Assembly: GCA_016177925.1 (NCBI GenBank) | Contig: JACOUH010000301.1 | Span: 1 to 40,250, forward strand | Direction of reading: 5' to 3' | Source: Planctomycetota bacterium | Lineage (GTDB): Bacteria > Planctomycetota > Planctomycetia > Gemmatales > Gemmataceae | DNA length: 40,250 nucleotides | Shown here: in pieces, positions 1 through 40,250 of the stretch | How the letters are laid out: the number at the start of each line of letters is the position of its first letter | How positions within the stretch are numbered: the first letter of the stretch is position 1 | Notes under the pieces: model-generated | The model's input: the letters and a program-made list of their open reading frames with translations, nothing else | What the model was told of the DNA's origin: nothing | Database searches by the model: none | Position numbers and translations under genes: made by a program

Positions 1-818
1 AGGCCCGCGTCGTGCTGATCTCGCCGTTGCAGCACGAGGACCTTGGCCCGCCGCTACCTGACCCGGCCAAGCAGAACAGGAACCTCCAGCTCTACACCGA
101 CGCGATCGAGAAAGTCGCCGAGAAGCGTGGTTGCGGTTTCGTCGACCTGTTCCGCCGGACCGGCGAGCTGCGGGGCGATCCGCTCACCGACAACGGCATG
201 CACCTGACCGCATACGGGTACTGGAAGACGGCAGGGTTGTTCGAGCAAGGTCTCGGCTGGAATCCGAAACCCTGGCTCGTTGACGTCGGGGGCGACCCGG
301 AGATGGGCGATATCCGGGTCGGCGGCAAGGCCGTCGAACTGGATCGCATCGAGAAGCGAGAGAGTGGCATGCGCTTCCGCGCCAGCGATACCCGCCTCCC
401 GGCCATTCTCTCGCCGAAGGGGGACTTTCTGCCCGGTTGGGAGCGCACGCTGCGGGTGCGCGGGCTGGCGCCGGGCAAGTACGTGTTGAAGGTCAATGGC
501 AAGCCAGTGCGGACGGCAACCGCCGAGGAATGGCAGGCCGGTATCGTGCTGAAGGCGGGGCCGGCGTTCGACCAGGTCGAGAAGCTGCGGCGCACCATCG
601 TCGAGAAGAATCGCCTCTACTTCCATCGCTGGAGGCCACAGAACGAGACCTACCTATTCGGCTTCCGCAAGCACGAGCAGGGCCAGAATGCCCGCGAGAT
701 CCCGCTGTTTGACCCGCTCGTCGAGGCGAAGGAAAAGGAGATCTCCACGCTCCACCGTCCTGTCCCGCACACCTACCAGATCGAGCGCCTGGCCGACCGT
801 CCGGAGAAGAAACGATGA
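1..818 (+). CDS. SGNH/GDSL hydrolase-like protein, 5' end outside window
   Basis: The reading frame is open from base 3 and the N-terminus lies upstream, so only the C-terminal ~271 residues are visible. The part seen starts in the strand carrying LISPLQHEDL, continues through a VDLF motif, and reaches a C-terminal block NGMHLTAYG that corresponds to the DxxH block V of SGNH hydrolases, with Asn where Asp is usual. After it comes a β-rich segment and a helical tail (VEKLRRTIVEKN). The same order occurs at the N-terminus of the giant protein at 14894-19918, which supports the family call. The stop overlaps the next start as ATGA, so the two are probably translationally coupled. Catalysis is uncertain because the nucleophile block is not in the window. 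Confidence 0.8.
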   Translation, partial: ARVVLISPLQHEDLGPPLPDPAKQNRNLQLYTDAIEKVAEKRGCGFVDLFRRTGELRGDPLTDNGMHLTAYGYWKTAGLFEQGLGWNPKPWLVDVGGDPEMGDIRVGGKAVELDRIEKRESGMRFRASDTRLPAILSPKGDFLPGWERTLRVRGLAPGKYVLKVNGKPVRTATAEEWQAGIVLKAGPAFDQVEKLRRTIVEKNRLYFHRWRPQNETYLFGFRKHEQGQNAREIPLFDPLVEAKEKEISTLHRPVPHTYQIERLADRPEKKR

Positions 819-3800
819 CCCAGCACGCCACCCGTTTTCCTCGCTTGCGCGTCGGGCTAAGCGTTCCTCGCTTGCGCGTCGGGCTAATCATCCTGTTCAT
901 GGCCGGGCCTCTGCACGCCCAGCGCGATGCCCGCGTGCCGGGCCCCGACCCCGAACTCGAACGCAAGACCTTCAAGGTCGCCGACGGTTTCGAGGTTAAC
1001 CTCTTTGCTGCCGACCCACTGCTCGCCAAGCCGATCCAGATCAACTTCGACCCGCAAGGGCATCTCTGGGTTGCCTGCAGCGAAGCATATCCGCAGATCA
1101 AGCCAGGACAGAAGCAGAACGACAAGATCATCGTTCTCGAAGACAGGGATGGCGACGGTAAGGCCGACAACACCACCGTCTTCGCCGAGGGACTGCTGAT
1201 CCCGACGGGCCTGGCGCCGGGCGACGGGGGGGTGTATGTCGTTGACAGTACTGACCTGCTGCACCTCGCCGACACCGACGGCGACGGCAAGGCCGATAAG
1301 CGCCGCGTGATCCTGTCAGGCTTCGGCACCGAGGACACGCATCACATGGTCCACACGCTGCGCTGGGGCCCCGATGGCCTGCTCTACTTCAACCAATCCA
1401 TCTACATTCACAGCCACATCGAGACACCGCATGGGGTGCGGCGGCTGGGCGGCGGCGGCGTGTGGCAGTTCCGGCCGGCGTCGCGCAAGCTGGAGGTCTT
1501 CGCGCGCGGCTGGGTCAATGCCTGGGGCCACCACTTCGACCGCTACGGACAGTCGTTCGTCACCGATGGAGCGGGCGGCGAGGGCATCAATTACGTCGTA
1601 CCGGGAGCGAGCTACCCGACCGCCGTCGGCGCCTCGCGCGTGCTGAACGGCCTCAATCCCGGCAGCCCGAAATACTGCGGCGGCGAGGTCCTCAGCGGCC
1701 GCCACCTGCCTGAGGCCTGGCGCGGCAACATTATCACCAACGACTTCCGCGGTCACCGTGTCTGCCGCTTCGTCCTGAGCGAGGACGGTTCGGGCTTCGC
1801 TGCCCAGGAGAAGAGTGAACTTATCAAGTCGAGCCACCCCGCCTTCCGCCCCATCGACGTCAAGATGGGGCCAGACGGCGCGATCTACATCGCCGATTGG
1901 TATAATCCAATCATCCAGCATGGCGAGGTCGACTTCCGCGACCCGCGCCGCGATCAGACGCACGGTCGCATCTGGCGCGTCACCGCGAAGGGCCGTTCGC
2001 TCGTGTCGCGGCCGAAGCTGGGTGCCGCGACAGTGCATGAGTTGCTCGATTCCCTGAAGGCGCCCGAGGACTGGACGCGCACCCAGGCCCGCCGCGTCCT
2101 CCAGGAGCGCGGCGCCAAGACTGTCCTTCCCGCCCTGGCTGCATGGGTGAAGAAGCTCGACCCGAAGGACAAGGAACTCGAGGAGTATCTGCTGGAAGCG
2201 CTGTGGACATACCAGGCCCTCGACGTCGTCGAGCCCGACCTGCTGGTTCGAGTACACGAGGCCCGCGACCCCCGCATCCGGGCCGCCGCCACACGCGTCA
2301 CCTTGGCATGGCTGGACCGCCTCGCCGACCCGCTGTCGCTGCTCTCTGCCCGCGTTGCCGACGAGTACCCGCGTGTGCGCCTGGAGGCAGTACGAGCCCT
2401 TGCCGGCGTGCGCTCGCCGCGGGCCGTCGAGCTGGCATTGCGAGCGCTCGACCGGCCGATGGATCACTTCCTCGACTATGCCCTGTGGCTGACGATCAAC
2501 GAACTCCAGCCGGTGTGGTTGCCCGCTCTCCAGAAGGGAGAACTCAGCTTCGGCGGCAATGTGAAGTATCTGGCGTTCGCCTTACAGGCCGCGGGCTCGC
2601 CGGCGGCAGTGCGACCGCTGGTCGACCTGGTGCGAGCCGGCAAGGTGCCGCGCGACCGCGAGGAGAGTGTCCTCACACTAATCGCGGCGCTGGGCAGCCC
2701 GCAGGACCTCTCGCTGGTCCTCGACCTTGCGCTGGCGGAGAAGACGGCGGACGGACGTAAGACGGCACTACTGGAGGGACTGGCCCAGGCAGCGCGGCAG
2801 CGTAAGGTCCGGCCGGATCGCGACCTCGGCCGCATCGCCAGCCTGCTCGCGTCGGGGGACGATGCTCTGCGAGCGTCGACGGCTCGCCTCGCCGGGCTGT
2901 GGCGACTTGAGCCGCTGCGGCCGCGCCTGACCGAGGTAGCGAAGGAAAAGCAAACGAGCCCCACGGTCCGCCGTGCGGTCCTGGAATCACTGATCGCGCT
3001 GGGAGGCAAGGCGAGCCGCGACACGCTGGAGCAGCTGACGGCGGCAAAGCAACCGGCCGAGGTGCGACGCATGGCGGTGGTGTCCCTCGCGGAGCTGGAC
3101 GTCGCCTCGGCGGCGAAACGGGCCGCCGACTTTCTCGCGTCCAGTCCGCCGGACATCGACCCGTCGGACGTGATCAACGCCTTCTTACAGCAGAAGAAGG
3201 GCGACGAGGCGCTGGCGTCCGCCCTGGTCGATCGCAAGTTGCCGCCCGACGTGGCAAAGGTCGCCCTGCGCACGGCGCGGGCGTCGGGCCGTGACGTGAC
3301 GGCCCTGGCGGAGGCGCTGACGAAGGCCGGCGGACTGACCAACCCGGTGCGCGTCCTGTCGCCGAAGCAACTGGCGGACCTGGTTGCGGAGGTGGCGAAG
3401 CGCGGCGACGCGGTCCGCGGCGAGGCGGTCTTCCGGCGCAAGGACCAGGCGTGTCTGAAGTGCCACGCCATCGCGGGGGCGGGCGGGCAGGTCGGCCCCG
3501 ACCTGGTCAGTATCGGCGCCAGCGCCCAGGTCGACTACCTGATCGAGTCGCTGCTGCTGCCGAACAAGGCGATCAAGGAGGGCTATCACTCGTTGGTGGT
3601 GACTACGAAAAAGGGGCAAATCCTCACCGGTGTCAAGGTGCGCCAGTCCAATCGGGAGTTGATCTTGCGCAACGCTGAGGACAAGGAAATCAGCATCCCG
3701 CTGAAGGAGATCGACACGCAGGAGAACGGCGGGTCGCTGATGCCTGAAGGGCTGAACGACACGCTGACGCGCGGCGAGCTGGTCGACCTGGTGCGGTTCC

Positions 3801-4303
3801 TGTCGGAACTGGGCAAGGTCGGACCGTTCCAGGTCGGCAAGGAGCGCGTGGTGCGGCGCTGGCAGGTGCTGGAGCCAGAGCGGGAAGCCTACGGTCCGCT
3901 GTATCGGGAGGGCATCGCCGCCACGGCTTCCGATGCCCCGTGGCAGACGTGGTCGCCCGCCTACAGCAACGTCGCCGGCTCGCTGCCGCTCGCCGACGTC
4001 CCGATGTTCCGGCTGCGCCGCGGCCTGGAGGGCGATACGCTGCTCGTGGGCGCCGTCCGCTGCCAGCTCGAGGTGACGACGCCCGGCAAGGTGAAACTGC
4101 TGGTGAACGCGACCGACGGCATCCGCCTGTGGGTCGGCGGCACGCCGGTGGAGGTGCGGAAGGAGATCGAGTTGGACCTGAAGCAGGGCCTGCACACGCT
4201 GACATACGGCCTGGACCTGGGCAAGCGTCGCGAGGCGCTGCGCGTGGAGGTCGCCGAGGTCAAGGGCTCGCCGGCCCAGGTGCGCGTTGTCGGCGGAAAA
4301 TAA
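815..4303 (+). CDS. PVC-type haem-binding CxxCH protein (membrane-bound dehydrogenase domain, HEAT repeats, cytochrome c)
   Basis: This is a 1162-residue exported protein. The N-terminus has a basic stretch, then a short hydrophobic core and an AQ cleavage-like site near residue 36. Residues ~45-390 match the planctomycete/verrucomicrobial membrane-bound dehydrogenase domain, a propeller with DGDGKAD calcium-like loops repeated near 110 and 153. Residues ~400-850 are HEAT-like helical repeats. A single c-type haem motif CLKCH sits at 880-884, with a likely distal Met in SLMPEG. A β-sandwich (DGIRLWVGG) closes the protein. The family is thought to act in periplasmic oxidation; the substrate is unknown. 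The start overlaps the upstream SGNH stop (ATGA). Two 27-nt direct repeats at 837-887 lie inside the signal-peptide coding region. Confidence 0.88.
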   Translation: MTQHATRFPRLRVGLSVPRLRVGLIILFMAGPLHAQRDARVPGPDPELERKTFKVADGFEVNLFAADPLLAKPIQINFDPQGHLWVACSEAYPQIKPGQKQNDKIIVLEDRDGDGKADNTTVFAEGLLIPTGLAPGDGGVYVVDSTDLLHLADTDGDGKADKRRVILSGFGTEDTHHMVHTLRWGPDGLLYFNQSIYIHSHIETPHGVRRLGGGGVWQFRPASRKLEVFARGWVNAWGHHFDRYGQSFVTDGAGGEGINYVVPGASYPTAVGASRVLNGLNPGSPKYCGGEVLSGRHLPEAWRGNIITNDFRGHRVCRFVLSEDGSGFAAQEKSELIKSSHPAFRPIDVKMGPDGAIYIADWYNPIIQHGEVDFRDPRRDQTHGRIWRVTAKGRSLVSRPKLGAATVHELLDSLKAPEDWTRTQARRVLQERGAKTVLPALAAWVKKLDPKDKELEEYLLEALWTYQALDVVEPDLLVRVHEARDPRIRAAATRVTLAWLDRLADPLSLLSARVADEYPRVRLEAVRALAGVRSPRAVELALRALDRPMDHFLDYALWLTINELQPVWLPALQKGELSFGGNVKYLAFALQAAGSPAAVRPLVDLVRAGKVPRDREESVLTLIAALGSPQDLSLVLDLALAEKTADGRKTALLEGLAQAARQRKVRPDRDLGRIASLLASGDDALRASTARLAGLWRLEPLRPRLTEVAKEKQTSPTVRRAVLESLIALGGKASRDTLEQLTAAKQPAEVRRMAVVSLAELDVASAAKRAADFLASSPPDIDPSDVINAFLQQKKGDEALASALVDRKLPPDVAKVALRTARASGRDVTALAEALTKAGGLTNPVRVLSPKQLADLVAEVAKRGDAVRGEAVFRRKDQACLKCHAIAGAGGQVGPDLVSIGASAQVDYLIESLLLPNKAIKEGYHSLVVTTKKGQILTGVKVRQSNRELILRNAEDKEISIPLKEIDTQENGGSLMPEGLNDTLTRGELVDLVRFLSELGKVGPFQVGKERVVRRWQVLEPEREAYGPLYREGIAATASDAPWQTWSPAYSNVAGSLPLADVPMFRLRRGLEGDTLLVGAVRCQLEVTTPGKVKLLVNATDGIRLWVGGTPVEVRKEIELDLKQGLHTLTYGLDLGKRREALRVEVAEVKGSPAQVRVVGGK
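837..887 (+). repeat. Two in-frame copies of a dispersed 24-bp repeat within a signal-peptide coding region
   Basis: Two identical 24-nt copies (837-860 and 864-887), containing CTTGCGCGTCGGGCTAA, are spaced 27 nt apart, so they stay in frame and encode PRLRVGL twice. A third identical copy is at 10158-10181 and inverted relatives are at 10098-10148. The repeat supplies the basic n-region of the exported protein beginning at 815. Confidence 0.85.
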
Positions 4304-4313
4304 ACGAGAGCGG

Positions 4314-4577
4314 TCAGGCCTGGACTTGCTCCTCGGTGCTGCCCGATGGCGGCACAAGGATGGACGCGCTCGTGACCGCGTCGAAGGTGCTGAACAGCCG
4401 CACGCTGCCGGAGAGGACGTAAAACTCCGACGACGATCCGGGCCGCGGGTCGAACGCGATGTTCTCGGGATGTTCGATCACCACCAGCTGGCCGCTCTCC
4501 AGGGTCAGAAGGAACGGCCGGAACGGCACCTGACGCAGCAATCGCCGGACCTCTGAACGGATCAACTCAGTACGCAT
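4314..4577 (-). CDS. Small conserved hypothetical protein
   Basis: This 87-residue protein contains RRLLRQVPFRPFLLTLESGQ followed by an EHPENIAF segment. I recognise that pattern from a small family common in planctomycetes (a short basic helix, a PFxPF turn, then β-strands). No function is known to me. It is convergent with the haem-binding gene, 10 bp apart. A good promoter match (CTGACA, 17 bp, TATAAT) lies upstream at 4613-4641. No signal peptide is visible. Confidence 0.7.
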   Translation of the reverse strand: MRTELIRSEVRRLLRQVPFRPFLLTLESGQLVVIEHPENIAFDPRPGSSSEFYVLSGSVRLFSTFDAVTSASILVPPSGSTEEQVQA

Positions 4578-4612
4578 GACAAGCCCTCACCCGACAGGAG
4601 TTCACGGATGTC

Positions 4613-4641
4613 ATTATAGCCGGTCTGTAAAGGCGTGTCAG
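4613..4641 (-). promoter_or_regulatory. Predicted sigma-70-type promoter for the gene at 4314-4577
   Basis: On the minus strand CTGACA (4641-4636) is followed after 17 bp by a perfect TATAAT (4618-4613). The start codon is at 4577, leaving a leader of about 30 nt. Confidence 0.5.
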
Positions 4642-4685
4642 CCTCGCACGGACATCTTGGGCTCTCCTCCGTCAGCGAGGAAGGT

Positions 4686-4691
4686 TATAAT
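4686..4691 (+). promoter_or_regulatory. Possible -10 box upstream of recJ
   Basis: A perfect TATAAT lies 45 bp before the recJ start, in the divergent intergenic region. No convincing -35 hexamer is seen at 16-18 bp, so this is a weak prediction. Confidence 0.3.
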
Positions 4692-4730
4692 GGCCATGTT
4701 TGAGAAGGGGACAAAAGAGAGGGAAAGCCG

Positions 4731-6527
4731 TTGTCCACCGCCTCGACCAAAATCTGGCAACTGCTACCGCACGACCCGGCCGCGGTGCAGCGCCTGGCGC
4801 GCGAACTCCGCGTCGCGCCGGTGGTCGCCCAGTTGCTGCTCAACCGCGGCCTCGACCAGCCCGAGACGGCCCTGCGCTTCCTCAACGCGCCGCTCGCCGG
4901 TCTGCACGCCCCGGAGCTGTTGCCCGGCGTCAAGGAGGCCGCCGACCAACTGTTCGATGCGGTTCGCCGCGGCCAGAAAATCTGCGTCTACGGTGACTAC
5001 GATGCCGACGGCGTCACCGGCACCGCCATCCTCCGCACTGCCCTGGAACTGGCCGGCGGACACGTCGACGTCCACGTCCCGCACCGCCTCGAAGAGGGCT
5101 ACGGACTCAATGCCGAGGCCCTCATGAAGATCGCCGCGGAGGGCGCCTCCGTGGTGGTCACCGTCGACTGCGGCATCGCCAGTGTTGCCGAGGCGGAGGT
5201 GGCCCGCCGTCTTGGCCTGGAACTGCTTGTCACCGACCATCACGAGTTCAAGGCCCAGCTCCCTGACGCTGCTGTCCTCGTCCACCCGCGCCTGCCCGGC
5301 ACGTCCTACCCGTTTGGCTTTCTGTCCGGGGCGGCGGTCGCCTTCAAGCTCGCCTGGGCGCTGTGTCAGCGCGCCTGCGGCGGCGAAAAGGTGACGCCGC
5401 GCTTCCGCGAGTTCCTCCTCGATGCGGTGGCACTGGCAGCGCTGGGCATCGTTGCCGATGTCGTCCCGCTGCACGACGAGAACCGGATTTTCGTGCGGCA
5501 CGGCCTGTCGCGACTGCGGCAACAACCGCCACTGGGACTGCGTGTGCTGCTGGAGGCGACGAATTTGCCGGCGGGCGCCGGACTGCGGGCCTCCGACCTC
5601 GCCTTCAAGCTCGCCCCGCGTGTGAACGCCGCCGGGCGACTTGGCTGTGCCCGCCTGGTCGTCGACCTGCTGACGACGTCCGACGAGCGGCGCGCGCGCG
5701 AGCTGGCCCGTTACCTCGAGGAACAGAACGCCTGCCGCAAGACGCTCGAGCGCGAGCTGGTTCGCAGCGCCCGGGACATGGTCGAGGCCGCCGGCTCCCT
5801 CAACGGGGTCCCGGCGCTGGTGCTGGCAAGTCCCGACTGGCACGCCGGTGTCATCGGCATTGTCGCCAGCCGGCTGGTCGACCTGTACGGCCGGCCGGTG
5901 CTGATGATCGCGCTGCGGCCCGAATCGGACCACGGCGCGTCGGCCGAGCCGATCGCGCTGATTGGCCACGGGTCGGGGCGATCGGTCCCCGGCTTCGCTC
6001 TGCACGAGGCGCTGCAAGCCTGCAGCGAGCATCTGCTGAGCCACGGCGGGCACAAGGCCGCCGCCGGGTTCAAGATCCGCGCCGAACAGATCGATGCCTT
6101 CCGTCAGAGCTTCTGCGACTGCGCGGCGCGGTCATTCCCCGACGGCCCCCCCGTCCCATCGCTGGTCCTCGACGCCGAGGTGCCGCTGTCCGCCCTGACG
6201 CTCGGCCTGGTGAAGGACCTCGATCGCCTGGAGCCCTACGGCGCTGACAACCGCGAGCCGATCTTCCTCGCCGGTGACCTGCAAGTCGAGGGTGAGCCGC
6301 GCATCGTCGGCCAGGGCGAGCGCCACCTCAGCTTCCGCGTCCGCCAGGGCCGCACGGTGTTGACGGCGATTGCCTTCGACATGGCCGAGCGCGTCGAGGA
6401 GTTGATGTCACAGGGCGGCGCCTGCTGCCTCGCCTTCACGCCGAGGCTCAACAAGTGGCAGGGCCGCACCAGCGTCGATCTCTTCGTCACCGACCTCCAA
6501 CCCGGCGCCCAGGCCCGGCTTCGCTAA
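4731..6527 (+). CDS. recJ: Single-stranded-DNA-specific exonuclease RecJ
   Basis: RecJ degrades single-stranded DNA 5' to 3' in recombination and mismatch repair in the cytoplasm. The 598-residue length suits the family. The DHH phosphoesterase core shows YGDYDADGVTG (Asp near 89) and TDHHE (Asp169, His170, His171), both metal ligands. The DHHA1 motif is GHGSGRS followed by SHGGHKAAAGF. A C-terminal OB-like part ends the protein. The start is a TTG preceded by GAGAGGG at good spacing; no in-frame ATG serves better. It is divergent from the small gene at 4577 and followed by the sulfatase-like gene 42 bp on. Confidence 0.95.
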   Translation: MSTASTKIWQLLPHDPAAVQRLARELRVAPVVAQLLLNRGLDQPETALRFLNAPLAGLHAPELLPGVKEAADQLFDAVRRGQKICVYGDYDADGVTGTAILRTALELAGGHVDVHVPHRLEEGYGLNAEALMKIAAEGASVVVTVDCGIASVAEAEVARRLGLELLVTDHHEFKAQLPDAAVLVHPRLPGTSYPFGFLSGAAVAFKLAWALCQRACGGEKVTPRFREFLLDAVALAALGIVADVVPLHDENRIFVRHGLSRLRQQPPLGLRVLLEATNLPAGAGLRASDLAFKLAPRVNAAGRLGCARLVVDLLTTSDERRARELARYLEEQNACRKTLERELVRSARDMVEAAGSLNGVPALVLASPDWHAGVIGIVASRLVDLYGRPVLMIALRPESDHGASAEPIALIGHGSGRSVPGFALHEALQACSEHLLSHGGHKAAAGFKIRAEQIDAFRQSFCDCAARSFPDGPPVPSLVLDAEVPLSALTLGLVKDLDRLEPYGADNREPIFLAGDLQVEGEPRIVGQGERHLSFRVRQGRTVLTAIAFDMAERVEELMSQGGACCLAFTPRLNKWQGRTSVDLFVTDLQPGAQARLR

Positions 6528-6569
6528 CGCTCCTACGGATCAGACCGAGCCCGCGTACAATCAGGGAGT

Positions 6570-8017
6570 ATGAGAACCCTCGTCATCAGCGTGCGCGGCT
6601 TCCACCTCGGCTACCTGGGCTGCTGCGGCAACGAGTGGATCAGTACGCCGGCCCTGGACCGGCTGGCGGCCGATGGGATCGTCTTCGACCAGCACATCGC
6701 CGACGTTCCTGAGGCGTCCGCCGCCCGGCGCGCCTGGCGCAGCGGCCGTTACCAGTTTCCCCCCCTCGATCGGAAGGACACTGCGGCCCAGGGGGTTGAT
6801 ACCAGCCGCCCAGGAGGCCCCGACCTTATCGAGGAATTGCGCTGCCACGGCGTCCGCACGGTCCTCGTTGCCGACGCCAGCCGACCGCTGCCGGAGGGCT
6901 TCGCCGCGGGCTGGGACCGCGTCGAGGTCGTCCGCTCTCTCGCTGGCGAGGCCACGTTCCTGGAGCAGACCCTGGAGGCGGCCCGCGCTGCGCTGACCCA
7001 GCTGGCCGGGCTCGATCGCTGGCTGCTCTGGGTCGACCTGGCGACGCTCCTGCCACCGTGGGAAGTGCCGGCGGAATTCAGCGATCCGTATTTTCAGGAA
7101 CTGGAGCACGAGGAGGAATCCGACGAGGACGAGGAAGAGGACCTCGAGGAGGAGGGCGAACCCGATGAGGAGTTCTACGAGGAGACGGAAGAGGCGTCCG
7201 ACGAAGAGCCGCCCGGCGAGGAGTTCATCGACATCGAGGACAGTGAGGAAGAAGGCCCGCCCGGCGGCTTCGAGGAGGACACAGAGGAAGAGGACGAGGA
7301 GGAGCCTCTTACTCCGTGGTTCGACCCGTTGCCCGGGTTCCTCGACAGGGAGGATGACACGGATTTCCTGCGCTTGCAGAGCAGCTACGCGGCGGCGGTC
7401 AGTTTTGTCGACGCCGCCATCGATTCCTTACTGAACGAGTTGGCCGGCCTGGGACTGGCGGACGACTGCCTGGTGGTGCTGACCAGCGATCACGGTCAGG
7501 CACTGGGCGAGCACGGCATCGTCGGTCCGTACCGCCCGTGGCTGCATGATGAACTGGTCCATGTCCCCTGCTGCTGCGTCTGCCGGCGCGACCCGCTGGC
7601 GCGGCTGCCCCGGCGGGCCAGGGTGAGGTGCGGAACCTCCGCGTACACGCCCTGACGCAGACGCCGGACATGATGCCGACGCTGCTGGAGGCGTTCGGCC
7701 TGCCGCCGCCGGAAGGGGTTCAGGGCCACAGCCTTTTGCCGCTGGCCCGCGCGGAGGCGGAGCACCTCCGCGACTACGCCTGTATCGGGCTGCAGCTGGG
7801 CGGCGCATCGGAGTGGGGCCTGCGAGCGCCGGGATGGGCATTCCTGCTGCCGGGCCCGTCCGAGCCTGGCGACCCGCCGCGCGGTCGCCAACTCTACGTC
7901 AAGCCCGACGACCGCTGGGAAGTGAATGACGTTCTCCAGCATCACCTGGACCGAGCCGACGCCTTCGAGCAGACGCTGAAGGAATTCGTCGCGGCGTCTG
8001 TGGTCCGTAGTCCGTAG
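6570..8017 (+). pseudogene. Degenerate sulfatase-like protein with acidic insert and frameshift
   Basis: The N-terminus (LVISVRG, LGCCGNEW, TPALDRLAADGIVFD) and the later TSDHGQALGEHG block belong to the alkaline phosphatase/sulfatase fold. The motif that should carry the formylglycine Cys/Ser reads ASAARRAWRSGR (residues 49-60), so Ala replaces the catalytic residue, and the N-terminal metal-binding DD is absent. Residues ~174-247 form a Glu/Asp-rich insert. Frame 1 runs into a stop at 7655. From the C run at 7565-7568 onward the protein continues in another frame (LLLRLP, then RVHALTQTPDMMPTLLEAFGLP) up to 8017, consistent with one missing base. It could be a real frameshift or a sequence error. 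The activity-site losses are independent of the frameshift and suggest a non-catalytic relative. Confidence 0.8.
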
Positions 8018-8058
8018 TCCGTAACTTGCCATACAACAGACCACGGAACGGACCCATG

Positions 8059-8940
8059 TCAAGGCAGGACCTTGATGGGACGCAGCAGCCGTGCCCGGCG
8101 GTCGACCCGTGCGATGGCAACCAGGACCCCGTCTTCATCCACGATCGCACATTCATTCGCCTCGGGAAGTCGGCCCGGCGAAGGAATCGCCCTTCCCTGC
8201 CGGAGCTGGGCCACCGCGGGCGCGGGCATCGTGAGCAACGGCAGGTCCGCCACCGCCGCCGTCAGTGGCAGCAACCGCGATCGTGCCGCTTCCGGGTCGG
8301 CGTCCAGCGGGACGGCGTCCTCGCAATGGAATGGCCCGACGCGCGTGCGCCGCAGCATTTGCACGAGCCCGCCGCAGCCGAGACGCTCGCCCAAATCGCG
8401 GGCCAACGAGCGGATGTACGTCCCCTTGCCGCAGCGTACCTCAAGATCGCCCTCGGGATAGTCGTAGCGGCGGACGTCGATGCCGTACACGCTCACCTTC
8501 CGCGGCTGCAGTGTCACCTCGTCGCCACGGCGGGCGAGATCATAGGCACGCTGCCCGGTTACCTTCGCCGCCGAGAACGCCGGCGGCACTTGTTCGATCT
8601 CGCCGAGGAACCCTTGCAGACACGCCTCCAACTGCTCGCGCGTCGGCGCCACGGCTTCTGCCACAGGCGTGACGGTGCCATCGGCGTCGTCGGTGTCGGA
8701 GCGGGCGCCGAGCCGGACCGTCGTCTGATAGGTCTTGGCCATCTGCTGAACGTACTCGGTCAGCCGCGTCGCCGAGCCAACGCACAGGACCAGCACGCCG
8801 GTCGCCAGGGGATCGAGCGTGCCGGTGTGGCCAACGCGCGTCCCGCGGGGGAACCAGCGCAGGGCCCGGTCGACCGCGTCGCGCGAGGTCATTCCGCCCG
8901 GCTTGTCAAGCACCAGCAGACCGTCGAAGGAGCGTGTCAT
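8059..8940 (-). CDS. truB: tRNA pseudouridine(55) synthase TruB
   Basis: TruB makes pseudouridine 55 in the T loop of tRNAs. The 293-residue protein begins with FDGLLVLDKPGGMTSRDAV and has the catalytic motif GHTGTLDPLATG with Asp43. It then has KTYQTTVRLG, VPPAFSAAKVTGQRAYDLAR and GTYIRSLARDLG, all typical of the family. The gene faces away from the lipid kinase at 9184. Its predicted leader holds the hairpin array at 8954-9088, and a promoter match lies at 9102-9131. The start codon is only 14 bp from the first hairpin. Confidence 0.95.
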   Translation of the reverse strand: MTRSFDGLLVLDKPGGMTSRDAVDRALRWFPRGTRVGHTGTLDPLATGVLVLCVGSATRLTEYVQQMAKTYQTTVRLGARSDTDDADGTVTPVAEAVAPTREQLEACLQGFLGEIEQVPPAFSAAKVTGQRAYDLARRGDEVTLQPRKVSVYGIDVRRYDYPEGDLEVRCGKGTYIRSLARDLGERLGCGGLVQMLRRTRVGPFHCEDAVPLDADPEAARSRLLPLTAAVADLPLLTMPAPAVAQLRQGRAIPSPGRLPEANECAIVDEDGVLVAIARVDRRARLLRPIKVLP

Positions 8941-8953
8941 GTGTCTTTTCTTC

Positions 8954-9088
8954 GTGGGGCAGGCTTCCAGCCTGCCTTGGCTTTGGCAGGCTTCCAGCCT
9001 GCCTTGGCTTTGGCAGGCTTCCAGCCTGCCTTGGCTTTGGCAGGCTTCCAGCCTGCCTTGGCTTTGGCAGGCTGGAAGCCTGCCCCAC
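8954..9088. repeat. Tandem 27-bp palindromic repeat array in the truB leader
   Basis: Four direct copies of a 27-bp unit start at 8958, 8985, 9012 and 9039. A fifth, inverted copy starts at 9066, so the whole array is itself bounded by inverted ends (GTGGGGCAGG and CCTGCCCCAC). Each unit is a 19-nt hairpin (GGCAGGCT, TCC loop, AGCCTGCC) plus the 8-nt linker TTGGCTTT. The same hairpin occurs singly at 27585-27635. Confidence 0.95.
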
Positions 9089-9101
9089 GGGCGGCGGCCG
9101 T

Positions 9102-9131
9102 AGTATAACCAACCTCGTCCCGGCCATCCAA
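9102..9131 (-). promoter_or_regulatory. Predicted truB promoter
   Basis: On the minus strand TTGGAT (9131-9126), an 18-bp spacer and TATACT (9107-9102) form a plausible sigma-70 promoter. Transcripts would carry the five-hairpin array in the leader before the start at 8940. Confidence 0.4.
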
Positions 9132-9183
9132 CGGAGGAGGCGGGCTCGGAGCGGGTTCGCGTGATCCCAGGGAGAGGGGGTCG

Positions 9184-10095
9184 ATGTCAGAGGTCTGCGT
9201 AATCTTCAATCCGGCGGCGGGTCGGGGGTGGGCCGGGCAGCGGCTGAACCGACTGCGCCGCGTCCTGGGCTCGAGGGCCGAGTTCTGGCCGACGCAGCGG
9301 GCCGGCCACGCCCGCGAGCTGGCCGCAGACGCCGCCACGGCCGGGTTTCCCGTTGTCGCCGCCGCGGGCGGCGACGGCACCGTTCATGAGGTCGCCAACG
9401 GCCTGCTCCGCTGTGGCAAGCAGGAGAGCGTCCTGGCGGTCGTCCCGATCGGCTCCGCGAACGACTATGCCTACGCGCTGCACCTGGCCGCCGACTGGTG
9501 GCTGCGTCCCGATCCGTCCGTCGGCGTCTGCGCCGTCGATGTCGGCGTGGTGCGCTCGCCCGGCGGCCGCGAGCGCTTCTTCGTCAACGGCCTGGGACTG
9601 GGCTTCAACGGGGCCGTGACCATTCAGGCGCGGCGCATCAAGTTCCTACAGGGCATCCCGCTGTACGCCCTCGCCACGCTGCGGGCGATGCGCACGAGTT
9701 ACCACTTTCCCGTGCTGAGCGTGCGAATGGATGACGGCCCGGAGCAGCGCGTGCCGACGCTGGCGTTGACGCTCGGCGTTGGAAGCCGCGAGGGCAACTT
9801 CCTTTTGACACCTCACGCGATCCTCGATGACGGTCTTTTCGACTACTTGCATGTCGGCCGGCTGCGGCGCCGCGACCTGATCGCGTACGTCCCGCGCATG
9901 ATCACGGGCAGGTTGCCGCAACACGACCCAGCGATCGGCTTCGGCCGCTGCCGGCGGATGGAATTGTCGTCGGAGGCTCCGCTGATCGTGCATACCGACG
10001 GCGAGTTCTTCTGCGTGCCGGAGGAAGGCGTGCGAAACCTGACGGTCGATCTGTTGCCGGGGCGCCTGCGCGTGCTTGGCCGCCTGGCGCGCTGA
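9184..10095 (+). CDS. Diacylglycerol kinase family lipid kinase (YegS-like)
   Basis: The 303-residue protein belongs to the DAGK catalytic family of soluble lipid kinases. Visible motifs are VIFNPAAGRG at the N-terminus (nucleotide-binding NPxxG), AAGGDGTVHEVANGL near residues 58-72, and PIGSANDYAYAL. These match the phosphate-binding GGDGT loop and the GTxND block, here GSAND. The C-terminal β-sandwich (LLTPHAILDDGLFDY, HTDGEFF) is complete. The exact lipid substrate cannot be told from sequence. A GTG-free ATG start follows GGGAGAGGGGGTCG. It ends directly before a repeat cluster. Confidence 0.88.
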   Translation: MSEVCVIFNPAAGRGWAGQRLNRLRRVLGSRAEFWPTQRAGHARELAADAATAGFPVVAAAGGDGTVHEVANGLLRCGKQESVLAVVPIGSANDYAYALHLAADWWLRPDPSVGVCAVDVGVVRSPGGRERFFVNGLGLGFNGAVTIQARRIKFLQGIPLYALATLRAMRTSYHFPVLSVRMDDGPEQRVPTLALTLGVGSREGNFLLTPHAILDDGLFDYLHVGRLRRRDLIAYVPRMITGRLPQHDPAIGFGRCRRMELSSEAPLIVHTDGEFFCVPEEGVRNLTVDLLPGRLRVLGRLAR

Positions 10096-10097
10096 TG

Positions 10098-10181
10098 AGC
10101 CCGACGCGCCAGCGAGGGACCACTGCTTAGCCCGACGCGCCAGCGAGGTTCGCTGGTTTCCTCGCTTGCGCGTCGGGCTAA
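10098..10181. repeat. Inverted cluster of the AGCCCGACGCG / CGCGTCGGGCTAA repeat
   Basis: Two copies in one orientation (10098-10118 and 10127-10148) and one in the other (10158-10181) form a long hairpin between the convergent lipid kinase and P-II genes. The 10158-10181 copy is identical over 24 bp to those at 837 and 864. A bidirectional terminator role is possible but not shown. Confidence 0.85.
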
Positions 10182-10182
10182 T

Positions 10183-10497
10183 TCAGAACTCCAGGGCGTC
10201 GGGCCACGCCAACGGCAGGACGAAGATCTTGCCGTCGCCCATGCGGCCGGTGCGGGCGATGCCGACGACGCGATCGGCTACCTCGTCGACGCGGTCATCG
10301 CTGACGCAGACCGTGATCTCGACCTTGGGCAGAAAGGCCATGCTGTACTCGCTGCCGACATAGCGCTCGAGGTAGCTCTTCTGCCGGCTGTAGCCCTTGA
10401 CCTCGCGGACGGCGCAGCTGGTGACGTCGAGATCCGCGAGGGCGCGCAGAACTGCCTCGGCGACAAATGGCTTCACGACGATGGTGAGCTGTTTCAT
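10183..10497 (-). CDS. P-II family nitrogen regulatory protein
   Basis: P-II proteins are trimeric sensors of 2-oxoglutarate and ATP/ADP that control nitrogen assimilation. The 104-residue protein starts MKQLTIVVKPF. Its T loop is GYSRQKSYLERYVGSEYSMAF, with Tyr at position 51, the uridylylated residue in GlnB/GlnK, and Lys58 in FLPKVEI. The B loop is present as RTGRMGDGKIFVLPL. No amtB or glnA is nearby; it lies 20 bp downstream of an SDR gene and probably shares its transcript. GlnB versus GlnK cannot be decided. Confidence 0.92.
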   Translation of the reverse strand: MKQLTIVVKPFVAEAVLRALADLDVTSCAVREVKGYSRQKSYLERYVGSEYSMAFLPKVEITVCVSDDRVDEVADRVVGIARTGRMGDGKIFVLPLAWPDALEF

Positions 10498-10517
10498 GAC
10501 CTTTTCGCCGTCAGCCC

Positions 10518-11276
10518 TCAGAACCAGCCGCCGGTGATCGGCAGCGTCTGCCCGCTGATGTAACTGCTCTCCTCACAGGCGAAGAAGAGGATCGCGTGAG
10601 CGACGTCCTCGGGCCGGCCGATGCGACCCACCGGGATCTGCTTCTCGTACCCGGCGAGTACCTCCGGCTTGATCGCACCCAGCATCGGCGTTTGGATCAC
10701 GGCGGGAGCGACCGCGTTGACCGTGATGCCGCGCTGCGCCAGCTCCTTCGCCATCACCTTCGTCAGCGCGATGACACCCGCCTTCGCCGCCGCGTAGTTC
10801 GCCTGCCCGTGGAAGCCGACCACGCCGGAGATCGACGCGACGTTGATGATGCGTCCGCCATCGCGCATCACCTCGGCGCCGACCTTCGAGCAGTAGAAGA
10901 CACCATCAAGGTTGGTCTGCAACACAGCGTCCCACTCCGAGAGCGTCATCTTCTTGACGGTGCGGTCACGCAGGATGCCCGCGTTGTTGACCAGCACGTC
11001 GAGGCCGCCTGCCACCTCGACGACCCGCTTCATCAGCGCCTCGACGGCGTCGTAGCGGCTGACGTCGGCCTCGAGGAGATGGACGGTTGCCTTGTGCTGG
11101 CGAAGGCGCTCGGCGGTTTCCTCGGCATCGCGGCGGTTCTGACCAGCGGCATCGTCGACGTAGTTGAGCAGGCAGACCGCCCCGGCCCGCGCGAACGCTT
11201 CCAGGATGCCGGCGCCCATGCCGCGCGACGAGCCCGTCACCAGCACCACCCTGTTGGAAAAGTCGTAGCGGACCAT
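10518..11276 (-). CDS. SDR family 3-oxoacyl-ACP reductase-like protein
   Basis: This NAD(P)-dependent short-chain dehydrogenase has 252 residues. The cofactor loop is TGSSRGMG (14-21) and NNAG is near 97-100. The catalytic set is Ser148, Tyr161 and Lys165 in NYAAAKAG, and the family C-terminus SGQTLPITGGW is present. The FabG-like substrate guess rests on the QANYAAAKAGVIALTK block, but many SDRs of other specificity share it. It sits upstream of the P-II gene and 49 bp downstream of a small gene on the same strand. Confidence 0.88.
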   Translation of the reverse strand: MVRYDFSNRVVLVTGSSRGMGAGILEAFARAGAVCLLNYVDDAAGQNRRDAEETAERLRQHKATVHLLEADVSRYDAVEALMKRVVEVAGGLDVLVNNAGILRDRTVKKMTLSEWDAVLQTNLDGVFYCSKVGAEVMRDGGRIINVASISGVVGFHGQANYAAAKAGVIALTKVMAKELAQRGITVNAVAPAVIQTPMLGAIKPEVLAGYEKQIPVGRIGRPEDVAHAILFFACEESSYISGQTLPITGGWF

Positions 11277-11325
11277 GACACCTCTCTATCAGATGCAGCG
11301 GATGCAAAGCCACAAACGGCGAAAG

Positions 11326-11640
11326 CTACTCTTCGTTCGGGGCGAGGACGGACAGGCACGCGCGCTCTACCGCCACCTCGCAGCCGCGCGGGAACGCGTC
11401 GCACGGGTCGGCCTTCACCCACACGCGCGGCACATCCTCGTAATCCTCCCAGTCCTCCGGCAGCTCGCCCTCCGCCGCGACCAGTTCCGCCTTCTGCCCC
11501 AGCGACTGCGCCGCCCGAACCACCACGCCGCGACGCAGCCCGACCCGCCGGTGCCAGCACGCCTCGTGGTCCGCGTCCTCGCAAAAGGCGACGCGCTTGC
11601 CGATCAGCTGCTCGGGCGCGAACTCCTCCGCCGGCGTCAT
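11326..11640 (-). CDS. Hypothetical protein coupled to SUMF1-domain gene
   Basis: The 104-residue product starts [20 protein letters not shown] and has an acidic middle (ELPEDWEDYEDVP) and several Cys residues. I do not recognise a domain. The start is chosen because it overlaps the upstream gene's stop as ATGA (11637-11640), a common sign of translational coupling. A longer upstream start in this frame would fall inside the neighbour. No signal peptide or membrane segment is seen. Confidence 0.6.
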   Translation of the reverse strand: MTPAEEFAPEQLIGKRVAFCEDADHEACWHRRVGLRRGVVVRAAQSLGQKAELVAAEGELPEDWEDYEDVPRVWVKADPCDAFPRGCEVAVERACLSVLAPNEE

Positions 11641-12590
11641 TTCTGCCCCCCGTCCTCGTCGAGGACGAGCCGGAACCCGTTGCCCAGGCGGATGTCGGGG
11701 GCCAGTCCCAGCCGCGCCGCCGAGCGGCACGCCATTGGACCGTCACTGCGCGATCCGCCGCGGACGACCCGGAACACGCCCTCGCCTGGCCCCGGGGGGT
11801 CGCGCGACGGACTATTCCGGTAGTAGTCCTTGTCGTACCAGTCGGCGCACCACTCGCGGACATTGCCGTGCAGGTCGTACAGCCCGAACGCGTTGGGTTT
11901 CTTCTGACCAACCGCCGGGACCACGTCGGACTGTTTCCTCAACCCCGCCTGGTCGGGTTCGGACCGCGAGTTAAAGTAGAACCAGCAGTAGTCGTTGATG
12001 GCGGCGCCCTCGCCGAACGAGTAGGGTGTAGTGGTGCCGGCGCGGCAGGCATATTCCCACTCGGCCTCCGTCGGCAAGCGGTAAACGCGCCCGGCGGCCT
12101 TTTCCTCGGGCAACTCCGACAGCCGTCGGCAGAACTCGACCGCCTCGTCCCAGGAGACGTTCTCGACGGCGTGATCGGGGTTGCGGCCGAACACTGCGGG
12201 GTTGGTCCCCATGATCTTCTCGTATTCTCCCTGCGTCACCTCGGTAACGCCCATGAAAAACGGGCGTGTGATCTCGACCTCATGCTGCGGCTCCTCGTCT
12301 TTTCCACGGTCCCGCTCATTGGCCGGCGCGCCCATGAGGAACTTTCCCGGCGGGATACGGACGAAGCGCATGCCGAGCGAGTTGGTCAGGTACTCATGCG
12401 GTGGGGGGCTTTTGCGCCAGAGGACGAAGCCGAAGACGGCCAGGGAGAGGAGGACAACCGCCAGGAGGAGGCCCGGCAGCAGCCACGGATTCTTGCGATG
12501 ATTCTGCAAGGGCCGCTCCAGTTCGGGGATCGAAGCCCGCCCGCGTTCCGGGCGATCCTGGATTATTTCACACTGGCGAGGGCTTTGCAA
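11637..12590 (-). CDS. SUMF1/FGE-domain protein with N-terminal membrane anchor
   Basis: The 317-residue protein has a membrane segment near residues 34-55 ([19 protein letters not shown]). A formylglycine-generating-enzyme sulfatase domain follows: [68 protein letters not shown] and RGGS near the end. Active FGE uses two cysteines spaced five apart after GGS. Here only the second is kept ([12 protein letters not shown]), with Asp at the first, so sulfatase activation is doubtful. Many planctomycete SUMF1 proteins have other, unknown roles. It heads a likely minus-strand operon. Confidence 0.85.
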
Positions 12591-12746
12591 TCGGCGCGCG
12601 GGGAGTGAAAAACGTTAGCAATTGTCGTTGACCGCGTGCCGAATCTCCCGGATTCGGGAGCAAGATGAACAGTCGTGAGACACGATCAGCCAGCTCTATC
12701 AACGCTGTCTCGATTTCAACCAGCCAGCGGCCGAGGAAGCAGGCGG

Positions 12747-12893
12747 CTAAATAGCTGCACACAAAGGGGAAAGTGCTTCGTGGCCGGGGCTGAGTCCACG
12801 AAGCCCCGGACGGCCCCGGGGCTTCGCGGACTCAGCCCCGGCCACGAAGCACCTGCGCCACCTGGCACTTTCCCCTTGGGGGGAGCTATTTAG
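12747..12893. repeat. 147-bp imperfect palindrome with CTAAATAGCT ends
   Basis: The outer arms are CTAAATAGCT (12747-12756) and AGCTATTTAG (12884-12893). Inside lie AAGGGGAAAGTGC/GCACTTTCCCCTT and a near-perfect long hairpin around 12776-12850 containing GGCCGGGGCTGAGTCC and its complement. The right arm has an extra ~16 nt. It resembles a MITE or other non-autonomous element; TA dinucleotides flank the inner palindrome. Confidence 0.75.
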
Positions 12894-12981
12894 AGCGCTT
12901 TGCATTTGCGTGTGGCGGCGAGTTTCCAACTTGCCGAGAAGAACCGGCAAGTTGGAAACTCGCCGCCGCAACAGACCGCTC
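12893..12981. mobile_element. Candidate diverged relative of the 101-bp TA-flanked element
   Basis: The left end GAGCGCTTTGCATTTGCG resembles GAGCGGTTCACACTTGCG of the 101-bp element at 39311. The right end is ACCGCTC, as in the 101-bp element. Between them is a perfect hairpin with 23-bp arms (12914-12936 and 12945-12967) and an 8-nt loop. A TA precedes it (12891-12892), but CA, not TA, follows. Confidence 0.5.
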
Positions 12982-13016
12982 CATCCGCCCGCACACCGCG
13001 CTAATTGCGCAGCTGC

Positions 13017-14396
13017 TCAGAGTAACTCCGTCACAGGCTCGCGGTCCTCAAGCACGTACTGCGGCCGGCCGTTGTAGTCGCGGAAGGTGGTGGCGGGGTC
13101 GACGCCAAGGGCGCTGTACAGCGTTGCCAGCACGTTCTGCATCCGGATCGGCTTGCCGATGACGCGCTCGCCGCGGGCGTCGGTGGCGCCGATGACCTGG
13201 CCGGTCTTCAACCCGCCACCAGCGACCCAGAGGAAACCCGCCTCCGGCCAGTGACTGCGTCCGTCCGGCGTCACGTCGCCGATGCGCGGCGTTCGGCCGA
13301 ACTCGCCGCCCATCAGCACAACCACGTCCTGGAGCAGGCCGCGCTCATCCAGGTCGGTGATCAAGGCCGCCAGCGCCTGGTCCAACGGAGGCAACAGCTG
13401 TCGGAGGGTGGTGAAGTTATAACGATGGGTGTCCCAATCGTGGAAAGCGACCGTCACCACGGAAACGCCTGCTTCTACCAGGCGGCTGGCCTGGAGTAGC
13501 GCTTTCCCCGGATGCTCGACTTGGTGGTGGTTGACGACATTGCACTCCTGACTCATCACCTTGAACGGGCGATCACCATAGCGCGTGCGGACCTTGTCGG
13601 GCTCCTTGTCGAGGTCGAAGGCGTCGCGGACCTTGCCGGACGCGACCATGTGCAGGGCCCGGTCCTGGAAAGCGTCGAGGCCCTTGAGGGCCCCCTTGCT
13701 GTCGAGGTCCCGGCGGAGGGTGTCGAAGGCGTGGAGCAGGTCCTTGCGGTTTTCCAGGCGCCGGGCGCTGACGTCCCGACACCGTCTCAGGTTGTCCAGC
13801 GGCTCCGAGTAGTTCCCGCCGCCCACCCGGAACGGCTCGTGTTCGATGCCAAGGTAATACGCCCGTTCCCAATCCGTCCGGTTGTTCAGGCTGACGTACG
13901 GGGGAATGGCCGAGCTGCCCCCGCGCACGCGGCTCACGATCGAGCCCAGCGCCGGCCGCTGGGCCTCGCCCGGTCTGGAAACTCGCGGGGAGTCCTGCCA
14001 GGGAAAGCCGCTGTAGAACTCGTTGGCAGTGTGCAGGTGCGTCAGCTGGACCCCACGCAGGATGGCGAACTTATCGGCGATCTTCGCCTGCCGCGGCATC
14101 AGCTCGCAAATCTGCATCCCCGGGACATTGGTCTTGATGGGGCTGAACTCGCCACGGTACTCGCTGGGGGCCTTCGGCTTCATATCATACATGTCCAGGT
14201 GCGAAGGCCCGCCGCTGAGATGGATCATGATGACCGATTTCTGCCTCGGCTTGCCCAGCGAGGGCGATTCCGCTCGTAGACGGAGGACATCGCCCAGGGT
14301 CAGGCCACCCAGCGCCAGGGCCCCCACGCGGAGGAAGCCGCGACGCGTGAGACCAGGGCGATTCGAGGCAGAACTCGGCTCGTAGATCGTCAGCAT
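13017..14396 (-). CDS. DUF1501 domain-containing protein with Tat-like signal
   Basis: The 459-residue product begins MLTIYEP and has a twin-arginine signal TRRGFLRVGALALGGLTLGDVL, so export in folded form is likely. The rest follows the DUF1501 pattern common in planctomycetes: SVIMIHLSGGPSHLDMYDMKP, AILRGV, VSVVTVAFHDWDTH, LMGGEFGRTPRIG, GRSHWPEAG and a C-terminal MQNVLATLYSALGVDP block. The fold is related to alkaline phosphatase/sulfatase; no activity is established. The start is supported by AGGAG 7 nt upstream. It is often found beside DUF1549/1553 cytochromes, which are absent here. Confidence 0.9.
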   Translation of the reverse strand: MLTIYEPSSASNRPGLTRRGFLRVGALALGGLTLGDVLRLRAESPSLGKPRQKSVIMIHLSGGPSHLDMYDMKPKAPSEYRGEFSPIKTNVPGMQICELMPRQAKIADKFAILRGVQLTHLHTANEFYSGFPWQDSPRVSRPGEAQRPALGSIVSRVRGGSSAIPPYVSLNNRTDWERAYYLGIEHEPFRVGGGNYSEPLDNLRRCRDVSARRLENRKDLLHAFDTLRRDLDSKGALKGLDAFQDRALHMVASGKVRDAFDLDKEPDKVRTRYGDRPFKVMSQECNVVNHHQVEHPGKALLQASRLVEAGVSVVTVAFHDWDTHRYNFTTLRQLLPPLDQALAALITDLDERGLLQDVVVLMGGEFGRTPRIGDVTPDGRSHWPEAGFLWVAGGGLKTGQVIGATDARGERVIGKPIRMQNVLATLYSALGVDPATTFRDYNGRPQYVLEDREPVTELL

Positions 14397-14522
14397 GTGG
14401 CTCTCCTGGACGAGCTTTGGCAGAGGACGCACCGAATGCTACCTGGCTCGTGCGTGCTCTGCAAGCAACAGTCTGAATTTCTGGTGGCCCAGCGGCGTCG
14501 AGGGGCGACGATAGGTGGCGGC

Positions 14523-14601
14523 GGGTGGCACATGCTTTCGCGGCCCTCGGAGTCCTTGCACCAGGCCGGGCCAGCGCGGGCCGCGAAAGCATGGCACACC
14601 C
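14523..14601. repeat. Palindromic repeat, family ATGCTTTCGCGGC, copy A
   Basis: The arms ATGCTTTCGCGGCCC and GGGCCGCGAAAGCAT enclose ~31 nt. A 72-nt stretch is identical to copy B at 14676-14752. A relative with a different loop is at 30335-30413. Confidence 0.9.
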
Positions 14602-14675
14602 ACGACACTCCCCTTCTCCCGGCGCTGTTGGTCTGTTCGCCGCCGTGGGCGGGATGATCCTCGTGGGCACACGGC

Positions 14676-14752
14676 GGGTGGCATGCTTTCGCGGCCCTCG
14701 GAGTCCTTGCACCAGGCCGGGCCAGCGCGGGCCGCGAAAGCATGGCACACCC
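14676..14752. repeat. Palindromic repeat, family ATGCTTTCGCGGC, copy B
   Basis: This is a direct repeat of copy A about 153 bp downstream, identical from ATGCTTTCG through the closing CACCCAC, including the loop. Confidence 0.9.
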
Positions 14753-14893
14753 ACTCCACTCCCCCCTTGTACGATTCCTCATCCGCCCTGGTTCCCTACA
14801 AGGGACGGACCTCCTTCCCTATCATGGCAGGAAGGAAGCGATTTCCCGCCGACTACACTGCCGCCCGCCAAACGACCTCCGAGGCCGATCCCC

Positions 14894-17800
14894 ATGCTCC
14901 GTTTTCCTTTGCTCTCGTCCCGCCTCCTGGCGCTTGCCGCGATGCTCACTCTCTCCCTCGCCGTCCTGACGTTCCTGCCGAGTCCCCAGGCCGTTCGCTC
15001 TGCCGATGCGGCCCCGGCGAAGCTCGAACTGCGGCAAGGCGATCACATCTGCGTCATCGGCAACACCCTCGCCGATCGGATGCAGCACGACGGCTGGCTC
15101 GAAACCTACCTCCACAGCCGATTTCCCAGGCACCGCCTCGTCTTCCGCGACCTCGGCTTCTCCGGCGACGAGCTGACGCTACGGCTCCGCTCCGCCAGCT
15201 TCGGCAGCCCCGATCAGTGGCTCACTCGCTGCAAGGCCGACATCGTCCTTGCCTTCTTCGGCTACAATGAGTCCTTCGCCGGTCCCAAAGGTCTCGATAA
15301 GTTCAAGAAGGACCTCGATGACTTCCTCAAGCACACCCTCGGTCAGAAATACAACGGCCAGACCGCCCCGCGCCTCGTCCTCTTCTCGCCCATCGCCCAC
15401 GAAGACCTGCACTCCCGCAACCTGCCTGACGGCCGCGACAACAACAACCGCCTGAAGCTCTACACCGCCGCGATGGGCGACGTCGCTCGCGTCAACAAGG
15501 TCCACTTCGTCGACCTGTTCGCGCCGACACTCGCCCTGTACGACAGGGCGAGGAAGCCGATGACCATCAATGGCGTCCACCTCAACGAGGACGGCAACCG
15601 CGCCGTCGCCGAGATTATCGACCGCGGGCTCTTCCCCGGTGAGCCGACACCCCGCGACGCGACCAAGCTGGAGCAGCTCCGTCGCGCCGTGCTCGACAAG
15701 AACTTCTACTGGTTCAACCGCTACCGCACCGTCGATGGCTACTCAATCTACGGCGGACGCGCCGACCTGCGTTTCGTCGCCGGACAGACCAATCGCGACG
15801 TCATGGATCGCGAAATGGAAGTCCTCGATGTCATGACGGCCAACCGCGACAAGCGCATCGCGGCGGTTGCCCGCGGCGGCGACCTGAAGGTCTACGATGA
15901 CAACACACCGCCGTTCATCCCCGTGCAGACCAACAAGCCCGGCCGCGGGCCCAACGGCTTGCACCTCTTCCTCCGCGGCGAGGAAGCCATCCAGCACATG
16001 AAGCTCGGCAAGGGTTTCAAGATCAACCTGTTCGCCGACGAGAAGAAGTTCCCCGAGTTGGTCAATCCCGTGCAGACAGCATGGGACCCCAAGGGCCGGC
16101 TCTGGGTCGCCGTCTGGCCGACCTATCCGCACTGGAAGCCCAAGGAAGAGATGAACGACAAGATCCTCATCCTTGAGGACACTGACGGCGACGGCAAGGC
16201 GGACAAATGTACCGTATTCGCTGACAAGCTGCATTGCCCCACCGGCTTCGAGTTCTACAACGGCGGCGTCCTCGTCGCCCAGGCGCCCGACATCCTCTTC
16301 CTCAAGGACACCGACGGCGACGACAAGGCCGACGTCCGCCAGCGCGTGCTCAGCGGCATCGACTCCGCCGACACGCACCACACCGCCAACAGCTTTGTCC
16401 TCGACCCGGGCGGTGCGCTTTACTTCCAGGAGGGCACCTTCCACCACACGCAGGTCGAGACGCCCTACGGCCCGCCGCAGCGCTGCGCCAACGCCGGCGT
16501 CTTCCGCTACGAGCCGCGCGCCCAGAAGTTCGACGTCTACATCAGCTACGGCTTCGCCAACCCGCACGGCCACGTCTTCGATCGCTGGGGCCAGGACATC
16601 GTCGTCGACGGCACGGGCGCCAATCCCTACCATGCCGCCCTCTTTTCAGGACATCTCGACTATCCGAACAAACACAACGCTCCGCCGCAGGTCTACAAGC
16701 AGCGGACGCGGCCCTGCCCCGGCATGGAGTACCTCTCCAGCCGTCACTTCCCCGACGAATTCCAGGGCACCCTGCTCGTCGCCAACGTGATCGGTTTTCA
16801 GGGAATTTTGCGATACAAGATCGAGGACAAGGGGGGGAGCTTCTCCGGCACCGAGCAGGAGCCGGTCCTCTCTTCCAGCGACCCACATTTCCGCCCCTCT
16901 GACATCAAGATCGGTCCGGACGGGGCGATCTACTTCCTCGACTGGCACAATCCGATCATCGGCCACATGCAGCACAACCTGCGCGACCCCAGCCGCGACC
17001 GCGAGCACGGCCGCATCTATCGCGTTACCTACGAGGGCCGCAAGCTGCTCAAGCCCGTCAAGATCGCTGGCGAGCCTCTCGACAAACTGCTCGACCTACT
17101 GAAGGAGCCCGAGGATCGCGTCCGCTACCGGGCCCGCATTGAGCTGGGTTCGCGCAAGACCGTGGAGGTGCTTGGCGGCGCGATGACGTGGGCCTTCAAG
17201 CTCGATCCGAAGGACCCGGACCTCGAACATCACCTCTTGGAGGTGCTGTGGTTGCACCAGTCGCACAACGTCGTGAACGAGAGAGTGCTCAAGCGCGTGC
17301 TCGGCTCGAAGGACCACCGCGCCCGCGCTGCGGCGACGCGCGTCCTGTGCTACTGGCGTGACCGCGTGCCCGATGCGCTGGAGTTGCTGAAAAAGCTCGC
17401 TGCCGACGAACACCCACGTGTCCGCCTCGAGGCGGTCCGTGCTGCCAGCTTCTTCACCGAGCCCGAAGCCATCGAGGTGCCGCTCGTCTCCGCCGAGAAG
17501 GGGCCCGACCCCTACATCGACTTCGTCCGCGGCGAGACGATGCGGGCCCTCGACCCATACGTCAAAAAGGCGATCGCGGAGGGAAAAAAGATCAAATTCA
17601 CGACGGCCGCCGGCGCTCGCTACTTCCTCAAGAGCGTCAGCACCGATGACCTGCTCAAACTGGATCGGTCGCCCGCTGTCTTCCTCGAACTCCTGTTCCG
17701 CAAGGGCGTCCGCGACGAGTATCGGCGTGAAGCCCTCACCGCCCTGGCAAAGCAGGAGAAGAAGAGCGAGGTCCGCCTTCTCGTTGATGCTCTCCGCAAC

Positions 17801-19918
17801 CAGGACCAGACGAGCGGAGGGCGTGAGGCCCCCGGGGACGAGAGCGTTGTGTTTGACCTGGTACGGCTGCTGACCGGCCGCGGCGTCGACGAACTGACGC
17901 GCGTTCGCGCCGACCTGGAGCAGATGGCGACAAATGGCAAGACGCCCCTGACACGGGAACTGGGCTACGTTGCCCTGATCGCGGCGGACGGCGGCGTCGA
18001 CAAGGCATGGAAGCTCGGCACGAAGTCGGTGTCGTCGCTGCAGGACCTGGTCAATGCCATGCCATTGGTCCGCGATCCCGGCCAGCGTGCTGCCCTCTAC
18101 CCGAAGGTTGCAGAGCTGCTCGATGGCCTTCCGAAGGAACTGGCCCCGTCCGTGCCGGGCGGGAAGCAGACACTCGGCCGCTTCGTTCGCATCGAGCTGC
18201 CGGGCGAGCAGCGGACATTGACGCTCGCTGAAGTCGAGATATTCAGCGAGGGCCGTAACGTCGCTCGCCAGGGCAAAGCGAGGCAGAAGAACACTGCCTC
18301 CGGTGGCGACGCAGCGCGGGCCATCGACGGCAACAAGAGCGGCTCCTACGCCGCTGGCGGGCAAACGCACACGCAGGAGGGGACGAAGGATCCGTGGTGG
18401 GAGGTCGATCTCGGCCGCGACTATCCGATCGAATCGATTGTCGTCTGGAACCGCACCGACGGTAACCTCGGCAGCCGGCTCAAGGGTTTCACGCTGAAGG
18501 TGCTCGACGCCGGCAAGCGCAGCGTCTTCAAGAAAAAGCAGGTCCCGGCGCCGGAGGTGAAGGTCGCCTTCGAGGTCGGCCGCGGCGCCCCGGAGCGGGT
18601 CATCCGCCGGGCGGCGATGCTGGCTCTCACGTCGGTGCGTGGTCAGGAGCCCGAGACGTTCAAGGCGCTGGCTCGCTTCGTCAAGGAAGACGGCGACCGC
18701 CACGCCGCCGTGCAGGCCCTCTTGCGCATCCCGACGCGGGACTGGCCCAAGGACGAGGCCAAGCCGTTGCTGGACAACCTGCTGGCCTACGTTCGCAAGG
18801 TTCCGGCTGCCGGGCGCACGGCTCCGGCGGTCCTTGACGCGATGCAGCTGGCCGATGCCCTGGCATCGCAACTGCCCCTGGACGAGGCGCGGGCGGCCCG
18901 CAAGGAACTGGGCGAGCTGGGCGTGCGCATGGTCCGTGTCGGCACGGTGCCCGACCAGATGCTTTTCGACAAGGAACGGCTGGTGGTGCGGGCGGGCAAG
19001 CCGGTCGAGTTCTTCTTCGAGAACACCGACCTGATGCCGCACAACTTCGTCATCACGCAGCCGGGGGCGCTGGCCGAGGTCGGCGAACTGGGCGAGGCGC
19101 AGGCGACGCAGCCCGGCGCCCAGGCACGGCACTACGTCCCCGACTCGAAGAAGATCTTGCTGTCGAGCCAGCTGTTACAGCCGCGCGAGTCGCAGAGGCT
19201 CGCCTGGACGGCGCCGGCGAAACCGGGCGTCTACCCCTACGTCTGTACGTATCCGGGGCACTGGCGGCGCATGTTCGGGGCCCTGTACGTCGTCGAGGAC
19301 CTCGACGAATACCTCGCCGACGCGGAGGGCTACCTGGCGAAGCACCCGCTGCCGATCTCCGACGAACTGCTGAAGTTCAACCGGCCACGCAAAGAATGGA
19401 AGTTCGAGGAACTGGCGCCGGTGGTCGAGAGTCTTGCAGGGCGGTCGTTCGCCAATGGCCGGCAGATGTTCCAGGTCGCCAACTGCATTGCCTGCCACAA
19501 GCTCGCCGGCGTCGGCACCGAGATCGGGCAAGACCTGACGAAGCTCGATCCGAAGACGAAACCGACCGACATTCTCCGCGACATCCTCGACCCGTCGGCG
19601 AAGATCGACGACAAGTATCGCTCGTACGTCTTCGAGATGGAGTCGGGCAAGGTCATCACGGGCATGATCCTCGAGGAGACGCCGAAAACGGTAAAGGTGA
19701 TCGAGAACCCGCTGGCCAAGACGCAGCCGCTCGTCTTGAAGAAGTCGCAGATCGTCAAGCGCGAGAAGTCGCCGACGTCGATCATGCCGAAGGGCCTGTT
19801 CGACAAGCTGACGCGCGAGGAGATCCTCGACTTGATCGCCTATGTGGCGGCGAAAGGCGACGCCAAACACAAGCTCTTCCAGGGCGGTCACGACCACGGC
19901 CACGAGCACAAGCACTGA
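14894..19918 (+). CDS. Giant exported multidomain redox protein: SGNH, dehydrogenase, HEAT, F5/8 C, cupredoxin, cytochrome c
   Basis: The start at 14894 gives a signal peptide (LLSSRLLALAAMLTLSLAVL) and 1674 residues. An SGNH-like domain spans ~45-270, with IGNTLADRM at block I, GYNES and INGVHLNEDG. A membrane-bound dehydrogenase/propeller domain (DTDGDGKAD loops) spans ~355-720, and HEAT-like repeats run to ~1080. An F5/8 C (discoidin-like) domain at ~1095-1236 ends PWWEVDLGRDYPIESIVVWN. A cupredoxin at ~1360-1475 keeps His1383 (MPHNFV), Cys1451, His1456 and Met1460, the azurin ligand spacing C-x4-H-x3-M. A cytochrome c follows with CIACH at 1531-1535. The C-terminus is His-rich (GGHDHGHEHKH). 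It probably passes electrons from an unknown oxidation via copper and haem outside the cytoplasm. Confidence 0.88.
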   Translation: MLRFPLLSSRLLALAAMLTLSLAVLTFLPSPQAVRSADAAPAKLELRQGDHICVIGNTLADRMQHDGWLETYLHSRFPRHRLVFRDLGFSGDELTLRLRSASFGSPDQWLTRCKADIVLAFFGYNESFAGPKGLDKFKKDLDDFLKHTLGQKYNGQTAPRLVLFSPIAHEDLHSRNLPDGRDNNNRLKLYTAAMGDVARVNKVHFVDLFAPTLALYDRARKPMTINGVHLNEDGNRAVAEIIDRGLFPGEPTPRDATKLEQLRRAVLDKNFYWFNRYRTVDGYSIYGGRADLRFVAGQTNRDVMDREMEVLDVMTANRDKRIAAVARGGDLKVYDDNTPPFIPVQTNKPGRGPNGLHLFLRGEEAIQHMKLGKGFKINLFADEKKFPELVNPVQTAWDPKGRLWVAVWPTYPHWKPKEEMNDKILILEDTDGDGKADKCTVFADKLHCPTGFEFYNGGVLVAQAPDILFLKDTDGDDKADVRQRVLSGIDSADTHHTANSFVLDPGGALYFQEGTFHHTQVETPYGPPQRCANAGVFRYEPRAQKFDVYISYGFANPHGHVFDRWGQDIVVDGTGANPYHAALFSGHLDYPNKHNAPPQVYKQRTRPCPGMEYLSSRHFPDEFQGTLLVANVIGFQGILRYKIEDKGGSFSGTEQEPVLSSSDPHFRPSDIKIGPDGAIYFLDWHNPIIGHMQHNLRDPSRDREHGRIYRVTYEGRKLLKPVKIAGEPLDKLLDLLKEPEDRVRYRARIELGSRKTVEVLGGAMTWAFKLDPKDPDLEHHLLEVLWLHQSHNVVNERVLKRVLGSKDHRARAAATRVLCYWRDRVPDALELLKKLAADEHPRVRLEAVRAASFFTEPEAIEVPLVSAEKGPDPYIDFVRGETMRALDPYVKKAIAEGKKIKFTTAAGARYFLKSVSTDDLLKLDRSPAVFLELLFRKGVRDEYRREALTALAKQEKKSEVRLLVDALRNQDQTSGGREAPGDESVVFDLVRLLTGRGVDELTRVRADLEQMATNGKTPLTRELGYVALIAADGGVDKAWKLGTKSVSSLQDLVNAMPLVRDPGQRAALYPKVAELLDGLPKELAPSVPGGKQTLGRFVRIELPGEQRTLTLAEVEIFSEGRNVARQGKARQKNTASGGDAARAIDGNKSGSYAAGGQTHTQEGTKDPWWEVDLGRDYPIESIVVWNRTDGNLGSRLKGFTLKVLDAGKRSVFKKKQVPAPEVKVAFEVGRGAPERVIRRAAMLALTSVRGQEPETFKALARFVKEDGDRHAAVQALLRIPTRDWPKDEAKPLLDNLLAYVRKVPAAGRTAPAVLDAMQLADALASQLPLDEARAARKELGELGVRMVRVGTVPDQMLFDKERLVVRAGKPVEFFFENTDLMPHNFVITQPGALAEVGELGEAQATQPGAQARHYVPDSKKILLSSQLLQPRESQRLAWTAPAKPGVYPYVCTYPGHWRRMFGALYVVEDLDEYLADAEGYLAKHPLPISDELLKFNRPRKEWKFEELAPVVESLAGRSFANGRQMFQVANCIACHKLAGVGTEIGQDLTKLDPKTKPTDILRDILDPSAKIDDKYRSYVFEMESGKVITGMILEETPKTVKVIENPLAKTQPLVLKKSQIVKREKSPTSIMPKGLFDKLTREEILDLIAYVAAKGDAKHKLFQGGHDHGHEHKH

Positions 19919-19949
19919 CACTCCACCGTCTCTGAAGGAGTTAGCGTGT

Positions 19950-20277
19950 ATGGAGAATGAAGCAGGTGTTCGAGACGGCGACCGACGGACTTGGGAGGAA
20001 GAATTCGCCGCCGCGGCGCGACGCCCTTTGGCAGTGCGCCTGCGTTACGCCTTTTTGCGCACGTACAAACCGATCTTGGATGACGCTCCCTTTCGGTCGT
20101 TCGAGCGCATGGCTGACTATCGCCAGTGGTGTGAAACCCAACTTCCATCGTGGTTAGAGCGGTTCGCGGCCGGGTCGCACACTAACCCGAAGCGTCAGCG
20201 AGGGACCGGCCCTCGCTGACGCTTCGGGTTAGTGTGCAACGCAAGTGTGAACCGCTCTAGGCTATGGCCGCGTTTGA
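19950..20277 (+). pseudogene. Small conserved gene interrupted by a 101-bp mobile element
   Basis: The frame starts at ATG 19950 after a good GAAGGAG site and reads MENEAGVRDGDRR to QLPSWL, then runs into the repeat (ERFAAGSHTNPKRQRG). Removing the element plus one TA (20157-20259) gives WLGYGRV and a stop at 20275-20277, overlapping the next start at 20264. I recall WCExxLPxWLGYGRV endings in small planctomycete proteins encoded before nucleotidyltransferase-like genes; that link is from memory. As it stands the gene has a replaced C-terminus; the protein may still fold since only about six residues are changed. Confidence 0.65.
20157..20257 (+). mobile_element. 101-bp MITE-like palindromic element, copy 1, with TA duplication
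   Basis: The terminal arms are GAGCGGTTC and GAACCGCTC, with TA on both sides (20155-20156 and 20258-20259). The core is a hairpin: CACACTAACCCGAAGCGTCA and its complement around GCGAGGGACCGGCCCTCGC. The reverse complement is identical over all 101 bases to the copy at 39311-39411. TA duplication fits IS630/Tc1-type transposition. It encodes no protein of its own. Confidence 0.92.
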
Positions 20278-20371
20278 GTACCGACAGGCGGAGGAGTTAC
20301 GCGAAGCATTCGCTCGCCGGGGTGTGCGCTATCTTTTCCTCAGCGAGTCCGGGGCGATCGTCCTCGCTCGG
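20264..20371 (+). pseudogene. Truncated N-terminus of a nucleotidyltransferase-like gene
   Basis: The frame from ATG 20264 reads FEYRQAEELREAFARRGV then RYLFLSESGAIVL, resembling the start of planctomycete proteins of the DUF6036/nucleotidyltransferase type, in which a GxPDxTxDxDL metal motif should follow. Here the similarity stops at about 20365 and the frame enters the antisense of the esterase gene, so the catalytic part is missing. The family name is from recall and is tentative. Confidence 0.45.
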
Positions 20372-22876
20372 CTAGCGCTCCTGCCAGACGAACTCGCCGC
20401 TGTCGACGCTCCAGTCCTGGCCGAAGAAGCCAGCGCCGCGCACGCCGCGGCTCCCGCGCGTCAGCGTCTCCACGCCGAAAACGAGACAATCAGGATAGCC
20501 CGTCCCCGAAACGAAATACGGCAGGCGGTCCGTCAACCGCAGGCCCGTCAGCCCCGCCCCCGCCACGACGCCGACGCTCGCGGTGTCGCTGCCGGGCCGC
20601 GGTCGCACGAACAAGCACGCCAGGCCGTCGCCTTTCTCCGTGTGCTTGTCGACCGATACCTCGCCACGACGCACCTGAACGGGACTGTCGCCCAGCAGCG
20701 GCTTCCACGCGGCGTTGCCGTCGCCGTGGCCGTAGACGATCACGTTGCGGTCGCGTTCCTTGGCGGCGTCGAAGACGGTGTCGGGCACGACGTCGACCGA
20801 GCCGTTGCCGCGATACCAGAACGTCTCGGCGTCGTAGCGGGCCTTGGCATAGGCCCAGGCGTTCTCCTCCTTCGTGCCCTTCGTGCCGTAGACGAAGACC
20901 ATGCGGTTGCGGAAAGCGTCCTTGAACGGCCCGCAGCGGTGTGGCCCCTTCCGTGACGGCGACGGGTGGCTGGTCTGAGCCCAGTTCTCACCCTTGCGCT
21001 CGAACCAGACCCGTGACGTCTTCGCAGGCCAGGCGATCTTCTCGAACTTCTGCCCGTCCAACTCGACCGCCAGCGGCTCGCCGGGCGGGACATGGCCGAG
21101 GTCGAGGGCCAGGCGGGCTACGTTCTCCGTCTTGCCGGTGAAGCGGCGCCGGCCCGGGTCGTAGCGCAGGCTGACCGAAGACGGTTGCATCTGCTTGACC
21201 TGCGCCTCGATGCCGGCCCAGTGACACCAGCCTGACACTCCCGGGCTAGCGGTGGCGAAGTCGACCTGGCGGACGGCCTCGCGGCGCGGCAGGACGCGGC
21301 GGGCGAACAGGTCGAACATCGGCGCCCAGTCGACGCAGTCGGTGCCGGGCTCGTCGGAGGCGTCCCACCAGTGGCCGGCGCCGGGCTGCTCGTGGTAGGA
21401 CAGGTCGCGATGGAACTTCGCCAGCTGCTCCTTCATGGTTCGCGCCTCGCGCACGGGCACGTTGTCGTCCTTGTCCCCGTGCAGGACATAGACGCCAAGC
21501 GCAGCGTAGTTGCGGGCCAGGGCCAGGGTGTCGCTCGGCGAGGCGGCGCGCTGGAGGAGGGCCTCGACCGGCGTCGGCTTCTCGGCCTGGCGGGCCCCGC
21601 CGTAGGACCAGAAACTGATCCAGCCGGCACTGGGGCCGATCGCGGCGAAGCGGTCGGGGAAGGTGGCGCCGAGGTGCCAGACACCATGCCCGCCCATCGA
21701 GTGCCCGGTCAGGTAGACGCGCTGCGGGTCGGTCTTCAGCTCCTTCTGCGCGTGTTCCAGGACCTCCATCGCATCGAGGCGTCCCCAGTCCTCCCAGTCG
21801 AAGCCGAAGGGCCGTCGGTTGGTCGGCGCGACGAGGTGGCCCCACGTCTTGGCCTCGTACGCGGCCGCCTGCCCGTCCGCCTCGACGGCAGCGCCGTGCA
21901 GGCTGAGGAAGAGAGCAGGCGGCGGGCCGTTCTTCTGCAACGGTCGCGCCGGCAGGATGGCGTAATACTGCACGCTGCCGTCGATAGCGCTGCCAAAGGT
22001 GCGCTTATGGAGCTGGTCGCGGCGAGGAACGCTGACGGTGACGGTCGTCCTGCTCAGTTCGTGGGTGGCCTCGCCCTTTCCCTCGATAAGCGCCAGCCGG
22101 ATGTCTACCTTCCCCCTCGCTCGGGAGCCTCCCGGCAGATAAAAGCCGACTTTGCGGACGCTCAAAGGCGTCAAGGAGGGGAGGAACGTGAACGATCCGG
22201 CGTCGCCAGCCGTCGCGCGTAGGCGCAGGCCCTCGAGGGTCTTCTCCGTGGCGTTGACGACAAGGACGGCGCCGAGGCCCGGTTTGCTGTCGTCCTCGAG
22301 CAGGTCGGGCAAGGTCGTGTCGCGAGTGTCGAGGAAGAGCGGCTTCTCCGGCGGGACCAGACGAACGCGGAGCGAGCCGCGGCCGACGTGGAAGAGAAGG
22401 TCGTTGTCGCCCTTGCGCAGGGCGATCGGCAGGCTGACGAGGGAGTTGGAGTAGGGATCACCGGTGCGGGGCTCGCCGTTGACGTACGCCAGGGCATGCC
22501 CGCTGGCCTGCAGCAGCATCACGCGCGGGGCGTCAACCTTAACACGCCAGAAGAGATAGCCGCCGCGCAGGGCGGGATGGTTGACGGCACCGTCCTTGGC
22601 CGTCGTGGCCTCCCAGGTGCGCGTCGCCCCACCGGGCAACGCCAGCTTGTCGCCGGCCTTGGGGGCCTTCCAGCGACCGCCAACCATCTCGGCCTGGAGG
22701 ATGTCGACCGGCAACGGAACCCGACCGTAGCGGCCGACCGGGGCAAGACCGAGGCAGTCACCGAGGACGACCTCGCCTGCCGTGGGGGCTTCCGCCGGCG
22801 CGAGAGGCGGAGACGGGGAGAAGGGCCCCAAGAGGACGGCGAACAGGACCGAGTAAGCCCGCGGAAGGTCCTTCAT
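20372..22876 (-). CDS. Secreted alpha/beta-hydrolase (prolyl-oligopeptidase/feruloyl-esterase-like)
   Basis: Starting at 22876, after AGGAA on the minus strand, the product is 834 residues with a hydrophobic signal (AYSVLFAVLLGPF). Residues ~30-300 are β-sandwich-like. An α/β-hydrolase domain follows: ALFLSLHGAAVEADGQ near the oxyanion strand, nucleophile Ser393 in TGHSMGGHG, Asp in LHGDKDDNVPV, and His in PGAGHWWD. A C-terminal β-rich part from ~540 contains MVFVYGTKGTKEENAWAY. The family hydrolyses esters or peptides; the substrate is unknown. Its 3' end abuts the truncated gene at 20264. Confidence 0.85.
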   Translation of the reverse strand: MKDLPRAYSVLFAVLLGPFSPSPPLAPAEAPTAGEVVLGDCLGLAPVGRYGRVPLPVDILQAEMVGGRWKAPKAGDKLALPGGATRTWEATTAKDGAVNHPALRGGYLFWRVKVDAPRVMLLQASGHALAYVNGEPRTGDPYSNSLVSLPIALRKGDNDLLFHVGRGSLRVRLVPPEKPLFLDTRDTTLPDLLEDDSKPGLGAVLVVNATEKTLEGLRLRATAGDAGSFTFLPSLTPLSVRKVGFYLPGGSRARGKVDIRLALIEGKGEATHELSRTTVTVSVPRRDQLHKRTFGSAIDGSVQYYAILPARPLQKNGPPPALFLSLHGAAVEADGQAAAYEAKTWGHLVAPTNRRPFGFDWEDWGRLDAMEVLEHAQKELKTDPQRVYLTGHSMGGHGVWHLGATFPDRFAAIGPSAGWISFWSYGGARQAEKPTPVEALLQRAASPSDTLALARNYAALGVYVLHGDKDDNVPVREARTMKEQLAKFHRDLSYHEQPGAGHWWDASDEPGTDCVDWAPMFDLFARRVLPRREAVRQVDFATASPGVSGWCHWAGIEAQVKQMQPSSVSLRYDPGRRRFTGKTENVARLALDLGHVPPGEPLAVELDGQKFEKIAWPAKTSRVWFERKGENWAQTSHPSPSRKGPHRCGPFKDAFRNRMVFVYGTKGTKEENAWAYAKARYDAETFWYRGNGSVDVVPDTVFDAAKERDRNVIVYGHGDGNAAWKPLLGDSPVQVRRGEVSVDKHTEKGDGLACLFVRPRPGSDTASVGVVAGAGLTGLRLTDRLPYFVSGTGYPDCLVFGVETLTRGSRGVRGAGFFGQDWSVDSGEFVWQER

Positions 22877-23140
22877 CGGCTTGATTCCTGCTCCAAGAGG
22901 GATCGCCCAGGCGCTCACGGCTAGTCCAGGCGTGGTTGATGCAAGTTACCCGAAGCGCGGCCAGGTGGTGGAGCGGGGCTTCGCGGACGACAAGGAGCAC
23001 CGCGGCCTGCGCCGCTCTGCTTGCGATGCGCGACCTGTTGGTAGGAATCGCAGGCCCTCCGAAACGCTGTGACAGGATATACCTTGGAGACAAGAGGAAA
23101 CTGTTTGCAGGTGGTTGCCAGAGTGGCGCGGGTGATTGGT

Positions 23141-24616
23141 TCATGAGGCCTGGCCGGGCTCGGTCTCCTCCTCGGCGTCTTCCTCGGCGGGCCCGGGGGG
23201 TGCCGTTGACTCCAGGCCGTAGAGCTTCAGCTTCTTTCGCACCGTCGCCCGGTTGAGCCCGAGCCACTGGGCCGCCACCCAGCGGTTGTCCTGCAGGCGC
23301 CGCATCACCTCCTCCAGCAGCGCCGGCTCCACAGAGCGGAGCAGCTCATCGTACAGGCCCGACGGAGAGCTGCTGCCGGCGGCACGGATGCGCTCCGCGG
23401 CCCAGCGTCGCACCATGCCGGCCAGCTGTTCGGACGGGTTGGCCAGCAACGGATCACCGCTGAAGCGCGGGAAGTGTTCCGGCCGTAGCGGACCACCGCG
23501 AGCGATGATCGCCGCATGCTCCAGGGCATTGCGCAGCTCGCGGACGTTACCGAACCACGGCAGCGACTGCAGGAAACGGACCGTCTCCGGCAGCAGAGAC
23601 TGCGAGCGGGCCCCGAAGCGAGCCAGGAAATGCTCGGCCAGCAAGGGAATGTCCTCCTTCCGCTCTCGCAAAGGAGGCAGTTCCACCTGGAAGACGTTGA
23701 GGCGGAAGAAGAGGTCGTTGCGGAAGTGGCCCTCGGCGACACGCCGCGCCAGGTCCTGGTTGGTCGCCGACAGGATGCGGAGGTTGAGCGGCTGAGGCTG
23801 GCTGCTGCCGACGGGGAAGACCTCGTTCTGCTCGAGCACGCGCAGGAGCTTGACCTGGACGGGGGGCGGGATGTCGGCGACCTCGTCGAGGAAGACGGTG
23901 CCGCCATCGGCGAGGGCGAGCAGGCCCGGGCGTGACTGGCCGGCGCCGGTGAAGGCGCCTTTGACGTGGCCGAACAGCTCGCTCTCGACAAGGTTGGGGT
24001 TGAGGGCCGCGATGTGGACCGGCAGGAAGGGGCCGTGCCGCCGTTTGCTGTGGCGGTGCAGGGCGCGGGCGACCAGTTCCTTGCCGGTGCCACTCTCGCC
24101 GCTGATCAGCACACAGGCGTCGTGGGCGGCGACGAGAGCGATGCGCTTGAACACGGCCTGGATAGCGGGACTGCGACCAACGAACTCTCCGGGAGCGGCC
24201 TGCTCGTGGCCATCGCCCGGCTCACCGTCAGGACCGAGTTGGTCCGCCTCGGCGGGTTGGCGCTGGAGCGCGCGGCTGACGGCGTCGAGGGCCTGCGACA
24301 GGTCGAACGGCTTGGTGAGGTACTCGAAAGCGCCCCCCTCGACCGCCTTGACCGCCGTGTCGAGGTTGCCAAAGGCGGTGATGACAATGACCGGCACGGC
24401 CGGCAGGCGCTCGCGCAGCAAGTTGAGAGCGGTCAGCCCGTCCATTCCGGGCAGGCGGACGTCGAGGATGATGACGTCCGGGGCCTGGCGCTCGATGACG
24501 GCAAGGGCCTGTTCGGCAGAGGCGGCGACGGTCGCCTTGTGGCCTTCACGGCCCAGGGCGCGGCCGAGCGCCCAGCACACCGCTTCTTCGTCGTCAACAA
24601 TCAGGACGTGTCTCAT
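23141..24616 (-). CDS. Sigma-54-dependent NtrC-family response regulator
   Basis: From MRHVLIVDDEE (24616) the protein has 491 residues. The receiver domain keeps Asp8/Asp9, phospho-acceptor Asp52 in IILDVRLPG and Lys102 in LTKP. The AAA+ domain has FVGRSPAIQAVF, Walker A GESGTGKE, the sigma-54-contacting GAFTGAGQSRPG loop, and LDEVADIPPPVQ. A C-terminal Fis-type helix-turn-helix ends RWVAAQWLGLNRATVRKKLKLYGL. It should activate sigma-54 promoters when phosphorylated. No histidine kinase is adjacent. Upstream in-frame starts (ATG 24622, GTG 24643) are possible. Confidence 0.92.
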   Translation of the reverse strand: MRHVLIVDDEEAVCWALGRALGREGHKATVAASAEQALAVIERQAPDVIILDVRLPGMDGLTALNLLRERLPAVPVIVITAFGNLDTAVKAVEGGAFEYLTKPFDLSQALDAVSRALQRQPAEADQLGPDGEPGDGHEQAAPGEFVGRSPAIQAVFKRIALVAAHDACVLISGESGTGKELVARALHRHSKRRHGPFLPVHIAALNPNLVESELFGHVKGAFTGAGQSRPGLLALADGGTVFLDEVADIPPPVQVKLLRVLEQNEVFPVGSSQPQPLNLRILSATNQDLARRVAEGHFRNDLFFRLNVFQVELPPLRERKEDIPLLAEHFLARFGARSQSLLPETVRFLQSLPWFGNVRELRNALEHAAIIARGGPLRPEHFPRFSGDPLLANPSEQLAGMVRRWAAERIRAAGSSSPSGLYDELLRSVEPALLEEVMRRLQDNRWVAAQWLGLNRATVRKKLKLYGLESTAPPGPAEEDAEEETEPGQAS

Positions 24617-25017
24617 GAGCATGCCGTGAAGGAGTTTGCCCACCGTCGAAGGGCCGCCCCGGCGACCTCGCGAAGCACATTCACCCTCTCCTCAGTTTAC
24701 CACGTCCCTGCAACGGACGGCAGGTCCCTGACTTGGTCCTGTACCCCGACGATTCCACGAGGATGGGACAGGGATTGCGCTTTGTGCAGGAGTCTTTCCT
24801 GGTCGCCCGATAAGCTGCCGCCCCTGGAAGAATCCGCTCGCCAACGCAAGCCGAACCGCAAGCGGGCCTGACCGCGCCTTGCACCTGTCTTGCACTCTCC
24901 CCAGACATCTTGCGTCCTCTCGTGCCCGCCGGGAAAGAGCAAGGGGCGGGTTGAAGACCCGCCCCTCGACGTAAACCCTTGTCCTCTCTCGTCTTCTTCT
25001 GTCCCCTTGTGTCCCAG
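24617..25017. other. Intergenic region, one hairpin only
   Basis: No gene is seen here. The only structure I note is the hairpin at 24942-24966, downstream of the tRNA on the minus strand. Confidence 0.6.
24942..24966 (-). terminator. Hairpin downstream of tRNA-Ile, possible terminator
   Basis: A perfect 10-bp stem (AGGGGCGGGT/ACCCGCCCCT) with a 5-nt loop lies 52 bp past the tRNA 3' end. On the minus strand it is followed by TGCTCTTTCCC, a weak T-rich tract. Confidence 0.4.
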
Positions 25018-25379
25018 TGGGCCGGACAGGACTCGAACCTGTAACCAAGGGATTATGCCTACCACTTCGGCTTTCGCCGCCAGGCGTGCCCCTGTTCGTG
25101 GTCTGGACTGTGCCTTCACCCTGGACGAAACGTCTTTAGGTGCCTCCGTGTCCAGTCTCTACACCTTCCCAGCATCTGGGCTTGGCTCGGCGTTGGCATG
25201 GGCGGACGCGGGCAAGCGTCTCCTGCAGCGTTCGCCGACTTTACGGAGGTACGGCGCCGCAATTTCTCGCGGCGCGACCCGGTGCGTGACGCGCGGCGGG
25301 CCGGGAGAGCACGTCCCGGTTTCAAGTGCCCGCCAGGAGCCACTCCAAGTCCCCTGCTCTGCCGTTGAGCTACCGGCCC
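25018..25379 (-). tRNA. tRNA-Ile(CAU), split by a group I intron
   Basis: The 5' exon (25379-25348, 32 nt) and 3' exon (25057-25018, 40 nt) join to a 72-nt cloverleaf. The acceptor stem is GGGCCGG/CCGGCCC, the D stem GCTC/GAGC, the anticodon stem GGGGA/TCCCT with loop CTCATAA, and the T stem ACAGG/CCTGT with TTCGAGT. The discriminator is A and no CCA is encoded. The ACTCATAATC anticodon loop and TTGGTT variable region match bacterial tRNA-Ile2, whose C34 is modified to lysidine to read AUA. Elongator Met is the alternative for a CAU anticodon; the arm sequences favour Ile. Confidence 0.88.
25058..25347 (-). ncRNA. Group I intron in the tRNA-Ile anticodon loop
   Basis: The 290-nt intron lies between U33 and C34 and ends in G, as group I introns must. 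Pairings visible on the minus strand are: P3 CCTCCGT (25249-25243) with ACGGAGG (25149-25143); P4 TCGGCG (25238-25233) with CGCCGA (25192-25187); P5-like GACGC/GCGTC; P6 CCCAG-ATG-CTGGG (25180-25168); P7 GACTG (25157-25153) with CAGTC (25110-25106); P8 GACG-TTT-CGTC (25134-25124). A GAAA tetraloop hairpin lies in P9. The core AAGGTGTAGAGACT and GGTGAAGGCACAGTCCAG closely resembles the Azoarcus tRNA-Ile intron (subgroup IC3). It has no open frame, so no homing endonuclease. Confidence 0.9.
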
Positions 25380-25497
25380 TCTCTTGAGGCGGAGGGAGCC
25401 AGACGGGAATGGGTTCGCTCCCGCCCGGAGATCGTACGCTAGCACAACCCGACCGCCGCGGCAATACGCCCCGCGACCCCTCTGAACCCGGGAAGCC

Positions 25498-26931
25498 TCA
25501 CTCCATCGGCTCACTATCCAGGACGAGGTTGGGCTCGAGGACGCGCAGGTCCTTCCACGTCCCCTGGCGGAACCGGAGCAGCAGCGCGAAGGTCAGCACC
25601 ACCGAGTAGGCGCTGGCAAAGCCCCACGCCCAGTACAGGCCCCCGCCGCGCGTGCAGGCCAGCCAGACCGGCACCACCAGCACGCCCCACGAGATCGCCA
25701 GCGAGGCGGCGCTGACGAAGCGTGTGTCGCCGGCGCCGCGCAGCGCGAACGAAAACACCACGTTGGTGCTGTCAAACAGCGCATAGATCGCGACGAAGCG
25801 CAACAGCACCGGCGCCAGCGCCGCGACGGCCTCCCCATCGTCGCCGTGCGCCTCGCTCTCGAACAGTTCCACCAACGGGGCGGGCGCCAGCAGATAGAGC
25901 GCCACGGCCGCCGTGGTGAGCAGCAGAGCGACCCGCAGCCCGGTCCACGTCGTCCGCTCCGCCAGGTCGGGACGATCCTCGCCGAGGCGCTGCCCCACCA
26001 GCACGCCGACCGCCTGGCCCAGCCCGAGCACCGGCATGTAGACAAGCAGGTTCAGCGTGAAGGCGATCGTCGTCGCTGCGGCGGCCACTGTGCCCAGCCG
26101 GCCCACGAAGAGCGCGAACAGGGCGAACGCCAACGTCTCCAGGGCCACCACGAATCCATTGGGGACCCCAAATCGCAGTAAACGGCGCAGGAGCGGTCCT
26201 TCGAGTCGCCAGCCGGAGGCGGTCGCGTAACGGGCTCGGTTTTCCGGCCGCAGCATCAGCGCCAGGGCGAGCACCGCTGTCGCGGTACTGCCGCAGACTG
26301 TGGCCCAGCCGGCCCCAGCGATGCCCAGCGCGGCGAAGCCCCAGTGCCCGGAGATCCAGCCGTATGCCAGTACAACGTTGAGCGCTAGCCCCACGGCGTC
26401 GATCAGCAGGATCGTCCCACTCCGACCCAGCCCGGTGAAGAAGCTGCTCGCCGCCGCCGCCACGAGCGTCGGCAGGGCGGCGACGCACAGGACACGGAAG
26501 TACGTTGCCTCCAGCGCCTGCAAGCCCGGCTCGTGGCCAGCCAGCGCGATTAGCGAGTCGGTAACGGGGACAAAGGCCAGAAAGGCGACTCCGCCGGCGC
26601 CGGCCAGGTGGAGGGCCTGCCAGACCGCCGGCCCGACGCGCTGCGGTTGCCCGGCCCCAGTGTACTGGGCGACGAAAGTCGTTGCGTAGTTGACGGTGAA
26701 TTGCAGCAGCGTCATCGGCGTCCAGAAGATCATCGCCGCCGACAGGGACGCCGCCAGTTCGGGGGTGCCGACGCGGCTGAGCAGGACGCGGGCGAGCGTG
26801 AGCTGCAGCGTCAGGAAGCTGTTGCTCAGCACCAGCGGCCAGGCGACGCGCAGCAACTCCCGGGCGCCACCCGGCTCGCGTCCCCCGCCTCGCTCCGGTC
26901 GTGTGATCGGCTCGTCCTGCATGCCGATCAT
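25498..26931 (-). CDS. MATE family efflux transporter
   Basis: The product has 477 residues (start 26931, or 26922 at the second Met) and about twelve hydrophobic segments, the size and layout of MATE transporters, which export cationic drugs or metabolites with Na+ or H+. Family features include ELLRVAWPLVLSNSFLTLQ at the first helix, TPMTLLQFTVNYATTFVAQYTGAG, and LGQAVGVLVGQRLGEDRPDLAER in the second half. The substrate cannot be inferred. It is followed downstream, on the same strand, by the tRNA-Ile gene. Confidence 0.9.
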   Translation of the reverse strand: MIGMQDEPITRPERGGGREPGGARELLRVAWPLVLSNSFLTLQLTLARVLLSRVGTPELAASLSAAMIFWTPMTLLQFTVNYATTFVAQYTGAGQPQRVGPAVWQALHLAGAGGVAFLAFVPVTDSLIALAGHEPGLQALEATYFRVLCVAALPTLVAAAASSFFTGLGRSGTILLIDAVGLALNVVLAYGWISGHWGFAALGIAGAGWATVCGSTATAVLALALMLRPENRARYATASGWRLEGPLLRRLLRFGVPNGFVVALETLAFALFALFVGRLGTVAAAATTIAFTLNLLVYMPVLGLGQAVGVLVGQRLGEDRPDLAERTTWTGLRVALLLTTAAVALYLLAPAPLVELFESEAHGDDGEAVAALAPVLLRFVAIYALFDSTNVVFSFALRGAGDTRFVSAASLAISWGVLVVPVWLACTRGGGLYWAWGFASAYSVVLTFALLLRFRQGTWKDLRVLEPNLVLDSEPME

Positions 26932-27655
26932 TCTACCGGCCGTCGGGAGAGATTATCAGTGGCCCATTCCTGCCTTCGCCTCTTCCGCATGTTGCTTCCC
27001 GCCCTTGGCGGTACCGGGCTCGGGGGAGAATGCAAACGGTCATCGGGACCGCGGCCGTCCGGCGGACCTGCGCGACAGCGGGGGACGGCGGATGCTCCGC
27101 TCCCCTGCCTGTGCGGCCCGGCCCGTTAGGACGCTCCTGCCCCACCCGTTGCGGTCGTGCGGAAGCAAGCGAGCGTTGTCGCTTCGCTCGTCCCTCACGC
27201 CCCGCAGAGGGAAGCGCGGGCGGCCCATACAGGAGCAGCGCCGAGGGCGACCGGCCGCGGCCCGATGACCCGTCCCTCCGCCGTCGCGGGACGGACTCCG
27301 CCCGCCCCGCGACGGACACGGGAGACATCCTCCTTCCCGAACCACTCATCCTCACCGAAAAACGACACGCGCTCTCGCGCGGACGAAGAAAAGCAGGGGA
27401 GGGGACCGCCCCCGCGCATGGCTTGAGACGCACGGTGGTTTTGTTGCTGTTAGGCTGAGCGATTCGTTGCGGACGGGAAGGGACGGTAGAGGGGAATGCG
27501 AGTTCCACCGGATGACCCGGCACCGAAGTATGGGTTGCTCGTGGAAGATTGTCAAATACGATGACGGAGATTTTTTCGAGAGAGTGGGGCAGGCTTCCAG
27601 CCTGCCAGGCCAAGGCAGGCTGGAAGCCTGCCCCAGGTTGCGGAGATCGAACGCT
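26932..27655. other. Long G+C-rich gap without a recognisable gene
   Basis: About 720 bp lie between the MATE start and the next gene's start. Several overlapping frames are open on both strands, as expected for G+C-rich DNA, but none has a recognisable domain or convincing start. A 10-bp stem (27281-27290 with 27306-27315) and the hairpin repeat at 27585-27635 are the only structures noted. I saw no RNase P, tmRNA, 6S or SRP signature. Confidence 0.5.
27585..27635. repeat. Single long hairpin of the GGCAGGCTTCCAGCC family
   Basis: Perfect 22-bp arms (27585-27606 and 27614-27635) flank a 7-nt loop AGGCCAA. The unit is the same as that of the array at 8954-9088. It ends 20 bp before the start codon at 27656 and so would lie in that gene's leader. 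Confidence 0.92.
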
Positions 27656-28213
27656 ATGAGCGAGCACAGGACTCCGTTTTCCGCGTCCGCGTGCAGCCCC
27701 ATCGTGGCGGAGCTGCTCGTGCCGCCGCGGCTGGCGCCGCTGGGCCCCGGCAGCCCCAATCGCGCGATCGAGGCCCGGCTGCGATCACTGACGCCCGCCG
27801 ACCTGTTTGCGCCGCGCCGCATCATCGATGCCGACATGGCGGCCGCTTGCCTTGCCGGCCTGTGGCTCTATCACGATTTCCTCGACGAGGCGCACACCAT
27901 CAGCCAGTCGATCGACACGACGAGCGGCAGCTACTGGCATGGCCTGATGCACCGGCGCGAGCCTGACTTTGCCAACAGCAAGTACTGGGTCCGCCGCGTC
28001 GGCGCTCATCCGATCTTCGGGGAACTGGCGAAGGACGCCACTGAACGGGGCTACCTCAGCAAGGGCATGAAGTGGGACCCGTTCGCTTTCGTGGACTACT
28101 GCGAGCGGTACTTGAACAGCGGCGGACCAGAAGAGGAGGTGTGCCGGAAGGTACAGGGGGTCGAATGGGAGTTGCTGTTCGGCTACTGCTTTCGGCAGGC
28201 CAGGGAAGGATGA
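27656..28213 (+). CDS. Conserved hypothetical protein
   Basis: The 185-residue soluble protein starts MSEHRTPFSASA. It contains AAACLAGLWLYHDFLDEAHTIS, SGSYWHGLMHRREPDFANSK and YWVRRVGAHPIFGELA. I have seen this WHxxMHRREPDxxNxKYW pattern in conserved bacterial hypotheticals of unknown function; the His and Asp/Glu residues could bind a metal, which is a guess. A longer upstream frame runs through the hairpin repeat and is not used. It is convergent with the DUF1080 gene. Confidence 0.7.
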   Translation: MSEHRTPFSASACSPIVAELLVPPRLAPLGPGSPNRAIEARLRSLTPADLFAPRRIIDADMAAACLAGLWLYHDFLDEAHTISQSIDTTSGSYWHGLMHRREPDFANSKYWVRRVGAHPIFGELAKDATERGYLSKGMKWDPFAFVDYCERYLNSGGPEEEVCRKVQGVEWELLFGYCFRQAREG

Positions 28214-28218
28214 GAGAG

Positions 28219-28252
28219 AGGAAGGAATGGGCCACGGGGCCCATTCCTTCCT
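28219..28252. terminator. Bidirectional hairpin terminator candidate
   Basis: A perfect 15-bp stem (AGGAAGGAATGGGCC and complement) with a 4-nt loop lies between two convergent genes. No long T tract follows on either strand. Confidence 0.5.
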
Positions 28253-28278
28253 GCCCCTCTGAACGAAAGGGGACGCCG

Positions 28279-28902
28279 TCATTCCTTCTCGGTCGAGAAC
28301 TCCCGGACCTCGAACTTGCGGACCTTGACCATGTTGCCCTTGTGGTGGTGTTGCAGGGCGAAGCGTCCCTTCGCAAAGCGATTTTCCTTGTCCTCGAAGT
28401 TGTCGACGGTCGTCTCACCATTGACCTTGATGGTGATGCGGTTGCCCTTGCAGATGACCTCGTAGGTGAACCATTCGTTGGGCTTGACCAGTATCTTCTT
28501 GATGACGGTCTTGCCGGCTTCCTTGGGGAAGCCGTACAGGCTGCCCGTCTTGATCGGGTCGCGGTGCGTGCTGTTGATCTGCGCCTCGTAGCCCTTGGGG
28601 AAGCCGGGGCCGAACTGCGTGCGGAAATACAGGCCGCTGTTGCCGCCCTCGTTGATCATCACCTCGGCGCGGACGTGGAAGTCGGTGAAATCAGCGCGGT
28701 CGGTGAACAGGTGGCTCGCCTCATCACCGCCACTGACGAGGACGCCCTCCTCGACCTTCCAGGCGCCGGTGCCGCGAGGGAAAACCTTCCAGCCCTCGAG
28801 GTTCTTGCCGTTGAACAGCGGCTTGAAGCCGTTCTCGGCGGTGCGTGCGGGAGCCGCAAGGACGATCAGCGATAAAAGTCCTGGCATAAACCGTTTCATC
28901 AT
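28279..28902 (-). CDS. DUF1080 (3-keto-disaccharide hydrolase) domain protein
   Basis: From 28902 the product has 207 residues. It has a signal peptide (KRFMPGLLSLIVLAAPARTA) and the concanavalin-like DUF1080 pattern: FKPLFNGKNLEGWKV, WKVEEGVLV, FHVRAEVMINEGGNSGLYFR, GYEAQINSTH, GSLYG, and WFTYEVICKGNRITIKVNG. Members of this family can act on 3-keto sugars; the substrate here is unknown. The start is supported by CGGAGAA 5-6 nt upstream. The next gene upstream on the same strand is the ThuA gene, with a repeat between them. Confidence 0.9.
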   Translation of the reverse strand: MMKRFMPGLLSLIVLAAPARTAENGFKPLFNGKNLEGWKVFPRGTGAWKVEEGVLVSGGDEASHLFTDRADFTDFHVRAEVMINEGGNSGLYFRTQFGPGFPKGYEAQINSTHRDPIKTGSLYGFPKEAGKTVIKKILVKPNEWFTYEVICKGNRITIKVNGETTVDNFEDKENRFAKGRFALQHHHKGNMVKVRKFEVREFSTEKE

Positions 28903-28921
28903 GGTGTTCTCCGTATTGGTT

Positions 28922-29074
28922 CTCGTTCCCAAGCTCTGCTTGGGAACGCACGGCCTCGAAGCTCTGCTTCGTGGGGACGGCGACCCAGGCAGAAAATGAC
29001 GCCTTTGGTCTGGTTCCGCTTCGACGAAGCAGAGCTTCGTGGCCTCCCGTTCCCAAGCACTGCTTGGGAACGAG
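28922..29074. repeat. Inverted repeat of the CTCGTTCCCAAGC family
   Basis: The outer arms carry CTCGTTCCCAAGC...GCTTGGGAACG at both ends, and inner arms carry CGAAGC/GCTTCG stems. About 60 nt of unique sequence lies in the middle. It fills the gap between the DUF1080 and ThuA genes. Confidence 0.8.
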
Positions 29075-29112
29075 AGAATAGGCCCGGAGTAGCGTCTTCG
29101 GAACCCCGGGCC

Positions 29113-30042
29113 TCAGCGTTTCGGCGGCAGCTGGCGGGCCCTCGGCGCCACCTCCTCCAGGTTCGGCGTCAGCTTGGCCTCAGTACGACCCAGCGTCCAG
29201 CTGAGGGCGCCCGTCAGCAGTTTCTGAAAGATGTCGTTCTGCCACACGTCATCGCGGTGGCCCATCGACGTGAAGAAGACGCGGCCCTTGTTGTGCATCC
29301 GCGCCCAGGTCGCCGGGTAGTTCGGCCGGGCGTAGTCGACGTCGCCGCCGATCTTCTTCATGTCCTGTGTGTCCTGGACGAGGATGACGTGCAGGTCCGG
29401 CGCGAAGTTCTTCAGCGAGTACCACTCCTCCAGCAGGGCGAAGTCCTTCAGCCCCTCGGTGCCGGGGAACTTGTCGTCGACCAGGCGCATCAACGCCTTC
29501 TGCTGCGAACCGTGGCTGATGAACTCGCCGCCAAGCATGCGGATGTAGGGATCGATGTCGTCGCCCTTCTGCTCGACGCGCTGCTTGCCCTGGTTGTGGC
29601 CCTTCGAGTGGAACGTGTCGCTGGCGCAGTGGCAACCGACGAAGCCCTTGCCATCGGCGACGGCGTCCAGCAGTGCCTTCTTCCCCTCTGGCTGCATCGG
29701 CGGCGAGCCGTCGCGGCACTGTTCCTTGAGCAGGTCGCCCTGCGTCTCGAAGACGAAGCCATTGAAGTGCTGGAACTCGCGCGACAGGAAAATCCGCCCG
29801 TCCTTCTCGCAGACGACCTCGAAGTTGTGCCGCGTGCCCAGGTCGGTCACGATCGTCTCGGCCAGCGACAACTTGCCGCGCTCGCGCTTCACGCAGGGAT
29901 GCTCGAAGCCCTCCGAGCGGGTGTACATGAGGATGCGCCGTTTCTTCGTCTCGTCGGCGCGGGCTGTCACGTCGAGGAACGGGGCAGCGCCCAGGGCCAG
30001 CAGCGCAGCGCCGGTGCGCTCGAGCAGATCGCGTCGGTTCAT
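29113..30042 (-). CDS. ThuA domain-containing protein
   Basis: The 309-residue product begins MNRRDLLERTGAALLALGAAP, a Tat-like signal with a twin arginine, so it is probably exported. The ThuA (trehalose utilisation) glutamine-amidotransferase-like fold is shown by RRILMYTRSEGFEHPC, DGKGFVGCHCASDTFHS, MLGGEFISHG, and ARMHNKGRVFFTSMGHRDDVW. Its role in planctomycetes is unproven; sugar metabolism is likely since ThuA and DUF1080 genes commonly co-occur, as here. The start has AAGGAG 7 nt upstream. Confidence 0.9.
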   Translation of the reverse strand: MNRRDLLERTGAALLALGAAPFLDVTARADETKKRRILMYTRSEGFEHPCVKRERGKLSLAETIVTDLGTRHNFEVVCEKDGRIFLSREFQHFNGFVFETQGDLLKEQCRDGSPPMQPEGKKALLDAVADGKGFVGCHCASDTFHSKGHNQGKQRVEQKGDDIDPYIRMLGGEFISHGSQQKALMRLVDDKFPGTEGLKDFALLEEWYSLKNFAPDLHVILVQDTQDMKKIGGDVDYARPNYPATWARMHNKGRVFFTSMGHRDDVWQNDIFQKLLTGALSWTLGRTEAKLTPNLEEVAPRARQLPPKR

Positions 30043-30183
30043 CGGCAGTCTCCTTGGGTGTGAGTCGGGGCGGACGGGGCGGGTTGCGGTCAGTGTAAAG
30101 TGTGCGCGGTTGGTAGGCAATCGGCAGGCGCGGGAAAAACTCGCCTTGCACGGCGTCGCGGCCCGGCTATGCTCTGCGGCCCT

Positions 30184-30248
30184 CACTCCGGGTAAGGAGT
30201 GTCGTCGACTCGCGGAGCGAGTCGAGCCTCCGCTCACGGAGTGAGCGG
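30184..30248. repeat. Three consecutive hairpins with shared CGGAG loops
   Basis: The stems are CACTCC/GGAGTG (30184-30201), TCGACTCG/CGAGTCGA with loop CGGAG (30205-30225), and CCGCTCA/TGAGCGG with loop CGGAG (30230-30248). The region is divergent, between the ThuA and lipase-like genes. Confidence 0.8.
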
Positions 30249-30334
30249 ACTACACTCCGCCCAGAGGCGTGCCGATGGAGAATAGTCAGCCGTTTCCGTC
30301 CGCCCGCCGGCCCCGAATTCTTTCCCCGCGGCCT

Positions 30335-30413
30335 GGGTGTGCCATGCTTTCGCGGCCCCCCCGGTCCGGACGTTACTCCGGCGACTCCGTGCGCCGCGAA
30401 AGCATGCCACCCC
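30335..30413. repeat. Palindromic repeat, family ATGCTTTCGCGGC, overlapping a start codon
   Basis: Arms 30335-30356 and 30393-30413 match the arms of the repeats at 14523 and 14676, but the loop is different. The ATG of the downstream lipoprotein (30404) lies within the right arm. Confidence 0.85.
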
Positions 30414-32338
30414 GCGGCCCGAGACCGCTGCTCCTCTTGCTGGTGCTGACGACCGCGGGCTGCGGTGGCATCGGCGTGCGCCGGGCCAACACGCCCGGCC
30501 TGTTCGAGGCCTGGCGCGTCAGCGCCGTCGCCGAGGACCTCTCCCCGCGCACCCTGCAGACGCTGCGCCGCTGGGACCTCGACGCCCTGTACCGGCAGCA
30601 CCCCGAGCAGGCATTCGTTCGCGTGCAGGCGCTGGCGGAGAAGGGCCCGCAGCCCGAATTGCTGTTCGCTCTCGCGGAGATGAGCTATCTGCTCGGTCGC
30701 AAGTTCGAGAAGGGTACCTGCGGCGACTCGCTCTGTTACTACTACCTCTGCGCCGGCTACGCCTACCACTACCTCTACGACAAGGGTGGGCCGATCGTGC
30801 TGGCGCGCAAGGGCGAAGAGGCGAAGGCTGAGCCGTTCGATCCCGGCGCCTCGCCGTTCGACCCGCGCTTCCGCCTGGCCTGCGACTTGTACAACGCCGG
30901 GCTGGCCAAGTGCATCCGCGCCGCCCAGGGCATCGGCCGGCTCGACCCGCGTCACGACTTCCGCCTGCCGACCGGCGATGGCAAGGGCTTCACGCTGTCG
31001 GTCGTCCACCACGGCTTCTTGTGGAAACCCGAGGAGTTCGGTCCGCTGCTGTTCTGCGAGGACTTTCAGGCGGTCGGCCTGGCCAACCAGTACCGCACCT
31101 ATGGCCTCGGCGTGCCGCTGATCGCCACTCGCGCCGCCAATGCGCCGTCGCCCGGCCACGCCCTCTATCCGCCGTCGATCAGTTTCCCCGTCACCGCTTT
31201 CTTCCGCTTCGAGGGCAGCCTCGCCGACCTGCGCGCTTGCCGCGCCGGCCGACTCGAACTGTACAACCCGCTGTCGGTCCAGGCAATCGACGTCGACGGC
31301 GTGTTCACACCGCTGGAAACCGACCTGACCACCCCCCTCGCCTACTTCCTCGCTCAAATCGACTTCGACAAGGTCGGTCTCGGCGGCTTCCTGAGGCCGG
31401 ACAAGGTCCAAAACCTGTCGGGTATTTACCTGATGGAGCCGTACCAGCCGGGCAAGGTCCCCGTGCTATTCGTCCACGGGTTGCTGTCGTCGCCGCTGAC
31501 GTGGGCGACGATGTTCAACGAATTGCGAGCCGATCCGGTACTGCGCGAGCGCTACCAGTTCTGGTTCTATCTCTATCCGACGGCCAGCCCGTACCTGACG
31601 AGTGCCGCCGACCTGCGCGAGGCCCTGACCAACTTGCGAGCCTCCCTGGACAGGAACCACGACCCGGCCCTGGATGACATGGTACTGGTCGGCCACAGCA
31701 TGGGCGGGCTCGTGTCAAAGATGATGACCGTCGACAGTGGCAACGATTTCTGGCGTCTGGTCAGCGAGGAGCCGTTCGAGAAGCTCCAGGCCACACCCCA
31801 GGAGAAGGAGGCGCTGGGACGCGTGTTCTTCTTCGAGCGGCAGGAGTGCGTCAACCGGGTGATCTTCCTGGGCACGCCGCACCACGGCTCGAAGCTGAGC
31901 CCGTCGCTGCCGGCCCGGATTGCCCGACACTTCATCCGCCTGCCCAAGGACGCGCTGGAGGTGGTGCAGGACATCTCCCAGGAGAACCCCAACTTCCTGA
32001 CGGGGCTCCATCCCAACAAGTTGCCGACCAGCCTCGACCTGCTCGCGCCTGGCTCGTCGGCGCTGGAGTTGCTGGCAGCGCGGCCGAAGCCGCCGGGCGT
32101 CCACTATCACTCGATCATTGGCATCGCTCCGTCGTCGTCGACGGTCTGGCTGGCGAAGTGGCTGGCCGGCGTCAACCGCCACGACCCGGGCGACGGCGTG
32201 GTGCCGTACAGCAGCGCTCACCTGGGGGGGGTCGATTCCGAGTACGTCGTGCCTGCCGATCACACAGAGGTCCACCAGCACCCGCAGGCAGTCCAGGAGG
32301 TGCGCCGCATCCTGATGGAGCACCTTCAGGGACGGTGA
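30404..32338 (+). CDS. Lipoprotein alpha/beta-hydrolase (lipase-like)
   Basis: From 30404 the 644-residue product has a lipoprotein signal (RPLLLLLVLTTAGCGG) with a lipobox Cys near residue 20. Residues ~25-330 are helical, then a β-part of unknown type. The hydrolase domain begins KVPVLFVHGLLSSPLTW, with oxyanion HG, and the nucleophile Ser is in VLVGHSMGGLVS. A late His is in PADHTEVHQHP, with Asp likely in HDPGDGVVPYSSA. This arrangement resembles triacylglycerol lipase/PGAP1-like hydrolases. The start codon lies in a palindromic repeat and no Shine-Dalgarno is seen; an upstream ATG at 30344 is also in the repeat. Confidence 0.82.
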   Translation: MPPRGPRPLLLLLVLTTAGCGGIGVRRANTPGLFEAWRVSAVAEDLSPRTLQTLRRWDLDALYRQHPEQAFVRVQALAEKGPQPELLFALAEMSYLLGRKFEKGTCGDSLCYYYLCAGYAYHYLYDKGGPIVLARKGEEAKAEPFDPGASPFDPRFRLACDLYNAGLAKCIRAAQGIGRLDPRHDFRLPTGDGKGFTLSVVHHGFLWKPEEFGPLLFCEDFQAVGLANQYRTYGLGVPLIATRAANAPSPGHALYPPSISFPVTAFFRFEGSLADLRACRAGRLELYNPLSVQAIDVDGVFTPLETDLTTPLAYFLAQIDFDKVGLGGFLRPDKVQNLSGIYLMEPYQPGKVPVLFVHGLLSSPLTWATMFNELRADPVLRERYQFWFYLYPTASPYLTSAADLREALTNLRASLDRNHDPALDDMVLVGHSMGGLVSKMMTVDSGNDFWRLVSEEPFEKLQATPQEKEALGRVFFFERQECVNRVIFLGTPHHGSKLSPSLPARIARHFIRLPKDALEVVQDISQENPNFLTGLHPNKLPTSLDLLAPGSSALELLAARPKPPGVHYHSIIGIAPSSSTVWLAKWLAGVNRHDPGDGVVPYSSAHLGGVDSEYVVPADHTEVHQHPQAVQEVRRILMEHLQGR

Positions 32339-32397
32339 GGAACCCTTCCTCTTTTCGCCGCGAGCCTCGGGCGAGCGCGGGCGGCGCGGACCTGCGA

Positions 32398-32427
32398 CTG
32401 AACGAGCGCCGGCCCGTCCGCTACAAT
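32398..32427 (+). promoter_or_regulatory. Possible promoter for the LeuC-like gene
   Basis: CTGAAC (32398-32403), an 18-bp spacer and TACAAT (32422-32427) lie 44 bp before the start at 32471. An AAGGTGGGAG ribosome-binding sequence follows. Confidence 0.35.
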
Positions 32428-32470
32428 ACCACTGTGTGCAGCGATTCTCGAAGGTGGGAGCCAGCCGTTC

Positions 32471-33787
32471 ATGACGCCGATGACCTTGACCGAAAAGATC
32501 CTCGCCCGCCACGCCGGCCACGCCGGCCGCGATCATGTCCAACCAGGCGACAATGTCTGGATCGACGTCGACGTGCTCATGACGCACGACGTCTGCGGGC
32601 CGGGGACTATTGGCATCTTCAAGCAGCACTTCGGCAAGGACGCCAGGGTCTGGGACCGCGATAGGGTCGTCATCATCCCCGACCACTACATCTTCACCGC
32701 CGACAAGATGGCCAACCGCAACGTCGACGTGCTGCGCCAGTTCGTCGCCGAACAGAACCTGCCGCACTACTACGACGTCGGCACCGACCGCTACAAGGGC
32801 GTTTGCCACATCGCCCTGCCTGAGGAGGGGCACACGCGGCCCGGCGAGGTGCTGCTCGGCACCGATAGCCACACCTGCACCGCTGGCGCCTTCGGCGAGT
32901 TCGCCACCGGCATCGGCAACACCGACGCCGGCTTCGTCCTCGGCACCGGCAAGCTGTGGGTCAAGGTGCCGCCGACCATGCGGTTCGTCTTCCACGGCCA
33001 GCTGCCGCCGTACCTGATGGCCAAGGACCTTATCCTCGCCGTCATCGGCGACATCGGCTGCGACGGCGCCACCTACCGGGCGATGGAGTTCGATGGCGAC
33101 GGCGTCTATGCGCTCAACATCGAAGAGCGCATGACGCTATGTAACATGGTCATCGAGGCCGGCGGCAAGAACGGCGTCATCGCTCCCGACCAGGTCACCC
33201 TCGACTACGTCAATGCTCGCAACGTCCGCGGCAACCCGTACACCGTCGTCAGCAGCGACGCGGGAGCGAAGTTCGTCTTCGAGAAGGTCTACGACGTGGC
33301 CAAGTTGCAGCCGGTGATCGCCAAGCCGCACAGCCCCGACAACCGGGCATTCGTCAGCGACATCAAGGGGACGAAACTCGATCGGGCCTACATTGGCTCC
33401 TGCACCGGCGGCAAGATGACTGACTTCCGCGCCGCCGCCACGGTCCTCACCGGCAAGACGGTCCGCATCGACACGTTCGTTGTGCCGGCGACCAGTGAGA
33501 TCGCTCACGGGTTGAAGACGGAAACGCTCAACGGACAGACGCTGGAAGAGGTGTTTCTGTCGGCAGGGGCGAAGATCGGAGAGCCGTCGTGTGCCGCCTG
33601 CCTGGGGGGACCGAGCGACACGTTCGGCCGGCTTAACGAGCCGCTCAGCTGCATCAGCACGACCAACCGCAACTTCCCCGGCCGCATGGGGCACAAGGAG
33701 GCGCGCGTCTACCTCGCCAGTCCGCTGACCGTGGCGGCCAGTGCCGTCACCGGTGTCATCACCGACCCGCGCGACTACGTCGGCTGA
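32471..33787 (+). CDS. Aconitase-family dehydratase large subunit (3-isopropylmalate/homoaconitate type)
   Basis: The 438-residue protein is the [4Fe-4S] large subunit type. Visible are TLTEKILARHAG, VMTHDVCGPG-like LMTHDVCGPGT, LLGTDSHTCTAGAFGEFATGIGNTD, and the cluster ligands: Cys in GSCTGGKMTD and the pair in PSCAACLGGPSDT. TTNRNFPGRMGH is the substrate/cluster-loop block. Such proteins isomerise 2- to 3-isopropylmalate (leucine) or homocitrate. No small subunit gene (LeuD type) is seen next to it, so the partner is elsewhere. Its last 13 bp overlap the convergent gene at 33775. Confidence 0.9.
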   Translation: MTPMTLTEKILARHAGHAGRDHVQPGDNVWIDVDVLMTHDVCGPGTIGIFKQHFGKDARVWDRDRVVIIPDHYIFTADKMANRNVDVLRQFVAEQNLPHYYDVGTDRYKGVCHIALPEEGHTRPGEVLLGTDSHTCTAGAFGEFATGIGNTDAGFVLGTGKLWVKVPPTMRFVFHGQLPPYLMAKDLILAVIGDIGCDGATYRAMEFDGDGVYALNIEERMTLCNMVIEAGGKNGVIAPDQVTLDYVNARNVRGNPYTVVSSDAGAKFVFEKVYDVAKLQPVIAKPHSPDNRAFVSDIKGTKLDRAYIGSCTGGKMTDFRAAATVLTGKTVRIDTFVVPATSEIAHGLKTETLNGQTLEEVFLSAGAKIGEPSCAACLGGPSDTFGRLNEPLSCISTTNRNFPGRMGHKEARVYLASPLTVAASAVTGVITDPRDYVG

Positions 33788-34311
33788 GGCCCGCAGTCTT
33801 GCGAAGGCGTGTCGGCTGGGAGCGAAGGCACGCCGACGATCACGGTCGAGTCCTGTGGCAGGGATTGGGCTTCCAGCCACGGCCGGGCCGGCGGGCCTGC
33901 CGCGGGATTGGGCGGGCCCGCCGCGGGATCGAGCGGGACGGCAATCACCCGGCGGAGGGCCTCCTCCAGAGCGCAAGCGAGGTCGGCGATGGCTTCGGCC
34001 TCCGCCCGTCCGACTTGCCGCAGCGACTCGGAGTGGCACCGCAGCTGGCTCGCCACGTCCGCGCACACGTCCACCAGGGTCTTCGACGCATTGACGGCCC
34101 GCACCAGCAGAGCGTAGTTGCCCTCCGTCTGCTCGGGCGTACGGGTGAAGTGCCGGCCCTCTTCGGTGAGATACGAGACGGGCTGTCCCGTGTGGCTGGC
34201 GTAGGCAACAAGGTCGCCGTTGGCGGCAAAGACCAACAGCGCCTTGCCGGCGCCCAGGTCGCGCGACTCAAGCCGCCAGGGAAGGGGCGAATGATCCATT
34301 CCTTGGGTCAT
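33775..34311 (-). CDS. Hypothetical protein
   Basis: The 178-residue product (start MTQGMDHSPLPW, 34311; 34299 is an alternative) begins with a β-rich part (PWRLESRDLGAGKALLVFAANGDLVAY). Helices follow (NYALLVRAVNASKTLVDVCADVASQLRCHSE is the longest such stretch, cut here to its pattern). The C-terminus is Pro/Ala-rich (AAGPPNPAAGPP). No domain is recognised. It overlaps the 3' end of the LeuC-like gene by 13 bp, convergent. Confidence 0.6.
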   Translation of the reverse strand: MTQGMDHSPLPWRLESRDLGAGKALLVFAANGDLVAYASHTGQPVSYLTEEGRHFTRTPEQTEGNYALLVRAVNASKTLVDVCADVASQLRCHSESLRQVGRAEAEAIADLACALEEALRRVIAVPLDPAAGPPNPAAGPPARPWLEAQSLPQDSTVIVGVPSLPADTPSQDCGPQPT

Positions 34312-34469
34312 TGCGCAAAGCCTCCGAGCGTGCCGCCGGGCGGACGGAGATCGCCCCGCGGGAAAGTGTTTCACTGTCTGTGAACGATAATTCTAGCTTA
34401 CTCGCTCTCTGGCCGACTGTCCACCGCCGGGAGCGCCTCGGCAAGAAAATTCAAGAGCAGCGCCTCGGG

Positions 34470-35930
34470 TCAGACACGCGGGTCGGAGCGCTGCCCGAGC
34501 AGAGGCGGGTAGCGACGGCGGACCGGCTCGACCTCCGCGGCCAGGAACTCCTCGACCTGCTGCTCCGCTCGCCCGGTGAGAATCGCCTGGGCGTCGATCT
34601 CGTCGAAGTCGACTTTCTCGAATAGCGGGTCGCCCGCCAGCCGCGCGAGCAGGTTGTTGTCCTGTGTCCCTTCTTTGACCCGGGCGGTTACTTCGTGGCT
34701 GTGCCGGCGGATCGCCTCGTGCAGTGCCTGCCGATCGCCGCCCAGGGCGACGGCCTTCATCAGGATGTGCTCCGTCGCCATGTAGGGGGAAACCCTTGCC
34801 ACATTGCGGCAAATCACCACCTCGTTGACCACCAGCGTGGAGGCCAGGTTCAGCGCCAGCCCCAGCACCGCGTCGGCAGTCAGGAACGCCTGCGGCAGGG
34901 TGAGACGACGGTTGACGCTGTCATCAAGAGTGCGCTCCAACCACTGCACGGCGGCGGTCTGGGCGGCGCTAACCTGCAATGCCACGAGGAACCGAGCGAG
35001 CCCGCACATTCGCTCCGCCCGCATCGGGTTCCGCTTGTAGGCCATCGCCGACGAGCCGACCTGCTCGTTCTCCTGCGGCTCTTCGACCTCCTGCTCGTGG
35101 GCCAGCAGGCGCAGGTCAGTGCCGAACTTGTGGGCACTTTGTCCCAGTCCGGACAGCACGTCCAGCACCTGGCTGTCGACCTTTCGGGTGTAGGTCTGCC
35201 CTGTGACGGGATGCACTTCCTTGAAGCCCATCTTCTCGGCGACGAGAGCATCGAGCCGGCGCACCTTGTCGTGGTCGCCGTGAAACAGGCTGAGGAAGCT
35301 GGCCTGCGTTCCCGTGGTGCCCTTGGCGCCGCGGAAACGCAGCGACGACAGGCGATGCTCGATCTCGTGCAGGTCAAGGAGGAAATCGTAGCCCCACAGG
35401 CAGGCGCGCTTGCCGACGGTCGTCAACTGGGCCGGCTGGAAGTGCGTGTAACCGAGTGTCTCCAGTCCCTTCCAACGCTGGGCGAAGCGGCCCAGCGCAT
35501 CGATAACGCCGACCAGGCGGTCGCGGAGCAGGCCAAGGCCCTCGCGCATCAAAAGGAGGTCGGTATTGTCGGTGACGTAGCAGGAAGTGGCGCCGAGGTG
35601 AAGGATGTCACGCGCGCCGGGCGCCGCCTCGCCGAAGGTGTGGATGTGCGCCATCACGTCGTGGCGCAGGCGCCGCTCGTGGGCGGCGGCCCGGTCAAAG
35701 TCGATGTCGTCGAGGTGAGCGCGCATCTCGTCGAGCTGTTCAGGCCGGACGCGCGGTGCGGTGCCATCGTCGGCAGGTAGGCCCAGTTCGTGCTGCGCCT
35801 CGGCCAGCGCCAGCCACAGACGCCGCCAGGTGCCGAACTTGCGGCGGGCCCCCCACAGCTCGGCCATCGCGGGGCTGGCGTAGCGTTCCACCAGGGGGTT
35901 GTCGTACAGCAACTTCGGGTCCATGAGCAC
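34470..35930 (-). CDS. purB: Adenylosuccinate lyase PurB
   Basis: PurB cleaves SAICAR and adenylosuccinate in purine synthesis. The 486-residue protein has the fumarase/aspartase superfamily signature [17 protein letters not shown], the [12 protein letters not shown] block with the active-site His region, and [17 protein letters not shown], where the conserved His is kept. The start is [13 protein letters not shown] (35930; 35924 also fits). It stands alone on the minus strand with no other pur genes in the window. Confidence 0.95.
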
Positions 35931-36222
35931 TCGGCCCTCCCTCGGTTGGTGAGCGGGGGGTGTGAATCCTCCGGTGCAGTCTTACCGGGGGCGGACCCGC
36001 TGGCGCGGGTCTTCGGGCCCCCGCTCGCCACCCAAACTGTAGCAAGGGAACGCCACCCGGCAAAGTCGTTTTTTCTCTTCCGCCCACCTTGCCTCCTCTC
36101 CCTCCTCCCTCGCGGCCATCAGCCGGCCTTGACCGCCTGCCGGTGCGATCGCTATAGGGTCTGCCGTCAACCTGTCCGGCCCCAGCGATCTGGCAACCTA
36201 TCCTCCCGTTCAGGGGCCTCCC

Positions 36223-36951
36223 ATGACCCGGAAATCCTTTCTCCGTGCGGTCGGCATCGTGCTGGTGCTCACGGGGGGCACGTGCGCAACCCTGATCCTG
36301 CTGATCCGGCACGAGCCGGAGGCATACCGGCGGGCCTGCCTTCCGCCCGGCCGAGAACGCGCCTTGCGCTCGCAGGAGTTCTACTCGGGCTTCCTTGAAC
36401 TGTACAACGCCTGCACCAACAAGGATCGCGACCTGGATCTCTGTCTGACCGACGAGCAGATCAACAGTTACTTCGTCGAGGACTTCCAGCGCTCCGGCGT
36501 GGCGCGACGGCTGCTCCCCGAGAAGATCAGCGAGCCGCGCGTCCTGCTCGAGCCGGGGAAGGTCCGCCTCGCCTTCCGCTACGGCAGTGGGCTGTGGAGC
36601 ACCATCATCACCATCGACTTCGGTCTGTGGCTGTGCCCCGAAGAGTCGAACGTCATCGCCCTGGAGTTGCAAGGGCTGCACGCCGGCTCGCTGCCGATCG
36701 GAGCGCAGGCGTTCCTCGACAGCCTGTCGGAGATCGCTGAGCAGAACAATATCCAGGTCAGCTGGCATCGCTACCCGCCGACAGGCAACCCGGTCGCCCT
36801 GCTGCGCTTCCAGAGCGACTCGCGCGACATGACCCTCCAGTTGCAGGCGGTCCATGTCGAGCAGGGGAACATCGTCATCCGCGGCCGGCCGGTCGACAGT
36901 GAATCGTCTCAGTCGGCGTCGCTGCCCAGCAACAAGCCGGCTGGCAACTGA
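36223..36951 (+). CDS. Membrane-anchored hypothetical protein
   Basis: The 242-residue protein has an N-terminal membrane segment (AVGIVLVLTGGTCATLILLI). A periplasmic-type part follows with LTDEQINSYFVEDFQRSGVA and RVLLEPGKVRLAFRYG, a pattern of conserved hypotheticals in planctomycetes. Function is unknown. It is followed after 4 nt by the probable GTG start of the FHA gene, so the two may be co-transcribed. Confidence 0.65.
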   Translation: MTRKSFLRAVGIVLVLTGGTCATLILLIRHEPEAYRRACLPPGRERALRSQEFYSGFLELYNACTNKDRDLDLCLTDEQINSYFVEDFQRSGVARRLLPEKISEPRVLLEPGKVRLAFRYGSGLWSTIITIDFGLWLCPEESNVIALELQGLHAGSLPIGAQAFLDSLSEIAEQNNIQVSWHRYPPTGNPVALLRFQSDSRDMTLQLQAVHVEQGNIVIRGRPVDSESSQSASLPSNKPAGN

Positions 36952-36955
36952 GCCC

Positions 36956-38125
36956 GTGACCCGCTGTCGCGGCTGCCCCGGCCAGTCGGGCGTACTTGGC
37001 CGGCTTCTACTTCTGCTCGAACACTTCCTTGTCGGCGCACTGCACGAAGAGTTATTCCGCGGGCTGGCGTTCGCTCGGCTGGAGCGCCTGGGTCAGGCCC
37101 AGGAGGAGGGCTGCGCTGCGCTGGCCGGCACCCTGGAGCAGCACGGCCGGCAGGTCGAGGAGGCGCTGGCCGGCCTGTCCGAACTGGTCGGGCAGACACA
37201 CACGACGGTCCTCGGCATCCAAAGCGAGCAGGAGCGGCAGGGTCAGCGCGTCGAGGAGATCTACGAGGCCGTCATGGAGATGCGGCGTCGCCCCGGCGCG
37301 GAGGTGACACCCACTCCGATCCCGGCCCGCGAGAAACGAGTCTTCGGTGAACCACCGGCGCAGCGGTTCGAGGCGACGCGGATCTGCCTGCGCGTCGCCG
37401 GCGGGACGGCGGCGCGCAACCTCTGCCTGCTGGCCCAGCGTGAGGTGCGGCTCGGCAAGAATCGCGAAAATGACATCGTGCTGCGCGTCCTGCCGTCGAC
37501 GCCGGAGAACGACGACCTGACGAGTCGCATCAGCCGCACGCACGCCGTCGTGCGGCTGGCCGCCGACGGAGTCGTGTGGCAGAACGCGAACTGCCAGAAC
37601 GGGACCATCGTCGCCGGCAAGGTGCTGCCCGCGGGCGCCTCCTGTCCGCTCTTGCCTGGCACGATCGTCCGGCCCGCCAATGTGCTATCCCTGAAGTGCC
37701 ATCTCTGCCCGTCGCCGGCAGCGGACGAGGAGACCTAGCGGCGCTTCGAGCAGGCGCTCGGCGTCCAGGCGCTGCGAGTGCCGGCCTTGGCGCAGACCTT
37801 GCGGTTGACTCGCGTCGACAACTTGACGGGCCTCGAGGAGTACGTGCTCTTCACGGGCGCTGCGCCACTGGGGAGCGATCCCTCCTGCCCGATCCACCTC
37901 GCCCACCCAAGCGTGAGTCCGTTCCACGCCCAGGTGTTGTGGCTGGGGCAGTCGTTCTGGCTGGAGCCGCTTCAGGCGAATCGGCCGACGAGGGTCGGAG
38001 GAAAGCCGGTTTCGCTGGACCACCTGGTCCCCTTGCGGCCGGAGATGGCGGTGCGGGTGGGGGAGGTCGAGGTGGCCGTCGCTGCTTACGCTCAGTTCTT
38101 CCTGGATTTCACGCCGGGACACTGA
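36956..38125 (+). pseudogene. FHA-domain protein split by an in-frame TAG
   Basis: A frame from GTG 36956 encodes a helical/coiled-coil N-terminal part (TLEQHGRQVEEALAGLSELV, EIYEAVMEMRRR) and an FHA domain (VRLGKNRENDIVLRV, SRISRTHAVVRL, NCQNGTIVAG). The frame ends at TAG 37736-37738 but continues in the same frame without further stops to 38125, encoding a second FHA-like domain (PLGSDPSCPIHLAHPSVSPFHAQVLW). FHA domains bind phosphothreonine and often partner Ser/Thr kinases, such as the one just downstream. A Trp to stop change (TGG to TAG) would explain the break. Two separate genes, the second starting at GTG 37778, is the alternative. Confidence 0.6.
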
Positions 38126-38184
38126 CCGGCGGGAGATTTCGTGGGAAGACGTTCGCGCGTGGGCCAACCTTGCCTGAGGTCATC

Positions 38185-40250
38185 ATGAGCGAGTTGCTCA
38201 TCCGTTGTGCTTGTGGCAACCGTATCCGCCTGCGGTTGGACCATGCAGGCAAGTCGGGGCGGTGCCCGCGCTGCGGGGCCGGGCTGGCAGTCCCGGCGGC
38301 CGAGATGTTCGACCCGCACGCCGGCCGCGAGTTGTCCGCCGCCGAGCTGGCAGTGCTGGCCGATCCCGGTCCGTGGCGGCCCGGGACGGTCGTCGACGGT
38401 CGGTACGAGGTGCGCCGCCTGCTTGGCGCGGGGACGTTTGGGGCGGTCTGGCAGGCCCGCCACAAGGAGTGGGGCATCGACCTCGCTGTCAAGGAGTTGC
38501 GCACCGACAAGAAGGCCGGTGAGCAGAGGCGGCGGGTGTTCCTGCGTGAGTGCCAGGCGTGGATCGACCTGGGGCTGCACCCGCATGTGATCACGGCCTG
38601 GTATGTGCGCGAACTGGACGGCACCCCCTACCTGTTTTTGGAATACTGCGACGGCGGCAGCCTGGCCGAATGGATCGACCAGGGCAAGACCCGTGAGCTG
38701 GCCACCGCCCTGGACATCGGCATCCAACTGTGCTGGGGGTTGGCCCACTGTCACTCGAAGGGGATCGTCCACCGCGACTTCAAGCCGCTCAACGTGCTCA
38801 TGACCCAGGACGGCACCGCAAAGCTGACCGACTTCGGCACGGTGAAGTACGCGGCCCAGGAACTGGCAGCCGAAGTGGCCCAGCCGGGCGTCGTAGAGGA
38901 TTTGCGCAGGACCATTTGGCGGTCAGCTGCAGGGGACGCCGCCGTACATGCCGCCGGAGCAGTGGGTGAAAGGCGGTCCCGTCGATGCGCGGGCCGACTT
39001 CTATGCCCTCGGGGTAACGCTCCACGAACTGTTCACCGGCACCCACCCCGTCAGGCCGGCAGAACCAACGCTTGCTAGCTGGGCGCGAGCACACCGGGAG
39101 GCAGCGCCCGTACCCGTGCAGGCCGCCCGACTGGACGCCCCCGAAGCCCTCGATCGCGTGGTGGAGCAGTGTCTGGCCAAGGACTGCGAGCAACGGCCCC
39201 AGACGGCCCAGGAAGTGGCCCGGTCGCTGATGGCGATTTATGCCCAGGTTGCTGGCCGAGACTATCCGCGGCCTGAGCCGCTGGAGGTCAGGCTGATGGC
39301 CGATAGCCTAGAGCGGTTCACACTTGCGTTGCACACTAACCCGAAGCGTCAGCGAGGGCCGGTCCCTCGCTGACGCTTCGGGTTAGTGTGCGACCCGGCC
39401 GCGAACCGCTCTAAACAACAAGGCGGCGTCGCTCTGGGACATGGGGCTGAAAGCCCAGGCGGAAAGCGCGTGGGAGGAGGCGCTGGAAAAGGATTCCAGG
39501 CATCCTGAAGCCACGTACAACCTCGGCCTGAGCCGCTGGCGTTCGTCCCGGATGGATGACACACCGTTGTTGGCTCGACTGGGGGAAATCAGCGCCGAAC
39601 GTCCAAACGACTGGTGGCCCCGCTATCTCCTGGCTCAGGTGCATTGGGAGCGCGGTGATTGCGCCTCGGCTGTCGAGTTGTTGGAAACCATTACAGGTTG
39701 CGCAGGCCGTTCCGACAAGGCGCAATTGTTACTGGAGCAGACGGTGAAGAACTTGCCGCGCTCCCGGCGCTGCCTATGCACCGTTGAAGATGGGCACGGA
39801 TTCGCAATCGGATTCGATGGTAGATCGGTACAGTCGGTGGTGTTGAGTGGGGACGGCCGCCTGGCTCTCTCGGCGGGGCGTGACGAGACCCTGCGCCTCT
39901 GGGAGGTCTCCAGCGGCAGCTGCCTGCGCACCTTTGAAGGGCACAAGAGCGGTTTACGGGCGGCGGCTTTGAGTGCCGACAGCCGCTTCGCCTTGTCCGG
40001 AAGCGGGGACGGGACGATCCGACTATGGTTCCTGGACTGGGAGCTGGAAGACAAGCAGCTGGCGGATTGGGATGAGAGGGCACGTCCCTTCTTGGAGGTC
40101 TTCTTGACCCTCAACACACCGTATTTCGAGGAGCCAGCCAAGGGGAATTGGTTCCGGAAACTCCTTGGCCGGCCGCCCATCTTCGAGCGTCGGGGCAAGC
40201 CCACTTGGACTGATGCCGACTTCCAACAGCTGCTACACACACTTGGCTGC
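38185..40250 (+). pseudogene. Zinc-ribbon Ser/Thr kinase with TPR and WD40 parts, broken by frameshift and mobile-element insertion
   Basis: From 38185: a zinc ribbon (CAC...CPRCG, residues 8-31), then a kinase domain. It keeps the glycine loop LGAGTFGAVW (80-89), Lys103, HRD 196-198 and DFG 216-218. Between 38897 and 38923 the frame shifts (one extra base or two missing); the original frame stops at 39078. The kinase continues in the other frame as QLQGTPPYMPPEQW, DARADFYALGVTLHELFTGTHP and RPQTAQEVARSLM. It is cut at 39311 by the 101-bp element. Beyond it the protein resumes (NNKAASLWDMGLKAQAESAW) with TPR-like and two WD40 repeats (LALSAGRDETLRLWEV, FALSGSGDGTIRLW), and it is still open at the window end. 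Confidence 0.85.
39311..39411 (-). mobile_element. 101-bp MITE-like palindromic element, copy 2, with TA duplication
   Basis: The sequence is identical over 101 bases to the reverse complement of copy 1 (20157-20257) and is flanked by TA at 39309-39310 and 39412-39413. It interrupts the kinase-TPR-WD40 frame. Deleting the element plus one TA joins GCCGATAGC-CTA-AACAAC and restores an uninterrupted reading frame. Confidence 0.93.

Follow-up and report, generated by a model that had tools for sequence, protein, structure and literature searches.

Does the minus strand at 25379-25018 carry a tRNA-Ile(CAU) gene that a group I intron interrupts directly ahead of the anticodon, and how unusual would such a gene be? 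Plain ARAGORN reports no tRNA in the window, the whole stretch of 40,250 bases analysed here. Once 290 nt are removed, the flanking sequences join into the complete cloverleaf that the first-pass annotation had drawn, 72 nt long and with anticodon CAU (ARAGORN). The order along the minus strand is exon 1 (25379-25348), intron (25347-25058, 290 nt), and exon 2 (25057-25018):

25348..25379, minus strand: 5' exon of tRNA-Ile(CAU), 32 nt, positions 1 to 33, ending in C32 U33
25058..25347, minus strand: group I intron, 290 nt, last base 25058 being the terminal G; boundaries taken from 16 empty sites
25018..25057, minus strand: 3' exon of tRNA-Ile(CAU), C34 to A73, with the anticodon CAU at 25057-25055; CCA not encoded

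Very probably, this 290-nt sequence with a group I core splits tRNA-Ile(CAU) at U33|C34, and predicted guanosine-dependent self-splicing would join U33 to C34.

Identity of the host tRNA

The joined exons form a seven-base acceptor stem without mismatch, an anticodon stem GGGGA/UCCCU, and the loop CUCAUAA (ARAGORN). Over its aligned part, the 5' exon is 91-100% identical to 16 uninterrupted genes of relatives. The anticodon CAU by itself is ambiguous, and ARAGORN labels the joined exons Met(cat). The host could then be an elongator tRNA-Met(CAU), which would receive no lysidine. The genome's tRNA complement leaves room for such a tRNA, as the 54 tRNA-model matches, with ARAGORN run on the fetched loci, include one CAU tRNA, an odd Met within a tRNA array that is the sole elongator tRNA-Met found. 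However, all 12 E. coli records listed, among 5650 that match the joined exons, are annotated as tRNA-Ile, and the one inspected has the anticodon CAT (ARAGORN), so the host is taken for tRNA-Ile2. The window's tRNA also contains C4-G69 and C5-G68, which are TilS signals in E. coli, and 37 of 57 Ile-type rows have the same pairs. An elongator tRNA-Met is very unlikely. The cloverleaf with CAU and the nearest annotated relatives uphold tRNA-Ile(CAU), the host proposed in the first-pass annotation.

A TilS gene is present in the window's genome (176.4 bits against a cut-off of 93.6). AUA is rare; seven large ORFs of the window together contain 181 Ile codons, of which one is AUA. The tRNA gene is flanked by genes for a MatE transporter (25498-26931, minus strand) and a sigma-54 response regulator (23141-24643, minus strand), as assigned with Pfam.

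The group I core and the splice junction

The following elements were located in the intron, listed from its 5' end:

25281..25347, minus strand: P1-loop stretch, 67 nt, containing a 7-bp hairpin (25334-25328 / 25301-25295)
25276..25280, minus strand: internal guide GGGUC; G25280-C34 (P10), then G25279.U33, G25278-C32, U25277-A31, and C25276-G30 (P1)
25254..25275, minus strand: P2, 7 of 7 pairs
25243..25249, minus strand: P3 5' strand, partner 25149-25143, 7 of 7 pairs (R1 match and drawn pairing)
25187..25238, minus strand: P4 (25238-25233 / 25192-25187, 6 of 6 pairs), enclosing P5 and an extended P5a
25163..25186, minus strand: P6 and P6a, with P6 at 25186-25184 / 25165-25163
25153..25157, minus strand: P7 5' strand GACUG, partner CAGUC at 25110-25106, 5 of 5 pairs; helix also in relatives
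25143..25149, minus strand: P3 3' strand (drawn pairing)
25117..25142, minus strand: P8, 5 of 5 pairs
25106..25110, minus strand: P7 3' strand (drawn pairing)
25069..25094, minus strand: P9 (25094-25091 / 25084-25081) and P9b (25078-25076 / 25071-25069)

As drawn, P1, P2, P3, P4, P6, P6a, P7, P8, P9, and P9b pair fully in the window, and P5 pairs at two of three counted positions, in line with the earlier statement that helices P3-P8 can be drawn. In group I introns, the 5' splice site is a U.G pair and the intron ends in G. The window has the core helices P3, P4, P6, P7, and P8 with the P3/P7 pseudoknot, a G as final intron base (G25058), and a 5' exon ending in a U that the guide holds as U.G (U25348 with G25279).

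A covariance model, R1, was built from 27 related introns, with spread and size guiding the choice among 116 classified rows and with the window left out. Its seed mixes tRNA-Ile(CAU) and initiator introns and includes four Ile introns of the window's family and the initiator intron of the window's own genome. Across the 40,250 bases, R1 yields a single match at 25253-25052 on the minus strand (131.2 bits, E 1.6e-38, the E-value being approximate with models of this type). In the seed, the drawn structure spans P3 to P9 and includes the P3/P7 pseudoknot; 94.9% of its 1060 cells are paired, a share that none of 500 shuffles attained. The structure was drawn on the first row, in itself an advantage over slid versions. 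Both sides change in 29 of 41 pairs (against a mean of 21.8 in shuffles, none of 500 reaching 29), or 203 against 63 when counted by cells. The weakest measure, further pair types, gave 71 against 63.1, with 9 of 500 shuffles as high.

Rfam returned no Intron_gpI (RF00028) match at the gathering score across the window, none up to E 10 in 24700-25700, and none at the window's intron when the whole genome was searched. The genome search gave two other places only, at C252 (36.7 bits) and C154 (28.6 bits), both below the cut-off of 50. None of seven other U33|C34 tRNA-Ile introns tried reached this cut-off, while two of three introns after CAU and the one tRNA-Leu intron tried did. We therefore read the non-match as a limit of Rfam's model; the search is a library test and not a defining trait of group I introns. 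The covariance search that the first-pass annotation had proposed thus gave nothing with Intron_gpI at any threshold tried but a strong match with R1, and its assignment to group I stands on the R1 score and the core helices. Elsewhere in the genome, the weak group I match at C154:931-1156 (L002; 14.8 bits with R1) lies beside coding-like sequence.

The junction is located by comparison with relatives. The exons abut exactly at U33|C34 in 16 of 32 fetched loci, which represent empty sites, and the terminal G of the intron accords with this position. In an alignment of 51 Ile-type introns, a recurrent G-G-G-U precedes P2 and reads across the junction, with U facing A31, G facing C32, G wobbling with U33, and G facing C34. 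A guide chosen by eye, GGCUCC near the 5' splice site, was dropped because the alignment puts the conserved GGGU further in. The 67-nt stretch within the loop of P1 separates the 5' splice site from the guide; a long stretch of this kind is common among Ile-type relatives and absent from Opitutia introns. P10 of the window consists of the single pair G25280-C34, and the guide helix continues through A35 and U36 in 14 of 56 Ile-type and 30 of 54 initiator rows.

Initiator tRNAs have G as exon base 31, and their introns have the guide G-G-G-C. This relationship was counted blindly by taking the final GGG of a fixed segment ahead of P4 while ignoring base 31, with the window row included; 9 of 116 rows lacked the anchor or a GGG (4 of 57 Ile-type, 5 of 59 initiator). 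The guide base was U in 38, A in 9, and C in 2 of the A31 rows, C in all four Ile-type G31 rows, and C in 41, A in 13, and U in none of the initiator G31 rows. It was non-pairing in 11 of 49 A31 rows and 13 of 54 initiator rows. A pairing-maximising scan, biased to pairing by design, gave A31-U in all 52 A31 rows and G31-C in all four Ile-type G31 rows and in 52 of 54 initiator rows. At the level of the aligned sequences, the guide base covaries with exon base 31 across relatives.

Splice sites at other bases would follow from a different drawing. With introns allowed, ARAGORN makes the locus a tRNA-Pro(UGG) with a 290-nt intron, whose 5' exon would end in G and whose intron would end in U. 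This drawing was rejected because such ends break the U.G and terminal-G rules. The sixteen empty sites, the guide pairing, and the covariation all favour U33|C34, and ARAGORN itself draws the relative in P. cerasi as ggact-intron-cataa. Splice sites elsewhere, as in the tRNA-Pro(UGG), are exceedingly improbable, and the U33|C34 junction of the first-pass annotation is borne out.

Predicted splicing and the possible dependence of the genome on it

From the exons, core helices, guide, and guide-exon covariation, all of which are seen directly, we infer splicing itself. In the proposed mechanism, a guanosine cofactor bound in P7 would attack after U33, which the guide GGGUC would hold at the 5' splice site as a U.G wobble. 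The freed U33 would attack after the terminal G25058 and join C34. TilS would then convert C34 to lysidine, allowing the tRNA to read AUA and to be charged with isoleucine. Splicing would thus be required before tRNA-Ile(CAU) could read AUA codons. For lysidine biology, such genes would provide natural examples of a base that, with splicing as predicted, serves at a splice site before it is modified.

The window's assembly comprises 7.35 Mb in 484 contigs and is 82.8% complete. Within it, neither the tRNA model nor ARAGORN finds an uninterrupted tRNA-Ile(CAU), and the pattern GACTCATAATC, with one mismatch allowed, finds none either. The first-pass annotation had held that an uninterrupted second gene would speak against its reading, and this 82.8% complete assembly yields no such gene. 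Both tRNA-Ile(CAU) (L003) and the initiator tRNA (L001) are seen in interrupted form only, each at U33|C34. The initiator intron is a group I intron of 281 nt (C252, L001 positions 1418-1772). Clusters of nine (C170:269-1164), four (C172:10384-10701), and six tRNA genes (C393:17508-18069), several of them weakly scoring, resemble mobile tRNA arrays, and a tRNA-SeC lies at C322.

Since the assembly is 82.8% complete, a second, intact gene could be missing. The window's tRNA gene could accordingly be a dead copy holding a decayed intron, while an intact tRNA-Ile(CAU) lies in the 17% of the genome absent from the assembly. The draft state of the genome with its 484 contigs, an apparently eroded copy in one relative (G006, L230), and the long branch of the window's intron (see below) are compatible with a dead copy. 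However, the helices, guide, and cloverleaf stems of the window are intact, and the second copy was not found in the genome. A dead copy is highly improbable; the window's intron is most likely a resident element kept for splicing well. In the eroded relative (G006:C45:14783-14955), an intron stands ahead of CATAA and the 3' half of the tRNA looks eroded.

Pseudomonas cerasi appears to offer the best indirect case for splicing in the cell. When its complete chromosome (6.3 Mb) was queried with the exons of the species itself, six places scored at E up to 0.1. Two of these are the exons of the interrupted gene; the others are a truncated copy, a tRNA-Thr, an elongator-like tRNA-Met, and a 30-nt fragment not recognised as a tRNA by ARAGORN. 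The interrupted gene is the sole intact tRNA-Ile(CAU) found, and its intron occupies the same position as in the window. Five genomes were searched, and P. cerasi is the settled one; the best contiguous matches in the other four are tRNA-Lys (twice), tRNA-Thr, and tRNA-Arg. A CTCATAA pattern was discarded for P. cerasi as too unspecific. At NZ_LT222319.1 561455-561895 (L085 / L238), a native-looking tRNA-Ile(CAU) ends after position 58, just upstream of the intron-bearing tRNA-Ile(CAU).

Distribution, history, and known relatives

A pattern scan of the genomes of 84,980 species gave at least 119 loci. The scan selects for the U33|C34 position because it demands GCAT[AG]A at the 3' end. Exon reconstruction assigned at least 52 loci to the Ile type and at least 56 to initiator tRNAs, with 11 of 119 lacking a usable 5' exon. 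Among the loci listed, the Ile-type introns belong to Pseudomonadota (at least 23), Planctomycetota (at least 14), Verrucomicrobiota (at least 9), Chloroflexota (at least 2), Acidobacteriota (at least 2), and Bacillota (at least 1), the phyla being those given by record titles, mostly of metagenome bins. The U33|C34 position is not unusual, as Ile-type introns occur there in at least six bacterial phyla. The rarity that the first-pass annotation had implied is not supported, given these numbers and the Ile2 introns already in print in the accessible text of PMC8450103. In two further loci (L134 of Propionivibrio and L114 of Polynucleobacter), the insert starts with CATAA after the 5' exon, and that of L134 continues as a second 3' half of an anticodon arm, like a duplication.

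In the window's family, R1 finds such introns in 33 of 95 genomes, with 39 matches. Inspection of the 3' exon by eye in 30 fetched loci identified 6 tRNA-Ile(CAU), 4 initiator, and 17 tRNA-Leu(UAA)-like genes; one of the remaining loci is eroded, one lies at a contig end, and one is another tRNA. The window holds the seventh tRNA-Ile(CAU) intron of its family beside the six among these loci. Three genomes of the window's class carry tRNA-Ile(CAU) introns after CAU, the Azoarcus position (L030-L032). The introns inspected lie at 33/34, 34/35, or 36/37, the first being the position for which the scan selects.

The history of these introns was approached with two trees. The first was computed from 119 intron cores with guide and exons cut off, two long cores being left out, and the second from 110 rows after nine rows (long branches, other hosts) were removed. 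Ile and initiator labels change five times each on the first tree (shuffles average about 39.5, and none of 500 is as low), and three label changes occur on the second. These few changes suggest that the introns mostly stay with their tRNA, even between phyla. In the first tree, four Ile-type introns whose tRNA has G31 fall inside the branch of all 58 initiator rows (95/90), as though transfer had worked into a target that matched beforehand. The window's intron has a long branch and joins nine Opitutia introns (97/96). Its placement among 15 planctomycete Ile introns (p-AU 0.327) or among the initiator introns (p-AU 0.448) was not rejected, so no donor is claimed, and naming one from the tree was given up. 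The phylogeny suggested by the first-pass annotation hence delivered labels that mostly cohere, but the window's own intron was not placeable. Tentatively, these introns may represent one old ribozyme lineage specialised on CAU loops, although this scenario is rather doubtful. Its guide would read ACU|CAU or GCU|CAU at U33|C34 in tRNA-Ile(CAU) and initiator tRNA, with few moves made by one guide-base change matching base 31. AUA decoding or translation start in the hosts would then hang on splicing, a possible control point. The way introns pass from one tRNA gene to another becomes a testable question. The two hosts have different bases at exon position 31, and the guide follows the difference.

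The Azoarcus tRNA-Ile(CAU) intron has a group I core and a very short guide pairing, and it shares these features and its host tRNA with the window's intron. The Azoarcus triplet in vivo is the anticodon CAU (PMC6274277, accessible text). That intron therefore follows the anticodon, with CAU as its 5' tag, whereas the window's intron precedes it and CAU lies in the 3' exon. The Azoarcus position given in the first-pass annotation agrees with this triplet.

According to the accessible text of PMC8450103, group I introns hide the initiator or Ile2 tRNA in 36 genomes, and tRNA-Ile2 introns occur in Acidovorax and Burkholderia. These have the same host tRNA as the window, which belongs to another phylum. 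The insertion position is not given in that text; the Comamonadaceae and Burkholderiaceae introns of the scan are at U33|C34, as the scan pattern requires. No statement of a U33|C34 intron in tRNA-Ile was seen in the literature searched, a weak negative given thin coverage of subscription papers. The window's intron is a new example of a widespread kind, one that Rfam tends to miss. This suggests that group I introns in anticodon loops are largely invisible to the usual RNA library and plain tRNA finders, so genomes can seem to be without tRNA-Ile(CAU) or initiator tRNA.

tRNA-Leu(UAA) introns, which R1 also finds in the window's family (L011, 126.9 bits), differ in tRNA and position (U34|A35). 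Cyanobacterial initiator introns, at least nine in the scan, are at U33|C34 like the window's, the position for which the scan selects, but their host initiator tRNA has exon base G31, unlike the window's. Their position may well be in print already. Some cyanobacterial tRNA-fMet introns carry I-Ssp6803I (PMC1995217, PMC8450103; accessible texts), which in the Synechocystis tRNA-fMet intron is an ORF of 150 codons (PMC1995217, accessible text). Seventeen of 59 initiator introns measure 638-935 nt and contain an ORF of at least 125 codons; the one such ORF tested matches I-Ssp6803I (PDB 2ost, E 9.5e-53). The window's whole intron is 290 nt and thus has no room for the endonuclease gene found in some relatives. 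A 642-nt Ile intron from Acidobacteria (L077) contains an opposite-strand ORF of 138 codons with cysteine pairs, possibly an HNH-type endonuclease as judged by eye.
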